From positions 186,001 through 250,000 of the forward strand of contig CALMSO010000026.1 of the NCBI GenBank assembly GCA_937872385.1: a stretch of 64,000 bases of DNA. Reading direction: 5' to 3'. The DNA is from an uncultured Saprospiraceae bacterium (GTDB lineage Bacteria; Bacteroidota; Bacteroidia; Chitinophagales; Saprospiraceae). Below the pieces are notes generated by a model, which worked only from the letters and a program-made list of their open reading frames with translations, was not told where the DNA came from and did not search any database. The first letter of the stretch is position 1. Each line of letters starts with the position of its first letter. Shown here in pieces: positions 1 to 64,000 of the stretch. The position numbers and the translations under genes are program-made.

Positions 1-194
1 ACCTGGCGATTGCCGCCTTGGCGGCCATAGTGGTCGCCCGCCAGTCCGTCCTCTATGCTCACCGCCACTTCCGATAGGGTGGTAAGCGGTGATTTGCGCT
101 GCGTACGAATGCCCATCCAAGTGACTTGCCCCGTTTGCGGCAATACGTTCATTATTTGCTTCATGCCAAGCACTTCGGCTGATTTGTGGTTCAT
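1..194 (-). CDS. MOSC domain protein, N-terminal part only (runs off the window start)
   Basis: The reading frame enters from beyond base 1 and begins at an ATG at 192-194; in-frame ATGs also exist at 162-164 and 150-152. About 64 residues are visible. The segment WMGIRTQRKSP followed by GLAGDHYGRQGGNRQ matches the start of MOSC domains (V-x-W-I-G-x-R ... G-x-x-G-D-H-Y ... R-Q). MOSC proteins are beta-barrel sulfur-carrier domains related to the C-terminus of molybdenum cofactor sulfurase, and stand-alone bacterial members of the YiiM type detoxify N-hydroxylated compounds or handle sulfur. The catalytic cysteine region is outside the window, so the exact role cannot be judged. The gene is divergent from the repeat protein that starts at 472. 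Confidence 0.7.
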   Translation of the reverse strand, partial: MNHKSAEVLGMKQIMNVLPQTGQVTWMGIRTQRKSPLTTLSEVAVSIEDGLAGDHYGRQGGNRQ

Positions 195-421
195 CTTTTT
201 GGTGATTTTATTTTTTCAAACCCGAATTTAACCCGAAATATTTCAAATTGTCGTAAATTATCATAACATTAATGAACATTATCCCGTTTGAAACCTTGTG
301 ATAAGTATAGTTATGATTCCCCCAGTTTAAAGTTCCACGCATATTTACACCCGGTCATTTCCCCGGTACACTTTTTTCAAACAAACAAATCTCATTTACA
401 AGACGACCTGAATGCTTTTCG

Positions 422-431
422 GTAAGCAACG
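422..431 (+). promoter_or_regulatory. GTAAGCAACG element, copy 1
   Basis: The 10-mer GTAAGCAACG lies 50 bp before the ATG of the repeat surface protein. The same 10-mer occurs upstream of the OmpA lipoprotein gene (35777) and msrB (46975), always on the coding strand. Around this copy the similarity to the OmpA copy extends to GTAAT and ATTCT on the 3' side, with a 1-nt indel. No function is known to me. Confidence 0.3.
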
Positions 432-471
432 GTAATGGCTATTCTTTTTTCAAAACCAAATAAATTAACCT

Positions 472-3400
472 ATGAAACTTGGTATTTTTTACCCAAAAAT
501 GTTGTGTTCCTTGCGAACAATGACACTTGTAACCCTAATTTTCACGCTCATGTCGGGTTTCTCATTGCAGCTTTCGGCGCAGCAGTGCGAAGCCAACGCA
601 GGCGGTTTTGCAGTTCAACAACTCTGTGTCCAGAGCACGGATTTTGTACTGACGGCAACCCCCAACGACAGTGCGGTAGTGCCGGAAGGCTTCGAAGTAA
701 TTTATGTATTGACTTCCGGCAATGATCTGGTCATTGAGCAAGTTAATGAAACCCCTGAATTTAAGCTACCCCTCGATGCCAGCGGTTTATTCACCCTGCA
801 TACGCTGGTGTACGACCCTGCCACGCTCGACCTGAGCATTGTAGAAATTGGCGTGACCACTGGCGTTGATGTAAACGGATTGCTGATACAAGGTGGCGGT
901 GATATTTGCGCCGCGCTGGATGTAACGGGCGTAAAGTTCCGCTTTGGGCTTTGCGACGAAGAACCCACTTGCGAGGCTATGGCTGGCACTTTGATGGCTG
1001 AAGGCGAGGCTTGTCTTGAAGAAGGCGAAGCGACCCTGACCGCTGCCCACGACGTAGAACCAACTGTACCTGAAGGCTTTGAAGTAATTTATGTACTTAC
1101 TTCAGGCGAAGAACTGACGATCGAACAGGTAAATGCCGAGCCGACTTTTACGGTAGAAGACATTGGTTTGTTCACCATTCACACCTTAGTATATGACCCC
1201 GAAACCCTCGATTTGGGTATTGTAGAAATTGGTGTGACCACTGGTGTGGATGTAAACGGATTGTTGATACAAGGTGGTGGTGAAATCTGTGCAGCACTCG
1301 ATGTAGCTGGCGCACAGTTCAATGTATTGGATTGTGCCTGCCCGATTATGGCTGGTACGCTTGTAGCCGACGACGATGCCTGCCTCGAAGACGGTGAGGC
1401 TACGCTTACCGCTATGCATGACATGGAGCCGGTCGTAGCGGAAGGTTTCTCTGTAATTTATGTATTGACTTCGGGCGAAGAACTCGTCATTGAGCAAGTG
1501 AACGAAGAGCCAACTTTCACCGTAGAAAGCACGGGCCGCTTTACTATTCATACTTTGGTGTTTGACCCCGAAACCCTCGATTTGGGTATTGTAGAAATCG
1601 GCGTGACCACTGGTGTGGATGTGAATGGATTGCTCATCCAAGGTGGTGGCGAAATCTGCGCAGCGCTTGATGTAGCTGGTGCACAGTTTAACGTAGAAGA
1701 GTGCGAAGCTGCTTGCGAAGCAATGGCTGGTACCCTCACTGCCGATGATGATGCTTGCCTCGAAGATGGCGAAGCTACCCTGACTGCTACCCACGACATG
1801 GAGCCGGTGGTGCCGGAAGGTTTCTCTTTGATTTATGTCCTGACCTCAGGCGAAGAACTCGTCATTGAGCAAGTGAACGAAGAGCCAACTTTCACCGTAG
1901 AAAGCACGGGCCGCTTTACTATTCATACTTTGGTGTTTGACCCCGAAACCCTCGATTTGGGTATTGTAGAAATCGGCGTGACCACTGGTGTGGATGTGAA
2001 TGGATTGCTCATCCAAGGTGGTGGCGAAATCTGCGCAGCGCTTGATGTAGCTGGTGCACAGTTTAACGTAGAAGAGTGCGAAGCTGCTTGCGAAGCAATG
2101 GCTGGTACCCTCACTGCCGATGATGATGCTTGCCTCGAAGATGGCGAAGCTACCCTGACTGCTACCCACGACATGGAGCCGGTGGTGCCGGAAGGTTTCT
2201 CTTTGATTTATGTCCTGACCTCAGGCGAAGAACTCGTCATTGAGCAAGTGAACGAAGAGCCAACTTTCACCGTAGAAAGCACGGGCCGCTTTACTATTCA
2301 TACTTTGGTGTTTGACCCCGAAACCCTCGATTTGGGTATTGTAGAAATCGGCGTGACCACTGGTGTGGATGTGAATGGATTGCTCATCCAAGGTGGTGGC
2401 GACATTTGCGCAGCATTGGACGTAGCTGGTGCACAGTTTAACGTAGAAGAGTGCGATGACGATGTGGATGGCGATTGCGAAGCTACTGCTGGCACACTTA
2501 TAGCCGATGATGCCGACTGCTTGGCGGGCCGAGGCGGCGTTACATTGACAGCTACTCGCGGCGAAGAGCCGAACGTACCGGAAGGGTATGAATTGCTCTA
2601 TGTATTAACTTCGGGTAATAATTTAGTCATTCAGCAAGTAGGCGCTGAGCCAAGCTTTGATGTAAATACGACAGGGCGCTTCACCATTCATACTTTGGTG
2701 TATGACCCTGCTACGCTTGACCTGAGCATTGTAGAGCTGGGCGTGACCACTGGTGTTGACGTAAACGGTTTGCTCGTTCAGGGCGGTGGCGACATTTGCG
2801 CAGCATTAGACGTAGCTGGTGCACAGTTCAACGTGAGCCGTTGCGTATTCTGTGGTGCTGATGCAGGTAGAATCTCCTACACCCGCGCAGGCGGCAGCCA
2901 GTTGTGCCTCGACCAGAACAACAGAGTAATCTTGGCTGGTAACGTCATCGTACGCGCCAGAGTGCCGCATGGCTTCCAGCGTATTTACGTGTTGACTTCA
3001 GGCGACGAACTCGTCATTCAGCAAGTGAACGACATCCCGGTATTTGAAGTAAAAGAGACCGGCCGCTACACCATTCACACGCTCGTGTACGATCCGAATA
3101 CGCTCAATCTTGGCAGCGTTCAGTTGGGTACAACCACAGGCTTCGATATCAATGCACTGCTCATTCAGGGTGGCGGCAACATCTGCGCTTCATTGGACGT
3201 AAGAGGTGTACGCTTCACTGTGAGAAACTGCGGCGCAGGGCGTTTGCAGGCTTATCCGAATCCGGCAACCAACAGCATTACGCTTGATATGCCCATGACG
3301 GATGGCTTGGAAAACATTATTGTAGAACTCGTGGATGCCAATGGGACGATGGTAAAGCAGTGGCGCTTTGACGGTAGCGCTGCTCAGCAAACGAATCTGA

Positions 3401-3492
3401 ATATTACAGATGTAAGACCTGGTATGTATGTATTGAGAATTACTGCTGGCGACCAGATATTGCAGCAAAGCCGTATTGTGAAAGCAGGATAA
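472..3492 (+). CDS. Secreted seven-repeat surface protein with T9SS sorting domain
   Basis: The 1006-residue protein has an N-terminal signal peptide (hydrophobic stretch about 17-36, likely cleavage after LSAQ). Seven repeats of about 120-125 residues follow, and the last about 82 residues are a type A T9SS sorting domain (YPNPATNSI near 928, GMYVLRI, ending SRIVKAG). Each repeat starts with a C-x-A-x-AG segment. It then carries the cores PEGFxVIYVLTSG, IEQVN, FTIHTLVYDP, GVTTGVDVNGLLIQGGG and ICAALDV, and closes with a cysteine, so the paired cysteines probably form one disulfide per module. I do not recognise the repeat family. Repeats 4 and 5 are identical at DNA level over a 375-bp period. 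The protein is very acidic. It is expected to be exported by Sec and T9SS to the cell surface as an adhesin or structural protein; that role is inferred from architecture only. Confidence 0.85.
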   Translation: MKLGIFYPKMLCSLRTMTLVTLIFTLMSGFSLQLSAQQCEANAGGFAVQQLCVQSTDFVLTATPNDSAVVPEGFEVIYVLTSGNDLVIEQVNETPEFKLPLDASGLFTLHTLVYDPATLDLSIVEIGVTTGVDVNGLLIQGGGDICAALDVTGVKFRFGLCDEEPTCEAMAGTLMAEGEACLEEGEATLTAAHDVEPTVPEGFEVIYVLTSGEELTIEQVNAEPTFTVEDIGLFTIHTLVYDPETLDLGIVEIGVTTGVDVNGLLIQGGGEICAALDVAGAQFNVLDCACPIMAGTLVADDDACLEDGEATLTAMHDMEPVVAEGFSVIYVLTSGEELVIEQVNEEPTFTVESTGRFTIHTLVFDPETLDLGIVEIGVTTGVDVNGLLIQGGGEICAALDVAGAQFNVEECEAACEAMAGTLTADDDACLEDGEATLTATHDMEPVVPEGFSLIYVLTSGEELVIEQVNEEPTFTVESTGRFTIHTLVFDPETLDLGIVEIGVTTGVDVNGLLIQGGGEICAALDVAGAQFNVEECEAACEAMAGTLTADDDACLEDGEATLTATHDMEPVVPEGFSLIYVLTSGEELVIEQVNEEPTFTVESTGRFTIHTLVFDPETLDLGIVEIGVTTGVDVNGLLIQGGGDICAALDVAGAQFNVEECDDDVDGDCEATAGTLIADDADCLAGRGGVTLTATRGEEPNVPEGYELLYVLTSGNNLVIQQVGAEPSFDVNTTGRFTIHTLVYDPATLDLSIVELGVTTGVDVNGLLVQGGGDICAALDVAGAQFNVSRCVFCGADAGRISYTRAGGSQLCLDQNNRVILAGNVIVRARVPHGFQRIYVLTSGDELVIQQVNDIPVFEVKETGRYTIHTLVYDPNTLNLGSVQLGTTTGFDINALLIQGGGNICASLDVRGVRFTVRNCGAGRLQAYPNPATNSITLDMPMTDGLENIIVELVDANGTMVKQWRFDGSAAQQTNLNITDVRPGMYVLRITAGDQILQQSRIVKAG
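1474..2402 (+). repeat. Perfect 375-bp tandem duplication inside the repeat protein gene
   Basis: Bases 1474-2027 match 1849-2402 without a mismatch when shifted by 375 bp (554 matching bases, compared line by line by eye). Identity breaks at 1473/1848 (g/a) and 2028/2403 (a/c). The unit is 125 codons, so the duplication keeps the frame. Other repeats of the same protein differ at many synonymous sites, so this pair was duplicated or gene-converted recently. Confidence 0.93.
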
Positions 3493-3516
3493 GTATTCTT
3501 CTTTCCTATAAAAAAA

Positions 3517-3554
3517 TGGGCGATTGCACTGCGGTGTAGTCGCCTGTTTTTTTG
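3517..3554 (+). terminator. Rho-independent terminator after the repeat protein gene
   Basis: The hairpin GGCGA-TTGCAC / GTGTAG-TCGCC with a 4-nt loop is followed by TGTTTTTTTG, 25 bp after the stop codon. The remaining intergenic bases to 3793 hold nothing I recognise. Confidence 0.75.
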
Positions 3555-3793
3555 TTATGCTCTTTTAATAAAAAATAGCTGTTTGCTGTTCGCAATTCAA
3601 CAGGAGTATCCGGACATAATATTTCAAGTGTAAAAAACACAAATAACTGATTATCAATTGTATAAATAATTTACCCAATAACATTTACAAAATAACAATG
3701 CCCCATTATTTAGCTGAATGTAAACATATCTTTTTTCTTACTAAAAGGCCAAAGTCCTGTAAACATCATCTCTTTTACACCTTGTTTACTCAT

Positions 3794-4483
3794 TTAACCC
3801 ACCTCCGCTATCTTAGTTTCAAAAGCAGCCCAAACTGGGTCGTGGGCAGGCAGCGGTGCAACAATTTCTTCCCAATTGCCAGATATCGGATGTTGAAAGC
3901 GCAATTTCCAGGCATGCAAATGAATGGAATGATCTGCATTGGCACGTCGAAAACCGTACTTATCGTCGCCTTTCACCGGACAGCCGATGGCACTTAGCTG
4001 CGCCCGAATCTGGTGATGCCGGCCGCTGATGAGTCGAATTTCGAGCAGCTGATAATTGTCGCTACTGCCGATGAGGCGATATTGCAACTCGGCGCGTTTG
4101 CTACCGGGCGTTTCCGTTTCGGTTGCAAAAGAGCGATTCTGACGGGCATTTTTTCGCAGAAAATGCAGCAGCGTGCCTTCGTCGTGCGGGGGCGCGTTTT
4201 TCACTACGGCCAGATAGGTTTTCTGTACGCTCCGATTTTGAAACTGCTCATTGAGTGCTGCCAGCGCACCCGAAGTTTTGGCAAAAAGCACGACACCGGT
4301 AGCGGGCCGATCGAGCCGATGAATAAGATGCAGCGTACTTTTGGTATAAATTTCGCCGAGGCCGAGCAAATCCTTGTCGCCGGTCTTGTCGGCTTGCACG
4401 GGCACATTGGCTGGCTTATTGAAAGCAATGAATTGATTGTTTTTGTACAAGACTAAATCGCCGATAGCAAATTCGTGTTTCAT
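3794..4483 (-). CDS. RluA-family pseudouridine synthase
   Basis: This 229-residue protein isomerises uridine to pseudouridine in structured RNA. The signature HRLDRPATG at about 55-63 carries the catalytic aspartate (about D58), and GRHHQIRAQL near 153-162 is the second family motif. It lacks an N-terminal S4 RNA-binding domain, so it resembles the short RluA/RluC-type or TruC-type enzymes; the exact target, 23S rRNA or a tRNA, cannot be read from the sequence. The ATG at 4483 lies 12 bp after the stop of the small membrane protein upstream, so the two are probably co-transcribed. The gene is convergent with the repeat protein gene. Confidence 0.9.
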   Translation of the reverse strand: MKHEFAIGDLVLYKNNQFIAFNKPANVPVQADKTGDKDLLGLGEIYTKSTLHLIHRLDRPATGVVLFAKTSGALAALNEQFQNRSVQKTYLAVVKNAPPHDEGTLLHFLRKNARQNRSFATETETPGSKRAELQYRLIGSSDNYQLLEIRLISGRHHQIRAQLSAIGCPVKGDDKYGFRRANADHSIHLHAWKLRFQHPISGNWEEIVAPLPAHDPVWAAFETKIAEVG

Positions 4484-4495
4484 ACTTTTCAGGCT

Positions 4496-4660
4496 TTATT
4501 CCACTTCTTCATAATCAATGTATTCTTCCCGCGCACTCTTTTTTTCCGACGATTGCTTGATCTTGTTTTTTTCACTATCAGCCATCAGCCCCTGAAAAAA
4601 GGGCGCAATAATCATTTTTATAGCAAAATAAAGCACCGCGATGATAATCAGTAAACGCAT
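4496..4660 (-). CDS. Small membrane protein, DUF4834-like
   Basis: A 54-residue protein with one hydrophobic N-terminal helix (MRLLIIIAVLYFAIKMIIAPFF) and a charged tail rich in Lys, Glu and Ser (ending DYEEVE). The layout matches the small DUF4834-type proteins of Bacteroidota, but the similarity is short, so the family name is tentative. The frame is open for 17 more codons upstream. The ATG at 4660 is preferred because a TAAATTTG -7 box lies at 4681-4688, which would fall inside the longer reading. It precedes the pseudouridine synthase by 12 bp. Function unknown. Confidence 0.6.
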   Translation of the reverse strand: MRLLIIIAVLYFAIKMIIAPFFQGLMADSEKNKIKQSSEKKSAREEYIDYEEVE

Positions 4661-4680
4661 AACATTCCTTATTTTTAAAA

Positions 4681-4688
4681 CAAATTTA
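4681..4688 (-). promoter_or_regulatory. Candidate -7 box (TAAATTTG) for the DUF4834-like gene
   Basis: It matches the Bacteroidota TAnnTTTG consensus on the minus strand, about 20 bp before the chosen ATG at 4660. A clear -33 TTTG at 19 bp spacing was not seen. Confidence 0.35.
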
Positions 4689-4774
4689 GACTTTCCTGGC
4701 AGCTTCTGCACGAAAACCGCGTTTTTTATAGGCTGGCAAAGCGCTTATCGCCCTGTTTCTTGACAATATTTTTT

Positions 4775-4782
4775 TAGCTTTG
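4775..4782 (+). promoter_or_regulatory. Candidate -7 box (TAGCTTTG) for the GT117 gene
   Basis: It fits TAnnTTTG. Transcription would start near 4789, which rules out the upstream in-frame start at 4794 as a comfortable start and favours the ATG at 4854. Confidence 0.4.
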
Positions 4783-4853
4783 CAGTTCAAATTTTGTGGG
4801 TAGCCGCTTTACAGGCAAATACCTTTTTCCTGATTGAATCAACTTTCATACAA

Positions 4854-7800
4854 ATGAATTCCAATAAATTGATTGACAATATTGCCGGCTGGTTAGTTTT
4901 TGCTATCACAGCAACGGTATTCGCTATTTCAGCAGAGCCAACGGGTAGCCTTTGGGATTGCGGGGAGTTTATTCTTGGTGCTTACAAATTGCAAGTAGTG
5001 CACCCGCCCGGCGCGCCTTTGTTTGCGTTGGTGGGTCGCATGTTCACTTGGGTAGCCGATATTATCAGCGATAATCCGGAGCACATTGCTTATTCCGTAA
5101 ACTTGATGTCGGGCATTTGTACAGCAATGGCGGCTACTTTCGTCTGTTGGATAACCATCATGCTGAGCAAACTGACCTTGGTGGGCCGCGAAGGCACGCC
5201 GGATACAGCCCAAACCATCGCGCTGGCAGGGGCGGGCATCGTAGCTGGGCTGGGCACGGCTTTTGCTTCCTCTATCTGGTTTTCGGCGGTAGAAGGCGAA
5301 GTGTATGCCATGTCCACGTTCTTCACGGCGCTCACCCTCTGGGCAGTGATTAAATGGTACGCCCTGCCCGATACGCCACAGACCGATCGCTGGCTGCTGT
5401 TTGCGGTATATGCTGCTGGGCTTTCCATTGGTGTGCACCTGCTGAGCTTGCTTACTTTTCCGGCGCTGGCCTTGTTTTTCTATTTCAAAAAATACCAAAA
5501 GCATACCTTTTGGGGAATGGCTGCCGCTACTGGTATTGGCGTGGTTATTTTGGGGGTCATCCAGAAAATTATCATTGTAGGCATTCCTACACTTTGGAGC
5601 CAATTGGAGTTATTTATGGTAAATACCCTGGGGATGCCATTTCATTCCGGGTTGATTCCAACCTTGTTGATTGTAGGGGCGGCTATCTTTTTGGGGCTGC
5701 GTTATGCGCATCGCAAGGAAAGTGTGGTATTGCAATACATCATTGTGGGAGCTACTTTAGTGACGCTTGGCTTTTCTACCATCGGTGTGGTGGTGATACG
5801 CGCCAATGCGGAAACCCCTATCAATATGAACGCGCCCAGCGATGCCATGCGCTTGATCCCTTATCTGAACCGTGAGCAGTACGGCGAGCGTCCTTTGTTG
5901 CGTGGCCCCCACTTTGAGGCACAGCCTACTGGTCAGGATTATCAAAACCGCTACGGCCGGGTTGGTGATCGCTACGAAATTGTAGATTACAAACTGACGT
6001 ATAAATTCGACGATAAGGATAAAATGCTGCTGCCGCGCATGGGTGATTACACCCAAAACCGGGCTGCTTTGTACAAACAATGGATGGGGCTGGACCCCAA
6101 CAACCCACTACCACCGGGCCGCCCCACTCAAGCGGATAATATGCGCTTCATGTTGCAATATCAATTGGGCTGGATGTACTGGCGCTATTTTATGTGGAAT
6201 TTTGCGGGCAAGCAAAACGGCGATCAGGGTTTTTACCCCTGGGACAAATCCAGCGGGCACTGGCTGTCGGGCATTAAGCCTTTGGACGAGGCACGATTGT
6301 ACAATATGAGCGAGCTGCCCGATGTGAAAAGAAATGACAAAGCCCGCAATACTTATTATATGTTGCCTTTCCTGTTTGGGCTGGTAGGCTTGATTTTCCA
6401 TTTCAATCGCCGCCGCAACGATGCCCTGGGGCTGCTGGCCATGTTCATTATTACTGGCATTGGCATTATTATTTATTCTAACCAACCCCCTAATGAGCCT
6501 CGTGAGCGCGACTATGTGCTGGTGGGTTCATTTTTTACCTATTGCATCTGGATGGGTATGGCCGTGCCTGCGCTATTTGAATTGTGCCGAACCCGCCTGA
6601 ATTTTGGAGGCATTGCTCCGGCCGCGCTGGCCTCGGCCTTAGTGCTGAGCGCCCCTCTGCTGATGGGTACCCAAAACTACGACGACCACAGCCGACGCCA
6701 CCATACTGGTGCTCGTGACTACGCCAACAACTTCCTCGAATCTTGCGCACCTAATGCCATCATTTTTACCTATGGCGATAACGACACTTACCCGCTGTGG
6801 TACGCGCAAGAAGTGGAAGGCATTCGCACCGATGTGCGCGTGGTCAACCTCAGTCTGATAGCCGTGGATTGGTACATTGACCTACTTCGACGCAAAATTA
6901 ATGACTCTCCGGCCATCAACATGACTATACCAGCCGAAGCCCTGAGAGGCAGCAAGCGCAATCAGGTATTTTATGTAAGCCGCAACCAGAATGTACCCGA
7001 CCCGGCGATGTCTGTGCATGATTTTCTGCGCTTTATCGGCGAAGACCATCCGGTGGCCTCGCAGGCTGGCCGGCAGTACGAAAGCCATTATTATACGAAA
7101 AACGTTTTTATCCCAGTTAATCGCAATCAGCTCATCGCCAGCGGAGCCGTCAATCCGGCGGATTCGGCTCGCATTCCAGACCGAATTCCGCTGAATGTAA
7201 GCGGTAAAGATTTTTACCTATTAAAAGACGACCTCGCGGTGCTTGATATTATTGCATCCAATATGTGGGAGCGCCCCATTTATTTTGCGGTAACCTGCCG
7301 GCCCGAGAAATTCTTTGGCCTACAAGATTATATGAGCCTTGAAGGTCTGGCCCTGCGCATCACGCCAGTGCGTAGCAATAGCGACCCCAATTATGGCATC
7401 GTCGGTAGTGGCCGAGTGGACAGCGACGCCATTTATACCAATGTAATGGAAAAATTTCGCTGGGGTAATTTTGACAAATACGACTTATTCGTGGACAGGA
7501 GCTATGCGCCCAGCATCCAAAGTATGCAAACCATGATTCTGCGGGCTTCTGCCAATTTGATTGCCAAAACGGATACTACGCGCGCTATTGCTTTGATAGA
7601 CAAGTACTTCGAGTCGTTTCCGCATATGAATTTCCCGTACGACTATCGCACTATGTATATGCTCAACGTCTATTTCCAAGCGGATGCCTACGACAAGGCC
7701 AAACCCCATTTGGAGATATTGGCTAATGAATTAGAACAGCAGCTCGCATTTTACGATTCGCTTTCGCCCGACCTAATCAGCGGCAGCTTCCGACAGGATT

Positions 7801-7952
7801 ATAGCCTCGCCTACCAAACGATGGAAACCATGTTGCAAAGAGTGCAAAGCATGGGTGATAATGCCTGGCTGGTAGAATTGCAAGGCCGTTTTGCGCCCTA
7901 TCGCCTTGAGGATGTACAACCGGAAATGGCGCCGCCCTTAGAGCAAGAATAG
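4854..7952 (+). CDS. GT117 / DUF2723 membrane glycosyltransferase (protein O-mannosyltransferase-like)
   Basis: A 1032-residue integral membrane protein of the DUF2723 family (GT117, related to eukaryotic TMEM260). The family start is present as NIAGWLVFAI ... EPTGSLWDCGEF ... KLQVVHPPGAP. The acidic residues of the first periplasmic loop (WDCGEF) are typical of GT-C enzymes that use lipid-linked sugars. About a dozen hydrophobic segments fill residues 10-600, with PPNEPRERDYVLVGSF in the middle. A soluble C-terminal region follows, with FTYGDNDTYPLWYAQ and VRVVNLSL, common to the family. It probably glycosylates exported proteins on the periplasmic side. The start at 4854 (MNSNKLIDN) matches the family N-terminus better than the extended frame at 4794. 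The gene stands alone, with rpiB 61 bp downstream. Confidence 0.9.
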   Translation: MNSNKLIDNIAGWLVFAITATVFAISAEPTGSLWDCGEFILGAYKLQVVHPPGAPLFALVGRMFTWVADIISDNPEHIAYSVNLMSGICTAMAATFVCWITIMLSKLTLVGREGTPDTAQTIALAGAGIVAGLGTAFASSIWFSAVEGEVYAMSTFFTALTLWAVIKWYALPDTPQTDRWLLFAVYAAGLSIGVHLLSLLTFPALALFFYFKKYQKHTFWGMAAATGIGVVILGVIQKIIIVGIPTLWSQLELFMVNTLGMPFHSGLIPTLLIVGAAIFLGLRYAHRKESVVLQYIIVGATLVTLGFSTIGVVVIRANAETPINMNAPSDAMRLIPYLNREQYGERPLLRGPHFEAQPTGQDYQNRYGRVGDRYEIVDYKLTYKFDDKDKMLLPRMGDYTQNRAALYKQWMGLDPNNPLPPGRPTQADNMRFMLQYQLGWMYWRYFMWNFAGKQNGDQGFYPWDKSSGHWLSGIKPLDEARLYNMSELPDVKRNDKARNTYYMLPFLFGLVGLIFHFNRRRNDALGLLAMFIITGIGIIIYSNQPPNEPRERDYVLVGSFFTYCIWMGMAVPALFELCRTRLNFGGIAPAALASALVLSAPLLMGTQNYDDHSRRHHTGARDYANNFLESCAPNAIIFTYGDNDTYPLWYAQEVEGIRTDVRVVNLSLIAVDWYIDLLRRKINDSPAINMTIPAEALRGSKRNQVFYVSRNQNVPDPAMSVHDFLRFIGEDHPVASQAGRQYESHYYTKNVFIPVNRNQLIASGAVNPADSARIPDRIPLNVSGKDFYLLKDDLAVLDIIASNMWERPIYFAVTCRPEKFFGLQDYMSLEGLALRITPVRSNSDPNYGIVGSGRVDSDAIYTNVMEKFRWGNFDKYDLFVDRSYAPSIQSMQTMILRASANLIAKTDTTRAIALIDKYFESFPHMNFPYDYRTMYMLNVYFQADAYDKAKPHLEILANELEQQLAFYDSLSPDLISGSFRQDYSLAYQTMETMLQRVQSMGDNAWLVELQGRFAPYRLEDVQPEMAPPLEQE

Positions 7953-8013
7953 CAAAACGCCAGCGGATGGCATCAGTCGTATTTCATTCGCTGGCATCAA
8001 AAAAAATTTGACT

Positions 8014-8457
8014 ATGCATATCAAAACCATTGCCATCGGCTGCGACCACGCCGGTTTTGTCTATAAAGACAGCCTGGCAGAAATGCTGCGCGCACAAGAC
8101 ATTGAAATACAAGACTTTGGCACCCATTCTGCGGACGCTGTGGACTATCCCGACTTTGCCCATCCGGTAGCGGAGCAGGTAGAAAGTGGGCGAGCAGACC
8201 TCGGAGTACTCATCTGTGGCAGCGGCAACGGAGTAGCCATAACCGCCAACAAACATCAAGGTATTCGCTGCGCTTTGTGCTGGAATGAAGAATTGGCTGC
8301 ACTGGCCCGGCAGCACAACAACGCCAACGTCATCGCCCTGCCCGCTCGCTTTGTCAGTGCAGAGCTGGCGCAGCAAATGGTACAAATTTTTATTACAACT
8401 GAATTTGAAGGAGGCCGGCACGACCGTCGGGTAAGCAAAATTGCATCTGCGTGCTAA
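8014..8457 (+). CDS. rpiB: Ribose-5-phosphate isomerase B
   Basis: A 147-residue cytosolic enzyme that interconverts ribose 5-phosphate and ribulose 5-phosphate in the non-oxidative pentose phosphate pathway. IAIGCDHAGF at the N-terminus holds the Asp-His pair for substrate binding, YPDFAHPVA follows, and LICGSGNGVAI contains the conserved catalytic cysteine and the phosphate-binding glycines. HNNANVIALPARF and GGRHDRRVSKI complete the family pattern. Length is normal. The ATG at 8014 is preferred over a TTG two codons earlier. It lies 61 bp after the GT117 gene on the same strand, and an inverted repeat (CGCCAGCG ... CGCTGGCA, 7960-7996) sits between them. Confidence 0.95.
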   Translation: MHIKTIAIGCDHAGFVYKDSLAEMLRAQDIEIQDFGTHSADAVDYPDFAHPVAEQVESGRADLGVLICGSGNGVAITANKHQGIRCALCWNEELAALARQHNNANVIALPARFVSAELAQQMVQIFITTEFEGGRHDRRVSKIASAC

Positions 8458-8949
8458 GAGCACTTTGGAGGCATGGTAAAAAAGAAAAAAGTGGAGTGAG
8501 CTAAAAGCCAAGTCTAAACCCCCCATTGACCGACTTCGCTCACCCCCTACTATGGTCATTACTGACCTAAGCATCTTCGAGTATTTCAAAAAAAACAAAA
8601 GCTATACTTGCCAATTCGAATATTACTCCGAATCGAAGGCTTTGTTGCCGAAATTTTAAAATGGAAATTTTTTGGTATGAATCGTTTTAGAAAATGCACC
8701 ACTTCGCAAAGGACTGCGACAAATGTGTACATTACGACTGTGCGTAGATAACCCGATGTGTAAAGCTCTCTTTGATGATGCAAAGTAACGCTTTCTGCTG
8801 CAAATAGCAAAATTTTTTTTCGTTGAAACTGCATGGAACTATGTTAATGCCTGCTTGGCGGACGTATTTTGCGTCAATTTGTCAGTTGGGCTACACATGG
8901 CACAGGTTTTGAACACCTTTATTGCAAAAAGACCAAAACAAATTCAGCT
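8458..8949 (+). other. Intergenic region before htpG, no gene seen
   Basis: About 490 bp. An open frame on the minus strand (8586-8834) has no family resemblance and an odd composition, so I do not call it. The htpG frame is open upstream to 8869 but the Hsp90 N-terminus begins at 8950. I saw no CIRCE-type inverted repeat or other heat-shock operator. Confidence 0.5.
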
Positions 8950-10821
8950 ATGCAAAAAGGAACCATTTCTGTACAAACGGAGAACATCTTTCCGATTATC
9001 AAACAATATTTGTACTCCGATCAGGAGATTTTCCTGCGAGAACTGATTTCTAATGCAGTAGATGCCACGACCAAACTGAAGGCGCTGGCGGCCCGAGGCG
9101 AAGTGAAAGGTGAACTCGGCGACTTAACCATTGAAATCTTGCTCGACAAGGAGCAAAAAACCCTGACCATCCGCGATAAGGGCATTGGCATGACGGCCGA
9201 AGAAGCCAACAAATACCTCAATCAAGTAGCTTTTTCCAGTGCTACCGAATTTTTGGACAAGTACAAAAACGATACCGGCAACATCATTGGTCACTTCGGG
9301 CTGGGTTTTTACTCGGCATTCATGGTAGCCGAAAAAGTGGAAGCCGCCACCAAATCGTGGCAGGAAGGAGCCGAAGGCGTCACTTGGAGCTGCGACGGTA
9401 GCCCGGAGTACAGCATTGTAGCCAATGACAAACAGACACGCGGCACCGACGTGGTGTTGCACATCAGCGAAGACGCCAAAGACTATCTCGAAACGCACCG
9501 CATCGAAGCGTTGCTCCTGAAATACTGCCGTTTCCTGCCTGTGCCCATCAAGTTTGGTACACGCAGCGAAACCGTAGCGGAAGGCGAAGGTGAAGAAAAA
9601 TCCACGAAAACCATTGAAGTGGACAACATCATCAACAACACCGCGCCACTCTGGAAAAAACAACCCACCGACCTAAGCGATGAAGACTACCAAAATTTTT
9701 ATCAGGAGCTGCATCCTTTCAGCGCCGCGCCCATGTTCTGGATTCACCTCAATATTGACTATCCGTTCAATCTGACCGGCGTTTTGTATTTTCCGAAAAT
9801 CGGCAATGCCTTCGAAGTTCAGAAAAATAAAATCCAACTGTACAGCAACCAAGTGTACGTCACCGACGATGTGAAAGACATTGTACCAGAGTTCTTAATG
9901 CTGCTGCACGGCGTCATTGATTCTCCCGACATCCCGCTCAACGTATCGCGCAGTGCGCTGCAAAGCGACCAAAATGTAAAGAAAATCACGGGTTATATCA
10001 CCCGAAAAGTAGCAGACAAGCTGAGCGAGCTGTTCAAAAAAGACCGCCCCGGCTTTGAATCGAAATGGAACGACCTTGGCGTATTTGTAAAATATGGTAT
10101 GCTATCTGATGAAAAATTTCACGAGCGCGCGCAGGATTTTGCGCTGCTGCGCAATGTGGATAGGCAGTTTTTTACCATCGAGGAATACAAAGAAAAAGTG
10201 CGGGCTACCCAAACGGATAAGCACGACAAAATTATTCTGCTCTATACCCACGAGCCGGAGGCGCACGATATTTTCATGCAGGCCTGCCGCAAAAAAGGCT
10301 ACGATGTGCTTGTGATGGACACCGTAATTGATAGCCATTTCATCCAACATCTCGAATATAAAGCAGGGCAAGTCACCTTTGTCCGTGTGGACTCGGATAC
10401 GGTTGACAACCTGATTCAACGCGACGAAACGCCAGAATCCGTGCTCAGCGAAACCGAGCAAGAGCAGGTAAAAGGTATTTTTGAAAACCTACTGAAGGAC
10501 GCCACGGGGCGGTCGGTGTTGCTCAAGGCCATGTCGCCCGAAGACCAGCCGGTGGTTATCACGCGCCCGGAGTTCATGCGCCGTATGAAAGAAATGCAAG
10601 CTTTGCAAGGAATGCAATGGGGCGACTTCCCAGATTCTATCAACGTGGTAGTGAATACCAATCATCCATTGGTAGCTGAAAAATTGCTCCGCGCAGCTGA
10701 CGCAGCCACCCAACAGGACTTTGCGCGTTACCTCTACGACCTTGCGCTGCTCAATCACGGCATGCTCAAAGGCGCCGACCTGACTGCTTTCATCAACAAA
10801 AGCTTAGCATTGGCGAAGTAA
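8950..10821 (+). CDS. htpG: Molecular chaperone HtpG (Hsp90)
   Basis: A 623-residue cytosolic ATP-dependent chaperone, full length for the family. The GHKL ATPase domain is at about 1-230: FLRELISNAVDA (N-box), DKGIGMT (G1) and IGHFGLGFYSAFMV (the lid and G2 region). The middle domain includes PLNVSRSALQSD with the conserved arginine that contacts ATP. The C-terminal dimerisation domain follows. The start MQKGTISVQTENIFP at 8950 aligns with other HtpG N-termini; the longer frame from 8869 encodes unrelated residues. The gene appears monocistronic and is convergent with the mntA-hepT pair. Confidence 0.97.
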   Translation: MQKGTISVQTENIFPIIKQYLYSDQEIFLRELISNAVDATTKLKALAARGEVKGELGDLTIEILLDKEQKTLTIRDKGIGMTAEEANKYLNQVAFSSATEFLDKYKNDTGNIIGHFGLGFYSAFMVAEKVEAATKSWQEGAEGVTWSCDGSPEYSIVANDKQTRGTDVVLHISEDAKDYLETHRIEALLLKYCRFLPVPIKFGTRSETVAEGEGEEKSTKTIEVDNIINNTAPLWKKQPTDLSDEDYQNFYQELHPFSAAPMFWIHLNIDYPFNLTGVLYFPKIGNAFEVQKNKIQLYSNQVYVTDDVKDIVPEFLMLLHGVIDSPDIPLNVSRSALQSDQNVKKITGYITRKVADKLSELFKKDRPGFESKWNDLGVFVKYGMLSDEKFHERAQDFALLRNVDRQFFTIEEYKEKVRATQTDKHDKIILLYTHEPEAHDIFMQACRKKGYDVLVMDTVIDSHFIQHLEYKAGQVTFVRVDSDTVDNLIQRDETPESVLSETEQEQVKGIFENLLKDATGRSVLLKAMSPEDQPVVITRPEFMRRMKEMQALQGMQWGDFPDSINVVVNTNHPLVAEKLLRAADAATQQDFARYLYDLALLNHGMLKGADLTAFINKSLALAK

Positions 10822-10861
10822 GCTTTCTCTCGGCAGGGATAATTTTTATTAGCCCAAAAAA

Positions 10862-10919
10862 GCACAACTCGCATAGTCGCAAGTCAGTATTCAAAAGCTT
10901 GCGGCTATGTCAAGTTGCA
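10862..10919. repeat. Long imperfect inverted repeat between htpG and hepT
   Basis: Arms CATAGTCGCAAG and CTTGCGGCTATG (one G-U pair) with a 14-nt loop, extended outward by CAACT/AGTTG. It sits between two convergent genes. There is no clean U-tract on either side, so it is either a weak bidirectional terminator or a 3'-stabilising hairpin. Confidence 0.5.
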
Positions 10920-10927
10920 CGCCACCT

Positions 10928-11269
10928 TTAATTTTTTTCCAATAGCTTCTTGATTTCTTTTTCCAATATCGGAAGGTTGGTTTTTATAATTTGCCATACT
11001 TCTTCTGCATCCACCCCAAAATAGTCATGGGCAACAATATTTCTAAATCCCTTGATTTTTTTCTATGGTATTTGAGTTTCCTTTTCTTTCAATTCTTTTG
11101 TCAACCTTCCAACAGCTTCTCCAATTACCATAAAATTCATCAGTACCGCATCAAATGTCTTTTCATCGGCAAAGAAAGCATCTGCATCCCAAATATCACT
11201 AATGAACTTCTCAATTTTTGAGCAGCTATCAATTATTGCCAACAGATTTCCTTTATCTTTTTCAGACAT
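10928..11269 (-). pseudogene. hepT: HepT-like HEPN ribonuclease toxin interrupted by an amber stop
   Basis: The frame starts at ATG 11267-11269 (MSEKDKG) and reads 68 residues of a DUF86/HepT protein up to KETQIP. A TAG at 11063-11065 then stands where family members have a conserved tryptophan (IPW). The same frame continues for 44 more codons with KKIKGFRNIVAHDYFG, which contains the R-x4-H-x-Y motif. That motif gives HEPN RNases their activity and is also the tyrosine AMPylated by the MntA antitoxin. The frame ends at TAA 10928-10930, giving a normal family length of about 112. One TGG to TAG change therefore separates the catalytic site from the start. The start overlaps the mntA stop by 8 nt, as in intact operons. 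Loss of the toxin, amber readthrough or a base-call error are the possible explanations. Confidence 0.85.
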
Positions 11270-11561
11270 AAATGACGGATTGAAGAATTTGATGTTTGAA
11301 ATATGGCTTAATGTATTTTTCTCTGCATAAATCAACTTCTCTGTCAAATTTTTTTGCCACTAAATCTTTTATCTTCGACTTCTTTTCTGATAAATTTTCT
11401 GTGTTAGGCTCAAATTCAACTATCAAGTCAATATCACTATTTGCTGTTGCTTCATCTCTTGCAAATGAACCGAATAAACCAATTCTAATCAACTGATATT
11501 CAGAGAATAATTGGTCTTTATGCTCTTTTAAAAAGGATAATATTTCATCTTTTTTTATCAT
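11262..11561 (-). CDS. mntA: MntA-like minimal nucleotidyltransferase antitoxin
   Basis: A 99-residue protein of the MNT family. The motif GSFARDEATANSDID is the G-S-x10-D-x-D nucleotidyltransferase signature, with the two aspartates that bind magnesium, and FDREVDL supplies the third acidic residue. In characterised MntA-HepT modules this enzyme transfers AMP groups from ATP to a tyrosine of HepT and silences its RNase activity. The gene overlaps hepT and is intact, while hepT carries a stop codon. The region is clearly more AT-rich than its neighbours, which fits horizontal acquisition. A weak promoter (TTTG ... CAACTTTG) lies just before the start, leaving a very short leader. Confidence 0.88.
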   Translation of the reverse strand: MIKKDEILSFLKEHKDQLFSEYQLIRIGLFGSFARDEATANSDIDLIVEFEPNTENLSEKKSKIKDLVAKKFDREVDLCREKYIKPYFKHQILQSVIYV

Positions 11562-11721
11562 TTGCCTTTTTCAAAGTTGATAGTTATGCTTCTTGAGCAA
11601 ATAGTATGAAACTCATATCGGCAGCTATAGTCGCAACGTATAATACGATTTACGAAGTCCGATTCACGATTTTATAAAGTTATAAAAAACAATGCGGCTG
11701 TTCGTTTTCAAAATGAAGGTA

Positions 11722-12813
11722 TCAAAATCGCACTTGCGAAATTAGGTACTCAAGGTTTTGAATAAAATTGCGTTTGTCTTCGCCGGGCGCGTACACAAAT
11801 CCTTCCAGAAAAATCAACTCGCTTTTTTCGGGATTGTGCACCAAATAACTGACAAAAGGCCCGCCCATAAAATCATTCTCCATCTCCCAGATGCCGCGCG
11901 CAGCCACAGCGTATTTGCCATTCACAGTAGTGATGTCCACAAACATGGGCAAATCCACATCGTTGATTTTTTGATAGGTTTTGGGTATTTGCGAAGAAAC
12001 ATAGTAGCGCCCAATAGAGTCCGTCACGGCTTTGATGCCTTCGCGTGTCAACTGAGCCTGGCTCGTGTATTTCAGTTTTTTCAAAATAATACTACTACTG
12101 GCTTTGGAGCTTTCCTTGCGAATCCAGAAAATATCGTCATTGTCGAGCGCCAGAAAAAAATCGCTCGGGATACGCAGTTGTACGTCCATTTTGCTGCGCA
12201 ATTGTTCGGTCAGGCGCTTGTTTTCGCCCCCTTGAAAGAGCGAAGCATCAATTTTATCTTCATCGGCCTTGTTGAAACGCTTGGCTACCGCCGGAAAACT
12301 TTTGCGGATATTGGCGTACAAAGCATCTTCCGAATGGGCAAATTGATAAATGAGCAACTGCCCCTGCGCCCACTTGTCTTTTCCGATGACGGTGCTGTAG
12401 GAAGGGTCTTCCTTCGCGCGACGGGCTTTTTCCGAGCCAATATCCTGTAGCACCATTTGAGTGGTTGGCGAGCTGCTATCCTCTAAATTGGCTACAATGA
12501 GGTAATTGCGCAATTCCCGGCGGGTAGTCTCTTCGTTGAGTTGCTCAATCGTATAATGCGACAGGTCAAATAGTGGCTCCGGCTGCGGCAAAATTAAATA
12601 CGCCGAGCTATAATAGTTACGCAACGAATCACCAACGGGCCCCTCCCAGAGCGCCTTGTCGGCAATGATGGCAATACCATTGACCCGGCCAAAGGCCGTG
12701 GGTACCGGCCGAAGACTTTCGCGCATTTCTTCATTGCAGGCCGATAGCAGCAGCAAGGCCATAAAAAGCGACAAGCGATGTATAAAAAATATGAATTGCT
12801 TAGTTTTATTCAT
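11722..12813 (-). CDS. DUF4837 family lipoprotein
   Basis: A 363-residue protein with a lipoprotein signal peptide; the lipobox LLLSAC puts the lipidated cysteine near residue 26. The body starts with a proline-rich linker (SLRPVPTAFGRVNGI) and continues with segments such as VGDSLRNYYSSAYLILPQPEP, typical of the DUF4837 proteins found only in Bacteroidota. No catalytic motif is visible and the function is unknown. It is expected in the periplasm or on the outer membrane. The ATG at 12813 (MNKTKQF) is chosen because the 11 residues before it would precede a normal signal peptide. It lies downstream of the MoxR ATPase, separated by a hairpin. Confidence 0.8.
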   Translation of the reverse strand: MNKTKQFIFFIHRLSLFMALLLLSACNEEMRESLRPVPTAFGRVNGIAIIADKALWEGPVGDSLRNYYSSAYLILPQPEPLFDLSHYTIEQLNEETTRRELRNYLIVANLEDSSSPTTQMVLQDIGSEKARRAKEDPSYSTVIGKDKWAQGQLLIYQFAHSEDALYANIRKSFPAVAKRFNKADEDKIDASLFQGGENKRLTEQLRSKMDVQLRIPSDFFLALDNDDIFWIRKESSKASSSIILKKLKYTSQAQLTREGIKAVTDSIGRYYVSSQIPKTYQKINDVDLPMFVDITTVNGKYAVAARGIWEMENDFMGGPFVSYLVHNPEKSELIFLEGFVYAPGEDKRNFIQNLEYLISQVRF

Positions 12814-12898
12814 TATAATGACACTTTTTTCGGTAAAATAAGTCAATTTTGTTAAACATTAAAACAGATGCTTTTCAGAATCGTTTTGGCGTAAAAAT

Positions 12899-12940
12899 AC
12901 AAAAGCAGCCCGGAGATATATTCTCCAAGGCCGCTCTTTT
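12899..12940 (-). terminator. Hairpin between moxR and the DUF4837 gene
   Basis: GGAGA/TCTCC stem with a 5-nt loop, extended by a partly paired AGCAGCCC/AAGGCCGCT arm. On the minus strand the hairpin is followed by TTTTGTATTTTT. It lies about 40 bp after the moxR stop. Confidence 0.55.
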
Positions 12941-12979
12941 ATCGTAGGCGATGATGGCCCGAAGGTTCAGGTTTTTTAC

Positions 12980-13951
12980 CTAAAACAAGCTTTCGATTAC
13001 TTTTTCTTCCGAAATGCCTTCTGCCTCTGCTTTGTAATTGCGTACAATACGATGGCGTAGCACATATTTGGCAATAGCCTGCACATCTTCTATGTCAGGT
13101 GAATACTTGCCGCGAATAGCTGCGTGGCATTTGGCGCCCAGCACTAAATACTGCGAAGCCCGCGGCCCCGCGCCCCAAGAGATATAATCATTCACCAAAG
13201 CCGTGGCCCGCTGCGTAGCGGGGCGAGTCTTGGTAGCCAAAGATACGGCATACTCCAGCACATTGTCGGCGATGGGGATCTTGCGAATCAACTGCTGATA
13301 AGCCAGAATTTGCGGTGCCGTCACCACATGATTCAGTTCGTGTTTTTGCAAACTGGTGGTATTTCTCACTACCATCAATTCCTCTTCGTAAGAAGGATAG
13401 TCCAATGGAATATTGAACATAAAACGGTCGAGCTGTGCCTCCGGCAGCGGGTAAGTGCCCTCTTGCTCGATGGGGTTTTGGGTAGCCAGCACAAAAAACG
13501 GCGAAGGCAGTACATGCCTCGCACCACTTACCGTTACTGAGCGCTCTTGCATAGCTTCGAGCAGAGCAGCCTGGGTTTTGGGTGGCGTCCGGTTGATTTC
13601 GTCGGCGAGTACGATATTGGCAAACAAAGGCCCCCGGTTGAAACGGAAGTGTCGGTCTTCATCCAAAATTTCGGTACCGGTGATATCCGACGGCATCAGG
13701 TCGGGCGTAAACTGAATGCGCTTGAATTCGAGATCCAACACATCGGCGATGGTGCTCACCAGCAGGGTCTTTGCCAGCCCCGGCACCCCCACCAACAGGC
13801 TGTGCCCATTGCTGAAAAGGGAAATAATTACGGCACGCACCACGTCGTCTTGCCCCACAATTACTTTGGCAATTTCTTTTGACAAGTCCCGATACGATTC
13901 CGCCAGTGCATCCACTGCTTCTACGTCTGACTTGTAGGCTATCTGCGTCAT
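12980..13951 (-). CDS. MoxR-family AAA+ ATPase
   Basis: A 323-residue cytosolic ATPase. Walker A is GVPGLAKT, Walker B NIVLADEINR, and the MoxR-specific segments TPPKTQAALLEAMQE and VLATQNPIEQEGTYPLPEAQLDRF follow. MoxR proteins act as chaperones that insert cofactors or activate VWA-domain partner proteins, often encoded beside DUF58 and BatA/BatB genes. No such partners are encoded next to it here, so its substrate is unknown. The ATG at 13951 (MTQIAYKS) is preferred over the six-codon upstream extension. Confidence 0.93.
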   Translation of the reverse strand: MTQIAYKSDVEAVDALAESYRDLSKEIAKVIVGQDDVVRAVIISLFSNGHSLLVGVPGLAKTLLVSTIADVLDLEFKRIQFTPDLMPSDITGTEILDEDRHFRFNRGPLFANIVLADEINRTPPKTQAALLEAMQERSVTVSGARHVLPSPFFVLATQNPIEQEGTYPLPEAQLDRFMFNIPLDYPSYEEELMVVRNTTSLQKHELNHVVTAPQILAYQQLIRKIPIADNVLEYAVSLATKTRPATQRATALVNDYISWGAGPRASQYLVLGAKCHAAIRGKYSPDIEDVQAIAKYVLRHRIVRNYKAEAEGISEEKVIESLF

Positions 13952-14113
13952 TTTTATTTTTTTATACAATAGACAAATCGGGTTCCACTGTTTTTCAATA
14001 GAATTGCGAAAATGCTAAATTTCCGGCGCATTCACAAAGGCAATAACGTTCTCTTAACAGGATTGTTTCCAAGTTGTGAGCTTTACTTGTTTCGAGGCTT
14101 TTTAAAACTCCGG

Positions 14114-14731
14114 TCACTCGCAGCGCCACAATACATCCGCCAGCGGATACGATTTGCTTTTGTACGAATAGTGCCACCATTCGGTGCGTATCCATTGAAA
14201 GCCAAAGTCGAGCATAGTCTGGCGTAGCAGTTCGCGGTTTTTGATTACAGGCTTGGGCAAATCCGTATAATCGTGGTGCCCTTCCTTACCGAAATAATCA
14301 TAATCCGTGCCCATATCCAGCTCCTTGCCGCGGGCATCCACGATGGTCAGATCTACCGCCGAGCCGCGATTGTGCATAGAGCCTTTGCGAGGGTCCGCTA
14401 CATAATTGGGGTTGGGCACTTTGTTCCACAGCTTCCACTGTATGGGGCGCGGGCGATAGCAATCGTACATTTTCAGCCCCAGCCCTTGCTTTTGCAAATG
14501 CTGATGCGCGCGCACGATGGCTCGGGCCACCTCCGCACGCAGATAACAACGCCCACAGTCATAGACCTGCTCTTTCATAAAATTATTATCAGTAGCATAA
14601 CGAATGTCAATGACAATAGTAGCATCCAATGCCTGTAAGTCGAGCCATTCCTTGCTGTCAGCAGGGATGTATTTTTGGGCGGCAGTAGGCAAAAACCAAA
14701 GTAGTAGGCTAAAAAGTTGTAACCATTTCAT
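14114..14731 (-). CDS. Periplasmic D-Ala-D-Ala dipeptidase, VanX/DdpX-like (M15D)
   Basis: A 205-residue zinc metallopeptidase with a signal peptide (MKWLQLFSLLLWFLPTAAQ). The zinc ligands are visible as S-M-H-x-x-G-x-A-V-D (first His and Asp) and E-W-W-H (general base Glu and last His). CYRPRPIQWKLW provides the arginine that stabilises the transition state. The family hydrolyses the dipeptide D-Ala-D-Ala; in vancomycin-resistant bacteria VanX does so to deplete the drug target. Here there is no vanH, vanA or vanRS nearby, and the protein is exported, so a role in peptidoglycan turnover or nutrient recovery (as for DdpX) is more likely than resistance. It is divergent from the GT39 gene. Confidence 0.92.
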   Translation of the reverse strand: MKWLQLFSLLLWFLPTAAQKYIPADSKEWLDLQALDATIVIDIRYATDNNFMKEQVYDCGRCYLRAEVARAIVRAHQHLQKQGLGLKMYDCYRPRPIQWKLWNKVPNPNYVADPRKGSMHNRGSAVDLTIVDARGKELDMGTDYDYFGKEGHHDYTDLPKPVIKNRELLRQTMLDFGFQWIRTEWWHYSYKSKSYPLADVLWRCE

Positions 14732-14783
14732 AATAGAATTTTTTGCAGGAGTCACAAATTACGAGCGTTTTGGCAAATTTCCT

Positions 14784-14791
14784 TAGTTTTG
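14784..14791 (+). promoter_or_regulatory. Candidate -7 box (TAGTTTTG) for the GT39 gene
   Basis: It matches TAnnTTTG, 26 bp before the ATG at 14817. No TTTG at 19 bp spacing; a TTTTGG is 12 bp upstream. Confidence 0.35.
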
Positions 14792-14816
14792 CTGATAGTT
14801 TTTAAACAAACGCCTG

Positions 14817-16397
14817 ATGAAAAACACAACTGACTGGTCCCGTTGGCTAAAAATCGCGGCTTTATTATTATTGGCTCCGGCCCTGTTAATTCATCTTGGG
14901 CTAATGACATTCATTGACGATGAAGGTATTCGATCTTTAGTGGCTTTGGAAATGAAATTATCTGGCAATTATATCACGCCGACGCTGCACAGCGAATTTT
15001 ATTATAAAAAACCACCGCTTTATAATTGGATCATCTTACTTTCCTTTCAACTGACCGGAGTAGTAAATGAATTTACTGCGCGCCTTCCCACCATTATTTG
15101 CCTGTTGGGTTATGCTGCCACTGTTTATTACTTTTTTCGCCAGCATTACAACGCTAATATCGCTTTTATCAATGCTTTTGCGCTTATCACCTGCGGGCGC
15201 ATCCTGTTTTGGGATTCTATGCTGGGGCTGATTGACATTGGTTTTGCGTGGGTCATGTTTATGCTTTTTATGACCGTTTATCACCAATATGCAAAGGGGC
15301 GTTATTGGTCACTTTTTCTTATTTCTTATTTACTTATGGCCATCGGATTTATGCTCAAAGGCTTGCCAGCCATTGTTGTTCAGGGTTTTACTTTACTGGC
15401 TTTCTTTATTTACCACAAGCAATTCAAAAAATTATTTACTATCCCACATTTAGCTGGAGGGCTGTTGGCGCTTTTTTTGCTCGGTGTCTATTATTTTATT
15501 TACCATCAACATAATTCCTTACAAGATGTATTTACTACTTTAGTGAGCGAATCTTCCAAACGAACGGCAGTTGAATTTGGCATCCGAAAAACTATTATAC
15601 ATTTATTTACCTTTCCTTTTGAAATGGTCTATCACTTTCTGCCCTGGTCATTGATGATTGTTTACTTTTTACAAAAAGACATTGTAGAAATCATTAAAAA
15701 AGACGCTTTTATTACCTTCAACTTATTAATTTTCTTAGCCAATATTATCGTTTACTGGCTTTCGGTAGAAGTATATCCGCGTTATTTACTTATGCACGCG
15801 CCCCTCATTTTTTCCGTTTATATTTATTTACATTATGAAAACAAAACTCGGCAGAGCCGAATAGCGCCCGTAGTAGAATATCTTTTTTTGGGGCTTTGTG
15901 CGTTCATCGCCGTGAGTAGCTTCACCCCTTTGTGGCTCGAACAAACCCAAAACACTGCCTGGCTGTACCCCAAAACCCTATCGGTAGCGCTGGCGCTGGT
16001 CGGGCTGACGGTATTGTACTGGTTCATAAAAGAAGTACGTTTACTTACTTTAATCGTTTTCCTGTTGGTTTTTAGAGTGGGGTTCAATTGGTTTGTGCTG
16101 CCCGACCGCAATGCGAATGATTTTGGCGATTTGTGCCGCATTACAAGTAAAGAAGTTGGGCAAAATTTTAAGGATTACAAACTTTATGTGTATAAAGATA
16201 CCGATATGCAATATACCAATTCTATTTACCTCACGGCGGCGCGCGGGCAGATAATTCCTTACCGAAAAGAGGATTTTGAATCGGATGCGCTTTACATTAT
16301 TAATCCGGTGCAATATCCCGATGTGGATTATGAAAAAGTGGCTGAAATAAAAGTACGTCATGGTAAGCTGACTTATGATATTGCGCGTTTGAAATAA
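14817..16397 (+). CDS. GT39/ArnT-like integral membrane glycosyltransferase
   Basis: A 526-residue polytopic GT-C glycosyltransferase of the PMT/ArnT type. The first loop carries FIDDEGIRSLVALEM, the conserved acidic pair that binds the lipid-linked sugar donor, followed by KPPLYNWIILLSFQLTG, a classic family segment. About 10-12 hydrophobic helices follow, and the last about 90 residues are a small soluble domain. It probably transfers a sugar from polyprenyl phosphate to a lipid or protein on the periplasmic face. It is followed within 10 bp by a GtrA flippase-like gene and then a GT2 dolichol-phosphate-mannose-synthase-like gene. The three together look like a make, flip and transfer set. 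Confidence 0.87.
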   Translation: MKNTTDWSRWLKIAALLLLAPALLIHLGLMTFIDDEGIRSLVALEMKLSGNYITPTLHSEFYYKKPPLYNWIILLSFQLTGVVNEFTARLPTIICLLGYAATVYYFFRQHYNANIAFINAFALITCGRILFWDSMLGLIDIGFAWVMFMLFMTVYHQYAKGRYWSLFLISYLLMAIGFMLKGLPAIVVQGFTLLAFFIYHKQFKKLFTIPHLAGGLLALFLLGVYYFIYHQHNSLQDVFTTLVSESSKRTAVEFGIRKTIIHLFTFPFEMVYHFLPWSLMIVYFLQKDIVEIIKKDAFITFNLLIFLANIIVYWLSVEVYPRYLLMHAPLIFSVYIYLHYENKTRQSRIAPVVEYLFLGLCAFIAVSSFTPLWLEQTQNTAWLYPKTLSVALALVGLTVLYWFIKEVRLLTLIVFLLVFRVGFNWFVLPDRNANDFGDLCRITSKEVGQNFKDYKLYVYKDTDMQYTNSIYLTAARGQIIPYRKEDFESDALYIINPVQYPDVDYEKVAEIKVRHGKLTYDIARLK

Positions 16398-16407
16398 ATT
16401 ATGTAAC

Positions 16408-16830
16408 ATGAAGCCAACGCTCCGCGACAAGCTGCGCCGCCTCATCACCTTGAAAATGAAATTTGCTATGGCCAGCGGCTTGGCTACCGCCGTTGATTAT
16501 GGTGTTTATATAGGCTTGGTGCATTATTTCTTTTCACCCGTCGTGTCCAATATTATTTCCTATTCTTGTGGCATGGTTATTAATTTTTTATTGCAAAAAC
16601 GCTTTATATTTTCTTTACAACGTACTGTATCCCAAGCTTTTGCACTCAGTATGCTGGTTTCTTTGGGAGGGCTGTTGCTCAGCACCGCTATCATTTACCT
16701 GCTGAATAGAATAACAATGCTAACAAATTACCAGTTTATTATAAAATTAATAGCTACTGGTATTGTCTTTTTTTATAACTTTTATTTGAAACGCTTTGTT
16801 TTTGAAAAGCGCTTTTTTGCCAATGAATAA
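16408..16830 (+). CDS. GtrA-family membrane protein (putative sugar-lipid flippase)
   Basis: A 140-residue protein with four predicted membrane helices. The family pattern is visible: FAMASGLATAVDYGVYIGL, SNIISYSCGMVINFLLQKRFIF, and a last helix ending FYNFYLKRFVFEK. GtrA proteins are thought to flip undecaprenyl-phosphate-linked sugars across the inner membrane so that a periplasmic GT-C enzyme can use them. The start is 10 bp after the GT39 stop. M1 at 16408 adds a basic N-terminus; the ATG at 16456 (MKFAMAS) is a possible alternative. Confidence 0.9.
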   Translation: MKPTLRDKLRRLITLKMKFAMASGLATAVDYGVYIGLVHYFFSPVVSNIISYSCGMVINFLLQKRFIFSLQRTVSQAFALSMLVSLGGLLLSTAIIYLLNRITMLTNYQFIIKLIATGIVFFYNFYLKRFVFEKRFFANE

Positions 16831-16887
16831 GCACTGATATTGATTCTATAAAAAGTGTATTTACATTTCAAATCAAATCTTTCACCC

Positions 16888-17829
16888 ATGACACCGGAAT
16901 TATCCATCGTCGTAACCGTTTTTAATGAAGAAGACAACATCCAGCCACTGATAAACGCTATCACGGATGCGCTACCCAGCTATTCGTATGAAATTATTTA
17001 TGTGGATGACGGCTCAACGGACAATACGGTAAAAGTATTGCAATCCGTAAAGCATAAGTCATTGAAAATTATAGAATTAAAGAAAAATTATGGGCAAAGC
17101 TTAGCTCTTATGGCGGGCATTGATCACGCGGTGGGTGCTTATATTGTGACAATGGATGGCGACTTGCAAAATGACCCCACGGATATTCCCATGATGTTGC
17201 AATTGGCAAAAGAAGGCGGCTGGGATATGGTAGCGGGCGAGCGCGTGAATCGGCAGGATGGTATGTTTTTGCGTAAAATACCGAGTCGCATTGCGAATTA
17301 CATTATCCGGCGTACTTCGGGTGTGCACCTGCGCGACTATGGCTGCGCCTTGAAAGTGTTCAAAGCTGACTTAGCAAAAGACTTGGGTCTGTACGGCGAA
17401 TTGCATCGCTTTATTCCGGTGCTGGCAGTACTGGAAGGGGCGCGTATTACGCAAGTGCCGGTGAAGCATCACGCCCGAAAATTCGGTGTGTCCAAATATG
17501 GCTTGAGCCGCACTTTCAAAGTGATGAGCGACCTGCTGCTGATGCTGTTTTTTAAGCGTTATATGCAAAAACCAATGCACCTATTTGGTAATACGGGGGT
17601 CATTCTGTTTATCATTGGTGTTTTAATCAACTTTTATTTACTCATTCTCAAATTGTTGGGCCAAGACATTTGGGGCAAGCCATTGCTCATTCTGGGCTTA
17701 ATGCTCTTAATCGCTGGCATTCAACTAATTACAATCGGAATCGTGGTAGAAATCCAGATGCGTACTTATTTTGAATCGCAACAAAAGCGCCCGTATAAAG
17801 TGCGGCGAGTAAGTAGTGGTTTGGAATAA
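16888..17829 (+). CDS. GT2 polyprenyl-phosphate sugar transferase (GtrB/DPM1-like)
   Basis: A 313-residue enzyme with a GT2 catalytic domain: ELSIVVTVFNEEDN, YVDDGSTDNT, and MDGDLQNDP as the metal-binding motif. GCALKVFK and HHARKFGVSKYGLSRT follow, typical of GtrB and dolichol-phosphate mannose synthase. Two C-terminal membrane helices lie near 232-295. It should load a hexose from a nucleotide sugar onto polyprenyl phosphate in the cytoplasm, feeding the GtrA and GT39 proteins encoded just upstream. The ATG at 16888 (MTPELSIVV) matches the family start; the longer frame from 16855 adds unrelated residues. Confidence 0.92.
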   Translation: MTPELSIVVTVFNEEDNIQPLINAITDALPSYSYEIIYVDDGSTDNTVKVLQSVKHKSLKIIELKKNYGQSLALMAGIDHAVGAYIVTMDGDLQNDPTDIPMMLQLAKEGGWDMVAGERVNRQDGMFLRKIPSRIANYIIRRTSGVHLRDYGCALKVFKADLAKDLGLYGELHRFIPVLAVLEGARITQVPVKHHARKFGVSKYGLSRTFKVMSDLLLMLFFKRYMQKPMHLFGNTGVILFIIGVLINFYLLILKLLGQDIWGKPLLILGLMLLIAGIQLITIGIVVEIQMRTYFESQQKRPYKVRRVSSGLE

Positions 17830-17881
17830 TGCTATAATCCCGCACAAGTACTTGTCCTTTAATCTTGCTAATTTCATTATT

Positions 17882-19189
17882 ATGCCGAAAACGATTTCCT
17901 TGCGCCAGGGGCTGTCGAGTGTGTTGCTGTGGTCGGTCATTGCAGCCGCTTTCATCGGGCCAGGCACCGTGACGACTGCATCCAACGCGGGCGCTACTTT
18001 TCAGTTGGACTTGCTCTGGGCTTTGGCTTTTTCTATTTTTGCCACTATGGTATTGCAAGAAGCAGCAGCACGGGTCACGGTGGCGTCGGGCAAAAGCCTC
18101 GGCGAAATTATTGCATTAAAATACGCTACCCGGCATCGGCGGCTCCGGTGGTTGTTGTTCGTAGCGGTTGCATTTGGCTGCGCGGCCTATCAGACCGGCA
18201 ATATTCTGGGTGCGGTATCGGGTTTGTTGTTCTGGGTCACCGGTGTGCCGCAGTGGTTGCTCACGCTGGCGCTGGCCTTCATTTGCACCGCCTTGCTCAT
18301 GGTAGGCAAGGTACAGATTATTGCTCGTAGCCTCGGTATAGTTGTAGCCCTTATGGGGGTTGCCTTTTGTGCAGTGGCTTGGCAAACGGACTTCAGCCTC
18401 GGCGATATGACCCGTGCCATTTTTCTACCCGTTTTTCCAAATGACAGCGCCCTACTCATCATCGGGCTGATCGGCACTACCATTGTACCCTACAATCTTT
18501 TTCTCGCTTCCGGCATTGGGCAAGGGCAAGACATCCGTGAAATGCGCCTCGGTGTGGTGCTGGCGGTACTCATCGGCGGGCTGATTTCGGGGGCGATTCT
18601 ACTCACTGGTACTTTCGTCAGCGGGGCGTACAGTTACGAGGCTTTAGCCAATGCGATGGTTGCTCGGTTGGGCAGTTGGGCGATCGGACTGTTCGGGTTT
18701 GGGTTATTTGCGGCGGGTTTTACATCTTGCATCACCGCACCTTTGGCAGCAGCTATTACAGGTAAAAGCCTGTTGGGCAATCAGGAAACTGCCTGGCAAT
18801 CCAACGGACGCTCTTTTCGCATGGTCTGGATGACGGTATTTGGCATCGGATTATTTTTCAGTCTTTCCGGTATCCGCCCGATTCCGGCTATTATTTTGGC
18901 GCAAGCTATCAATGGCGTGTTGCTACCTATCGTAGCTATTTTTTTGCTTTTAACCATGAACGACCGGCAAGTACTACCACCGGATTTTACCAATAAAATC
19001 GTGACAAATGTGCTCACGCTCATCATCGTTGGGGTCACTTGTTTTCTTGGGCTTACTAACATTTGGCGTTCGATTGGCAATATTTTGCCAGAGCTTAACC
19101 AATGGCAGAGCAGCCTAATTTGGCTCAATTTCGCTGTGGCTTTGCTGATTATTGGCAGGTTGAGCTTCATCATTTTCCGAAAAAAATAA
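17882..19189 (+). CDS. Divergent Nramp-family metal ion transporter
   Basis: A 435-residue protein with about 11 membrane helices and clear Nramp features: AFIGPGTVTTAS in helix 1, the AGATF...LLWAL segment, VASGKSLGEII, and IVPYNLFLASG in helix 6. In classical Nramp/MntH proteins the metal site is built from DPGN in helix 1 and MPH in helix 6. Here these positions read GPGT (about 26-29) and VPY (about 202-204), so the aspartate, asparagine and methionine ligands are all absent. Helix 1 is also about nine residues shorter. The cargo may therefore not be manganese or iron. The ATG at 17882 is chosen over an extension that overlaps the GT2 gene. Confidence 0.85.
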   Translation: MPKTISLRQGLSSVLLWSVIAAAFIGPGTVTTASNAGATFQLDLLWALAFSIFATMVLQEAAARVTVASGKSLGEIIALKYATRHRRLRWLLFVAVAFGCAAYQTGNILGAVSGLLFWVTGVPQWLLTLALAFICTALLMVGKVQIIARSLGIVVALMGVAFCAVAWQTDFSLGDMTRAIFLPVFPNDSALLIIGLIGTTIVPYNLFLASGIGQGQDIREMRLGVVLAVLIGGLISGAILLTGTFVSGAYSYEALANAMVARLGSWAIGLFGFGLFAAGFTSCITAPLAAAITGKSLLGNQETAWQSNGRSFRMVWMTVFGIGLFFSLSGIRPIPAIILAQAINGVLLPIVAIFLLLTMNDRQVLPPDFTNKIVTNVLTLIIVGVTCFLGLTNIWRSIGNILPELNQWQSSLIWLNFAVALLIIGRLSFIIFRKK

Positions 19190-19226
19190 CCGGCTCGGAT
19201 TTTTCGTCTGAGCCGGTCTATCTTTT
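19189..19226. terminator. Bidirectional terminator between convergent genes
   Basis: Near-perfect 11-bp stem ACCGGCTCGGA / TCTGAGCCGGT with one mismatch and a 7-nt loop, flanked by CTATCTTTTG on one side and an A-run on the other. It serves both the Nramp-like gene and the oxoamine synthase gene. Confidence 0.8.
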
Positions 19227-19251
19227 GTAGTCATATTTTGAGGCCCAAAAA

Positions 19252-20502
19252 CTACGGCGCTACATCAAATTCCGCTTGAATATGATATGAGCCGGCACGC
19301 AATTTTTCCGACACTTCGCCAAAGGCCTCTACCGTTAGATTAATATCTTCATCGGTGTGTACCGCCGTAGGGATTAGCCGCAGTAGCATCATGCCTTTCG
19401 GAATCACTGGATACACGACAATCGAGCAGAAAATATCATAATTTTCGCGCAAATCATACACCAAGGCGGTGGCTTCGCCCACTGAGCCTTTCATAAAAAT
19501 TGGCGTTACGCAGGTATTAGAATGCCCCAGATCAAAGCCTTTCGACCCTAATCCAGCTTTCAGCTTGCGCACATTTTCCCAGAGCTTGTCCTTCAATTCT
19601 GGATGATTGCGCAGCAATTCCAAGCGTTTCAGGTTGCCCAACACCAAAGGCATCGGGAGGGATTTCGCAAAAATCTGCGAGCGGGTATTGTATCGCAGGA
19701 AGTTAATCACATCATTATCACCAGCTACAAATGCACCAATGCTGGCCATAGACTTGGCAAAAGTGCTGAAATACAGGTCAATCTTGTCCTGTACGCCCTG
19801 CTCTTCGCCGGCGCCCGCACCGGTTTTGCCCAGCGTACCGAAGCCATGTGCATCATCCACCAACAGGCGGAATTTGTATTGGTCTTTCAAGGCAGCAATT
19901 TCTTTTAGGATGCCTTGTTCACCGCGCATACCAAATACTCCCTCGGTAATGACCAGCACGCCACCGCCCGAAGCTTCGGCCGCTACCACCGCTTTTTTGA
20001 CTTGCTTTTCAAAACTTTCGATATCATTGTGCTCAAAAGCGAAGCGCTCGCCAATGTGCATTCGAATACCATCGTAAATGCAGGCGTGATTGTCCTTGTC
20101 ATACACCACCACATCGCGGCGGGTGAGCAGTGCGTCAATGATAGACATAATGCCTTGGTAGCCATAGTTGAGCAGTAGCGTGTCTTCCTTTTGTACAAAC
20201 GCAGCCAACTCGCGCTCCAATTGTTCGTGATAAACGGATTCGCCCGACATTATGCGCGCGCCCATCGGGTAAGCCAAGCCCCATTCGGCGGCAGCTTCGG
20301 CATCTACTTTGCGCACTTCAGGATGATTGGCTAACCCTAAGTAGTTATTGATACTCCAGATGATTTTTTCCTTACCCTGAAATTTCATGCGGTTGCCGAG
20401 TTCCCCTTCTAATTTCGGGAAAGTGTAATAGCCATGCGCGGCATCCGAAAATCTTCCGAGCGGACCTCTGTCTGTTCTGATTTTTTCAAAAAGATCCATC
20501 AT
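19252..20502 (-). CDS. Alpha-oxoamine synthase (KBL / BioF / serine palmitoyltransferase family)
   Basis: A 416-residue PLP enzyme of fold type I. NNYLGLANHPEV near 52-63 is the family start. LLVDDAHGFGTLG near 213-225 holds the Asp-His pair for PLP, and STFAKSMASIGAF carries the Schiff-base lysine at about K250. The family condenses an amino acid with an acyl-CoA: glycine plus acetyl-CoA (Kbl), alanine plus pimeloyl-CoA (BioF) or serine plus palmitoyl-CoA (Spt). No bio gene or threonine dehydrogenase is adjacent, and Bacteroidota often use such enzymes for sphingolipid or sulfonolipid bases, so a lipid role is plausible but not proven. Two consecutive ATGs (20502, 20499) can start it. Confidence 0.87.
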   Translation of the reverse strand: MMDLFEKIRTDRGPLGRFSDAAHGYYTFPKLEGELGNRMKFQGKEKIIWSINNYLGLANHPEVRKVDAEAAAEWGLAYPMGARIMSGESVYHEQLERELAAFVQKEDTLLLNYGYQGIMSIIDALLTRRDVVVYDKDNHACIYDGIRMHIGERFAFEHNDIESFEKQVKKAVVAAEASGGGVLVITEGVFGMRGEQGILKEIAALKDQYKFRLLVDDAHGFGTLGKTGAGAGEEQGVQDKIDLYFSTFAKSMASIGAFVAGDNDVINFLRYNTRSQIFAKSLPMPLVLGNLKRLELLRNHPELKDKLWENVRKLKAGLGSKGFDLGHSNTCVTPIFMKGSVGEATALVYDLRENYDIFCSIVVYPVIPKGMMLLRLIPTAVHTDEDINLTVEAFGEVSEKLRAGSYHIQAEFDVAP

Positions 20503-20546
20503 TGTTTAAAGCGTTTTATGATTCAATATACAGGCACAATGGATTG

Positions 20547-21077
20547 TCACCATATTTTTTCAGCCTTGCCCGGTTCTACCCAGCGGCTCCAATTTTTATT
20601 GTACGTGTGCAATTGTTTGGTCGGTTGCCCTTGGCTGTCCAGCATTTCCTTGCCCTGGTTCGCCCATTCAAAAATGCTGCCGTACAGGTTATATACATTT
20701 GTGTACCCCATTTTTTGTAGTCGCTCGCCTATTTTTTCGCTGCGATACCCCACGGAGCAATACAGCACGATCTTGGTATCTTTGGGTAACTCTTGCAGGC
20801 GCGTCGCATCGAACTGGTCGTATCCAAGGTATTGAGCACCTTTGATGTGGCTCACTTGGTATTCCGACCATTCCCGTGTGTCAAAGATATGAACTTCATT
20901 TTGAATATTGTACAATTCTTCCACTCCAATTATCGGTACCGAAAACCGCAGCATCTGAGTCAGTTTTTTATCAAACTGCCCATTTTTTAGCGGCGGCCGT
21001 TCTGCCGGAATTTGCGCACAACCGATTTGCAACAGAAATAAAAATACAATCGGCGGCAGGTATTTTTTTAGGTTCAT
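20547..21077 (-). CDS. Rhodanese-domain lipoprotein
   Basis: A 176-residue protein with a lipoprotein signal peptide ending LLQIGC (lipidated Cys about residue 20). The rhodanese domain covers about 50-150: HIFDTREWSEYQVSHIKGA is the typical aspartate-arginine strand and substrate entry, and LYCSVGYRSEK holds the active-site cysteine at about C107. Rhodaneses carry sulfane sulfur on this cysteine. An exported lipid-anchored form would act in the periplasm, perhaps in sulfur or thiol handling. The active-site loop is intact. It is followed by the oxoamine synthase gene 44 bp downstream and preceded by mvaD 34 bp upstream on the same strand. Confidence 0.92.
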   Translation of the reverse strand: MNLKKYLPPIVFLFLLQIGCAQIPAERPPLKNGQFDKKLTQMLRFSVPIIGVEELYNIQNEVHIFDTREWSEYQVSHIKGAQYLGYDQFDATRLQELPKDTKIVLYCSVGYRSEKIGERLQKMGYTNVYNLYGSIFEWANQGKEMLDSQGQPTKQLHTYNKNWSRWVEPGKAEKIW

Positions 21078-21111
21078 GTTATAATATTTTACAAATTAAA
21101 GCATCAGCAAA

Positions 21112-22194
21112 TTACAACTCAGCGGGCCCCTTCCCTACCTTATCTTCTATATACTGCCCATTTTCACAATATTGCACCAGCTCATTTTGAATAAAATACT
21201 GCACTTTGGCCTGTACTGCATCTGGATACAGCAAATGTAAATTTGGCCCAGCATCCAGACTAAAATAAACCGGTACTTGCGTTTCGCTTCGGAACCGCTG
21301 CAAAGCCTCAATCGCCGAAATCGTATTCGCTTTCAATAGCGTAAATGGCGGGTGAGACAGCATCATCAGCGCGTGCAAAGCAAGTGCTTCGGCTTCAGCA
21401 ATTTTACCAAAGGCTTCCACATCGCCGCTTTTCAATACGTCAATCAAGGTGCGAAATCGCTGCCGAGCCTGCTCGTAGCGGCTTTGCGCATAAATGTTGC
21501 TATCCATCAACTCATGCCCAGCTCGGCTCGACACACTTTTTTCGCCTTTGCTGATGATTAAAATCGTATCGTGATAGCTTTTAAAAATCTCGTGCAAGGG
21601 TGTAAATGGCGTTGCGTATTCATCGGATGTGCCGTCCACTGCTCCGGTTGCCCCCCAGATTGCCATTTCGGGATAGACCGAGCGGCAGGCGCTGCCCGAA
21701 CCTAAGCGTGCCAAGTAGGAAGCTTTTTGCAAAAACTCGGCTTCATTTTGTAGCGTGCCGAAAAAATTTCTTTCCAAACCACACAAACACAATGCCAGCG
21801 CGCTCATACTCGAAGCCGAAGAAGCAATGCCCGCCGAATGCGGAAAAGAATTGCGCGAGCGGATGGTCAGCTGCAGTTGTTTCAAAAATGGGAAAATACC
21901 GGTCAGCCCCGACAAAAATTTCAACACTTTGGCTTTGAATGCCTCGTTGGGCTGGTCATTGAAAAAGAAATCTAATGAGACATTCGGGTCGTTTGTCGCT
22001 TTAGGCTTGTAATCGAGCCAAGTGTCGGTATAGGCGTTTTGCAAAGTAAAACTGATGGAAGGGTTGCGCGGCAGTTGCACACCATGCTTTCCCCAGTATT
22101 TAATAATTGCCAAATTGGATGGACTACGCCAGCCGAGGCTTCCCGGACTGGTTTTGTCGCTTTCCACAATGAGCATTGGGTTTCTATAATCCAT
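21112..22194 (-). CDS. mvaD: Diphosphomevalonate decarboxylase
   Basis: A 360-residue GHMP-family enzyme that converts diphosphomevalonate to isopentenyl diphosphate, the last step of the mevalonate pathway. SPSNLAIIKYWGK near the N-terminus, FPHSAGIASSASSMSALAL (the ATP-binding loop with the conserved serines) and LARLGSGSACRS are diagnostic, and AGPNLHLLYP near the C-terminus carries the catalytic aspartate region. The enzyme implies that isoprenoids are made by the mevalonate route in this organism; the other pathway genes are not in the window. The ATG at 22194 (MDYRNPML) is preferred over a seven-codon upstream extension. A parS palindrome sits between this gene and thrC. Confidence 0.95.
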   Translation of the reverse strand: MDYRNPMLIVESDKTSPGSLGWRSPSNLAIIKYWGKHGVQLPRNPSISFTLQNAYTDTWLDYKPKATNDPNVSLDFFFNDQPNEAFKAKVLKFLSGLTGIFPFLKQLQLTIRSRNSFPHSAGIASSASSMSALALCLCGLERNFFGTLQNEAEFLQKASYLARLGSGSACRSVYPEMAIWGATGAVDGTSDEYATPFTPLHEIFKSYHDTILIISKGEKSVSSRAGHELMDSNIYAQSRYEQARQRFRTLIDVLKSGDVEAFGKIAEAEALALHALMMLSHPPFTLLKANTISAIEALQRFRSETQVPVYFSLDAGPNLHLLYPDAVQAKVQYFIQNELVQYCENGQYIEDKVGKGPAEL

Positions 22195-22262
22195 TATTGT
22201 CGGTTTGCACAGCAAAGATACTACGCTTTTTTAGCAAATAAAACAGCCTTTTTACTTTGCAA

Positions 22263-22278
22263 TGTTCCACGTGGAACA
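22263..22278. promoter_or_regulatory. parS site, copy 1 (intergenic)
   Basis: TGTTCCACGTGGAACA, a perfect 16-bp palindrome, extended to 20 bp with AAT/ATT. This is a canonical ParB-binding parS sequence type. It lies directly against the thrC stop codon (22281-22283), about 15.4 kb from the putative origin. Confidence 0.9.
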
Positions 22279-22280
22279 TT

Positions 22281-23579
22281 TTAAAACTCCATCAGCCATT
22301 CTTTAAATACAGAAAAATCATTGGGCATAGCCGTGGCTTGCTTGGGTTTATTGCTCAATACTGCCAGCCGTTCAGGAATATCAATTGGTTCGCCCAATAT
22401 TTTTTCTACATCTTCTTTGAATTTTGCCGGATGCGCCGTTTCTAAAATAACGCCTTGCGCCTGCGGATGGGTTCGCAAATAAGCCTCCAATGCCAAGTAA
22501 CCCACTGCGCCGTGCGGATCCATTACATAGCCGAAGCGTTGCTTAATTTCACGCATCGCCGCTTCAGTAGCATCGTCGTTGAATCCATAGCCAGAAATTT
22601 CATCGCGCATAATGTTCCACGTGGAACAATACAGGTCGAGCATACGCGCAAAATTGGACGGATTGCCCACATCCATCGCATTAGAAAGCGTGCGAACGGA
22701 AGGTCGCGGGCGGTACTCGCTACTCGCCAAATAGGCAGGCACTACGTCATTGACATTGGTAGCAGCAATAAAATGATGCACTGGTAACCCCATTTTTTTA
22801 GCAAAAAGCCCGGCGGTGAGATTGCCAAAATTACCACTTGGTACACTGAAAACCATTGGAATAGTCTTGTCGGCAAGCTGTTTCCATGCTTCAAAATAGT
22901 AAAATGACTGCGGAATTAATCGAGCAATATTGATGGAATTAGCTGAACTGAGCCGTTGTCGCTGGTTCAAATCTGCGTCTAAAAAGGCTTTTTTTACCAA
23001 TGCCTGGCAATCGTCAAAGGTGCCTGATATTTCTAATGCTGTAATGTTTTCGTCCAGCGTGGTCAGTTGTTTTTCCTGCAAAAAGCTGACTTTCCCGGAA
23101 GGGTAGAGAATCACTACACGAATACCCGGCGTTTTGTAAAACCCAGCGGCCACCGCGCCCCCTGTATCGCCAGAAGTAGCCACCAAAATAGTCAGCTCGC
23201 GCTGCTCGGCTTGGTTGAAATAACTCATCAGTTGCGCCATAAAACGCGCCCCAAAATCCTTGAACGCCAGCGAAGGCCCGTGAAATAATTCCAGTACATG
23301 CCGCCGAGCATCCAATGACACCACCGGCGCCGGAAAAGTAATAGAATTTTGAATAATCCGCTGCAAATCCGTCTCAGGAATAGCACCCTGCAAAAGAGAT
23401 TGAGCAACCGTGAAAGCAATATCGGAAAATGAATAGCGCGGCAACTGCTGTATAAAATCTGGCGGCAGTAGCGGAATATGCACCGGCATGTACAGTCCGT
23501 TGTCATCCGGCAAGCCTTTGAATACGGCTTCCCGTAGCGAAACCAAATGCGATTTATTTTTGGTACTGTAAAGTTTCAT
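22281..23579 (-). CDS. thrC: Threonine synthase
   Basis: A 432-residue PLP enzyme that converts O-phosphohomoserine to threonine. The PLP lysine lies in FHGPSLAFKDFGARF, the phosphate-binding segment is ATSGDTGGAVAAGF, and PSGNFGNLTAGLFAKKMGLP follows. It has the class-I threonine synthase N-terminal start MKLYSTKN and ends normally. It is the last gene of the thrA-thrB-thrC operon, 11 bp after thrB. A parS site lies inside the coding region at 22613-22628, where it encodes C-S-T-W-N in a stretch that looks variable in the family. A second parS site touches the stop codon. Confidence 0.96.
   Translation of the reverse strand: MKLYSTKNKSHLVSLREAVFKGLPDDNGLYMPVHIPLLPPDFIQQLPRYSFSDIAFTVAQSLLQGAIPETDLQRIIQNSITFPAPVVSLDARRHVLELFHGPSLAFKDFGARFMAQLMSYFNQAEQRELTILVATSGDTGGAVAAGFYKTPGIRVVILYPSGKVSFLQEKQLTTLDENITALEISGTFDDCQALVKKAFLDADLNQRQRLSSANSINIARLIPQSFYYFEAWKQLADKTIPMVFSVPSGNFGNLTAGLFAKKMGLPVHHFIAATNVNDVVPAYLASSEYRPRPSVRTLSNAMDVGNPSNFARMLDLYCSTWNIMRDEISGYGFNDDATEAAMREIKQRFGYVMDPHGAVGYLALEAYLRTHPQAQGVILETAHPAKFKEDVEKILGEPIDIPERLAVLSNKPKQATAMPNDFSVFKEWLMEF
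22613..22628. promoter_or_regulatory. parS site, copy 2 (inside thrC)
   Basis: The same perfect TGTTCCACGTGGAACA palindrome as at 22263, 350 bp away, here within the thrC reading frame. Two exact copies of a 16-mer so close together are not expected by chance. Confidence 0.9.
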
Positions 23580-23590
23580 TCGTTCAGAAT

Positions 23591-24565
23591 TTAAATACGC
23601 ATCGCGCCATTCGGATTGATGGGCGAAAGGTACAATTGACTATCAATACCGGCTTGCTGAAAAATAGCTTGCATGGCCGTGCCCGCTTGCTCGGCAGCCC
23701 AAGGCCCCTTACTAAGCGCAAAAATAGAAGGACCCGCCCCAGATATGCTACAGCCCAACGCGCCCGCGTGCAGTGCGGCGGCTTTTACCTCGTAAAAATA
23801 CGGAATCAAATGTGCACGCTGTGGCTCGATGACGACATCCTGCAAAGAGCGCCCGATGAGATCATAATCTGCATTCATCAAACCAACGATCAGTCCCGCG
23901 AGGTTTCCACATTGTGTAATCATTTGCTTCAAAGTGACCTGCTCTTTGAGTACGCCCCGTGCGTCTTTAGTCAGAATTTTGATATTGGGAAATACCACCG
24001 TGGCATACAAATCGGTAGGCAAGGGCAGGGCGTGTACGTCCAAATCTTCGTTGCTACGAATGAGCGTAATGCCCCCCAATAAGCAAGGGGCTACATTATC
24101 CGCGTGGTACGCACCATCAGCAACTTGCTCGCCCAGTACCGCAAAAGGTAGTAATTCTAACCGGCTCAACGGGCAGCCCAATAGTTCATTAACGGCTACT
24201 ACCCCGCCCACTGCACTGGCTGCACTGGAACCCATCCCAGTACCAAAGGGCATTTTTTTATGGATTTCCAGCTCAATACCACGGGTTTCGCCGAGGTGGT
24301 TGTACAATTGCTGCGCTGCAAATCCCGCCGTATTCTGGTCAATATCGTAAGGCAGTTTGCCGCCATCGCCGGTAATTTTTACGATGCGCAAACCAGGCAG
24401 TTCTGCAAAACGGGCAATGATTTCATCGCCGGGCCGATCCAGCGCAAAGCCCAAAATATCAAAGCCGCAGGCCACATTAGCCACCGTAGCCGGAGTAAAT
24501 ACCTTGACTTGCTCGGTAGTGTCGGTTGCCAAAGGCTCGGTTTCACTGTTCAAATTAGCGTGCAT
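23591..24565 (-). CDS. thrB: Homoserine kinase
   Basis: A 324-residue GHMP kinase that phosphorylates homoserine, giving the substrate of ThrC. The start of the fold reads KVFTPATVANVACGFDILGFAL, the ATP loop is MPFGTGMGSSAASAVGG, and GCSISGAGPSIFAL near the C-terminus is the third GHMP motif. The ATG at 24565 (MHANLNSE) is chosen; the upstream extension would overlap the end of thrA. It sits 4 bp after the thrA stop and 11 bp before thrC, so translation is probably coupled. Confidence 0.96.
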   Translation of the reverse strand: MHANLNSETEPLATDTTEQVKVFTPATVANVACGFDILGFALDRPGDEIIARFAELPGLRIVKITGDGGKLPYDIDQNTAGFAAQQLYNHLGETRGIELEIHKKMPFGTGMGSSAASAVGGVVAVNELLGCPLSRLELLPFAVLGEQVADGAYHADNVAPCLLGGITLIRSNEDLDVHALPLPTDLYATVVFPNIKILTKDARGVLKEQVTLKQMITQCGNLAGLIVGLMNADYDLIGRSLQDVVIEPQRAHLIPYFYEVKAAALHAGALGCSISGAGPSIFALSKGPWAAEQAGTAMQAIFQQAGIDSQLYLSPINPNGAMRI

Positions 24566-24569
24566 ATTT

Positions 24570-27026
24570 CTACGATAAATAGTTACCAATTCGGATAATT
24601 TCTGCAAAGACGCCAGCGGCCGTAACCTCCGCGCCCGCGCCCGGCCCGCGCACCACTAAGGGACGTTCCTTGTATCGCTCGGTGGTGAATACAATCATGT
24701 TGTCGCTGCCACTCAAAAAATAAAACGGATGGCTTGTGTCCACCGCTTCCAGCCCAATGCTGGCTTCGCCATTTTCTAGTTTTGCAATCATGCGCAGCGC
24801 TTTACCATTGGCGGCAGCTTCCGCGCGTAGCTGCTCAAAGGTATCATCGGCTCGTTCTAATTCTACAAAAAACTGCTCTACGCTCGTTGCTTGCTGGCAA
24901 GCTTCTGGCAGAATGTTGCGGATTTCCACCGATGCCGCTTCGAGCGGTAGCCCCGTTTCGCGGGCTAAAATGATGAGCTTGCGCCGCACGTCAATGCCGT
25001 TCAAATCAATACGCGGATCGGGTTCCGTAAAGCCGCGTTTTTTGGCTTCTTTTACAATATCGCTGAATTTTTCGCCTGCTTTGTAAGCATTAAAAATAAA
25101 AGACAAGGAACCAGACAACACTCCTTCAATTTTCAAAATCCGATCACCACTGTCAATCAAATCATTCAGGGTAGAAATCACCGGTAGCCCTGCCCCGACA
25201 TTGGTTTCGTATTGAAATTGTACCCCGCGCCGGGCGGCAATATTTTTCAAACGTTGGTATTGTAAATAAGAAGAGGACGTGGCGATTTTATTTGGTGTGG
25301 AAATCGAAATGCTGGCGTCAAGAATCTGCTCGTACCATTTGGCAACGGTTTCGCTGGCGGTGTTATCCACAAAAATCGTGTTAGAGAGGTTAAGCGCATT
25401 CATCCGATCCACAAATGCCCGCAGATTAGCCGGCTCGCCCTGTTCCTGCAGCGTCGTTTTCCAGTCGTCTAAGGCGATTCCATTTTCATCAAACAGCATC
25501 TTGCGGCTATTGGTCATGCCGACTATTCTAATTTCTAAGGAGCGCTGCTCACGCAGATAGCTTGCCTGCTGCCGAATTTGCGATAACAAAGCGCTGCCAA
25601 TCAAACCCGTGCCGGCGATAAATAAATGCAATTCTTTGGTATCGGATAGGAAAAAAGCCTCGTGCAAGGCATTGAGTGCTTTGGCCTCGTCGGGTTGATT
25701 GATGACCACGGAAATATTCAGCTCGGATGAACCCTGGGCAATAGCCACTACGTTGATGCCATTTTTGCCTAATGCCCGAAACAGACGTCCCGCAATGCCC
25801 GGCCGGTAACGCATATTTTCGCCAATAGCAGCAATTACCGACAAGTCCATTTCCATTTTTACTGGCTCAACAAGCCCCTCGCGCAGTTCGTATTCAAATT
25901 CTTTTTCAACTAACTTGCGGGCTTTTTTAGCAACATCAGGTTGTACTGCAAACGAGATGGAATGCTCGGACGAGCCTTGTGTAATGAGAATGACATTGAT
26001 GTTGGCATTGGCTAACGAAGTGAACAAGCGGGCAGCAGTGCCTGGCGCACCAAACAAACCACTACCTTGCAGCGTGAGTAAGGCAATGTTATTGATCGAA
26101 GAAATACCCTTCACAGCGCGGCCGCCGGGGTCGGATTTATCCGAAATGTGCGTACCGACGAAATCCGGATTGAATGTATTTTTAATAACAATCGGAATTT
26201 TCTTGAACAGCGCTGGCTGAATAGTAGGCGGGTAGATCACCTTGGCTCCAAAGTGCGACATTTCCATCGCTTCGGCGTAAGTCATGGTCGGAATGGTGAA
26301 GGCTTTTCGCACCTTACGCGGATCCGCGGTAAGCACGCCGTCCACATCTGTCCAGATTTCAATGACTTCTGCTCCAAGGCCCGCCGCGAGAATAGCTGCC
26401 GTATAATCCGATCCACCGCGACCCAGCGTGGTGGTCAATCCACCTTTTGCAGAAGCCACAAATCCGGTAACTATCTGTAAATCAGAATTTTGTGTATAAC
26501 ATTCTTGAATTTTCTGATTGGTCAGCTCAAAATCAACCTTGGCTGAGCCGAAGCGGTTATCGGTTTTGATAATTTTTCGCGCATCGAGATAGCTCGCATT
26601 CAATCCATGCTGCCGCAGCACATGGCTGATGATGTAAGCGGCATTGCGTTCGCCAAAGCTGAGCACATAGTCCATGGTACGGGGCGAGACCTCGCGTACC
26701 AAAAAGACACCGTACAAAATATTTTTCAGCACCTCGTGATTGTTTTCGAGTTCGGGCAGGGCCTGTTGCAATTGCGGCGGTGCGAGCAGCGTTTGCACTG
26801 TATCGAAATGACGCTGGCTGAAAGCTTCAAAGAAGGTATAATACGACTCGTCGCCAGCGGCTGCGAGGTTGGCCATTTTAATCAGAGAATCGGTGACACC
26901 GCCAAAAGCAGAAAAAACGACCGTGAATTGTTCGCCACTGAGGTAGTAGCGTTTGAGAATATCCACGACGCCTTGTATGCGTTCCGGTGTGGCTACGGAC
27001 GAGCCGCCAAATTTTAATACCTTCAT
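24570..27026 (-). CDS. thrA: Bifunctional aspartate kinase / homoserine dehydrogenase
   Basis: An 818-residue fusion catalysing the first and third steps from aspartate to threonine. The kinase half starts VLKFGGSSVATPERI and has GRGGSDYTAAILA. Tandem ACT regulatory domains lie at about 300-460 (two repeats of NVxxIxQGSSE), suggesting feedback control by threonine or a related amino acid. The dehydrogenase half begins LFIAGTGLIGSALL (NADP-binding) and contains KIEGVLSGSLSFIFN and GFTEPDPRIDLNGIDVRRKL with catalytic residues. It heads the thrABC operon. A candidate -7 box lies about 120 bp upstream; I found no threonine-rich leader peptide. Confidence 0.97.
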   Translation of the reverse strand: MKVLKFGGSSVATPERIQGVVDILKRYYLSGEQFTVVFSAFGGVTDSLIKMANLAAAGDESYYTFFEAFSQRHFDTVQTLLAPPQLQQALPELENNHEVLKNILYGVFLVREVSPRTMDYVLSFGERNAAYIISHVLRQHGLNASYLDARKIIKTDNRFGSAKVDFELTNQKIQECYTQNSDLQIVTGFVASAKGGLTTTLGRGGSDYTAAILAAGLGAEVIEIWTDVDGVLTADPRKVRKAFTIPTMTYAEAMEMSHFGAKVIYPPTIQPALFKKIPIVIKNTFNPDFVGTHISDKSDPGGRAVKGISSINNIALLTLQGSGLFGAPGTAARLFTSLANANINVILITQGSSEHSISFAVQPDVAKKARKLVEKEFEYELREGLVEPVKMEMDLSVIAAIGENMRYRPGIAGRLFRALGKNGINVVAIAQGSSELNISVVINQPDEAKALNALHEAFFLSDTKELHLFIAGTGLIGSALLSQIRQQASYLREQRSLEIRIVGMTNSRKMLFDENGIALDDWKTTLQEQGEPANLRAFVDRMNALNLSNTIFVDNTASETVAKWYEQILDASISISTPNKIATSSSYLQYQRLKNIAARRGVQFQYETNVGAGLPVISTLNDLIDSGDRILKIEGVLSGSLSFIFNAYKAGEKFSDIVKEAKKRGFTEPDPRIDLNGIDVRRKLIILARETGLPLEAASVEIRNILPEACQQATSVEQFFVELERADDTFEQLRAEAAANGKALRMIAKLENGEASIGLEAVDTSHPFYFLSGSDNMIVFTTERYKERPLVVRGPGAGAEVTAAGVFAEIIRIGNYLS

Positions 27027-27146
27027 GTTGCACAGGATTTTTTGTTGCTTATCGGGTTAGGGCGGGAATTTTTTTTACAAGCCAAGCCGTACAGGTTGAG
27101 TTTTCGTGCTTAGTTCTGAATTTGGTTTTGCTGATTAAACAAGTTG

Positions 27147-27154
27147 CAAAAGTA
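27147..27154 (-). promoter_or_regulatory. Candidate -7 box (TACTTTTG) for thrABC
   Basis: It matches TAnnTTTG on the minus strand, leaving a leader of roughly 115 nt before the thrA start. No strong -33 TTTG was seen at the right distance. Confidence 0.35.
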
Positions 27155-27235
27155 TTTAATTTTGAGGTAAGTAGCCAGTGTTTGGCAGGCGGAAGCAGGG
27201 AATTTTTTTGCAGATTCTACGGATTCCAAGCGTTT

Positions 27236-27673
27236 TTAGTCAAAATGTGGGCGTGTGGCCAGCGCTTCGTTTTCCTTATCGGTCATGCGCGTCTTTTCGT
27301 CGGGGGTCTTGTCGCCGTAGCCGCACAAATGCAGCACGCCATGGGCCATCACGCGATGCAGTTCTTCTTCAAACCGAACGCCAAAGGTAGTAGCATTTTC
27401 GCGCACGCGGTCTATGCTAATAAAAATATCGCCCTCTAAAGCAGCCGGCATTTTAGCGTATTGAAAAGTGATAATATCGGTGAGCGTGTCGTGTTGTAGG
27501 TATTGCACATTCAAATCGAGCAAAAAGTCATCGCTACAAAAAATAAAGCTGATGTGTTGTAAGGCTTGCTGCTCTGCTGTGATGAGCGCATGAATCCAAG
27601 ATTTGAGTAAATCAGGATTAGCCAGCTCAAAGTTCACATTCTCGGTGTGAAATTCGATTTGCTCGTCTTCCAT
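27236..27673 (-). CDS. ybeY: Endoribonuclease YbeY
   Basis: A 145-residue zinc-dependent protein of the UPF0054 family, involved in 16S rRNA 3'-end maturation and ribosome quality control. The motif HGVLHLCGYGDKTPDEKTRM replaces the usual H-x3-H-x5-H; the first two histidines are kept but the third is Gly-Asp-Lys, a variant I believe is common in Bacteroidota. LTDIITFQY matches the DVLSFP-like family strand. The start MEDEQIEFH at 27673 fits homologues best; ATG 27709 and a TTG next to the upstream stop codon are alternatives. It directly follows the kinase gene. Confidence 0.9.
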   Translation of the reverse strand: MEDEQIEFHTENVNFELANPDLLKSWIHALITAEQQALQHISFIFCSDDFLLDLNVQYLQHDTLTDIITFQYAKMPAALEGDIFISIDRVRENATTFGVRFEEELHRVMAHGVLHLCGYGDKTPDEKTRMTDKENEALATRPHFD

Positions 27674-27720
27674 TTCTTTCGGATTCCATTGAGAAGATGG
27701 CGTTTCCATCGCAGGGTGGG

Positions 27721-28137
27721 TCAAGCTATTTTGAATTGCATTTCTACGGTACTGCCGTTATTGTGGTATTTAACCGAGTGTGAGAGTTGTTGCATCAAGA
27801 AAACTCCGCGGCCACCGCATTTGGTAAGATTTTCTGGGGCGGTGGGGTCGGGAATCGTCTGTGGGTCGAAGCCGCAACCTTCATCGGAGATACGCACGGC
27901 AAGTGTATTTCTGAATCGCTTGAACTGAATGAGCACGTTTTTGGCTTCGTCGGCGCAGTTGCCATGCAGAATGGCGTTGTTTACCGCTTCGGTGACGCTG
28001 ACCAGAATATTGCAATGCAAATCTGGGCTGATTTTGTATTGTTCGATGAGGCGATTGACGAAGGATTCGACAACCGAGATATTACGGGGGTTGGAAGGTA
28101 GTTTAAGCATTACTTGTTCTGCTGCTCTCATCTTCAT
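27721..28137 (-). CDS. RsbW/SpoIIAB-like ATP-binding serine kinase
   Basis: A 138-residue GHKL ATPase of the anti-sigma-factor kinase type. The N-box is SVTEAVNNAILHGN, the G1 box ISDEGCGFDP and the G2 region CGGRGVFLMQQL. Such proteins bind a sigma factor or an anti-anti-sigma (STAS) partner, or act as the output of partner-switching pathways. No STAS or PP2C gene is next to it, so the partner is not identified. In Bacteroidota, stand-alone HATPase genes next to ybeY are not unusual. The start could also be the ATG at 28131. Confidence 0.88.
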   Translation of the reverse strand: MKMRAAEQVMLKLPSNPRNISVVESFVNRLIEQYKISPDLHCNILVSVTEAVNNAILHGNCADEAKNVLIQFKRFRNTLAVRISDEGCGFDPQTIPDPTAPENLTKCGGRGVFLMQQLSHSVKYHNNGSTVEMQFKIA

Positions 28138-28242
28138 TGAGCATCTAATGTTTAGGAATGAATAAAACAGGCGTTGTTTTCAATCAGACGATATGTTCTT
28201 GCGGGAGGTATGGGGCTTTTTGCTTCAACAATTATTAAAAAC

Positions 28243-28280
28243 AAAAGCCGGACAAAAATAGTTCGTTTTGTCCGGCTTTT
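28243..28280. terminator. Strong bidirectional terminator
   Basis: Perfect 15-bp stem AAAAGCCGGACAAAA / TTTTGTCCGGCTTTT with an 8-nt loop. It follows the DUF4175 gene stop at 28291 on the minus strand. Confidence 0.9.
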
Positions 28281-28290
28281 CTGAAAAAAA

Positions 28291-31200
28291 TTATTCTGAC
28301 TTGAGGGTTTTGAAGTACTCCTCTACCAAAGATTTGTAGTATGGCTTCAAGGAGGGTGAAACGGTTTTGTACATTTCAATCTCGGCCTCACGCTTCTTGA
28401 TGTATTCTTCGAGCGATGGCGGCAGGCGGCGTTCTTTTTCGGAAGCCATTTCTGCTTTGCGTTTTTCTTCGAAGCCGCGCTCGCGCTCTGCTTTTTCATG
28501 CTCCAACAGGCGCGTCAGAATTTCCTGCTGCCGCTTGAGCATTTCGTTGGTCAGCTTTTTGTTGACGAGGTCTGTCTCTACGCGATCCATTTTATCAATT
28601 AGATCTTGTAATTCCTTGCTCCCTTGTCCGCGTTGCTGCAATTCTTTTTGCTTGTCGCGGAGAGCTTTGCGCAAAGCTGCTTGCCGGGCCGCCATTTTAG
28701 CAAAATCCTCGCTGGACATACCTTCGCCATTGTCATCTTTGCCGCTACCACCGCCACTTTCTTTGCCTTTCTTGTCCATCTGCTCTTTCATTTTGCGCAT
28801 CTGCTCATTGAGTTGCTGTTGTCCTTCACTGATTTTATCTTGTGGTACGCTTCCTGGGCTTGGCTGCTGCCCTTGCCCCGGATTGGTGCACATTTGGTTG
28901 CCTGCCATCATGGCAGACATTTGCTGCTGCATCTGATTCATCACCTCGCTGAGCATGAGTGCCAGATCGTTGAGATTTTTCATGGAGCGCTGCTGGTTGT
29001 TGCCTGCTTGAGGTTTTTGGCGCTCTTCGAGGAAATAAAGGCTCGAACTCATATTTTCGTTGATTTCAGAAACCTTTTCCGTCACAAAAGACTCAATCTG
29101 AAATACCCGCTTGCTGAGTGCCTGAAGGCTGTCTTCCACCAGCTTGAAATCGTCTTTCAACTTGAACTGCTGGCGCACCAACTCCACGTAGCGCGGCGTG
29201 TTGGTATTCACTTTGTCGAGGTCTTTAATCAAATCTTCTTGGTCAAAGGACAAACCGACGAGATTTTCTAACAACTGACGCAGCGATTTCATATCCTCCT
29301 GCATCTGCTGCATTTCGCTTTGCTGCATTTGCATTTGCATATTGTTTGCCATGTCTTTCATTTTCTCGGCGGCATTCTTTTGCGATTCCGATGCTTTCTT
29401 GTTTTGCTGTTGTTTCAACTCTTGCTGGCTCTTGTTCAGGTCTTGCTGAATGTCTTGCATCTGCTGATCCTGATTTTCGATATCTTTCGGTTTTTCCAGC
29501 TCCTGGTTTTTCTGCTCGATGTCCTTCATCTGCTCCTTGATATCCTGGAACTTTTCGTTGATTTCCTGTTGTTGCTTTTGCAAATCCTCCTGCTTTTGCT
29601 GCTGCTCGTTGGCTGTTTTTTCATTCTGTTTTGGCTGCTCTTCGGTTTTTTTCGTTTCTTCGCTCAGTTTTTCTTGCTTCTCAGCCAATTCCTGCAATTC
29701 TTTGAGCGCTTCTTGCATTTTATGCTCCAGCTCTAATTGTTTGAAAAGTTCCATCAGGCGGTCCAGTTCCTTTTCCATGTCGCGGTCCTCCATCTCGAAG
29801 CGCTGCATCATTTCTAAGGCTTGGTCTTTTTCCATTTTTTGCAACATCTCCTCGATTTTCTTCATCAACTCTTTCATCTCATCGCTCATCACTTCATTGA
29901 AAAGTTTTTGCAACTGCTCCTGCTTTTCTAAAATATTTTCGTCCATTTGCGAAAACTCCTGCTGGTTTTTCCGGTTCTCCTCAAAATTTTTCTTCGCCTC
30001 CTCGATCTGCTTTTCCAATTCTTTCTGGCGCTCTAATAGTTTTTCCATTTCTTTGCGCGTTTGCCAATCGAGTTCTTTTTCCTGCAAAAGTTTTTCGCGC
30101 AGGCGCTTCATTTCCTGCTGGATGCGGCGCGATTCTTCCAGCGCTTTCTGCAGGTCGGTCTTGATTTGCTCGTTATTTTTCTCAGCCATAGCCTTGAATT
30201 GCTCCACGGTGGGCATAGCGTATTGCATCAAATTGGTGCGAGCGGGCTTGCTGCCGTTCACAGCGTCATTATCATACACTTCAAAGTAGTAGGTCACTTC
30301 ATCGCCCGGTTGCAGATTGAGCACATTGAGGTCGAAAATATGATCGAAGCGAAGTTGCTTAGTGCCCGGTGCCGGACTTCTCAGCTTGAGCGTTTGCAAT
30401 TCACCCGGCTTGCCCTTAGCTTTTTTGATACGATAATTGAAAGAAAGGCTCATGAGGCCATAGTCATCGCCAGCTTCGCCAATGAAGAAAAGCAGTTTGC
30501 TGTCGGTACTATCCTGAAATTTTTCTGCGTGAATGCTCGGATACAAATCTGGAATAACCGTGATGCTGTACGTAATGGAATCGCCTTTGGGCAACAACTG
30601 ATTGGAAATATATAGCTTATAAGGCTCGTCGCGTAGGGCTTGTCTTTTGAAAGTAAACAGGTCATTAGCAAAACGCTTGGCTGCTTCGGCAGCGCGGCCG
30701 GCAAATTGCATTTGAATCTGGTCGGTGTTTTCTGCATTAAAAATCCAGTCAATGCGCGTGCCCATAGGCACCACCAAGTCGCCAATACTATTGAGGCTTT
30801 CGTTTTTACGACCGATGTAAGACGGATAATCGAGTTTTACTTCAAAACCCGTGATGTTCGGTTTTTTCAATACTTCCAAGGTGTAAGCCGTAGATTGTAC
30901 GCTACTGGCCGATAGGCGAAACTTGGTATCCTTTTGTACATTGCTGAAGCGATAGGTAAATAAGTCGGGGGTTTCTCGCGTCAACCGATATTGTACATTA
31001 TCAACATTGATAAAAACTTCGTTGGGCAGTTGCTCCCCTTCAATTTTTACCGACAGTAGGAAATCTTCAAATTGTACAACCGACAACTCGTCTTTTTCTA
31101 CAATAAACTCGAATGGCGCCGGACGCAAAAACTCACGACCGCTATTGACGAGCCGGAAGGCACTCTCCTTGATCATGCTTGGCGCAGCAAAAAGCAAGAC

Positions 31201-31710
31201 TAACAATAGCAATAGGGGCGGCAAGGCATAGCGCAGGTATTTGCGATTTTGCGAAAGATTAATGGCAGATTTGAAAGGCACCAACTTGATTTCCTCGGTC
31301 TTTTGATTGACACTGGCCATAATCAGCTCCTTATTGGCGTCTTTGTCTGCCTGACTTCTCAATTGTAAAACATTCAGGAGCTTGTCCTTAACATCGGCGA
31401 AGTGATTGCCAATAATGCCTGCAGCCTGCTCATGCGAAATAACGCTACCCAGCCGGAAGTAACTCAAAACGGGCAGAAAAACCCATTGAATCAATGCAAT
31501 GGAGCTGATGCCGATGAAGGAATAAAACAGTACCCGACGCGTGCCGCTACCGAAATAAAAATAGTATTCCAGCACGCTCATTACAAGAAAGAGCAACACC
31601 ACCAGCCCCACGCTGTAGAGCGTACCGCGGATGAGTTGGTTGATGTAATATTTGCGAATGAACTGGTCTAATTTTTCAACTAAGAGTTGATAGTTGTCCT
31701 GTTGGGCCAT
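28291..31710 (-). CDS. DUF4175 family membrane protein with long glutamine/glutamate-rich coiled coil
   Basis: A 1139-residue protein. Two membrane helices lie near 25-80 and a third near 155-175 (ALPPLLLLLVLLFAA). A beta-rich region follows (about 190-520; it includes KLDYPSYIGRKNESL), typical of the DUF4175 N-terminal half. From about 520 to 1100 the sequence is an extremely charged, Gln-, Glu- and Lys-rich coiled coil with QQQ and KEQ runs and a Met/Gln-rich patch near 880-960 (QMQQQMSAMM). The family is widespread in Bacteroidota and of unknown function. It is probably a large inner-membrane-anchored periplasmic scaffold. A transcript from this gene would end at the hairpin just downstream. 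Confidence 0.85.
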   Translation of the reverse strand: MAQQDNYQLLVEKLDQFIRKYYINQLIRGTLYSVGLVVLLFLVMSVLEYYFYFGSGTRRVLFYSFIGISSIALIQWVFLPVLSYFRLGSVISHEQAAGIIGNHFADVKDKLLNVLQLRSQADKDANKELIMASVNQKTEEIKLVPFKSAINLSQNRKYLRYALPPLLLLLVLLFAAPSMIKESAFRLVNSGREFLRPAPFEFIVEKDELSVVQFEDFLLSVKIEGEQLPNEVFINVDNVQYRLTRETPDLFTYRFSNVQKDTKFRLSASSVQSTAYTLEVLKKPNITGFEVKLDYPSYIGRKNESLNSIGDLVVPMGTRIDWIFNAENTDQIQMQFAGRAAEAAKRFANDLFTFKRQALRDEPYKLYISNQLLPKGDSITYSITVIPDLYPSIHAEKFQDSTDSKLLFFIGEAGDDYGLMSLSFNYRIKKAKGKPGELQTLKLRSPAPGTKQLRFDHIFDLNVLNLQPGDEVTYYFEVYDNDAVNGSKPARTNLMQYAMPTVEQFKAMAEKNNEQIKTDLQKALEESRRIQQEMKRLREKLLQEKELDWQTRKEMEKLLERQKELEKQIEEAKKNFEENRKNQQEFSQMDENILEKQEQLQKLFNEVMSDEMKELMKKIEEMLQKMEKDQALEMMQRFEMEDRDMEKELDRLMELFKQLELEHKMQEALKELQELAEKQEKLSEETKKTEEQPKQNEKTANEQQQKQEDLQKQQQEINEKFQDIKEQMKDIEQKNQELEKPKDIENQDQQMQDIQQDLNKSQQELKQQQNKKASESQKNAAEKMKDMANNMQMQMQQSEMQQMQEDMKSLRQLLENLVGLSFDQEDLIKDLDKVNTNTPRYVELVRQQFKLKDDFKLVEDSLQALSKRVFQIESFVTEKVSEINENMSSSLYFLEERQKPQAGNNQQRSMKNLNDLALMLSEVMNQMQQQMSAMMAGNQMCTNPGQGQQPSPGSVPQDKISEGQQQLNEQMRKMKEQMDKKGKESGGGSGKDDNGEGMSSEDFAKMAARQAALRKALRDKQKELQQRGQGSKELQDLIDKMDRVETDLVNKKLTNEMLKRQQEILTRLLEHEKAERERGFEEKRKAEMASEKERRLPPSLEEYIKKREAEIEMYKTVSPSLKPYYKSLVEEYFKTLKSE

Positions 31711-31929
31711 CTTGATTTGTACTTTGATGCTTTTTATGAAAATTTGACTCTTCTGAATAGGATTTTTTTCAAAAAAGGTTGCGAAAAAGTAGTGTTTTAA
31801 CGTTTTGTTGTCGTCTCTACGTCCGATTTCAAGGCAGATTTTCGGCGCTTGGGAGTGTGGTATGCAGACGAAGGTGAAAATTAGACAAGATTGGTTATAA
31901 AAGCAAGAGGTAAAATGTTAAATAAAAAC

Positions 31930-31967
31930 AAAAACCGGGCGTAGCGCGTGGCCCAACCCGGTTTTTG
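31930..31967. terminator. Terminator after the M1 peptidase gene
   Basis: AAAAACCGGG / CCCGGTTTTT arms around a loop of about 18 nt (partly self-paired, GGCC/GCGC). It lies 27 bp after the minus-strand stop at 31994. The rest of 31711-31993 holds nothing I recognise. Confidence 0.75.
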
Positions 31968-31993
31968 AAAGCAAAAAGCTACGATTGCATCGC

Positions 31994-34636
31994 TTAATCT
32001 TGCAAAGTGAGCTGATTGTAAAGGGACTTGAGTTGGGCGTTGGTTTCGACGGCTTTGATGTCTTCAATCATTTGGTTGATAGCCAACACATTTTGCTGTA
32101 GGGCCGCTTGCGTGGCTTCGTCCTCTTCCGTTTTTGCTATTTGATTGTAATAATTGCGCATTTGATTGAGCGAGCGAGTAGCGCCAAATCTTCTCCAAAG
32201 TGAGGAATTTTCGGTAGCTACTTTTTTCAAATGTTGCATAGCGTCCATTGCAATGTCAAAATCAAGTTCGGCAGCTAAGATTTGATAGCTTTCGAGGAAG
32301 CCGAGCGCGTTGTACCCGTCCACACGATTGATATTTTGTACAAAAAACGGTAGGTAGGCTGCGTCGCTACTTTGTGCATAAATACTGCTAATGGCCGCGA
32401 GAATGTCGCTACTTTCCTCTTTTTCTAATTTTTGGGCGTAAGTAGTAGCCTCTTCGGGTGCCAGCACCACCAGCGCCTGCAGCCCGGCAGCCACTACGGC
32501 ATAAGCCGAATCTTGCTCAATAGCTTTTTTAGCAATATCGCCGGCAGCGGCATCTTCCAGTTCGGTGAGTTTTTCAAGCGCGGTGGCCCGTACCTGTGAG
32601 CGAGGGTCGGCGGCAGCCATTTGACGGAGCGTATTCATGGCAGCAGCATTGGAATTATCTTCTACATAATTGATGGCAATGGCACGGATAATCCAAGAAG
32701 GATCAGCAAGTGCCGACCGGAAGATTTCTGTGGCAGCGGCGGACTCGCTGTACGCCAGGTTTTGCAGAGCTTCGTAGCGGTCGAGGAATTTCGGACCATT
32801 TTTGTATTGAAAAATGTAGGCTGCTTCGGTCTTTTCCTCCTGCTTTTCGCAAAGTAAAACCCGATCGGCATCGAAGGTCATCAAGCGCGGCTCTTGTGCC
32901 ACTTCAAAGGAAAATTGCTGGGTTCGCTCTTTCATCCACACTTGGTGACGTGTTTTGCCCGCATCGGTGTAAATGTCAATAGCGGCCGGTATCTGAAAAA
33001 TGGGCGGCACTCCGTCTTCTGCGGGTTGGGTTTGGGTCACTGTGACGGTAGCCATATTTGCCGTAGCGTCGTATTCGTATTCGATATTCAGCACGGGATG
33101 CCCGGCTGCAAAAAACCACTGATTAAAAAACCAGTTGAGGTCTTGGCCGGTCACCGCTTCAAAGGCCAACCGAAGGTCATGTGCTTCTACGGCCTGGTAG
33201 GCGTTGTCGTTGAGGTATTTATTCAAAGCTGCGAAAAAAGCGTCATCGCCCACATAATTGCGCAACATGTGCAGCACCGAGCCGCCCTTGTTGTAGCTGT
33301 GCGCATCGAACATGTCCTCCTTGTCTTCGTAGCCAAAGTGGATCAGCGGATGTACACCGCCGCCTCGAGCCGAAGAGAAATAGCCATTCCATTCGTTGAA
33401 CAAATTGTAGTCCGCTTCGTCGGCACCATATTTATGCTCGTTCCAGAGGTATTCGCTATAATTGGCAAAACCTTCATTCATAGTTAGATTAGCCCAGCTT
33501 TCGCAGGTGACATAATCGCCAAACCAGTGATGAAACATCTCGTGTGCCACAATGCCGTCATTGCCATCGTCAATCAGCTCGCGGGTGGTTTTTTGTACAA
33601 ATTCGCCAAAAATAACCGCGGTGGTATTCTCCATTGCCCCGGATACGTAATCTCTTACCACCACCTGCGCGTACTTAGACCAAGGATACTTTACCCCCAG
33701 TTTTGTAGAAAAGAACTCCAACATCTCCGGCGTGTGCGCAAAAATAGCCTTCGCATGGTCCTTGTACTTTGGCTCTACATAATATTCCAGCGGAATGTCG
33801 CGCCATTGATCTTTAACCACAGCAAATTCGCCAATTGCTAACATAAACAAATAAGGTGCGTGCCCTTGGTCCATTTTCCAGTAATCGGTGCGCGTGCCAT
33901 CGGCGTTCTTTTTAGAAGATACCAACAAACCATTGGACAGGGTAGTGTATTTGTCTTCTACGGTGACGTACACCTCCTGCGTGCAGCGCTCGTTGGGCTT
34001 GTCAATGGTCGGAAACCATTTCGAGTTCGACTCGGTTTCGCCCTGCGTCCAGATTTGGGTGGGCTTGTCGGGGTCTTCGCCACGCGGATTGATGAAGTAC
34101 AGCCCCTTGTCGGAGGTAATGGCTGCGCTGCCGCCCGATGCGCCGGGCGTGGCTATGTATTCGATGTAAAGCGTGTATTCTTCGTTGCGCTGATAAGGGC
34201 GCCCCAGTTGAATGGTAATTTGCTGATCGTCGTAAGTATATTTCAATGGTTCGCTTTTGCTGGCGAAAGTCACTTTTTGAAAAGTAAAACCCTTGGCGTC
34301 GAGTGTCACCTCGCTGGCAGGGTAGAAGTAGGGTTTCAGTTTTAGGGTAGCCTTGCCGATGACCTGCTCTTTCTCCCAGTCGAAGCGCAAGTCGAGCCGC
34401 GTATGCAGCAAATCGTGAAGGCGCGTAGCCGATGGGTTGTATTTTGGCAGGGTGTATGTTTCTGGCAGCTCTTCGTCATCGAACAGGGACGGTGCCGAAA
34501 TTACGAGCGTATCGAGGTTTCTCTCTTCAAAAATATCGGACAGAAGGGGGTCTTCTGGCGGCGCAACTGTTTTGCGTTGGGTATTGCAGCCCGCCAGCAA
34601 AGCTAGCGTCAAAAGGAGCGACAGTAGTTGTTTCAT
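31994..34636 (-). CDS. M1-family aminopeptidase lipoprotein
   Basis: An 880-residue zinc aminopeptidase. It has a lipoprotein signal (MKQLLSLLLTLALLAGC, lipidated Cys about 17) and an N-terminal beta domain. The substrate motif GAMEN (in SGAMENTTAV) is present, as is the zinc site HEMFHHWFGDYVTCESWANLTMNE, which is H-E-x2-H-x18-E. After the catalytic domain there is a long C-terminal helical region of HEAT-like repeats (about 600-880). The enzyme should trim N-terminal residues from peptides outside the inner membrane. The ATG at 34636 is chosen because it gives a clean lipobox. Neighbours are DUF4175 and an alpha/beta hydrolase, both on the same strand but with wide spacers. Confidence 0.94.
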   Translation of the reverse strand: MKQLLSLLLTLALLAGCNTQRKTVAPPEDPLLSDIFEERNLDTLVISAPSLFDDEELPETYTLPKYNPSATRLHDLLHTRLDLRFDWEKEQVIGKATLKLKPYFYPASEVTLDAKGFTFQKVTFASKSEPLKYTYDDQQITIQLGRPYQRNEEYTLYIEYIATPGASGGSAAITSDKGLYFINPRGEDPDKPTQIWTQGETESNSKWFPTIDKPNERCTQEVYVTVEDKYTTLSNGLLVSSKKNADGTRTDYWKMDQGHAPYLFMLAIGEFAVVKDQWRDIPLEYYVEPKYKDHAKAIFAHTPEMLEFFSTKLGVKYPWSKYAQVVVRDYVSGAMENTTAVIFGEFVQKTTRELIDDGNDGIVAHEMFHHWFGDYVTCESWANLTMNEGFANYSEYLWNEHKYGADEADYNLFNEWNGYFSSARGGGVHPLIHFGYEDKEDMFDAHSYNKGGSVLHMLRNYVGDDAFFAALNKYLNDNAYQAVEAHDLRLAFEAVTGQDLNWFFNQWFFAAGHPVLNIEYEYDATANMATVTVTQTQPAEDGVPPIFQIPAAIDIYTDAGKTRHQVWMKERTQQFSFEVAQEPRLMTFDADRVLLCEKQEEKTEAAYIFQYKNGPKFLDRYEALQNLAYSESAAATEIFRSALADPSWIIRAIAINYVEDNSNAAAMNTLRQMAAADPRSQVRATALEKLTELEDAAAGDIAKKAIEQDSAYAVVAAGLQALVVLAPEEATTYAQKLEKEESSDILAAISSIYAQSSDAAYLPFFVQNINRVDGYNALGFLESYQILAAELDFDIAMDAMQHLKKVATENSSLWRRFGATRSLNQMRNYYNQIAKTEEDEATQAALQQNVLAINQMIEDIKAVETNAQLKSLYNQLTLQD

Positions 34637-34749
34637 AAATTGATTTTGGTTGTGTAATAGTAAGTAGTCGGAAGTTTCTGTAATCAAAAATATTTTTTTT
34701 AAATAATTGATAATCAGATGATTATAATAAAAATGAAAGTTTCAAAAAA

Positions 34750-35535
34750 CTATTTACCTGGCAAAAATTGTGCCTCGTTGACTTCAGTCAGAAATTTTTC
34801 TAAATGCTCGTTGAAAACATTCGGATGCTCCATCATGGGCGCATGGCCGCATTGTTCAACAAAAACGAGCCGAGAATGCTCAATCAGTTCGTGAAATTTT
34901 TCGCCGACGAAGGCCGGAGTTACATTATCTTCGCGCCCCCAGATGAGCAGCGTAGGTGCCTTGATCTGGTGCAGATTGTCGCCGAGGTTGTGTCGCACCG
35001 CTGATTTGGAAGTAGCGACAATACGAATGGCTTTGTTGCGATCATTGACAATATCATATACTTCGTCCACCAATTCCTTGCTGGCCACCCCCGGATTGTA
35101 AAAGGTAGCCTCGGTTTTTCTTTTGATAAAATCATAGTCGCCCCGCTTAGGAAAACTGGTGCCCATTGCGCTTTCAAACAAGCCGGAGCTACCCGTCAGG
35201 ATGATGGATTTTACCTGCTCAGGATGTGCCATCGCGTACAACAGCGCAATATGGCCGCCGAGCGAATTGCCCAATACGTGCACCTTACCGTAGCCCTTGT
35301 ATGCCACCAGTTGGGCTACGTGCTCGGCCAGCCCCGCCACCGAAAGTTGACGAATAGGCATTTCAAAAATAGGCAGCATGGGTACCACCACGTTCATTCG
35401 GTCAGAAAAGTGCCTTATAATACCTTCAAAATTGCTCAACGCACCAAATAATCCGTGCAATAGCAACAGGGTTTCTTCTCCGCCCTGGCTTTCAATAAAC
35501 CTGAACTTGTCTTCTTGCCTGATTTCGTAATTCAT
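34750..35535 (-). CDS. Alpha/beta hydrolase
   Basis: A 261-residue cytosolic hydrolase. The oxyanion loop is LLLLHGLFGALSNF, the nucleophile elbow VHVLGNSLGGHIALL (Ser in GNSLGG), the acid LLIWGREDNVTP, and the catalytic histidine is in EQCGHAPMMEHP. The triad is complete. The sequence resembles the 2-hydroxymuconate semialdehyde hydrolase / MenH-like group, but the substrate cannot be assigned. The start is the ATG at 35535 (MNYEIRQ). It has no close operon partners. Confidence 0.92.
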   Translation of the reverse strand: MNYEIRQEDKFRFIESQGGEETLLLLHGLFGALSNFEGIIRHFSDRMNVVVPMLPIFEMPIRQLSVAGLAEHVAQLVAYKGYGKVHVLGNSLGGHIALLYAMAHPEQVKSIILTGSSGLFESAMGTSFPKRGDYDFIKRKTEATFYNPGVASKELVDEVYDIVNDRNKAIRIVATSKSAVRHNLGDNLHQIKAPTLLIWGREDNVTPAFVGEKFHELIEHSRLVFVEQCGHAPMMEHPNVFNEHLEKFLTEVNEAQFLPGK

Positions 35536-35844
35536 TCCCAAATCGCGTTATAGTAAAAAGTGACATTGGCTTTTGATGGCCTTTCGCAGCAAAAATAGCT
35601 TTTTTATCACTCCGGCACAATTTACGCTCCTGATTATCTTGCACAATGCCCTGAAAACATCGCTTACAGCCTTTTTTTCCCCTAATTTATTTACGTTTAT
35701 CTTTGCTTAATTCAAAAAATATCTCTTGCTTTGCAGTATAGAATTAAAAAACGCTTCTATCGTATTAAAAACTCCGGTAAGCAACGTAATAACCATTCTG
35801 GATACAAACGCTAAAAAATATTTTTTAATTAAATCAAAACGAAT
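35536..35844 (+). other. Intergenic region upstream of the OmpA lipoprotein gene
   Basis: About 310 bp, AT-rich. It holds a candidate -7 box TATCTTTG at 35698-35705 (giving a leader of about 130 nt) and the GTAAGCAACG element at 35777-35786. No coding sequence seen. Confidence 0.45.
35777..35786 (+). promoter_or_regulatory. GTAAGCAACG element, copy 2
   Basis: It lies 68 bp before the OmpA lipoprotein start. Similarity to copy 1 (422-431) continues as GTAAT..C.ATTCT with one indel. Confidence 0.3.
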
Positions 35845-36609
35845 ATGCGTCAAATAATCGGTTTACTCATTCTGTGCTTTGCGCTCGGATCTTTCCAGTC
35901 ATGCGTATCTAAGAAAAAATTCGATGAACTGCAAGCTGCCAAAGAAGCTACGGATCAAGCTCTGGCACAAACGCAGGCACAACTCAAAGAACTGCAAGAC
36001 AAAAACAATGAATTGCAGGCCACGCTAGAGTCTGAAAAGAACAGACTGAACGGCGAAATCGCTGCCATCAAAGGTGATCTCGATGCTACCAAGAGCCAAA
36101 TGTCTCAGGTGCAAGAGAAACTGAACATGACCGAGGCTGAGTTGAAAAAACTCAAGGACGAAATTAACGGTATTTTCGGTGCTTATGCTGACAGCGGCCT
36201 GAAACTCGAAGAAAGAGACGGCAGACTATATGTAATGACCGATGCGGCTGCTACGTATCGCTCTGGTTCGGCTAGCTTGACACGCTCGGAAAGACAAGCC
36301 ATCGCTGAATTGGCGACTACGCTGAAAAACAATCCTAAGCTGCGTATCTTGGTAGAAGGCCATACCGACAGCAAGAAGTACCCAGCAGGCTCTGGCTACG
36401 ACAACTGGAATTTGAGCGTAGATCGCGCCATGAGTGTGGCTCGTGAATTGCTGAAAAATGGTGTAGCTTCCAATCAAGTAGCTGTAGTAGGTCGTGGCGA
36501 TAGCATGCCCGCTGCCGATAACGCTACTGCCGATGGCCGCGCCAAAAACAGAAGAAGCGTACTCGCTCCGGATCCCAACTTGGGCGAAATCATGAAGAGC
36601 GGCAACTAA
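35845..36609 (+). CDS. OmpA-family lipoprotein with coiled-coil linker
   Basis: A 254-residue outer-membrane lipoprotein; the lipobox GSFQSC puts the lipidated cysteine at residue 20. Residues 25-115 are a heptad-rich coiled coil (ELQAAKEATDQAL...). Residues 125-250 form an OmpA C-terminal domain: ILVEGHTDSKKY, the aspartate/arginine peptidoglycan-binding pair in NWNLSVDRAMSVAREL, and VVGRGDSMP ... GRAKNRRSV. It probably ties the outer membrane to peptidoglycan. It is likely an abundant product, flanked by its own upstream element and a strong terminator. It is the only plus-strand gene between 19.2 kb and the putative origin. Confidence 0.94.
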   Translation: MRQIIGLLILCFALGSFQSCVSKKKFDELQAAKEATDQALAQTQAQLKELQDKNNELQATLESEKNRLNGEIAAIKGDLDATKSQMSQVQEKLNMTEAELKKLKDEINGIFGAYADSGLKLEERDGRLYVMTDAAATYRSGSASLTRSERQAIAELATTLKNNPKLRILVEGHTDSKKYPAGSGYDNWNLSVDRAMSVARELLKNGVASNQVAVVGRGDSMPAADNATADGRAKNRRSVLAPDPNLGEIMKSGN

Positions 36610-36632
36610 TTCATGCCCGCTAATTGAACGCC

Positions 36633-36670
36633 AAAAGCCGGTTGTGCAATCTTGCGCGACCGGCTTTTGT
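36633..36670 (+). terminator. Terminator after the OmpA gene
   Basis: AAAAGCCGGT / ACCGGCTTTT stem with partial inner pairing (GTGC/GCGC). It lies between the convergent OmpA and SRAP genes and can work both ways. Confidence 0.85.
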
Positions 36671-36684
36671 ACATTGGCTATTGC

Positions 36685-37365
36685 TCATCCGAAAAGCCTC
36701 GGCGGCTCCGGCACCGGCTCGTGCAGTTCCGGCGAATTGTTTATCACAGAATTGACTTTCTCCGAAACCCGATATATGTTTAGAATATCATTGGGCGGTG
36801 TATTGAGCAGCATCAATACTTCGTCTGTTTCTATCTCTTCGAGCCAGCGCTGCTGTAGCTCCTGCGTAGTAAGCAGCACTGGCATCCGGTCGTGTACGGC
36901 CTGCAGCTCGCGGTTGGGCGGCGCTGTAATAATGGCAAAACTTTTCACCGCATAATCGCCTTTGTACCATACATCCCAGATGCCAGCCATCACCATCAGC
37001 TCGCCATTTTTTAGCAAAATGCGGTACGGTATTTTCCGGTCGCCTTCTTTGCGCCATTCATAAAAACTGTCTGCCACCACCCAGCAGCGCCGCTGGCGCA
37101 CCGGCAGCCGAAACGATGGTTTGGTAGCAATGCCCTCCATGCGGGCATTGATCAGTTTGCCGGTATTCTTGCCATCGTTCGACCAATGCGGAATCAGCCC
37201 CCAGGTGATGTACTGCAAGCGATTGGGCAGGTCATTGGTCACTACATAGGCGTGCTGCGTAGGCGCTACGTTAAAGTTGATACGCAAATTGCTTCCCGGT
37301 TCAATATCTCCAAGCTGGGCTTGCAATTTCTCTTTCGAGGTAGCAAAGGAAAATCGTCCACACAT
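36685..37365 (-). CDS. SRAP/HMCES-type abasic-site DNA-protein crosslinker (YedK-like)
   Basis: A 226-residue SOS-response-associated protein. The chain starts MCGRFSFA; after methionine removal Cys2 forms a thiazolidine link with abasic sites in single-stranded DNA. VVADSFYEWRKEG and AVHDRMPVLL carry the catalytic glutamate and histidine, and NARMEG is the family asparagine-arginine segment. All key residues are present and length is normal. It protects single-stranded DNA at stalled forks. It lies right beside the putative origin. Confidence 0.95.
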   Translation of the reverse strand: MCGRFSFATSKEKLQAQLGDIEPGSNLRINFNVAPTQHAYVVTNDLPNRLQYITWGLIPHWSNDGKNTGKLINARMEGIATKPSFRLPVRQRRCWVVADSFYEWRKEGDRKIPYRILLKNGELMVMAGIWDVWYKGDYAVKSFAIITAPPNRELQAVHDRMPVLLTTQELQQRWLEEIETDEVLMLLNTPPNDILNIYRVSEKVNSVINNSPELHEPVPEPPRLFG

Positions 37366-37384
37366 CTGATGTTTTTTTCCGTTC

Positions 37385-38060
37385 TAAATAATAGCGTTTT
37401 TCTAGCGTGCAAACAAAAAAATCAAACACCCGGCAAAGGTCTGGTAATCAGTTTTTTGCACAAAAAAGCCAATACTTAGTCTCCGAAGAATTTGGTTTTT
37501 AAGTACGCTTACAAAATTATAAACAATTCTCAGTGAAAAGAAAAAACAAAAATATTGCTCACGAAAAACAAAACCGTATTTCATTTTATCCACACTGCCA
37601 GGTTGTCAGTACAGCAAAAACTTTCAAAATCAGCAATTTAGAACAGCGCACTTTCCACAGGGCGGTTGGTGAAAACAGTGTAATTTGGAGCGCGTTGTGC
37701 ACATCGGCCAAGAATGCTCGGTCAGCGCACTTACATCTGTGGATAAAGTACCATTTTTATCACACCCTGCCAGCGGGTTCTGACATGATTTTGTCAAATT
37801 TAAACATTCGTGAACAAAAAACTTATCCCGTTCATATTCTTTTAACAGACTGTGGATATGTTTGAGAAGAATTGACTGAAAACGAATTGTAAGGTTGGCA
37901 AGCTGTGGATAACTTCGGCGAGTCGGGGGATAAAATTTTTAGTACTTTAGTTTTCTACATTTCCACAGCCTTATATGAGGGGGGTGATTTTTCTTTTTTA
38001 AAAAATTGAATATTAATAATAAGTAAAGCCAAAGTTAAGTCTGTGTTAAACGCTTCAAAC
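37385..38060. other. Putative chromosomal replication origin (oriC)
   Basis: A 730-bp non-coding gap. It has three perfect DnaA boxes: TTATCCACA at 37586-37594, and its complement TGTGGATAA at 37738-37746 and 37904-37912. A one-mismatch box TGTGGATAT is at 37851-37859, and weaker TTCCACA boxes lie near 37651-37659 and 37959-37967. An AT-rich tract (about 37975-38045) follows on the right, with the look of a duplex-unwinding element. A perfect 9-mer is expected about 0.5 times in 64 kb, so three within 330 bp is highly clustered. Genes on both sides mostly point away. No dnaA gene is in the window, so the call rests on the boxes, the AT tract, gene polarity and the nearby parS sites. No protein-coding frame here has family resemblance. 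Confidence 0.82.
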
Positions 38061-38097
38061 AATACATTTTGGTTGGAGCAAAAAAAATGTTTTTCGT

Positions 38098-39192
38098 ATG
38101 GAAACTATCGTCAAAGAAACACCGGTACTTGCGCCGGCTTCAGTGCGCTACCCGCGTGCGGTGCGGGTTTGGTTGGTGATCGGGTTGATTATGATTTTCG
38201 GACAAGTTGTCATTGGAGGTATCACGCGCCTGACTGGCTCTGGGTTGTCCATCACCAAATGGGAAATCGTGACGGGGACTTTGCCGCCGCTGTCGGCTGC
38301 AGGCTGGGAGCAGGAGTTTGAATTGTACAAAGCTACGCCGCAGTACCAGAAGATCAACGAGGGTATGAGTATGAAAGCTTTTCAATTTATCTACTTCTGG
38401 GAGTATTTTCACCGGCTGTGGGCGCGGAGCATGGGCTTTGTATTTTTGATCCCCTTTATCATTTTCTGGCGCAAGGGCTGGCTCGACAAGCCTCTGATGC
38501 GGCGCCTCGGCGTAGTGGTATTGCTGGCGGCTCTGGCGGCTTCCTTCGGCTGGATTATGGTGGCCAGCGGCCTCGTAGAGCGGCCCTGGGTGAATGCCTA
38601 CAAACTCACGCTGCATTTGAGCATTGCCTTTGTGGTATATAGCTACCTGCTGTGGACTACCCTGCGCGTGCTGCAGCCCCGGCCCGAAACGCCAGCCGCG
38701 CCAAGTTTGCGTACCCTCACACGCGGATTGGTGATTTTGGTTGCTCTGCAAATTGTGCTGGGTGGCATTATGTCGGGCACTAAAGCTGCTCTTTTTTACC
38801 CCACCTGGCCCGATATGAAAGGCGAGTGGATACCGGGACTATTGCTGAGCACTGCCAACTGGAATGTGGAAAACTTTGTACAATACGACGCGACGCCCTT
38901 TATGGTAGCGCTTATTCAATTTGTACACAGAAGTGTAGCTTATGTGTTGACAATCTTTGGTTTATACTTTTTTGTAAAATCTATACGAACTCCCCACATT
39001 ACCAGCGCTTTCCGTATGGGGCTGTGGCTGTTGATAACAATGTTGGTAATACAAGTTTTATTGGGCATTCTGACAGCGGTCAATAGCGTCGGTGTAATAC
39101 CTGTAGGGCTTGGCGTACTGCATCAGGCTGGCGCGCTGCTACTGCTGAGTATTGCTTTGTTTTTGAATTATCAATTTGTGGAAGACCATTGA
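38098..39192 (+). CDS. ctaA: Heme A synthase, COX15/CtaA family
   Basis: A 364-residue membrane protein with about eight helices that oxidises the C8 methyl of heme O to make heme A for aa3-type oxidases. It shows GGITRLTGSGLSITKWE near the N-terminus and the family histidines in EYFHRLWAR, LTLHLSIAF, FVHRSVAYV and GVLHQAGALLLL. The segment between helices 1 and 2 (TGTLPPLSAAGWEQEFELYKATPQY) is typical of the COX15 type found in Bacteroidota and mitochondria. It is the first gene to the right of the putative origin, so its copy number should be high in fast growth. Confidence 0.95.
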   Translation: METIVKETPVLAPASVRYPRAVRVWLVIGLIMIFGQVVIGGITRLTGSGLSITKWEIVTGTLPPLSAAGWEQEFELYKATPQYQKINEGMSMKAFQFIYFWEYFHRLWARSMGFVFLIPFIIFWRKGWLDKPLMRRLGVVVLLAALAASFGWIMVASGLVERPWVNAYKLTLHLSIAFVVYSYLLWTTLRVLQPRPETPAAPSLRTLTRGLVILVALQIVLGGIMSGTKAALFYPTWPDMKGEWIPGLLLSTANWNVENFVQYDATPFMVALIQFVHRSVAYVLTIFGLYFFVKSIRTPHITSAFRMGLWLLITMLVIQVLLGILTAVNSVGVIPVGLGVLHQAGALLLLSIALFLNYQFVEDH

Positions 39193-39303
39193 GCTAAGCA
39201 GTCTATTGATTTGTAAAAATATCCAGCGCAAAATCGCGTTATACTTTCCGAAAACACCGATACGCAGGCCTGTGTCTGCTGTCTCAAAAACCGATTAACG
39301 CAC

Positions 39304-42300
39304 ATGAAACCTTACCTTTGGCTGCGCTGGGTGGCTATACTTTCTATTGTAATGGTGTGGTGCATATCGTCAGGATATGCTCAGCGCGTAGTGCGCGGGC
39401 AGGTCACGGAAGCTTTCGGGGCAGAGCCATTAGCAGGAGTGTTAGTTACAGTGAAAGGCAAGGACAAAAGCGTCCTTACTGGCCCAGATGGCAAGTACTC
39501 CATTGAAATGGAGCGCCGGGAAAACATTCTTGTGTTTTCGTTGCCGGGCTTTCGCAGTAAAGAAGCCGAAGCCTCGTTTCGCACGATTGTAAATGTGCAA
39601 TTAGAGGAAGACCTCGCAGGTTTGCAAACCGAATACGCTACAGCTTTCGGTTTTCGACGTAAAAAACATACGCTTGGCTATGCCGCCCAGCATCTCAATG
39701 CGCGTGAATTGGACAAAGCCCGCGACCTGAACTTCACAGGTGCGCTTACCGCTAAAATCGCCGGGCTTAATGTGACCAACACTCCTTCTGGCCTTGGCAA
39801 TTCTACCCTCAGTACCCTGCGCGGGCAGCGTTCCTTACAAATAATGGACAATCAGCCGCTTTTCGTAGTGGATGGCGTGCCGGTTAGCAATCGCGCATTT
39901 GCTTCGGTGGGGCGGGGCTATCAAGATGTGGATTATACCAATGCCGCCGGTTTTCTTAACCCGGACGACATGGAGTCGGTCACGGTGCTCAAAGGGGCTA
40001 ATGCGGCAGCGCTCTACGGGGCGCGGGGCAGCAATGGCGTGATTGCCATCACAACACGTACCGGGAAAAATACACGCGGCATTGGCGTATCTTTCAATTC
40101 TACCCTACAATTTGACGATGTGCTGCGCTTGCCTGATTATCAAAATCAATACGGACAAGGTTTAGAAGGGCAATTCAATTTTATAGACGGCATCGGGGGC
40201 GGACTTAACGACGGTGTGGCCGAGAGCTGGGGACCTGCTTTTGCCGGGCAACGACTGCGGCAGTTTGATGCTCCAACTACTAACGACCGGCGCGGCGGCG
40301 ATGTAGGTAACGTATTTCAAGCAATTGGGCCAGTTCAGTTGGCTCAGCAATTAGCTAATCGGGGCGAAGTGGATTCTACACTGTGGCAGGCGCAGCCGCG
40401 CAATGTACGTGACTTTTTTCGGACAGGGGCTACTCAGGTGCATCATCTGGGCGTGTCGGGTGGCAATGAGCGCGGCGACTTTCGCTTGGCTTATACCTTT
40501 ACCAATCAAAGGGGCACCCTGCCCAATACTGGTTTGCAACGCAACGGACTGGCCCTGACCGGCGGCTACGAATTGAGCGCTAAAATCAAAGCCCGAGCCA
40601 CTTTTCACTATTTACGCGCCGAAAGTTATAATCGGCCCGCCCTCGGCGAAGGCACCGAAAATGTAATGGCGCTATTCAATAGCGGGCTGCCGCGTAGCGT
40701 CAATGTGGCTTCCTTGCGCGATAATATCTGGCAAGTGGGGCGCTTCGGGCAAAACCAGTTCAATTTCAATTATACCGAATTTGACAATCCATATTTTATA
40801 CTCATTGCCAACGAAAACAGCCAGCGCTACGATCGCCTTTACGGCAATACTTCCTTGGACTGGCAGCTCAAGCCCTGGCTCAATTTGCTACTGCGCCTCG
40901 GCACCGACGTGAGCAACGAATTCCGCGCTCGGCAGCGCGCTTTTAGCTCGCAGGCTTTTCTGCGGGGGAGCTACCGCGAGGAGGAAATTGCTTTTGAAGA
41001 ACTCAACACCGATATGCTGCTGCGTACCGGCAAAGATTTTTCGCCCGATTTTGGGCTGTTTGCTGGCATCGGAGCGGGCAATATGCACCAGAATTTGCGC
41101 ATCACCGAACTGACCGCGCCCGAACTCACCTTAGCGGACGTTTTCACGCTTTCTAATAGCCGCTTGCCCTTAGCATCGTACAGCTTTCGTTCAGAAAAAC
41201 GCATTCAAGGAGCGTATGCTTTTACCAACCTGCGGTATCAGCAGTTTTTGTATCTTGATTTGAATACCCGCCACGACTGGCTGAGTGCACTGCCCCGCAA
41301 TCAACGAAGCATTTTGTCTTACTCAGGCAGCCTGAGTGCTGTGCTCAGCGAAGCTTTTGGCTGGAATGACCCCGACGGAGTAGTGTCATTACTACAAGCG
41401 CGCCTGAGCTATGCCCGTACCGGTAGTGATCCTGATCCGTATCAATTGCAAACCATTTTTATGGCGCAAACCCCAGTGCGAGGCATTCCGACTTCCTCAG
41501 AATCGCCAAACTTGGCTAAGGCCGACTTACGACCCGAATTGACCACTTCGATAGAAGCAGGACTCGATGTGCGCTTTTTCAATAATCGCCTTGCGCTTGA
41601 CGCTACGGTGTTTCAAAGCCGTACCGATGACCAGATACTGTCTGTTCCGCTCAGCCTGAGCACGGGCTACGCCACGCGGATTGTCAATGCTGGCTCGGTA
41701 GAAAACCGGGGGCTGGAAGCCGTCATCAGCGTGATACCGGTAGAAACCGATAAGTTTCGCTGGCAAATTGGGGCAAACTGGGCGGCCTGGCGCGGTAAGG
41801 TATTGCCTGGGCAAGACTCGCTGACTACAAGCTATTTGCTGGCTGATCGCTACGTTACGGTAGAAGCGCGGCCCGGCGAGCGGGTAGGTAATTTTTATGG
41901 CACGGGCTATCAGCGTGTTAGTAATGATTCAGATAGCCCATTCTATGATGCTAGCGGTGCTTTTATCGGACAAATTGTGCACGATGCCTCCGGCAAACCG
42001 ATACCAACTGCTGCGCCTGTGCTATTGGGCAATTATAACCCAGACTGGGTGGCAGGTATTCACAACACCTTTACTTTCAAGGGTTTCAACTTGTATTGTT
42101 TGTTTGATATGCGCGTTGGTGGGGTGTTGTATGCACGCTCCAAAGCCCTGGGGTTAGCCAGCGGCTTGCTCGCCGAAACCCTGCGTGGCCGAGCCGATGG
42201 GTACAATCTCGCGCTTGAGGGCAACGGCATTATTGGCAATGGTGCGGCACTCGCCGATGATGGCACTTTCGTGCAAAACACAACCAAAGTAAGCGCCCGC

Positions 42301-42606
42301 GAATGGTATAGCAGCTACACCGTAAGTCGCCCGATTGACGAAGCGATGCTATCGGACGCATCTTTTATTAAGCTGCGCGAGTTGCGATTGAGTTTTCACC
42401 TACCCAGCGTCTGGCTTGGGAAGTCGCGTATTCGCAATGCCATGGTATCGGTGGTGGGGAGAAATCTTTTCATTCTCAGCGATTTTGCTACGCATATTGA
42501 CCCGGAAACGGCTACTTTTTCTGGTGGCGTCATCACACCTGGTATCGAATCATTCGCCATTCCATCCGTGCGCAGCATAGGTTTTAATTTGAGTTTCAAA
42601 TTTTGA
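39304..42606 (+). CDS. SusC/RagA-type TonB-linked outer-membrane transporter
   Basis: A 1100-residue outer-membrane protein with a signal peptide ending near SGYAQ. A carboxypeptidase-like regulatory domain (RGQVTEAFGAEPLAGVLVTVKG ... DGKYSIEM) is followed by a plug domain with PLFVVDGVPVSNRAF and VLKGANAAALYGARGSNGVIAITT. A 22-strand barrel follows, and the chain ends in FNLSFKF, a C-terminal aromatic as usual for barrels. SusC proteins import large nutrients through the outer membrane with a SusD lid, powered by TonB. The SusD partner starts 36 bp downstream. No carbohydrate-active enzyme or regulator is adjacent, so the nutrient is unknown; it could be a peptide or another polymer rather than a glycan. 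Confidence 0.95.
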   Translation: MKPYLWLRWVAILSIVMVWCISSGYAQRVVRGQVTEAFGAEPLAGVLVTVKGKDKSVLTGPDGKYSIEMERRENILVFSLPGFRSKEAEASFRTIVNVQLEEDLAGLQTEYATAFGFRRKKHTLGYAAQHLNARELDKARDLNFTGALTAKIAGLNVTNTPSGLGNSTLSTLRGQRSLQIMDNQPLFVVDGVPVSNRAFASVGRGYQDVDYTNAAGFLNPDDMESVTVLKGANAAALYGARGSNGVIAITTRTGKNTRGIGVSFNSTLQFDDVLRLPDYQNQYGQGLEGQFNFIDGIGGGLNDGVAESWGPAFAGQRLRQFDAPTTNDRRGGDVGNVFQAIGPVQLAQQLANRGEVDSTLWQAQPRNVRDFFRTGATQVHHLGVSGGNERGDFRLAYTFTNQRGTLPNTGLQRNGLALTGGYELSAKIKARATFHYLRAESYNRPALGEGTENVMALFNSGLPRSVNVASLRDNIWQVGRFGQNQFNFNYTEFDNPYFILIANENSQRYDRLYGNTSLDWQLKPWLNLLLRLGTDVSNEFRARQRAFSSQAFLRGSYREEEIAFEELNTDMLLRTGKDFSPDFGLFAGIGAGNMHQNLRITELTAPELTLADVFTLSNSRLPLASYSFRSEKRIQGAYAFTNLRYQQFLYLDLNTRHDWLSALPRNQRSILSYSGSLSAVLSEAFGWNDPDGVVSLLQARLSYARTGSDPDPYQLQTIFMAQTPVRGIPTSSESPNLAKADLRPELTTSIEAGLDVRFFNNRLALDATVFQSRTDDQILSVPLSLSTGYATRIVNAGSVENRGLEAVISVIPVETDKFRWQIGANWAAWRGKVLPGQDSLTTSYLLADRYVTVEARPGERVGNFYGTGYQRVSNDSDSPFYDASGAFIGQIVHDASGKPIPTAAPVLLGNYNPDWVAGIHNTFTFKGFNLYCLFDMRVGGVLYARSKALGLASGLLAETLRGRADGYNLALEGNGIIGNGAALADDGTFVQNTTKVSAREWYSSYTVSRPIDEAMLSDASFIKLRELRLSFHLPSVWLGKSRIRNAMVSVVGRNLFILSDFATHIDPETATFSGGVITPGIESFAIPSVRSIGFNLSFKF

Positions 42607-42642
42607 GACGGCGAACCGCGAATGGCAAAAAGCAAAAATTAT

Positions 42643-44100
42643 ATGAAAAACAAGATATTCACAGTGTCTATTCTGTTGCTGCTAATCGGTTGTCAAGATC
42701 GGTTGGATGAAATCAATACCAACCCCAATGCGCCGGTAGAAGCGACGCCGGAACTGTTGCTACCGCAAATTATTCGTGATGCCATGCAAGCGCTGGTGCT
42801 CGAAACCTGGAATGTGGGCAGTCTGCTAGTACAACACACCGCCAAAAGCCGCAATGTGGATGCCGACCGCTACGTTTGGCCCGAGCGCAACGCCATCTGG
42901 GATATGGTTTATGGCAAACTTCGTGACGTACAAAACATCCTTGTTTTCAGCGAGTTATCCGGTGAAAATAATTACCGGGGCATTGCATTAGTGCTACGTG
43001 CTTGGCTCTTTTCATTAGCCACCGATTGTTATGGCGATGTGCCATACTCCGAAGCAGTTCGCGCCAAAGAAGGCATCAATTATCCAAAATATGACCCGCA
43101 AGCCGAGGTGTATCAAGGCATTTTGCAAGATCTCGCTATGGCCAATGCTTTGCTGGGCAGCACCAACGAGATAGTGAGCGGCGACGTATTGTACAATGGT
43201 GATGTACAAAAATGGCGCAAGTTAGCCAATTCGCTACGGGTACGTTATTTGATGCGCCTTTCCGGCAAAATAGACGTAAGCGCTGATTTACAGGCGATTG
43301 TAAGCCAACCAGATTCTATGCCGCTTTTTATGGACAATACGGACAATGCCGTTTTTACTTACCAGAGCACTGCGCCCGACCAGTTTCCGCTGCACATACT
43401 CAATCCCGGTGTTTTTAATGAATTTCGTGCTGCCAAGGAGCTGCTGGAGCTGATGGTCGAATTTGAAGACGATCGCCTGAGCTTTTTCTACCGCCCGACG
43501 CCTGCTACCGAAAATTCTTCCAACCCTCAGTACGCCGGCATTCCCAATGGGCTACCCGACGACGAAGCCATGAGCTACAACGGCGGGCTGGAATTTCAGT
43601 CGCGTATCGGGCGTCCTTTTTACGAAGATGCCATTACACCACAGGGGCTGGCGGTGGCTAAAGGCGTTATGATGACTTGTTCGGAACTGCAGTTTCTGCT
43701 CGCCGAAGCTGCCGAGCGCGGTCTCATTGCAGGCAATGCCGAGACCTTCTACCGGCAGGCTATTAGCCATTCATTTGCTTATTACAATCGTAATGCCGAG
43801 ACATATTTCAGTCGGGGTTTTGCCAACTATTCAGGCCCTTCGGAAGAAAAACTTAAGCAAATTGCCTTTCAGAAATGGATCGCCCTGTATATGCAGGGGC
43901 TGGAGGCTTGGTTTGATTGGCGTCGTACGCGCCAACCCAATCTATTGCCCGCCGAGGGCAATCAAAATGACGACCGTATCCCGGTGCGCTTTCCGTATCC
44001 GCGCATTGAGCAGGTGCTGAATGGCCGTAGCTACCAGGAAGCCATTGCCCGGCAAGGTGCTGATGACATCAATACGCTGATGTGGTACTTGCAACCATGA
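42643..44100 (+). CDS. SusD/RagB-like nutrient-binding lipoprotein
   Basis: A 485-residue surface lipoprotein (lipobox LLLIGC, Cys about 17) of the SusD-like_2 group. The start DRLDEINTNPNAP and the helical TPR-like segments (ATDCYGDVPYSEA, FLLAEAAERGLI, KWIALYMQGLEAWFDWRRT) are typical. It should act as the lid of the SusC transporter encoded 36 bp upstream. The ATG at 42643 (MKNKIF) gives a proper signal peptide; the seven codons before it do not. The gene is followed by PBP1A after 73 bp, which is probably an independent unit. Confidence 0.95.
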   Translation: MKNKIFTVSILLLLIGCQDRLDEINTNPNAPVEATPELLLPQIIRDAMQALVLETWNVGSLLVQHTAKSRNVDADRYVWPERNAIWDMVYGKLRDVQNILVFSELSGENNYRGIALVLRAWLFSLATDCYGDVPYSEAVRAKEGINYPKYDPQAEVYQGILQDLAMANALLGSTNEIVSGDVLYNGDVQKWRKLANSLRVRYLMRLSGKIDVSADLQAIVSQPDSMPLFMDNTDNAVFTYQSTAPDQFPLHILNPGVFNEFRAAKELLELMVEFEDDRLSFFYRPTPATENSSNPQYAGIPNGLPDDEAMSYNGGLEFQSRIGRPFYEDAITPQGLAVAKGVMMTCSELQFLLAEAAERGLIAGNAETFYRQAISHSFAYYNRNAETYFSRGFANYSGPSEEKLKQIAFQKWIALYMQGLEAWFDWRRTRQPNLLPAEGNQNDDRIPVRFPYPRIEQVLNGRSYQEAIARQGADDINTLMWYLQP

Positions 44101-44173
44101 AATTTATTTGCGAATTTTACGTTTTGCGGCAAGCAGTATTGCACATTATTTTCCAAGCAGCTATCAGCATTTT

Positions 44174-46630
44174 ATGACCCAATCTCGGCAGCCATATTTT
44201 CGGTCTATTCAAAACCAGCTTCATACCTTACTGACGCCCTGGCAGGAGCGATGGGGGCAGTTTGCCAACCAGCAACCACGCACAGCTCGCATGGTACGCA
44301 TCTTTGCGCTGTGGGGCGGTGCAGGAATGTTGTTGTTGTTTCTTTTTCTCAGCATTCTGTTCTGGAATATTCCTTCCGTGTCGGCCCTGCGAGAAGTACA
44401 AACCGAACACGCTTCCGAAATTTACTCAGCTGACAGCGTGCTGTTGGGGCGTTATTTCAACGAAAATCGTACCGTAGTGGAGGGCAGCCAGATTCCGCAG
44501 CACTTGCTCAATGCACTGGTGGCCACCGAAGACGAGCGCTTTTATACCCATCGGGGCGTGGACTACCGGAGCTGGGGGCGCGTATTTTTTCGAACCATTT
44601 TGCAAGGGGACGAATCCGGTGGCGGCGGCAGTACGCTTAGCCAACAATTAGCCAAAAATCTTTATCCGCGCAAGCCCTATCGGCGGCTCTCCATCATGCG
44701 CAACAAACTCCGCGAAGTGGCTATCGCTATTCGGCTCGAACGTGCGTACAACAAGGAGGAAATTCTCACTTTGTATCTCAATACCGTGCCTTTCAGCGAA
44801 AATGTATATGGCATTGACGTGGCGGCCCGGCGTTTTTTTAGTAAAAAACCAGCAGAATTAACCATCGAGGAAAGCGCTACGCTGGTGGGTACGCTGAAAG
44901 CAACAACTTATTACAACCCTGCCAAATTTCCTGACCGCGTGCTGGAGCGCCGCAATGTAGTGTTGAGTCAAATGCACAAAAATGCTTATCTGACCACCCC
45001 CGAACGCGACTCCATCCAGCAGTTGCCACTCGAATTGCAATACAATCCCGGTGTAAACAATCTCGGTCTGGCACCTTATTTTCGGGAATTTCTGCGCATC
45101 GAGCTAACCGAACTGCTCAAGCAATACCGCAAACCCAATGGCGAACCCTACGATGTGCTAAAAGACGGCTTGCGCATTTACACAACGCTCGACACCCGCA
45201 TGCAGCGCATGGCCGAAGAAGCCGTGCAGGAGCATTTTTCACAAATGCAGCGTACATTCGACGAGCACTGGCGCGGCGAAAAACCCTGGGGCAAAGATGC
45301 CGTCATCGAAAATGCGGTGCGACAGTCGGAGCGCTATAAAAAATTGCAGGCGGCTGGCTTTTCGGAAGAAAGAATTAAGGAGGTTTTTAACACCAAAGTT
45401 CCGATGACTATTTTTAGCTGGGAGGGCGACAAGGAGGTGGAGATGAGTCCGCTCGATTCGGTCAAATATTACTTTGCTTTGCTGCAAATAGGTTTTCTGG
45501 CTATGGAGCCGCACACTGGATATATTCGCGCCTGGGTAGGCGGCATTGATTTCGATTATTTCAAATACGACCGTGTGAAAGCGCGGCGGCAGGTTGGCTC
45601 GGTTTTCAAACCGATTGTTTATACCGAAGCCCTGCGCCAGGGAGTGGAGCCATGCCAGCAAATTCCGAATGAACTCATCTTGTATCATGAATACGCTAAA
45701 GGCGACTGGGCGGTAAAAACCTGGCGCCGCGAAGACCCCGACCCGCACATTGCACCCGATGGCCGCGATGAAGATGACTGGCTCCCACAAAATGCCGACG
45801 GCAAATACGGCGGCTCCTACTCAATGGAAGGTGCCTTGGCCAATTCGGTCAATACCGTCACGGTGAAGCTCATCATGCAAGCTGGCGTGCAAAATGTCAT
45901 TGATTTGGCCCGAAAAATGGGCATCAGCGAAAGCGAAATCCCCGAAGAACCTTCCATTGCGCTTGGCTCAGCCGGCATCTCGCTATACGAAATGGTGACT
46001 GCCTTCGCCGTACTCGCTAATCGTGGCCAACGCGTACGCCCCGTTGCGGTGCGCCGCATTGAAACCTATGATGGCAAGGTGTTAGTCAATTTTGAAATGC
46101 CACCACGCGAACAGGTGATTGATACCCTGCACGCCGACATCATTACCCGGATGCTACAATCGGTCACTACCGGAGGCACGGCCAGTCGCCTGCGCTGGCG
46201 CTATGGCTTGCTCAATCCCTTAGCTGGCAAAACGGGGACTTCTCAACATCACGCTGACGGCTGGTTTATTGGCTATATTCCCCGCTTGGTGGCGGGTGCC
46301 TGGGTGGGCGGCGATTCGCCGTTGGTGCGGTTTCGCAATTATCAAAACGGACAAGGTGCTGCCACTGCCCTACCAGTCTGGGCCTTGTTCATGAAACGGG
46401 TGCTCGACGAGCCGGCTTTCGCCGAATGGAAAAACGACGATTTTCCGCCCTTGCCATCAGAGGTGCGCCGCCGCCTTGATTGTCCGCTGCGCATTCCTTC
46501 GCCCGAAGAATTATTGGCAGATTCATTGTTGCAAGACAGCCTGATGCGGCTCGAATTGGAAAACCCCGGAGAATTTGAGCTGATACGCGAAGAAACGAAT
46601 GAGCGACCAGGAACCGGAACGCGCCGCTAA
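44174..46630 (+). CDS. Bifunctional class A penicillin-binding protein (PBP1A type)
   Basis: An 818-residue inner-membrane enzyme that polymerises and cross-links peptidoglycan. One membrane helix lies near 45-70 and a GT51 transglycosylase domain at about 95-270 (ATEDERFYTHRGVDY with the catalytic Glu, GGGGSTLSQQLAKN). The transpeptidase domain carries the SxxK motif in RQVGSVFKPIVY, the SxN motif in ANSVNTV and KTGTS. All catalytic motifs are intact. The ATG at 44174 (MTQSRQP) is chosen; the upstream extension is unrelated. It follows susD on the same strand. Confidence 0.96.
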   Translation: MTQSRQPYFRSIQNQLHTLLTPWQERWGQFANQQPRTARMVRIFALWGGAGMLLLFLFLSILFWNIPSVSALREVQTEHASEIYSADSVLLGRYFNENRTVVEGSQIPQHLLNALVATEDERFYTHRGVDYRSWGRVFFRTILQGDESGGGGSTLSQQLAKNLYPRKPYRRLSIMRNKLREVAIAIRLERAYNKEEILTLYLNTVPFSENVYGIDVAARRFFSKKPAELTIEESATLVGTLKATTYYNPAKFPDRVLERRNVVLSQMHKNAYLTTPERDSIQQLPLELQYNPGVNNLGLAPYFREFLRIELTELLKQYRKPNGEPYDVLKDGLRIYTTLDTRMQRMAEEAVQEHFSQMQRTFDEHWRGEKPWGKDAVIENAVRQSERYKKLQAAGFSEERIKEVFNTKVPMTIFSWEGDKEVEMSPLDSVKYYFALLQIGFLAMEPHTGYIRAWVGGIDFDYFKYDRVKARRQVGSVFKPIVYTEALRQGVEPCQQIPNELILYHEYAKGDWAVKTWRREDPDPHIAPDGRDEDDWLPQNADGKYGGSYSMEGALANSVNTVTVKLIMQAGVQNVIDLARKMGISESEIPEEPSIALGSAGISLYEMVTAFAVLANRGQRVRPVAVRRIETYDGKVLVNFEMPPREQVIDTLHADIITRMLQSVTTGGTASRLRWRYGLLNPLAGKTGTSQHHADGWFIGYIPRLVAGAWVGGDSPLVRFRNYQNGQGAATALPVWALFMKRVLDEPAFAEWKNDDFPPLPSEVRRRLDCPLRIPSPEELLADSLLQDSLMRLELENPGEFELIREETNERPGTGTRR

Positions 46631-46720
46631 CTAAGCGAACCCTATTTTTGAAAATGAGCGGAATTGCATAAATTGCACCGTTGAATTTCATTTATCAAAA
46701 ACCAGTAAAACCATACCGCT

Positions 46721-46933
46721 ATGAAAGAAGGATGGGTTTTGATTTTTTCGGCAATAGAAGAATACCAGGCGCGGATTGCCGATGAGGTACTGAAGCAAAA
46801 CGGCATTGAAAGTCTGGTAGTCAGAAAACAGGATTCCATGTTTCCAAGCATTGGCGAAGCCGAACTATACACACCGGAGGAAAATGTCGAGCAAGCAAAG
46901 GAAATTTTGCGCGCTAATGACTTGCTGGAATAA
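46721..46933 (+). CDS. DUF2007 domain protein
   Basis: A 70-residue cytosolic protein with the DUF2007 ferredoxin-like fold pattern: VLIFSAIEEYQARIADEVLKQNGIESLVVRKQD, then ELYTPEENVEQAKEIL. The family is annotated as putative signal-transducing proteins; no biochemical function is established. It lies 90 bp after PBP1A and 117 bp before msrB on the same strand. Confidence 0.88.
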   Translation: MKEGWVLIFSAIEEYQARIADEVLKQNGIESLVVRKQDSMFPSIGEAELYTPEENVEQAKEILRANDLLE

Positions 46934-46974
46934 ACAGATCTGACGCCTCCGCGATACTTTGATGCAGCCCCCCA

Positions 46975-46984
46975 GTAAGCAACG
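46975..46984 (+). promoter_or_regulatory. GTAAGCAACG element, copy 3
   Basis: The same 10-mer as at 422 and 35777, 76 bp before msrB. Here it lies in the loop of a small CCCC...GGGG pairing. No longer similarity to the other copies. Confidence 0.25.
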
Positions 46985-47039
46985 CAACTTCTAAGGGGAC
47001 TGATTGTTTTACACAAAAATGGTATTCAAAACCTACCAT

Positions 47040-47046
47040 AGGAGGT
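47040..47046 (+). promoter_or_regulatory. Unusual strong Shine-Dalgarno (AGGAGGT) for msrB
   Basis: A textbook anti-16S complement 4 nt before the ATG at 47051. Other genes in the window lack one, as usual for Bacteroidota. Confidence 0.6.
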
Positions 47047-47050
47047 CATT

Positions 47051-47437
47051 ATGAACTGGAATCCGCTGACACCCGAAGAAGCGCGCATCATCTTGCACAA
47101 GGGCACCGAGCGCCCCTTCACCGGTGAATATCTGAACAACAAGACGCAGGGTATTTATGTATGCCGGCAATGCGAAACGCCGCTCTACCACTCGGAAGAC
47201 AAATTTGAATCGTTTTGTGGCTGGCCGAGTTTCGATGACGAAATTCCTGGAGCTGTACGCCGCGAAACCGATGCCGACGGCCGCCGTACCGAGATTCTTT
47301 GCGCCAACTGTGGTGGGCACCTCGGGCATGTTTTCATCGGAGAGCGGTTTACGTCCAAAAATACCCGCCACTGCGTCAATTCCATTTCCATGAAATTCTA
47401 TTCGAGTGAAGAATGGGCGGCGAAGCAGGCGGTATAA
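47051..47437 (+). CDS. msrB: Peptide-methionine (R)-S-oxide reductase
   Basis: A 128-residue cytosolic enzyme that reduces methionine-R-sulfoxide in proteins. Four zinc cysteines are present as C-R-Q-C (about 38-41) and C-A-N-C (about 87-90). GWPSFDDEI and [11 protein letters not shown] are family blocks, and [13 protein letters not shown] holds the catalytic cysteine (usually RYCINS). No signal peptide, so it acts on oxidised proteins inside the cell. It has a strong Shine-Dalgarno and the GTAAGCAACG element upstream. Confidence 0.96.
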
Positions 47438-47541
47438 TCGGTTACACGGATTTCAACAAAATAGGACGTACATCTTTTTGATAAGTGGCTCAATATCAGA
47501 AAATTGAGTATTTGTTATTGGAAATGATGACATAAAAACTG

Positions 47542-48402
47542 TTATCCTTTTTCTCTGATTTCATCCAGCAATACGGATACTTTCTTAGCTAAGTAGCGGG
47601 CAAATCCATCAAGATCAGGGAAGAGCGTGGCGTCGTTGATATTCATTGTGTTCAGTTCTCGGAGCATCGTCGGGCGGAGGGCAGAAGGAATCACATATTT
47701 GCGAATCCAACTGTGGTCAAAGGCTTCTTTAACTGTACTGATGAGGGCTTCTTCAAAGGAAATCTGGCTGACGGTATCGTCGCGGAAAAGACGGGTCTGG
47801 GCTAAGTAAATGCTCTGCTGGGTGGTCAGGCGGGGGTGCGTAAAATATGGTGCAATAGGCAGTACAATAGACGGAAACTTGAAATCTTCTTGATACCATT
47901 CCGATAGGAAAATGCCCTTGAAATCGTCGTCGAGCAGGGTATGGTGCCTCAGATAATGGCGAGAAAAGAGCGCCCGAAAGCGTTGGTCTTGCTCGTGAGA
48001 CTGGCGCAGGGCTTGATATATCTTGGTGATATTGATAGCCCAAACGGCGGCGTTGCTTTCGCCTACCTGTAGGTCGTTCACAGCGAAAAAAGCCGCTACG
48101 TAGGGTGAGCGCGTCCAGTCAATTAGGCGCGTGGGGGCACCATAATGCTGCATGAGCGAGAGCCACTCCATTTTGGATTCTACCTTGAAGGTATTATTGG
48201 TATAAAGATGAGCGGTGCGCTTGAATTCTTCGTACAATTCCTTTTCCTTGTAAGTGATAATGGCACGCTCTAGCTTGGGTTGTAGATTCCAAGCGCTGTT
48301 GGTATGCCCTCGGAAGTACCAGAGTGCGTCGTGTCCAATGTCGCCGAGGTGCTGGCGCAATTCTTCCCAAGTTTTCACGGGGATTTCAATATGGGCAGCC
48401 AT
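47542..48402 (-). CDS. FRG-domain protein of unknown function
   Basis: A 286-residue protein built around one FRG domain. The diagnostic block WYFRGHTNSAWNLQPKLER lies near 28-46, followed by EWLSLMQHYGAPTRLIDWTRSPYVAAFFA near 82-108. The FRG domain is named after the conserved Phe-Arg-Gly; no reaction is established for it. It is present in many bacteria, often in accessory regions or beside mobile and stress genes. This one stands alone between msrB and a small membrane protein. No nuclease, protease or membrane motif was seen. Confidence 0.85.
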   Translation of the reverse strand: MAAHIEIPVKTWEELRQHLGDIGHDALWYFRGHTNSAWNLQPKLERAIITYKEKELYEEFKRTAHLYTNNTFKVESKMEWLSLMQHYGAPTRLIDWTRSPYVAAFFAVNDLQVGESNAAVWAINITKIYQALRQSHEQDQRFRALFSRHYLRHHTLLDDDFKGIFLSEWYQEDFKFPSIVLPIAPYFTHPRLTTQQSIYLAQTRLFRDDTVSQISFEEALISTVKEAFDHSWIRKYVIPSALRPTMLRELNTMNINDATLFPDLDGFARYLAKKVSVLLDEIREKG

Positions 48403-48636
48403 TTGTTTTTTTTATGTTTAATACTTGATTTTTTATAACGGAAAAAGCGCCTGTTTCTGTTGAGTTAAGTAAATGATTATTGAAAATGAATGTTTATTTC
48501 ACAGCACTTGGAATTTGGCATCAGTACCCTACCAATAGGATTAAGACATTTTTAACGCGGCTGCTGGTAATATTCTGAAAAAGCTGGTCGTTCAAAAGGA
48601 ACAATATTTTTGTAAATCCGAAAAATCCCCCCGAAC

Positions 48637-48849
48637 ATGAACAACAGACTCGAAGCGCGCCGTACCCGCCAAAATCGTGCCATTGCACTTTTCCTCACGC
48701 TGGTGTTTCACATAGCGCTCATTGGCGGCATTTGTTATTACCAGTTGGAGCACCAGGCTGCTCCTAAAGCGGAACAACAGGTACCAAACAAAACCGAAAC
48801 GCCCGTGCAAACCGTCTCCGACCAGCGTCAAAAACCGACCAGACCCTGA
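48637..48849 (+). CDS. Small single-helix membrane protein, TonB N-terminus-like
   Basis: A 70-residue protein with a basic start (MNNRLEARRTRQNRAIA), one membrane helix (ALFLTLVFHIALIGGICYYQ) and a Pro/Gln/Lys-rich tail. This looks like the N-terminal anchor of a TonB-type protein without its C-terminal domain. The frame ends at TGA 48847-48849 with no TonB-like continuation visible in other frames. Function unknown. Convergent with the deoxynucleoside kinase gene. Confidence 0.5.
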   Translation: MNNRLEARRTRQNRAIALFLTLVFHIALIGGICYYQLEHQAAPKAEQQVPNKTETPVQTVSDQRQKPTRP

Positions 48850-48906
48850 GCGGTTTTTGTTGGCTATTCGCAGTTTGCATTTAATCATCCAGCATCTGAA
48901 GTGGTA

Positions 48907-49545
48907 TCAGAATAGCCCGTGGAGTTCTGCTTGCACCATATTGACCACTTTGCCCATATCTTCTGGGTTACTGTCAAAATCTAGTTCATCGGCATTAATA
49001 ATGAGCAAGCGCCCTTCCTGATATTGGTCAATCCACTCTTCGTAGCGGGCATTGAGGCGTTTGAGATAATCGAGGCTCATGCTGCCCTCATAATCGCGCC
49101 CGCGCGACTGGATGTGCGAGACTAAAGTCGGGATGCTGGCTTTGAGGTAAATTAGTAAATCCGGCGGCTGTATTTGCGAAGACATGGTTTTGAACAGGTC
49201 GAAATAATTCTGAAAATCGCGAGTGGACATCAGCCCCATATCATGCAGGTTGGGTGCAAAAATGTAGGCATCTTCGTAAATTGTACGGTCTTGCACCACG
49301 GTGCGATTTCCTTGTAAAATACTGAGAATCTGTTGATAACGACTGTTAAGAAAAAATATTTGTAGATTAAATGACCAGCGTTGCATATCGTGATAAAAAT
49401 CGCTCAGGTAGGGGTTATCGTCGGTTGATTCGTAGTGTACGTCCCAGTTGAAATGTTTGCCGAGGCGGGTACACAGGGTGGTTTTGCCCGCACCGATGTT
49501 GCCTGCAATAGCGATGTGCTTGAGAGTATTGGCGTTTTGGCTCAT
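48907..49545 (-). CDS. Deoxynucleoside kinase (dNK/dGK-dCK family)
   Basis: A 212-residue cytosolic kinase of the nucleotide salvage pathway. The P-loop is AGNIGAGKTT, the substrate-binding acidic residue lies in HYESTDDNPYLSDFY, and VVQDRTIYEDAYIF carries the E/D-R-S-like catalytic segment. HIQSRGRDYE is the lid with arginines. It phosphorylates deoxyribonucleosides; the exact base preference is not readable. The LOG-family gene lies 150 bp upstream on the same strand. Confidence 0.92.
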   Translation of the reverse strand: MSQNANTLKHIAIAGNIGAGKTTLCTRLGKHFNWDVHYESTDDNPYLSDFYHDMQRWSFNLQIFFLNSRYQQILSILQGNRTVVQDRTIYEDAYIFAPNLHDMGLMSTRDFQNYFDLFKTMSSQIQPPDLLIYLKASIPTLVSHIQSRGRDYEGSMSLDYLKRLNARYEEWIDQYQEGRLLIINADELDFDSNPEDMGKVVNMVQAELHGLF

Positions 49546-49695
49546 AATATGGATGAATGGCTCGTTTTGTATGCTACTAGCCGGTCAGGAGTAATATTTC
49601 GTCCGTTGCGAAAATACAATTCCTGCGAAGAATTTTTGCCAAAAGTTGTTTTTTTCCTTATTCGGTCGTTTTTTTTGAATGGTGCTGCCTTTTGT

Positions 49696-50430
49696 TTACT
49701 CCCGTTCTAGCAGCCACCATAGCGGATGGCGCTTGTTTTTCACTTCATAATTGTCGAGAATGAACGCGCGTATATGGTCCATTGCCTCGCCAATATCGTC
49801 GGTGAGCTTAATCAGCTTCAGGTCTTCTGGCGAAATGGTGCCCTGTGCCTCCATGAAATGCAAGTACTCCATCAGCGCACTGTAGTAGTCGGTGCCGAGC
49901 AGCACTACCGGAAAATCGTGAATGACGCCAGTTTGCACCAAAGTAAGGGTTTCAAACATTTCGTCCATCGTGCCCCAGCCGCCAGGCAAGACAATAAAGG
50001 CGTAGGAATATTTTAGCAGCAGCACTTTGCGCACGAAGAAGTACTTGAGTGTGATGTGCTTGTGCATGTAAGGATTGGGAAACTGCTCGTGTGGCAACTG
50101 AATATTGACACCCACCGAGCGCCCGCTGTGCTCGTAGGCACCTCGGTTGGCTGCTTCCATGATGCCGGGGCCGCCGCCTGTCATGGTTGTAAATCCTGAT
50201 GCAGCAATCGCTTTGCCTACTTCGCGGGCTTTTTCATAGTACGGATGCCCTTCGCGGAAGCGCGCCGAGCCAAATACCGTGATGCAGGGCCCTACAAAAT
50301 GCAAGGCACGCAAGCCTTTGAGAAATTGCCAGAAAACTCCCCACACAAAGCGCAGCTCCGTGGTGCGGCTTTTGGGGCCTTCTAAGTATTGGTATTCCGA
50401 AGGGTTGAGAATTTTGACAGGCTCGGTCAT
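49696..50430 (-). CDS. LOG-family protein (putative nucleotide phosphoribohydrolase)
   Basis: A 244-residue Rossmann-fold protein. FGSARFREGHPYYEKAREVG near the start, TMTGGGPGIMEAANRGAYE, and LPGGWGTMDEMFETLTLVQTG near 150 make up the conserved PGGxGTxxE active site. LOG proteins release free cytokinins or adenine from nucleoside 5'-monophosphates; many bacterial members are generic nucleotide nucleosidases. The ATG at 50430 (MTEPVKIL) is chosen over an eight-codon upstream extension. A hairpin (GCCGGTA/TACCGGC, 50463-50497) lies between it and the DksA-like gene. Confidence 0.92.
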   Translation of the reverse strand: MTEPVKILNPSEYQYLEGPKSRTTELRFVWGVFWQFLKGLRALHFVGPCITVFGSARFREGHPYYEKAREVGKAIAASGFTTMTGGGPGIMEAANRGAYEHSGRSVGVNIQLPHEQFPNPYMHKHITLKYFFVRKVLLLKYSYAFIVLPGGWGTMDEMFETLTLVQTGVIHDFPVVLLGTDYYSALMEYLHFMEAQGTISPEDLKLIKLTDDIGEAMDHIRAFILDNYEVKNKRHPLWWLLERE

Positions 50431-50534
50431 GGTTCGTTCTATTTTTTTTCCCAAAATACAAGCGCCGGTAGAGCATTCTGTAAAGAAAGCATTACCGGCA
50501 CCCTGATATGCACAAAACCCAAGAGGGTTGTTTT

Positions 50535-51191
50535 TTAAAAATCCATTTCATCTTCATTGCTGGAGTCATCGTCCGCAAAGTCATCCAAATCACCCATAGA
50601 GCGCGTCACGCTGTCGTCGTCATCATCGTCGTAGAAGATGTCTTTGTCGTCGAAATCGAGATCTTCGTCATCGTCGTCATCTTTTACCACCGGTTTATTG
50701 ACGGGATTTGTTGGTTTACGGATTACCTTAGTGATTACCTTGCGCTCGGCGGGGGCAGGGGCGGCGGGCTTCACTACAGGTGTTGGGCGGCTTACTTCTG
50801 GTTTGGTAGCATTCTGGCTGCTTTCCACATTTTTCGCTTCGAGGCTTTTGGTGGTAGTAGGCACTGCCATGAGGCGTTTTTTGTCAATCAACTGGCCTGT
50901 CAGCGAGCAGATACCATAAGACTTGTTGCGAATGCGAATCAACGCATTTTCTAAGTCCTTGATGTACATCCGCTGCCGGATGGCCATATTGTTGAGCATT
51001 TCTACTTCATTGTTGATACTGCTATCATCCACCCAGTCGCCGCCGTGCTCGTCGCTGGTGTTTTCTGTAATCTCCAGAATCTGTTCCTGCAGACTGGTTA
51101 GTTGTTCTTTTGAACGTTCATATTTTTCCAGAATTAACTGTTTGAACTCCTCCAGTTCCGCGTCAGAATATCGTATGATACTACTTGACAT
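50535..51191 (-). CDS. TraR/DksA-like zinc-finger protein with acidic tail
   Basis: A 218-residue protein. The N-terminal half (1-115) is a DksA-type coiled coil and globular part, with a zinc-finger-like YGICSLTGQLIDKKRLMAVP. Only one of the four zinc cysteines remains, a variant I believe is common in Bacteroidota homologues. Residues 120-160 are a Pro/Ala/Lys linker. The tail (about 160-218) is almost pure Asp and Glu (DDDDDEDLDFDDKD, then FYDDDDDDS). DksA-like proteins bind RNA polymerase through the secondary channel with ppGpp. The acidic tail could mimic nucleic acid, but that is inference. Confidence 0.82.
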   Translation of the reverse strand: MSSSIIRYSDAELEEFKQLILEKYERSKEQLTSLQEQILEITENTSDEHGGDWVDDSSINNEVEMLNNMAIRQRMYIKDLENALIRIRNKSYGICSLTGQLIDKKRLMAVPTTTKSLEAKNVESSQNATKPEVSRPTPVVKPAAPAPAERKVITKVIRKPTNPVNKPVVKDDDDDEDLDFDDKDIFYDDDDDDSVTRSMGDLDDFADDDSSNEDEMDF

Positions 51192-51779
51192 TTGCTTCGC
51201 GTTTTTGCTGGTTAAACGATTTTTTTTGCAATTTTAAATCAAAACTCTGATAAAATTTGGAAAAAATAAGAAAATCTGCAATTTTCTTTTTCTGACACCC
51301 GATGCTGCCGCAAATTAAACCCCTATAACGCACGGATGGCGCGCAGAGTTTCATGGGTGATAAAAAAAAATCGGGAAAAAAGGCGGGTTTATACTGGAAG
51401 GCGCATACTGGGCTTGCGCCGCAGTAGCCATTGGTATTTTTCTTTTAATTCTTTGACAGGGTGCTGCCGGCGGATTAGGGCACGAATTGTTAATAAAACA
51501 GCTAATGTTATCATAGGTTGTTGGGTGATTTTTTTTTGGATGAAACACTTTACCATTGAGACGCGTAATCCTCTGTATGTCACAAAGGTTCACAAGCTTT
51601 CGCAAAAATATTCTAACAAACGCCCGCAATGCAGCTTCTGTTGATTACCATCCCATTTTTTAACAAAAAGATAACGGTGCATGATGTGTTAGCGAGCGGG
51701 CACAAGCCTTCTATCGGTAGCGCTGCCAATAGCCCTACCTTGCCTATAGTAGATGTTGTATTCGTGCCAGGGAAAGCAA
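51192..51779. other. Intergenic region, possible 41-residue ORF only
   Basis: About 590 bp. The only candidate is a minus-strand frame at 51389-51514 (MITLAVLLTIRALIRRQ ..., one hydrophobic segment and a basic tail). It lacks a family match and I treat it as doubtful. No RNA or repeat was recognised. Confidence 0.3.
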
Positions 51780-52004
51780 TCAATAGCTGAAAAGCGTTGT
51801 AATTTTTCTCCAGAAGCGCTTCTTTTCAGGTGCAGCAGTCTTGGATGTAGTTTGTTTTACAATAGCTTCGGCGGCTGGTTGTTCTTTTTGGTCTTTCACC
51901 TGGTTTTCTTCTTCCAGAAACACTACAAAGGGTTTGGCCTCTTCGCCCACATATTCTTCGTAGTGCTCTACGTACTGGTTTTTTAATTTTCTACTAACAG
52001 ACAT
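51780..52004 (-). CDS. Small hypothetical protein, 74 residues
   Basis: The frame opens at ATG 52002-52004 (MSVSRKLKNQYVEHYEEYV) and ends at 51780. The start is amphipathic, the middle is Glu-rich and the end is KKRFWRKITTLFSY. Composition and codon use look coding, but I recognise no family. No signal peptide. It sits alone between the DksA-like gene and the GNAT-nitrilase gene. Confidence 0.5.
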   Translation of the reverse strand: MSVSRKLKNQYVEHYEEYVGEEAKPFVVFLEEENQVKDQKEQPAAEAIVKQTTSKTAAPEKKRFWRKITTLFSY

Positions 52005-52230
52005 GGCTTGTTCATGGATTAAAATATGAATAATAAAATTAACACCTTGATTATCAAATAATAGACACTTCGAGCCGATGCTTTGTTGCACCGGTATAAC
52101 AAAAATTTTACGAAAAAAGATATTCGTAATTGTTTTGTTTGATTAGTAACGGCAAATCAATCCGGAAAGTATTCAAAAACTATGCGAGCATTGAAAAAAT
52201 TATGTTAAAATTATATGCCGCTTTTTATAT

Positions 52231-52272
52231 AAAAATGCCGAAGAAGCCCGCATTCGACGAGCCTTTTCGGCA
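52231..52272 (-). terminator. Terminator after the GNAT-nitrilase gene
   Basis: TGCCGAA/TTCGGCA stem with inner GCTCG/CGGGC pairing. On the minus strand it is followed by TTTTTATA. It lies 30 bp after the stop at 52302. Confidence 0.7.
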
Positions 52273-52301
52273 AATTACATATTCAGGTATTTAGATATTA
52301 T

Positions 52302-53855
52302 TTAATTCTTTAATAACCCATTGCCCTCGGTTTGTGGCCGGAAGAGTACTTCGTACAAATCCTTGCGCCGGTCTTTGAGGTTTTGTACACTGCCAAATTC
52401 GTGCAATTCCTTGAGCAGCGACATATTGATATCGGCGATGATGGTCATTTCAGTATTGGGCGTTGCCTCGGCGGCCACGGCATCGGTTGGAAACTGAAAA
52501 TCGGAAGGCGTGAAAATAGCCGACTGCGCAAACTGGATGTCCATGTTGTTGACGCGAGGCAAGTTGCCCACACAACCGGCAATGGCTACGTAGCACTCAT
52601 TTTCCACGGCGCGGGCCTGGGCGCAGCGGCGCACGCGGTTGTAGCCGTTTTGGGTATCGGTAAGAAAAGGCACGAACAATATCTGCATACCTTGCTCCGC
52701 GTAGATGCGCGCCAGCTCCGGAAATTCTACATCGTAGCAAATCAAAATACCCACCCGGCCGCAGTCGGTATCCAAGATTTGTAGTTTGTTGCCGCCCACC
52801 ATACCCCAAGCGCTCACTTCAGAGGGAGTGGGGTGTATTTTGTAAAAACTCTCCCAGGTGCCGTCGCGTCGGCACAGGTAGGCTACGTTGAGCAGGCTGC
52901 CATTTTCGACAATGGGCATACTACCGGTGATGATATTGACATTGTAAGCCACGGCAAATTCCATAAACTTGCGGCGCAGCGGATCGGTATATTTGGCTAA
53001 TTCGCGGATGGCCAAGGCCTCGCCGAGGTGGTTGTAATCGGCCATCAGCGGCGCGTTGAAAAACTCTGGGAAAAGGATAAAATCCGACTTATAATTGCTC
53101 ACGGCATCTACGAAGTACTCTACCTGCTCTACCAAGGCGTCAAAATCTTTGAATAAGCGCATCTGCCATTGTACCAGCCCTAAGCGCACGACTTCTTTGG
53201 GCGCGTTGATCAGCTGTTCCTTAGCTTGGTAATAGATATTGTTCCATTCCAACAGGGTCGCATATTCTTTCGATTCGGTATCGCCGGGCAGGTAGCCGCG
53301 CAGCACTTTGCGCACGTGAAAATCGTTCGACATCTGGAAAGTCAGCACCGGATCGTAGATTTCCTTGAGCTTTACCTTGTCAATATAATCGCGTGGCGAT
53401 AGTTCATTGGAAAAATTCATATAATTCGGAATACGCCCACCGGCCATAATGGAGCGCAGATTGAGGTTTTCGCAAAGCTCCTTGCGCGCGTCGTACAGGC
53501 GGCGGCCCAAGCGCATCCCGCGGTAGTTGGGGTGTACAAACACATCAATGCCATAGAGCACATCGCCGTTGGGGTCGTGTGTATTGAAAGAATAATTGCC
53601 CGTCACTTGCCGGTAGGTATGGTCATCGCCAAAACGCCGATAACTGACGATAATCGAAAGCGCGCTGGCGACCACTTTTCCGTCCACTTCGATGCAAAGC
53701 TGCCCTTCCGGGAAAATATGGAGCAGTTTTTCAATGTTTTTTTTGCGCCAGTATTCTCCGCCGATGCCGGCATACGCCTCTATCATGGACGCCTTGAGGT
53801 CTTTGTAATCATCAATTTTCAGGTTGCGCAGCTTGATGGTGGTAGCTATCTCCAT
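52302..53855 (-). CDS. GNAT acetyltransferase fused to a nitrilase-family carbon-nitrogen hydrolase
   Basis: A 517-residue two-domain protein. Residues 1-220 are a GNAT domain with the acetyl-CoA loop in VHPNYRGMRLGRRLYDARKE. Residues 225-510 are a nitrilase domain with the full triad: Glu in FILFPEFFNAPL, Lys in YKIHPTPSEV and Cys in GILICYDVEFPE. The fusion is a known type in Bacteroidota and other bacteria, where the hydrolase probably releases an amide or carbamoyl group and the GNAT half acetylates an amine. No substrate is established to my knowledge. Both active sites look intact. Confidence 0.93.
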   Translation of the reverse strand: MEIATTIKLRNLKIDDYKDLKASMIEAYAGIGGEYWRKKNIEKLLHIFPEGQLCIEVDGKVVASALSIIVSYRRFGDDHTYRQVTGNYSFNTHDPNGDVLYGIDVFVHPNYRGMRLGRRLYDARKELCENLNLRSIMAGGRIPNYMNFSNELSPRDYIDKVKLKEIYDPVLTFQMSNDFHVRKVLRGYLPGDTESKEYATLLEWNNIYYQAKEQLINAPKEVVRLGLVQWQMRLFKDFDALVEQVEYFVDAVSNYKSDFILFPEFFNAPLMADYNHLGEALAIRELAKYTDPLRRKFMEFAVAYNVNIITGSMPIVENGSLLNVAYLCRRDGTWESFYKIHPTPSEVSAWGMVGGNKLQILDTDCGRVGILICYDVEFPELARIYAEQGMQILFVPFLTDTQNGYNRVRRCAQARAVENECYVAIAGCVGNLPRVNNMDIQFAQSAIFTPSDFQFPTDAVAAEATPNTEMTIIADINMSLLKELHEFGSVQNLKDRRKDLYEVLFRPQTEGNGLLKN

Positions 53856-54065
53856 TACTCTTATTTTCTGTTGTAAAAAAATTACGGTAAAAACCAGTTG
53901 CCTACTATAAAGGAAAGCAAAAACGCCCGATTAGTTCAATCGGACCTGCCGAGCGGGCAATTATTCCTGCGTTTTGAAGCAGCAAAATTGCGTTTTTCGG
54001 CGTAGCTTCGCATACTAAAAAACAGCGTGCGTGCTTGCTTTCCGCAAAATTATAACAAAACTGCC

Positions 54066-54710
54066 ATGAGCGCCAGAAAGATTTTTGCAGAATCACTATT
54101 CGAAACGGTGGCCGACAACCTCGCCGAGCTGGGTTATGCCGTACTAGAAGATGTATTTGCATCCGATGATTTAGCAATGCTGCGCCAAGAATTGTACGAA
54201 CACTATGAGCAGGGCGACCTACAGCCTGCTGCCATTGGCACCGGAGCACTGCGCCAGCAAAATACCGCCATCCGGGGCGACCACATCCGCTGGATGGAGC
54301 GAGACAATACCAACCCTACCTGTCATTTTTTCTTCGACCTTATAGAAGCACTAACCGAGTACCTCAACCAAACCTGTTTTCTGGGTATTCGCAGCTACGA
54401 GTTGCATTTTGCCATGTACCCGCCGGGCGCTTTTTACAAAAGGCACCTCGATGTATTTCAGCAGAGCAAGGCCCGCAAAATCTCAATTGTTTGCTACCTC
54501 AACGAAGCTTGGCAGGAGCACGAAGGCGGGCAGTTACGCTTGTTTCTACCATCCGAAGCTGGCGAAGAAAAAACCCTCGATTTGTTGCCCTTTGGTGGCC
54601 GGCTCGTTTGCTTTCGCAGCGATTTGCTCGAGCATGAGGTGCTGCCCGCTACGCGTGAGCGCCTGTCCATCACCGGTTGGTTGCGCACCGACAATGCCAT
54701 TTTGTTGTAG
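54066..54710 (+). CDS. 2-oxoglutarate/Fe(II) oxygenase, prolyl-4-hydroxylase-like
   Basis: A 214-residue oxygenase. The iron ligands are H-L-D in FYKRHLDVFQ and the distal His in SDLLEHEVLPATRERLSITGWLR, where the arginine of RLSITGW is placed to bind 2-oxoglutarate. ISIVCYLNEAWQEHEGGQLRLF is a strong P4H-type strand. Likely targets are proline or another residue in proteins, or a small molecule. The ATG at 54066 (MSARKIF) is preferred. It is divergent from the GNAT-nitrilase gene. Confidence 0.9.
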   Translation: MSARKIFAESLFETVADNLAELGYAVLEDVFASDDLAMLRQELYEHYEQGDLQPAAIGTGALRQQNTAIRGDHIRWMERDNTNPTCHFFFDLIEALTEYLNQTCFLGIRSYELHFAMYPPGAFYKRHLDVFQQSKARKISIVCYLNEAWQEHEGGQLRLFLPSEAGEEKTLDLLPFGGRLVCFRSDLLEHEVLPATRERLSITGWLRTDNAILL

Positions 54711-54757
54711 CGTCTGCAAATTTTTTGAAAAAAAAAGCACTCTATATATAAAGTTTT

Positions 54758-54788
54758 TTTGAAAAGCGAGCAGAAGTTTATATTTTTG
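54758..54788 (+). promoter_or_regulatory. Consensus promoter (TTTG-N19-TATTTTTG)
   Basis: -33 TTTG at 54758-54761 and -7 TATTTTTG at 54781-54788 with 19 bp between them, the exact Bacteroidota consensus. It is the best promoter I found in the window. It points at no nearby gene but at a hairpin-ended short transcript. Confidence 0.65.
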
Positions 54789-54794
54789 CTGTGC

Positions 54795-54906
54795 AAACAT
54801 CAGACGTGCATCTTATCCAATCGTCTAACTATATAAAATTTTTGGTTTTTGGGATTATGCTAAAGGTGGCATCCTGCACAACAGGATAGCCGCCTTTTTT
54901 ATCTTT
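54795..54906 (+). ncRNA. Putative small RNA of about 110 nt
   Basis: The span is set by the promoter at 54758-54788 and a strong terminator (54863-54900: AAGGTGGC / GCCGCCTT arms with a TCCTG/CAGGA inner stem and CACAA loop, then TTTTTT). A 5' hairpin AGACG/CGTCT is possible. There is no start codon frame of useful length. It is not related to the upstream 2OG oxygenase gene, whose stop is at 54710, and it ends 160 bp before the next gene. It could be a trans-acting sRNA, a 6S-like RNA or an attenuated leader. Confidence 0.55.
54863..54901 (+). terminator. Terminator of the putative sRNA
   Basis: 13-bp hairpin with bulges and a CACAA loop, followed by a 7-nt U-tract. Confidence 0.8.
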
Positions 54907-55067
54907 CGGAAAGGCGCACTGCTTTCACTGTTTTTCCATAAAAAACTGTCTGCAATTATCGGTTTTATCCATTTTTGAAAACAGACAAGATTTTTCGACA
55001 ATAAGCTGCCGGATTGTTTGACTATGTCAAATAATATTCAGAACTCGCATCAAAAATCACACGCTCG

Positions 55068-56531
55068 ATGTCCATCAATACCAATATCCCGGAAACCCTT
55101 CGCCATGCCACCGTCGTACAGCCCGGCGAGTTTGAAGCCCATCGGCACTGGTACCCGAAGGCACTCAACGCCACCATTCACCCGATGGTAAATTTTTTCC
55201 TAAACTTAGAGCAGGAGCGCGTTATCAGCCGGTACTGTCATCTGCACCCCAAAGTGGGCGCTCAGGCCCTACGCGACTTGCTGAACTACGAGTGTAAGTA
55301 TTTTGCTTGGGGCGGCGCCGATCTTATCAACGTGACCTCCGCTGGCGGCAAGCGCCAAATGGTGGTAATCGAAAATAACTCCTGCCCTTCGGGCCAAAAA
55401 TCCATGCCCCTGATGGATGACCACAAAGAGCAGGGTAGCTATCGGCCGCTCATTGAGCACACCTTCGGACCCATTGCGCGCAAGCGCAGCACCATGCCCG
55501 GTGGGTTGGCCGTGATTTATGATAAAAACCCGATGGAGGCTTCCGGCTACGCAGCCGTGATAGCGGACGTTTTCCAGGAAAAGGTGTTTTATGCGCCTTT
55601 TTATCAAAACGATACCAACCCGCCGGTGCGCTTTGTAGATGGAATTATGGAAGTGCGCGACTTTGAGGGTAGGTGGCACTCTATTCGGGCAGCTTTTCGG
55701 TATGTAACTCAACGCCCCTGGAATCGTATTCCGCTCAACGTAAAAACCAAAATACTCAATCCTGTTATTGCCTGCCTCGCCGGCGGACGCAATAAAATGG
55801 TGGCCGCCAAAGCCTATGACCTGTTTAATGCTGAAATTGAGCCAGATGGGCTAAAAATCAACACACCCGAAACCATCTGGGATGTGAGCAAGAGCGAAAT
55901 ACCGCTCTGGGTGCGCAAAATGGGTGGGCAGGCTGTAATCAAAATTCCATATAGCAACGCCGGGCAGGGAGTATTTACCATCGTCACGCAAGAGGAACTG
56001 GACGCTTTTATGAAACAAGATTTTGCGTATGATCGCTTCATAGTGCAAAGTTTGATTGGCAATTATCACTGGAGCTCCACCAGTTCATCGGGCAAGCTCT
56101 ACCATGTCGGCACCGTACCCAATGCTAAAGGCAAAACCTTCGTAGCCGACCTCCGCATGATGGTGCACTGGACGGAAAAAGGCATTCGGCCACTCTGTGT
56201 TTATGCGCGGCGGGCTCGCCAGCCATTGGAAGATACGCTGGAGGCGGGTCAGGCATCTTGGGATATACTCGGTACCAATCTCTCAATCAAGATGGCAGAT
56301 GGTGGCTGGGATAGCGATACCAACCGGCTGGTGCTAATGGACCGGCGCGATTTTAATAAACTCGGCATCGGCGTGGATGACCTGATCGAGGCTTATATCC
56401 AAACCGTACTTTCGATGGTCGCTATTGATAAAATGTCGAAAAACCTGGTGAATTCGCAAGGTAAATTTCGGATGCGCTTGTTTAAATCGCTCAACGACGA
56501 CCCCTCGCTGCTGCAAGAAATAATGGTCTGA
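55068..56531 (+). CDS. ATP-grasp-like protein of unknown function
   Basis: A 487-residue cytosolic protein that I do not recognise by family. The segment [40 protein letters not shown] near 263-302 reads like the ATP-grasp phosphate-binding loop (VVKP...GGxGV). The C-terminal half holds acidic pairs ([26 protein letters not shown]) that could bind metal. The N-terminal half includes [20 protein letters not shown], with a conserved-looking asparagine. It could be a ligase of amide or peptide type; this is inference. The start is the ATG at 55068. A promoter-terminator unit precedes it. Confidence 0.5.
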
Positions 56532-56843
56532 AAATTTGTACCAACACTACCATTTGCTAAGCTACATCAACCGTTTTATTTCAAAATACTGCCGTTTTGC
56601 ACAATTCCGCAGAACGGGTTTTCGTTCTATGCCTGAAAAAGCACCAAAAATTCTGACAAGACGACCTTCGGCCTCTACACAAACTGTTAAAGTTCGTATA
56701 ATTTCGACCGATACTGTACAACGAATGTGACTTTCCGTAACGGGCTTCGTTTCAACAAGTAACAGCAATAGACGGATAAAATTACCGACATCGGGCCCTG
56801 CAATCCGAGCAATTCTATTACAGAATTTTAAAAAAGGTGTATT
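56532..56843 (+). other. Intergenic region, no gene seen
   Basis: About 310 bp between the ATP-grasp-like gene and the DUF4783 gene. A 64-codon open frame (56536-56730) has no coding character. No repeat or hairpin of note. Confidence 0.4.
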
Positions 56844-57215
56844 ATGATAAATCTCTTGTTTGCAATGGTATTGACGAGTATGCTCAGTACCAGTTTAGCC
56901 GACATCACGCGCGCCATCAGCTCCGGTGATGCCGATGCTTTAGGTCAGCATTTTGACCAGACGGTGGAGATTGCCATCCTTGACCAAGACAACATCTACA
57001 ATAAAGCGCAAGCCATCGGGGTGATTCGGCAGTTTTTCAGCCAAAATACGCCCCGCAGCTTCAGCCAGGTGCATCAAGGCACTTCCAAAGGCGCTGATTC
57101 GCAGTATTGCATTGGCAATCTGAACACTGCTTCCGGTACTTTCCGGGTGTACATTTACATGAAATCGGTGGGCGGCAAGCACCTGATTCAGGAGCTGCGC
57201 TTTGATAAAGAATGA
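56844..57215 (+). CDS. DUF4783 family secreted protein
   Basis: A 123-residue protein with a short signal peptide (MINLLFAMVLTSMLSTSLA) and the DUF4783 pattern: ITRAISSGDADALGQHFDQTVEI, NKAQAIGVIRQFFSQN, SFSQVHQGTSKG and FRVYIYMKSVGGKHLIQELRFD. The fold is NTF2-like. The family is confined to Bacteroidota; its role is unknown, but members are periplasmic. It is followed by a strong terminator and is convergent with the subtilisin-like protease gene. Confidence 0.9.
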   Translation: MINLLFAMVLTSMLSTSLADITRAISSGDADALGQHFDQTVEIAILDQDNIYNKAQAIGVIRQFFSQNTPRSFSQVHQGTSKGADSQYCIGNLNTASGTFRVYIYMKSVGGKHLIQELRFDKE

Positions 57216-57238
57216 GTTTTACGCTAAACCACTCTTGA

Positions 57239-57276
57239 GAGGGGCGTACCGAATAAACAGCGGTATGCCCCTTTTT
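57239..57276. terminator. Terminator between DUF4783 and the subtilisin gene
   Basis: GGGGCGTACCG / CGGTATGCCCC stem with an 8-nt loop, then TTTTT; the reverse strand has AAAAAG before the stem. Confidence 0.85.
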
Positions 57277-57313
57277 ATGCAATCTTACGATAGCGTGAAC
57301 GGCGAATAGCTTA

Positions 57314-59995
57314 TCACCGCATTTTTACTATTTTCTGGGACTGTGTGCTACCATTCGCCCAACGGCATTGCAGCCAATAAACGCCTGGCGGCAACGGTGC
57401 CAAAGAAAGCGTGCGGGTATGCGTACCACTCGTCAGGTCTTCGAAGGTGCTGGTGTGCACCCGCTGGCCGGTCGCATTGTACAAGTGCAGCGCTACCTGC
57501 GGCTGTATGTGTGGTAGCTCAAAGGCTACCTGCAGTTGCTCGGTAAACGGATTTGGATACAGGCGCAAGGCGGGCTGTGGCGTCATTGGTGCAGGCGCAG
57601 CGGTAGTCCTGTCCACAATTTGCACACAATAATCCTCTACTTCGCCGCCACCGTCGGGGCCGGTATTGTAAGTGCAGGGGCCGCCTGGCACCCTGAATTG
57701 GATCGCAATGCGCATCCGGGTGACGCCCGGCGTGGCATTTTCTGGGATGGAAATAGAATCCTTGAACAATTGTGTGGTCAGGCCTTTTTCATACACGCGC
57801 TCGGTATTGTCGAAAATGCCATCCTGATTGAAATCAATCCACACCGAAAAATATTCCAAATGTGTGCCCTGCCGAAAGCCGGGTTGCAATTCGATTGCAT
57901 AGCGGTTGCCCTGCATGAGTTCTGGGGGTGTCATACCTGTGAAATTGGCGTAGCCACCATCGTCGCCGCTGGTATTTTGTAAAGTATGCACCTTGATGCT
58001 TTCAATCCATTCTTCGGCGGTACTCAAATTGCGCGGGATGCAATAATCCCTTTCCAAACAAGCGCTACAGCCCGGCGTTCGGAAAAAATAGCTTTCGCCA
58101 AATTCGGAAGGCTCGCCATTGCAAATCGCATTGAGCCGAGCTTCATAATTGGTGCAGGCTTGCAAATTATTCACCAAAAGGGATGTCCCAAAAGATGTAA
58201 GCGTGCGCCAGCTTTCAGAACTGCCCGCCGGACGCAACTGCAACGTGTAAGACGCAGCGGCCAGCACCGGGCTCCATTGAAAATTGCCAATGCTTGTGCC
58301 AATGAAACCCGCCCGAAAGCCAGTGGGTGGCTCGCAACAACCATCCGTACGAAAACGAAAACTATTGGTGTAATTCAGGGTATCGCTTGCGCAAAAAGCT
58401 TTGAGCTGAAATTCATATTCGGTGCAAGCCAGCAGATTATTTAATATAACCGGACTGGTCGCATTGGGCATTTCGGCCCACGTAGCAGTACCGGTGCGCC
58501 GCCAGCGTAGTTCCACGCGCCGGATGTCGGCATTGGCACTCCAAGAGAGGCGGGCCTGTTGGTCGGTGATGTTATCGGCATCGAGGCTGGTAGGCGGAAA
58601 GCAATCTGAGCAGGCATTCATCAGCAGGCGAAGGCTGTTATTCACATTCAGACGCCCTTGGGTGGCAGTCAAATACTGTGTAGCGGGTGTGAAAATAGTA
58701 CCATCTAATATAAACTGTCGGACCAGCAGGGCAGCAGCCTTCGGATCGCTTTTGTACAAACGGGCAAACCCCGGACAGGGCGCGCTATACAGCAGTGCAA
58801 TGGCACCCGCCACATGGGGCGTAGCGGCAGAAGTGCCCCCAAACGTGCCATAGCCAGTGGGCGGATCAACCGTCCAAACGCCATCTCCATAAGCGGCCAA
58901 ATCAATGTTTACTTCGCCATAGCCAGCGTCTTGCACCAGCATATTGCGGTCGTTGAGATTGGTCACAGCGATGAGGTAATCGCTGGGGCAGGTCGTGGGC
59001 AAATCGCCAACCACGTCCACATTGACATTCAGATTGGCGGTAGCCCCGGCATTGAGGATACCGTGCACACCCAGCGAATCATACATGGCGCACCAGAGCG
59101 GCGCATCTTCCGGGAAGAGGTAGTTGGCGCCCCAAGAAGAATTGGTAGCCACCACAAAAGCACCCTGCTGCCCGTTGGTAGCGTTGTAGCGTTTGCGCAT
59201 CACGAGCGGGTAAGAATAAGCTTCAATCGCTTCCGATTCTAATCCGATGCCACCTTTGACAATCATGAGTTTTACAGTCCAGTTGACACCACTGACGCCA
59301 ATGCCATTGTTGCCGCGCGCGCCGATGATGGCGGCTACCGGTGTGCCGTGATTGGCGCGGTCGTAGATAGCGTCGTTGTCGCGGGCGGTATTCCAGCCGA
59401 GATAATCGTCCACGAACCCATTGCTATCATCATCAATGCCATTATTAGGTATTTCGGCGTGGTTCACCCAGATATTGCCTGCAAAATCGGGATGATCGCG
59501 GTTCAGTCCATCGTCAATGACGCAAACCACGATCGTGTCGCCCGTAGCAGAAAGCCCGCCGGTAGTGATATCCCAGGCGAGGTGCATGCCGAGGTCGGCT
59601 CCAGGTAGCCCACCGCTTTGGCCAGTATTGAAATACTGCCATTGCTGCCCGATTTGCGGGTCGTTGGGCAGCGTCGAGCGCAATTCGAGCAAGTGATTGA
59701 GCTGTGCCACTTCAATGGCTTTATCTTTGCGGATGGCTTCCAGCAAGCGCAATTCGCTGATACGGGTATAATCAAAACTGACCACCCACACATTCAAAGG
59801 CTCGGAAACGCGTTTTTGTACTTGAAAATTTGTTTTCCGGCCTTCAAAAACAGCCCATTGACCAGCCCAGCGTTGCATGTCCACGCCAGCGCGAGGTTTT
59901 ACCATCAGTTGCCCCTGGGCATAGTGCAGTTTTTGGGCGATATTTGCCGAGAGGCTAATTAGCGAAAACAGCAATACAAAACTTATTTTTTTCAT
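57314..59995 (-). CDS. Secreted subtilisin-like (S8) protease with GEVED and T9SS sorting domain
   Basis: An 893-residue exported protease. It has a signal peptide (LLFSLISLSANIAQ) and a propeptide to about 110. The S8 domain has the triad Asp161 (VVCVIDDGLNRDHPD), His216 (NHGTPVAAI) and Ser389 (GTSAATPHVAGA). Two FN3-like modules of about 90 residues follow (CxxPPT/LxAxxxW repeats with paired Cys). A GEVED domain follows (DFNQDGIFDNTERVYEKG, GGEVEDYC). The T9SS type A sorting domain covers the last 80 residues (LYPNPFTEQL, LPPGVYWLQC, SQKIVKMR). It is probably cell-surface attached and degrades proteins for nutrition. Confidence 0.95.
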   Translation of the reverse strand: MKKISFVLLFSLISLSANIAQKLHYAQGQLMVKPRAGVDMQRWAGQWAVFEGRKTNFQVQKRVSEPLNVWVVSFDYTRISELRLLEAIRKDKAIEVAQLNHLLELRSTLPNDPQIGQQWQYFNTGQSGGLPGADLGMHLAWDITTGGLSATGDTIVVCVIDDGLNRDHPDFAGNIWVNHAEIPNNGIDDDSNGFVDDYLGWNTARDNDAIYDRANHGTPVAAIIGARGNNGIGVSGVNWTVKLMIVKGGIGLESEAIEAYSYPLVMRKRYNATNGQQGAFVVATNSSWGANYLFPEDAPLWCAMYDSLGVHGILNAGATANLNVNVDVVGDLPTTCPSDYLIAVTNLNDRNMLVQDAGYGEVNIDLAAYGDGVWTVDPPTGYGTFGGTSAATPHVAGAIALLYSAPCPGFARLYKSDPKAAALLVRQFILDGTIFTPATQYLTATQGRLNVNNSLRLLMNACSDCFPPTSLDADNITDQQARLSWSANADIRRVELRWRRTGTATWAEMPNATSPVILNNLLACTEYEFQLKAFCASDTLNYTNSFRFRTDGCCEPPTGFRAGFIGTSIGNFQWSPVLAAASYTLQLRPAGSSESWRTLTSFGTSLLVNNLQACTNYEARLNAICNGEPSEFGESYFFRTPGCSACLERDYCIPRNLSTAEEWIESIKVHTLQNTSGDDGGYANFTGMTPPELMQGNRYAIELQPGFRQGTHLEYFSVWIDFNQDGIFDNTERVYEKGLTTQLFKDSISIPENATPGVTRMRIAIQFRVPGGPCTYNTGPDGGGEVEDYCVQIVDRTTAAPAPMTPQPALRLYPNPFTEQLQVAFELPHIQPQVALHLYNATGQRVHTSTFEDLTSGTHTRTLSLAPLPPGVYWLQCRWANGSTQSQKIVKMR

Positions 59996-60196
59996 ACGTT
60001 TGGGATTTCTAATTCAAGTGCAAATTACTGCAAGCCTTCCGAAAATGTAGCAGCAAAACCAAAATTACGCCGACATCTGACAAAAAGCGCTAACTATTTG
60101 CGATTTTTGGGCATTGTAAAAAAAAATAACACGCCTTACTTCAGGGCAATCCTTCCTGTACAGCCTGTCAACTTCGGCTGTCGTCAAAACCGTTGC

Positions 60197-61846
60197 ATGA
60201 TGAAAACACTGAAGATTCTGCTTTATTTTCTGCTGCTACCGTTGGTGGCTTTGGCCCAAAACAGCCAACCGACCGAAGTGCCGATTACGCTTGAGCATCC
60301 TTACAATACCATCTACGCACACCTGTACTATTTGCAGGAAGACAGCTACCAGCCCGAACGGGCGGCCCGCACGCTTTATACCGAGCAGGATAGCAGCCAA
60401 CGCGAACGCTTAGCGATACAGCTCAAGCAGATTTTTGATGGGAAAGGGCTTTATGTGCAGGTCAACCAATTGCCACAAGACTCCAACTACATAGACAGTG
60501 CCACGCAACTGAATATTTACATTCCTTTTCCGAGGGATTTGCCGGAGGTGTATTTGCAAAAAATTGACGCGCAGTGGTACTATTCACCCGAAACGATTCA
60601 AAAAATACCTGAGCTCCACAAACAGGTGTATCCTTTCGGGGCAGATGTGCTGCTCAACCTCCTACCTCGCTATGGGCAGGGGCGCGTGCTCGGCCTGAAA
60701 ATCTGGCAGTACGTCGGATTGCTTATTCTATTGACCATCGGTGGCCTCATTCATTGGTTGCTCAACGGGCTGCTCTTCCCTTTGGTGGGGCGCATTACAC
60801 GCTATCGTTTGCATCCTAAGCTCGCCGACAAAGTGCTCATCCGGCAGATTACACGTACTTTTAGCGTACTGATTGTACTGCATATTTTGCGCATTTTTCT
60901 GCCGATTTTGCAATTGCCTATCCGCTCCTCAGAGTTTGCCATGCTGACCATTCGCATCCTGACCATCTTTTTTGTGGTGTGGCTGCTGTTCAAAATACTC
61001 GACGTCATCATGGTCTATGCCATGCGTTATACCGAAAAAACCGAAAGCAAATTAGACGAACAACTCATGCCCATTATTCGGCGCACCTTGCAGGCAGTGC
61101 TTATGGTGGGTGGCATCGTAGAAGCTATGCGCATGCTCGGCGTCAATGTCACCACGCTGATTGCCGGTATATCCATTGGAGGCTTAGCGCTGGCGCTGGC
61201 AGCGCAGGATATGCTCAAAAATCTCTTTGGGTCGCTCACTATTTTTTTAGACAAGCCCTTTCAAATAGGCGACTGGATTAATTTTTCTGGCGTGGATGGC
61301 ACCGTAGAAGAAGTCGGCTTTCGCTCTACGCGCGTACGTACCTTCAGCAATTCCTTGGTGTATGTGCCCAATGGCAAGCTCGCTGATATGATTGTGGATA
61401 ATTACGGGCTGCGGGTGTATCGGCGGTTTCGTACCGAAATAACCATCGCCTACGGCACACCGACCCCACTCATTGAAAAATTTGTGGAAGGACTACGCGG
61501 CATTGTAGATCAGCACCCGGATACCCGTAAGGATTTTTACCATATCTATCTCAATGCCCTCGGCAGTCATTCGCTCAATATCCTATTTTACATTTTCTTT
61601 GCTGTGCCAGACTGGCCTTCCGAGCTCAAAGCGCGCCACCAAGTGCTTATGGCAATTCTGGACTTGGCGCATGAACTCGGCGTACAGTTTGCCTTCCCTA
61701 CGCAAACCTTGCACGTAGAGACTTTTCCTGAGAAAACAGGCAATTCGCCATTGTACAATGTGCATCCGGACGAGATGAACCAGCGGCTGCGGCACTTTTT
61801 TTCTAAATACGAACAAGGTTTTGCCAAAAATGGACGAAACCCATAA
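60197..61846 (+). CDS. MscS-family mechanosensitive channel
   Basis: A 549-residue inner-membrane channel with a signal-like N-terminus (MMKTLKILLYFLLLPLVALAQ), a periplasmic part to about 170 and three to five helices. The pore helix and beta domain read ISIGGLALALAAQDMLKNLFGSLTIFLDKPFQIGDWI, then GTVEEVGFRSTRVRTFSNSLVYVPNG. The pore-lining helix follows the Gly/Ala rule of MscS. It relieves turgor on osmotic downshift. The ATG at 60197 (or the ATG at 60200) is preferred over the frame from 60098, which adds an unrelated 33 residues. The next gene starts 16 bp downstream. Confidence 0.93.
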   Translation: MMKTLKILLYFLLLPLVALAQNSQPTEVPITLEHPYNTIYAHLYYLQEDSYQPERAARTLYTEQDSSQRERLAIQLKQIFDGKGLYVQVNQLPQDSNYIDSATQLNIYIPFPRDLPEVYLQKIDAQWYYSPETIQKIPELHKQVYPFGADVLLNLLPRYGQGRVLGLKIWQYVGLLILLTIGGLIHWLLNGLLFPLVGRITRYRLHPKLADKVLIRQITRTFSVLIVLHILRIFLPILQLPIRSSEFAMLTIRILTIFFVVWLLFKILDVIMVYAMRYTEKTESKLDEQLMPIIRRTLQAVLMVGGIVEAMRMLGVNVTTLIAGISIGGLALALAAQDMLKNLFGSLTIFLDKPFQIGDWINFSGVDGTVEEVGFRSTRVRTFSNSLVYVPNGKLADMIVDNYGLRVYRRFRTEITIAYGTPTPLIEKFVEGLRGIVDQHPDTRKDFYHIYLNALGSHSLNILFYIFFAVPDWPSELKARHQVLMAILDLAHELGVQFAFPTQTLHVETFPEKTGNSPLYNVHPDEMNQRLRHFFSKYEQGFAKNGRNP

Positions 61847-61861
61847 TCAAGCAAGCATTCT

Positions 61862-62566
61862 ATGCAAGGCAAACTGTACCTTATTCCTGTGCCCTTAGGC
61901 GAATCGGCGGAGCATACCATTCCACCTTATGTAGCGGCTATTGTGCAACAACTCGACATCCTCATTGCCGAGCGCGCCAAAACTGCCCGGCATTTCATCA
62001 AGGCAATCTGCCCCGGAAAATCGCTCGATTTGACGATTCATGAACTCAACAAGCACACGCCGCCAGAAGACATTGATCGTTTTCTCGATGCTGCGGCACA
62101 AGGGCAGGACCTCGGGCTGATGTCGGAAGCGGGCGCGCCCGGTGTGGCCGACCCCGGCGCTGTCGTCGTTTGGTTAGCGCATCAGCGGGGTATAGAAGTG
62201 GTGCCCTTGGTGGGGCCTTCGTCCATTTTGCTGGCGCTGATGGCTTCGGGTATGAATGGGCAATCGTTTTGTTTTCAAGGGTATCTTGCGCCTAAAAAAC
62301 CCGATTTGGAAAAAGATTTGAAACGTATAGAGCAGCTTTCCGCAAAACTCGACCAGACCCAGCTTTTCATCGAAACACCTTATCGCAATACGAACCTTGT
62401 AGAAACGGCCCTACAAACGCTGGCGCCCAGCACCAAATTTTGTATCGCTGCCGACTTGACCTTGCCCACCGAATGGGTGCACACGCATACCATTTTACAA
62501 TGGCGCACGACACTCCTGCCGGATTTGCACAAGCGCCCGGCGATTTTTTTGCTCTATGCGCGTTGA
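61862..62566 (+). CDS. SAM-dependent methyltransferase, RsmI-like tetrapyrrole methylase fold
   Basis: A 234-residue protein with the tetrapyrrole-methylase fold. LYLIPVPLGES near the start, LMSEAGAPGVADPGAVVV (the typical SEAGxPxxxDPG loop) and VVPLVGPSSILLALMASGM (GPSx2-3ALxxSG) are diagnostic of the RsmI group that methylates 16S rRNA C1402 at the 2'-O. Bacteroidota carry a second, shorter branch of this family, which this resembles. It is 16 bp after the MscS gene, probably co-transcribed. Confidence 0.9.
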   Translation: MQGKLYLIPVPLGESAEHTIPPYVAAIVQQLDILIAERAKTARHFIKAICPGKSLDLTIHELNKHTPPEDIDRFLDAAAQGQDLGLMSEAGAPGVADPGAVVVWLAHQRGIEVVPLVGPSSILLALMASGMNGQSFCFQGYLAPKKPDLEKDLKRIEQLSAKLDQTQLFIETPYRNTNLVETALQTLAPSTKFCIAADLTLPTEWVHTHTILQWRTTLLPDLHKRPAIFLLYAR

Positions 62567-62587
62567 AAGGCCTTGGTTTACTCCATT

Positions 62588-64000
62588 TCAATCCAATATA
62601 CGCACCTGGTCCGCCGCAATATGAATGGTACGTACCGCCTCGGTGCGCTCGTTGATGTCCATAGCGCTATTTTCTAAACGCAGCACGCCGCGTGGGCACA
62701 CCGCCGCACAGATGCCGCAGCCCACACAAGACGCCCGCACCACGTTTTGCCCGCGCTGCGCGTAGGCGCGTACGTCAATGCCCATTTCGCAATAGGTAGA
62801 ACAATTGCCGCAGGAAATGCACTGCCCGCCGTTGGTTGTAATGCGGAAGCGACTGAAAAAGCGCTGCTGAATGCCCAAAATAGCTGCCATCGGGCAACCA
62901 AAACGACACCATACCCGGCTACCCATCAGGGGGTAAAAGCCGACACCAATCACCCCCGAAAACGCCGCGCCAATAGCAAATGCGTACCATTTGCGCAACT
63001 GCGCACCATCCACAAAAAAGACTTCTTTGGCATTACTCATGTACGCCTGAATGGTGAATGCTACCAGCAGCAACATAATAAGTGCCGCCCCAATCTTTAC
63101 ATTTTTATGTAAATTATGCACGTATTTGGGTCGAATGTATAATAAAATTGCCAGTCCGATAAATAAAATCGCTGTTATTCCGATAAACATTTCCTTGGTC
63201 ACAGCATATTTATCCGGGTTTTTTACAAAAAAACTGTACAAGGTAGCAATCGTCACGATGATAATAAATACCAACACACTATGAATTAGCCAACGCTCTA
63301 TTCGCCACGCTTTCAAGGACTTATCTGATAAATGCCGGAAGGGATCGCCCGCCGTTTCGGCTAAGCCGCCGCAGCCGCACACCCACGAGCAGTACCAGCG
63401 TTTACCATAAAAATAGGTGAGTATGGGTGAGCCAATAAAAATCATACCTACGCCAAAGGCCAACATGAATAGCCCAATAAAACCGTTGGTGGTCATGTTT
63501 TGAATATTCCAGCTTTCAAAAAAGTAGTAATTGAGCGGCCACATATTCTTGAAATCGTTGTACGGCAGGTTCATACGCAGTAAAAATTCTGGTAATAAGA
63601 AAGCAAAAGCCAATTGAAAGAACATGACCGAAATGGTGCGTATAATTTGATACCGATTGTGGCGATATTTTAAAATAAATTTATAGCCCATTGCTAAAAT
63701 AGCCACCGTGTAAAGCGCGCCATACACAAACCACTGGCTGGCCGGTTGCCCCTTGAAAAATAGGCTTAGCGGATCGAACAGCGCCACGATGCCCGTGTTG
63801 GCTTCGCCTTTGGCGCCCAGCCCTAAGTACGCCGGAAACCAGTACAGCAGCACATAGAATCCGGTGAGTATAACCGCTGATAACCAGCCTAATACGCCTC
63901 GGCTCGCCAATGAATCGAACCACACGCGGTTGTTTTTGATGCCTTCCGGCAAATGCAAATACGCCCCGCGCGCATAGAGCACCGTGCCGGCCGTCAGCGC
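62588..64000 (-). CDS. 4Fe-4S polyferredoxin membrane protein (NapH/CcoG-like), N-terminus outside the window
   Basis: The frame is open to the window end, so the true start lies beyond 64000; the visible part is about 470 residues. It has about eight helices and WYCSWVCGCGGLAE and VWCRFGCPMA cytoplasmic or periplasmic cysteine motifs as in NapH/CcoG proteins. Two classic 4Fe-4S ferredoxin clusters lie at the end: CISCGNCSTYCEMG and CVGCGICAAVCPRG. Such proteins pass electrons across or along the inner membrane. The partner is unknown here. The gene is convergent with the methyltransferase gene, 21 bp apart. Confidence 0.85.
   Translation of the reverse strand, partial: ALTAGTVLYARGAYLHLPEGIKNNRVWFDSLASRGVLGWLSAVILTGFYVLLYWFPAYLGLGAKGEANTGIVALFDPLSLFFKGQPASQWFVYGALYTVAILAMGYKFILKYRHNRYQIIRTISVMFFQLAFAFLLPEFLLRMNLPYNDFKNMWPLNYYFFESWNIQNMTTNGFIGLFMLAFGVGMIFIGSPILTYFYGKRWYCSWVCGCGGLAETAGDPFRHLSDKSLKAWRIERWLIHSVLVFIIIVTIATLYSFFVKNPDKYAVTKEMFIGITAILFIGLAILLYIRPKYVHNLHKNVKIGAALIMLLLVAFTIQAYMSNAKEVFFVDGAQLRKWYAFAIGAAFSGVIGVGFYPLMGSRVWCRFGCPMAAILGIQQRFFSRFRITTNGGQCISCGNCSTYCEMGIDVRAYAQRGQNVVRASCVGCGICAAVCPRGVLRLENSAMDINERTEAVRTIHIAADQVRILD

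Follow-up and report, generated by a model that had tools for sequence, protein, structure and literature searches.

The 732-bp gap at 37366–38097, between a gene for an SOS response associated peptidase (SRAP) and the heme A synthase gene ctaA, is very probably the chromosomal origin of replication (oriC) of this Saprospiraceae genome, as judged from its sequence features and those of related genomes. The window, i.e., the whole stretch of DNA analysed, comprises 64,000 nucleotides and corresponds to positions 186001–250000 of contig C26 in a draft assembly of 113 contigs and 4.85 Mb. The two flanking genes are divergent and point away from the gap, as a preliminary description of this DNA had stated: SRAP (HMCES/YedK family; Pfam PF02586, E = 1e-64) occupies 36685–37365 on the minus strand, and ctaA (COX15; Pfam PF02628, E = 1e-91) occupies 38098–39192 on the plus strand. 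The assignment as oriC, also proposed in that description, is supported by a triple of DnaA boxes that is unique in the genome, the conservation of the locus, the proximity of parS sites, a switch in GC skew, and the location of dnaA elsewhere.

Perfect DnaA boxes (TTATCCACA) are located at 37586–37594 on the plus strand and at 37738–37746 and 37904–37912 on the minus strand, while a single-mismatch box (ATATCCACA) is found at 37851–37859 on the minus strand; all four lie exactly where they had been reported. Two weak boxes, TTTTCTACA and ATTTCCACA, overlap at 37951–37967 on the plus strand, and sites with two mismatches to TTATCCACA are present at 37454, 37517, 37651, 37695, 37925, 37951, and 37959. 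The genome harbors 43 perfect boxes in 4,845,050 bp, such that 0.0065 are expected in a gap of this length, compared to the three observed (P(≥3) ~4.5e-8); by chance, ~0.0003 gaps with three perfect boxes are expected per genome. The SRAP–ctaA gap is the sole site in the draft where three perfect boxes occur together, and none of 1000 Markov-1 simulations of the gap matched the real counts at 0, ≤1, or ≤2 mismatches. Only one other perfect box had been recognized in the window, at 25363 within thrA; this box is real, but another at 61393 had been overlooked. Matches to TTATNCACA with at most one mismatch are not enriched over the whole window (60 observed versus 57 expected), and it is only their clustering that is enriched. 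An Rfam scan of the 35–40 kb region gave no match, and a sigma-70 scan of the gap gave matches below the chance expectation.

The gap is intergenic and AT-rich (36% GC) and harbors two tracts of 23–30% GC that may serve in strand opening. The candidate unwinding element at 37780–37848 has ~30% GC and is the longest stretch conserved with a congener, while the alternative candidate at 37980–38059 has 23% GC and is situated between the boxes and ctaA. In a scan of the gap for DnaA-trios, runs of three trios were found only away from the strong boxes; the trio motif is degenerate, and the boxes may be species-specific.

The comparison with the congener (locus L057, 79% identity in ctaA) shows that individual boxes are swapped for others, while the cluster itself persists. 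The sites aligned with the perfect boxes at 37586 and 37738 read TTATCAACA and TTCTCCACA, respectively, whereas the boxes at 37851 and 37904 are lost. The congener thus lacks two of these four best boxes, and this turnover counts against the assignment as oriC. The longest shared blocks are 37780–37848 and about 37925–37990; the weak overlapping boxes lie in a conserved block, where the congener has TTATCTACA and TCTCCACAG.

The gene ctaA was traced in the GTDB species contigs and in 101 genomes from the order, the relatives that carry names in the database being Saprospiraceae. Boxes were counted within ≤900 bp upstream of ctaA at 45 Saprospiraceae loci, some of which are near-duplicates, so that the counts are not fully independent. 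These upstream regions contain 31 perfect boxes, whereas the flanking DNA, 358 kb in total, contains six; at least three boxes with at most one mismatch occur at 32 of the 45 loci but in only 5 of 668 control windows. In an unbiased count of 9-mers upstream of ctaA, TTATCCACA ranks first, with 31 occurrences against 0.8 expected. SRAP is divergent from ctaA across the gap at most of the related loci, and the order SRAP–gap–ctaA is widely kept. Persistence of the box cluster at the same locus in relatives, which had been set beforehand as a check, is therefore borne out across the Saprospiraceae. Alphaproteobacterial ctaA loci show no clustered boxes.

In several relatives, including Haliscomenobacter-like ones, a box group is found downstream of ctaA. 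At L061, L063, L064, L070, L073–L077, and L079, the best group of boxes is found where ctaA ends or shortly after it instead of preceding the gene, at about 6050–6350 of the locus (about 4330–4670 in L070), often with two boxes spaced by 11–12 bp. On the basis of these loci, the origin may have moved across ctaA in several relatives.

The centromere-like site parS provides an independent landmark. Exact matches to TGTTCCACGTGGAACA occur only twice in the 4.85 Mb, at 22263–22278 between thrC and mvaD and at 22613–22628 inside thrC, both 15 kb from the boxes. Most parS sites fall within the origin domain (PMC7022226), and such a placement is found here both in the window and among relatives: in all 31 genomes with parS and ctaA on one contig, a count that includes the present genome, the two are separated by 0.9–33 kb, with a median of 7.5 kb. 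In 13 further genomes, they are on separate contigs and are thus uninformative. A ParB gene is present in the genome, on a contig other than C26. Either thrC or mvaD is also found near ctaA in several relatives.

GC skew is weak in the Saprospiraceae genomes analysed. It was examined over a whole chromosome in G058, the one near-complete relative, which has a contig of 4,345,237 bp. Fourfold-site skew shows almost no leading–lagging difference in this genome (0.008), which counts against the assignment; the raw skew of forty 20-kb samples was therefore used, and every position was tried as the origin to see which one divides positive from negative skew most cleanly. Over all positions, 2.05 Mb gives the best switch (permutation p = 0.0165 for the maximum), and at the fixed position 2,052,500, none of 2000 permutations reached the observed value. 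The SRAP–ctaA gap of G058 is at 2,051,867–2,053,236 and harbors six of the 28 perfect boxes of that genome, along with many single-mismatch boxes. On contig C26, the raw cumulative skew is noisy and reaches its minimum at C26:252545, 29 kb off, which likewise counts against an origin in the gap. Fourfold sites were used there instead because of this noise; among the positions tried, their leading-minus-lagging difference peaks at the gap with a value of 0.061 (p = 0.007), and it is positive on both sides. Thus, the skew minimum anticipated in the preliminary description is recovered as a switch at this locus in the whole contig of G058 and in the fourfold sites of C26, the chromosome of the present genome being unclosed, but not as a raw minimum on C26.

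A second box cluster is present in G058, 7 kb from the main one. At G058:C1:2044953–2045370 (L125, 4953–5370), 14 DnaA boxes (three perfect and 11 with a single mismatch) are packed into 0.4 kb, and two parS sites are interspersed between these boxes. The presence of parS among the boxes makes a composite origin possible in relatives. A broader proposal, in which the Saprospiraceae origin has left dnaA and forms a composite module fixed next to ctaA and SRAP, box clusters and parS being interleaved, is rather unlikely to hold. If it did, the loading of DnaA and ParB could be physically coupled, possibly at a bipartite origin.

In many bacteria, the origin is found at dnaA, and this is the default expectation. 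However, the dnaA of the present genome is on contig C55 rather than on C26, so the predicted origin is not adjacent to it. The 15 kb of C55 surrounding dnaA contain no perfect box and one single-mismatch box only; on one side of dnaA, the contig breaks off after a few hundred bases, such that the search covers the other flank. None of the dnaA loci examined shows a box cluster. The dnaA gene of G058, at 0.6 kb, lies ~2.05 Mb from the skew switch and almost antipodal to it, and there is no perfect box within ~125 kb on either side, while in G043, dnaA and the predicted origin are more than 0.9 Mb apart on one contig. An origin at dnaA is thus rejected as largely refuted, lacking boxes and linkage to the ctaA locus; even with one flank cut off by the end of C55, it retains next to no probability. 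The earlier view that dnaA lies away from the origin locus agrees with these findings. Because G058 is numbered from dnaA, antipodal to the origin, its record begins near the expected terminus, which illustrates that records numbered in this way can start near the terminus.

Outside the SRAP–ctaA gap, two perfect boxes occur within 200 bp of each other at only two places in the genome, C24:85080/85155 and C111:2816/2979. The first comprises two palindromes, TTATCCACA facing TTTTCCACA, 75 bp apart at C24:85080–85175 (L024, 5081–5176) before nrdB-nrdA, and likely reflects control of ribonucleotide reductase by DnaA or an NrdR-like regulator. The second (C111; L025, 2816–3020) comprises two perfect and two single-mismatch boxes on one strand, directly before dnaB, and likely mediates DnaA control of the gene for the replicative helicase. 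As rival origins, both pairs were rejected, being smaller clusters that resemble DnaA-regulated promoters.

Since these two pairs are promoter-like, promoter clusters do occur in this genome, and by analogy, the boxes of the gap could belong to a DnaA-controlled promoter region of ctaA and/or SRAP, with DnaA acting as a transcription factor and no origin being present. This explanation is very improbable. The cluster in the gap is larger than those before dnaB and nrdB-nrdA, and control of a promoter leaves the parS linkage, the skew switch of G058, and the fourfold-site optimum of C26 unexplained. Moreover, ctaA and SRAP are not known as typical DnaA targets. A displaced origin has a somewhat better, though still low, probability: the true origin could be nearby, around parS at 22 kb or on the far side of ctaA, with the gap as an accessory DnaA-binding site. 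Differences of a few kilobases are beyond the resolution of skew, G058 has its second cluster with nested parS 7 kb away, and the best boxes of several relatives, most of them Haliscomenobacter-like, are grouped just downstream of ctaA. However, no box cluster occurs in the window close to parS or on the downstream side of ctaA, and the gap harbors the only cluster of the contig.

A standard DnaA-dependent oriC in the SRAP–ctaA gap, with a distant dnaA, is the simplest account. By analogy with bacterial initiation in general, DnaA made from its distant gene would bind the three strong boxes and the surrounding weaker ones and oligomerise, melting the neighboring AT-rich stretch, most likely at 37780–37848 or alternatively at 37980–38059. 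DnaB would then be loaded, and two forks would depart in opposite directions. ParB, bound to the pair of parS sites that lies 15 kb to the left, would segregate the copied origins.

The combination of SRAP, a box-filled gap, and ctaA with parS nearby offers a landmark for locating oriC in Saprospiraceae genomes, the majority of which are not closed and thus not amenable to skew analysis. With the origin locus in hand, estimates of growth rate from metagenomes (peak-to-trough ratios) could be anchored correctly, and the gap suggests a fragment for the construction of oriC plasmids in Saprospiraceae.

The gap is a new, family-wide example of the known dnaA-distant origins and not a new mechanism. 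Of the 568 chromosomes covered in the Ori-Finder paper, only 342 have an oriC that both adjoins dnaA and lies close to the skew switch, and origins away from dnaA are known, for example, beside hemE, gidA/mnmG, hemB, or dnaN (PMC2275245). No paper placing oriC beside ctaA or SRAP, or giving the Saprospiraceae origin, was found in the literature searched, DoriC being outside the search. The gap shares with the known origins of this kind the clustered TTATCCACA boxes, the AT-rich intergenic setting, the skew switch, and the distant dnaA. In contrast, its flanks are ctaA and SRAP, and dnaA is almost antipodal to it in the one complete relative.

The bipartite origin of Helicobacter pylori consists of two box clusters, oriC1 and oriC2 (see also PMC8235120). 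The two clusters ~7 kb apart in G058 resemble this arrangement, although the window has one cluster only, and the second cluster of G058 carries parS and is not beside dnaA. The basal unwinding system of Bacillus subtilis comprises two DnaA boxes and DnaA-trios (PMC8287927). The gap is similar in that several DnaA boxes adjoin AT-rich DNA; in contrast to B. subtilis, none of its strong boxes is accompanied within 16 bp by a run of at least three DnaA-trios, the motif being degenerate. Finally, the predicted origin has exact parS sites at a distance of 15 kb, and the genome carries a ParB gene, features reminiscent of the origin-proximal centromere of ParABS systems (parS TGTTNCACGTGNAACA; PMC7022226), with the differences that parB is here on another contig and that one parS is inside thrC.
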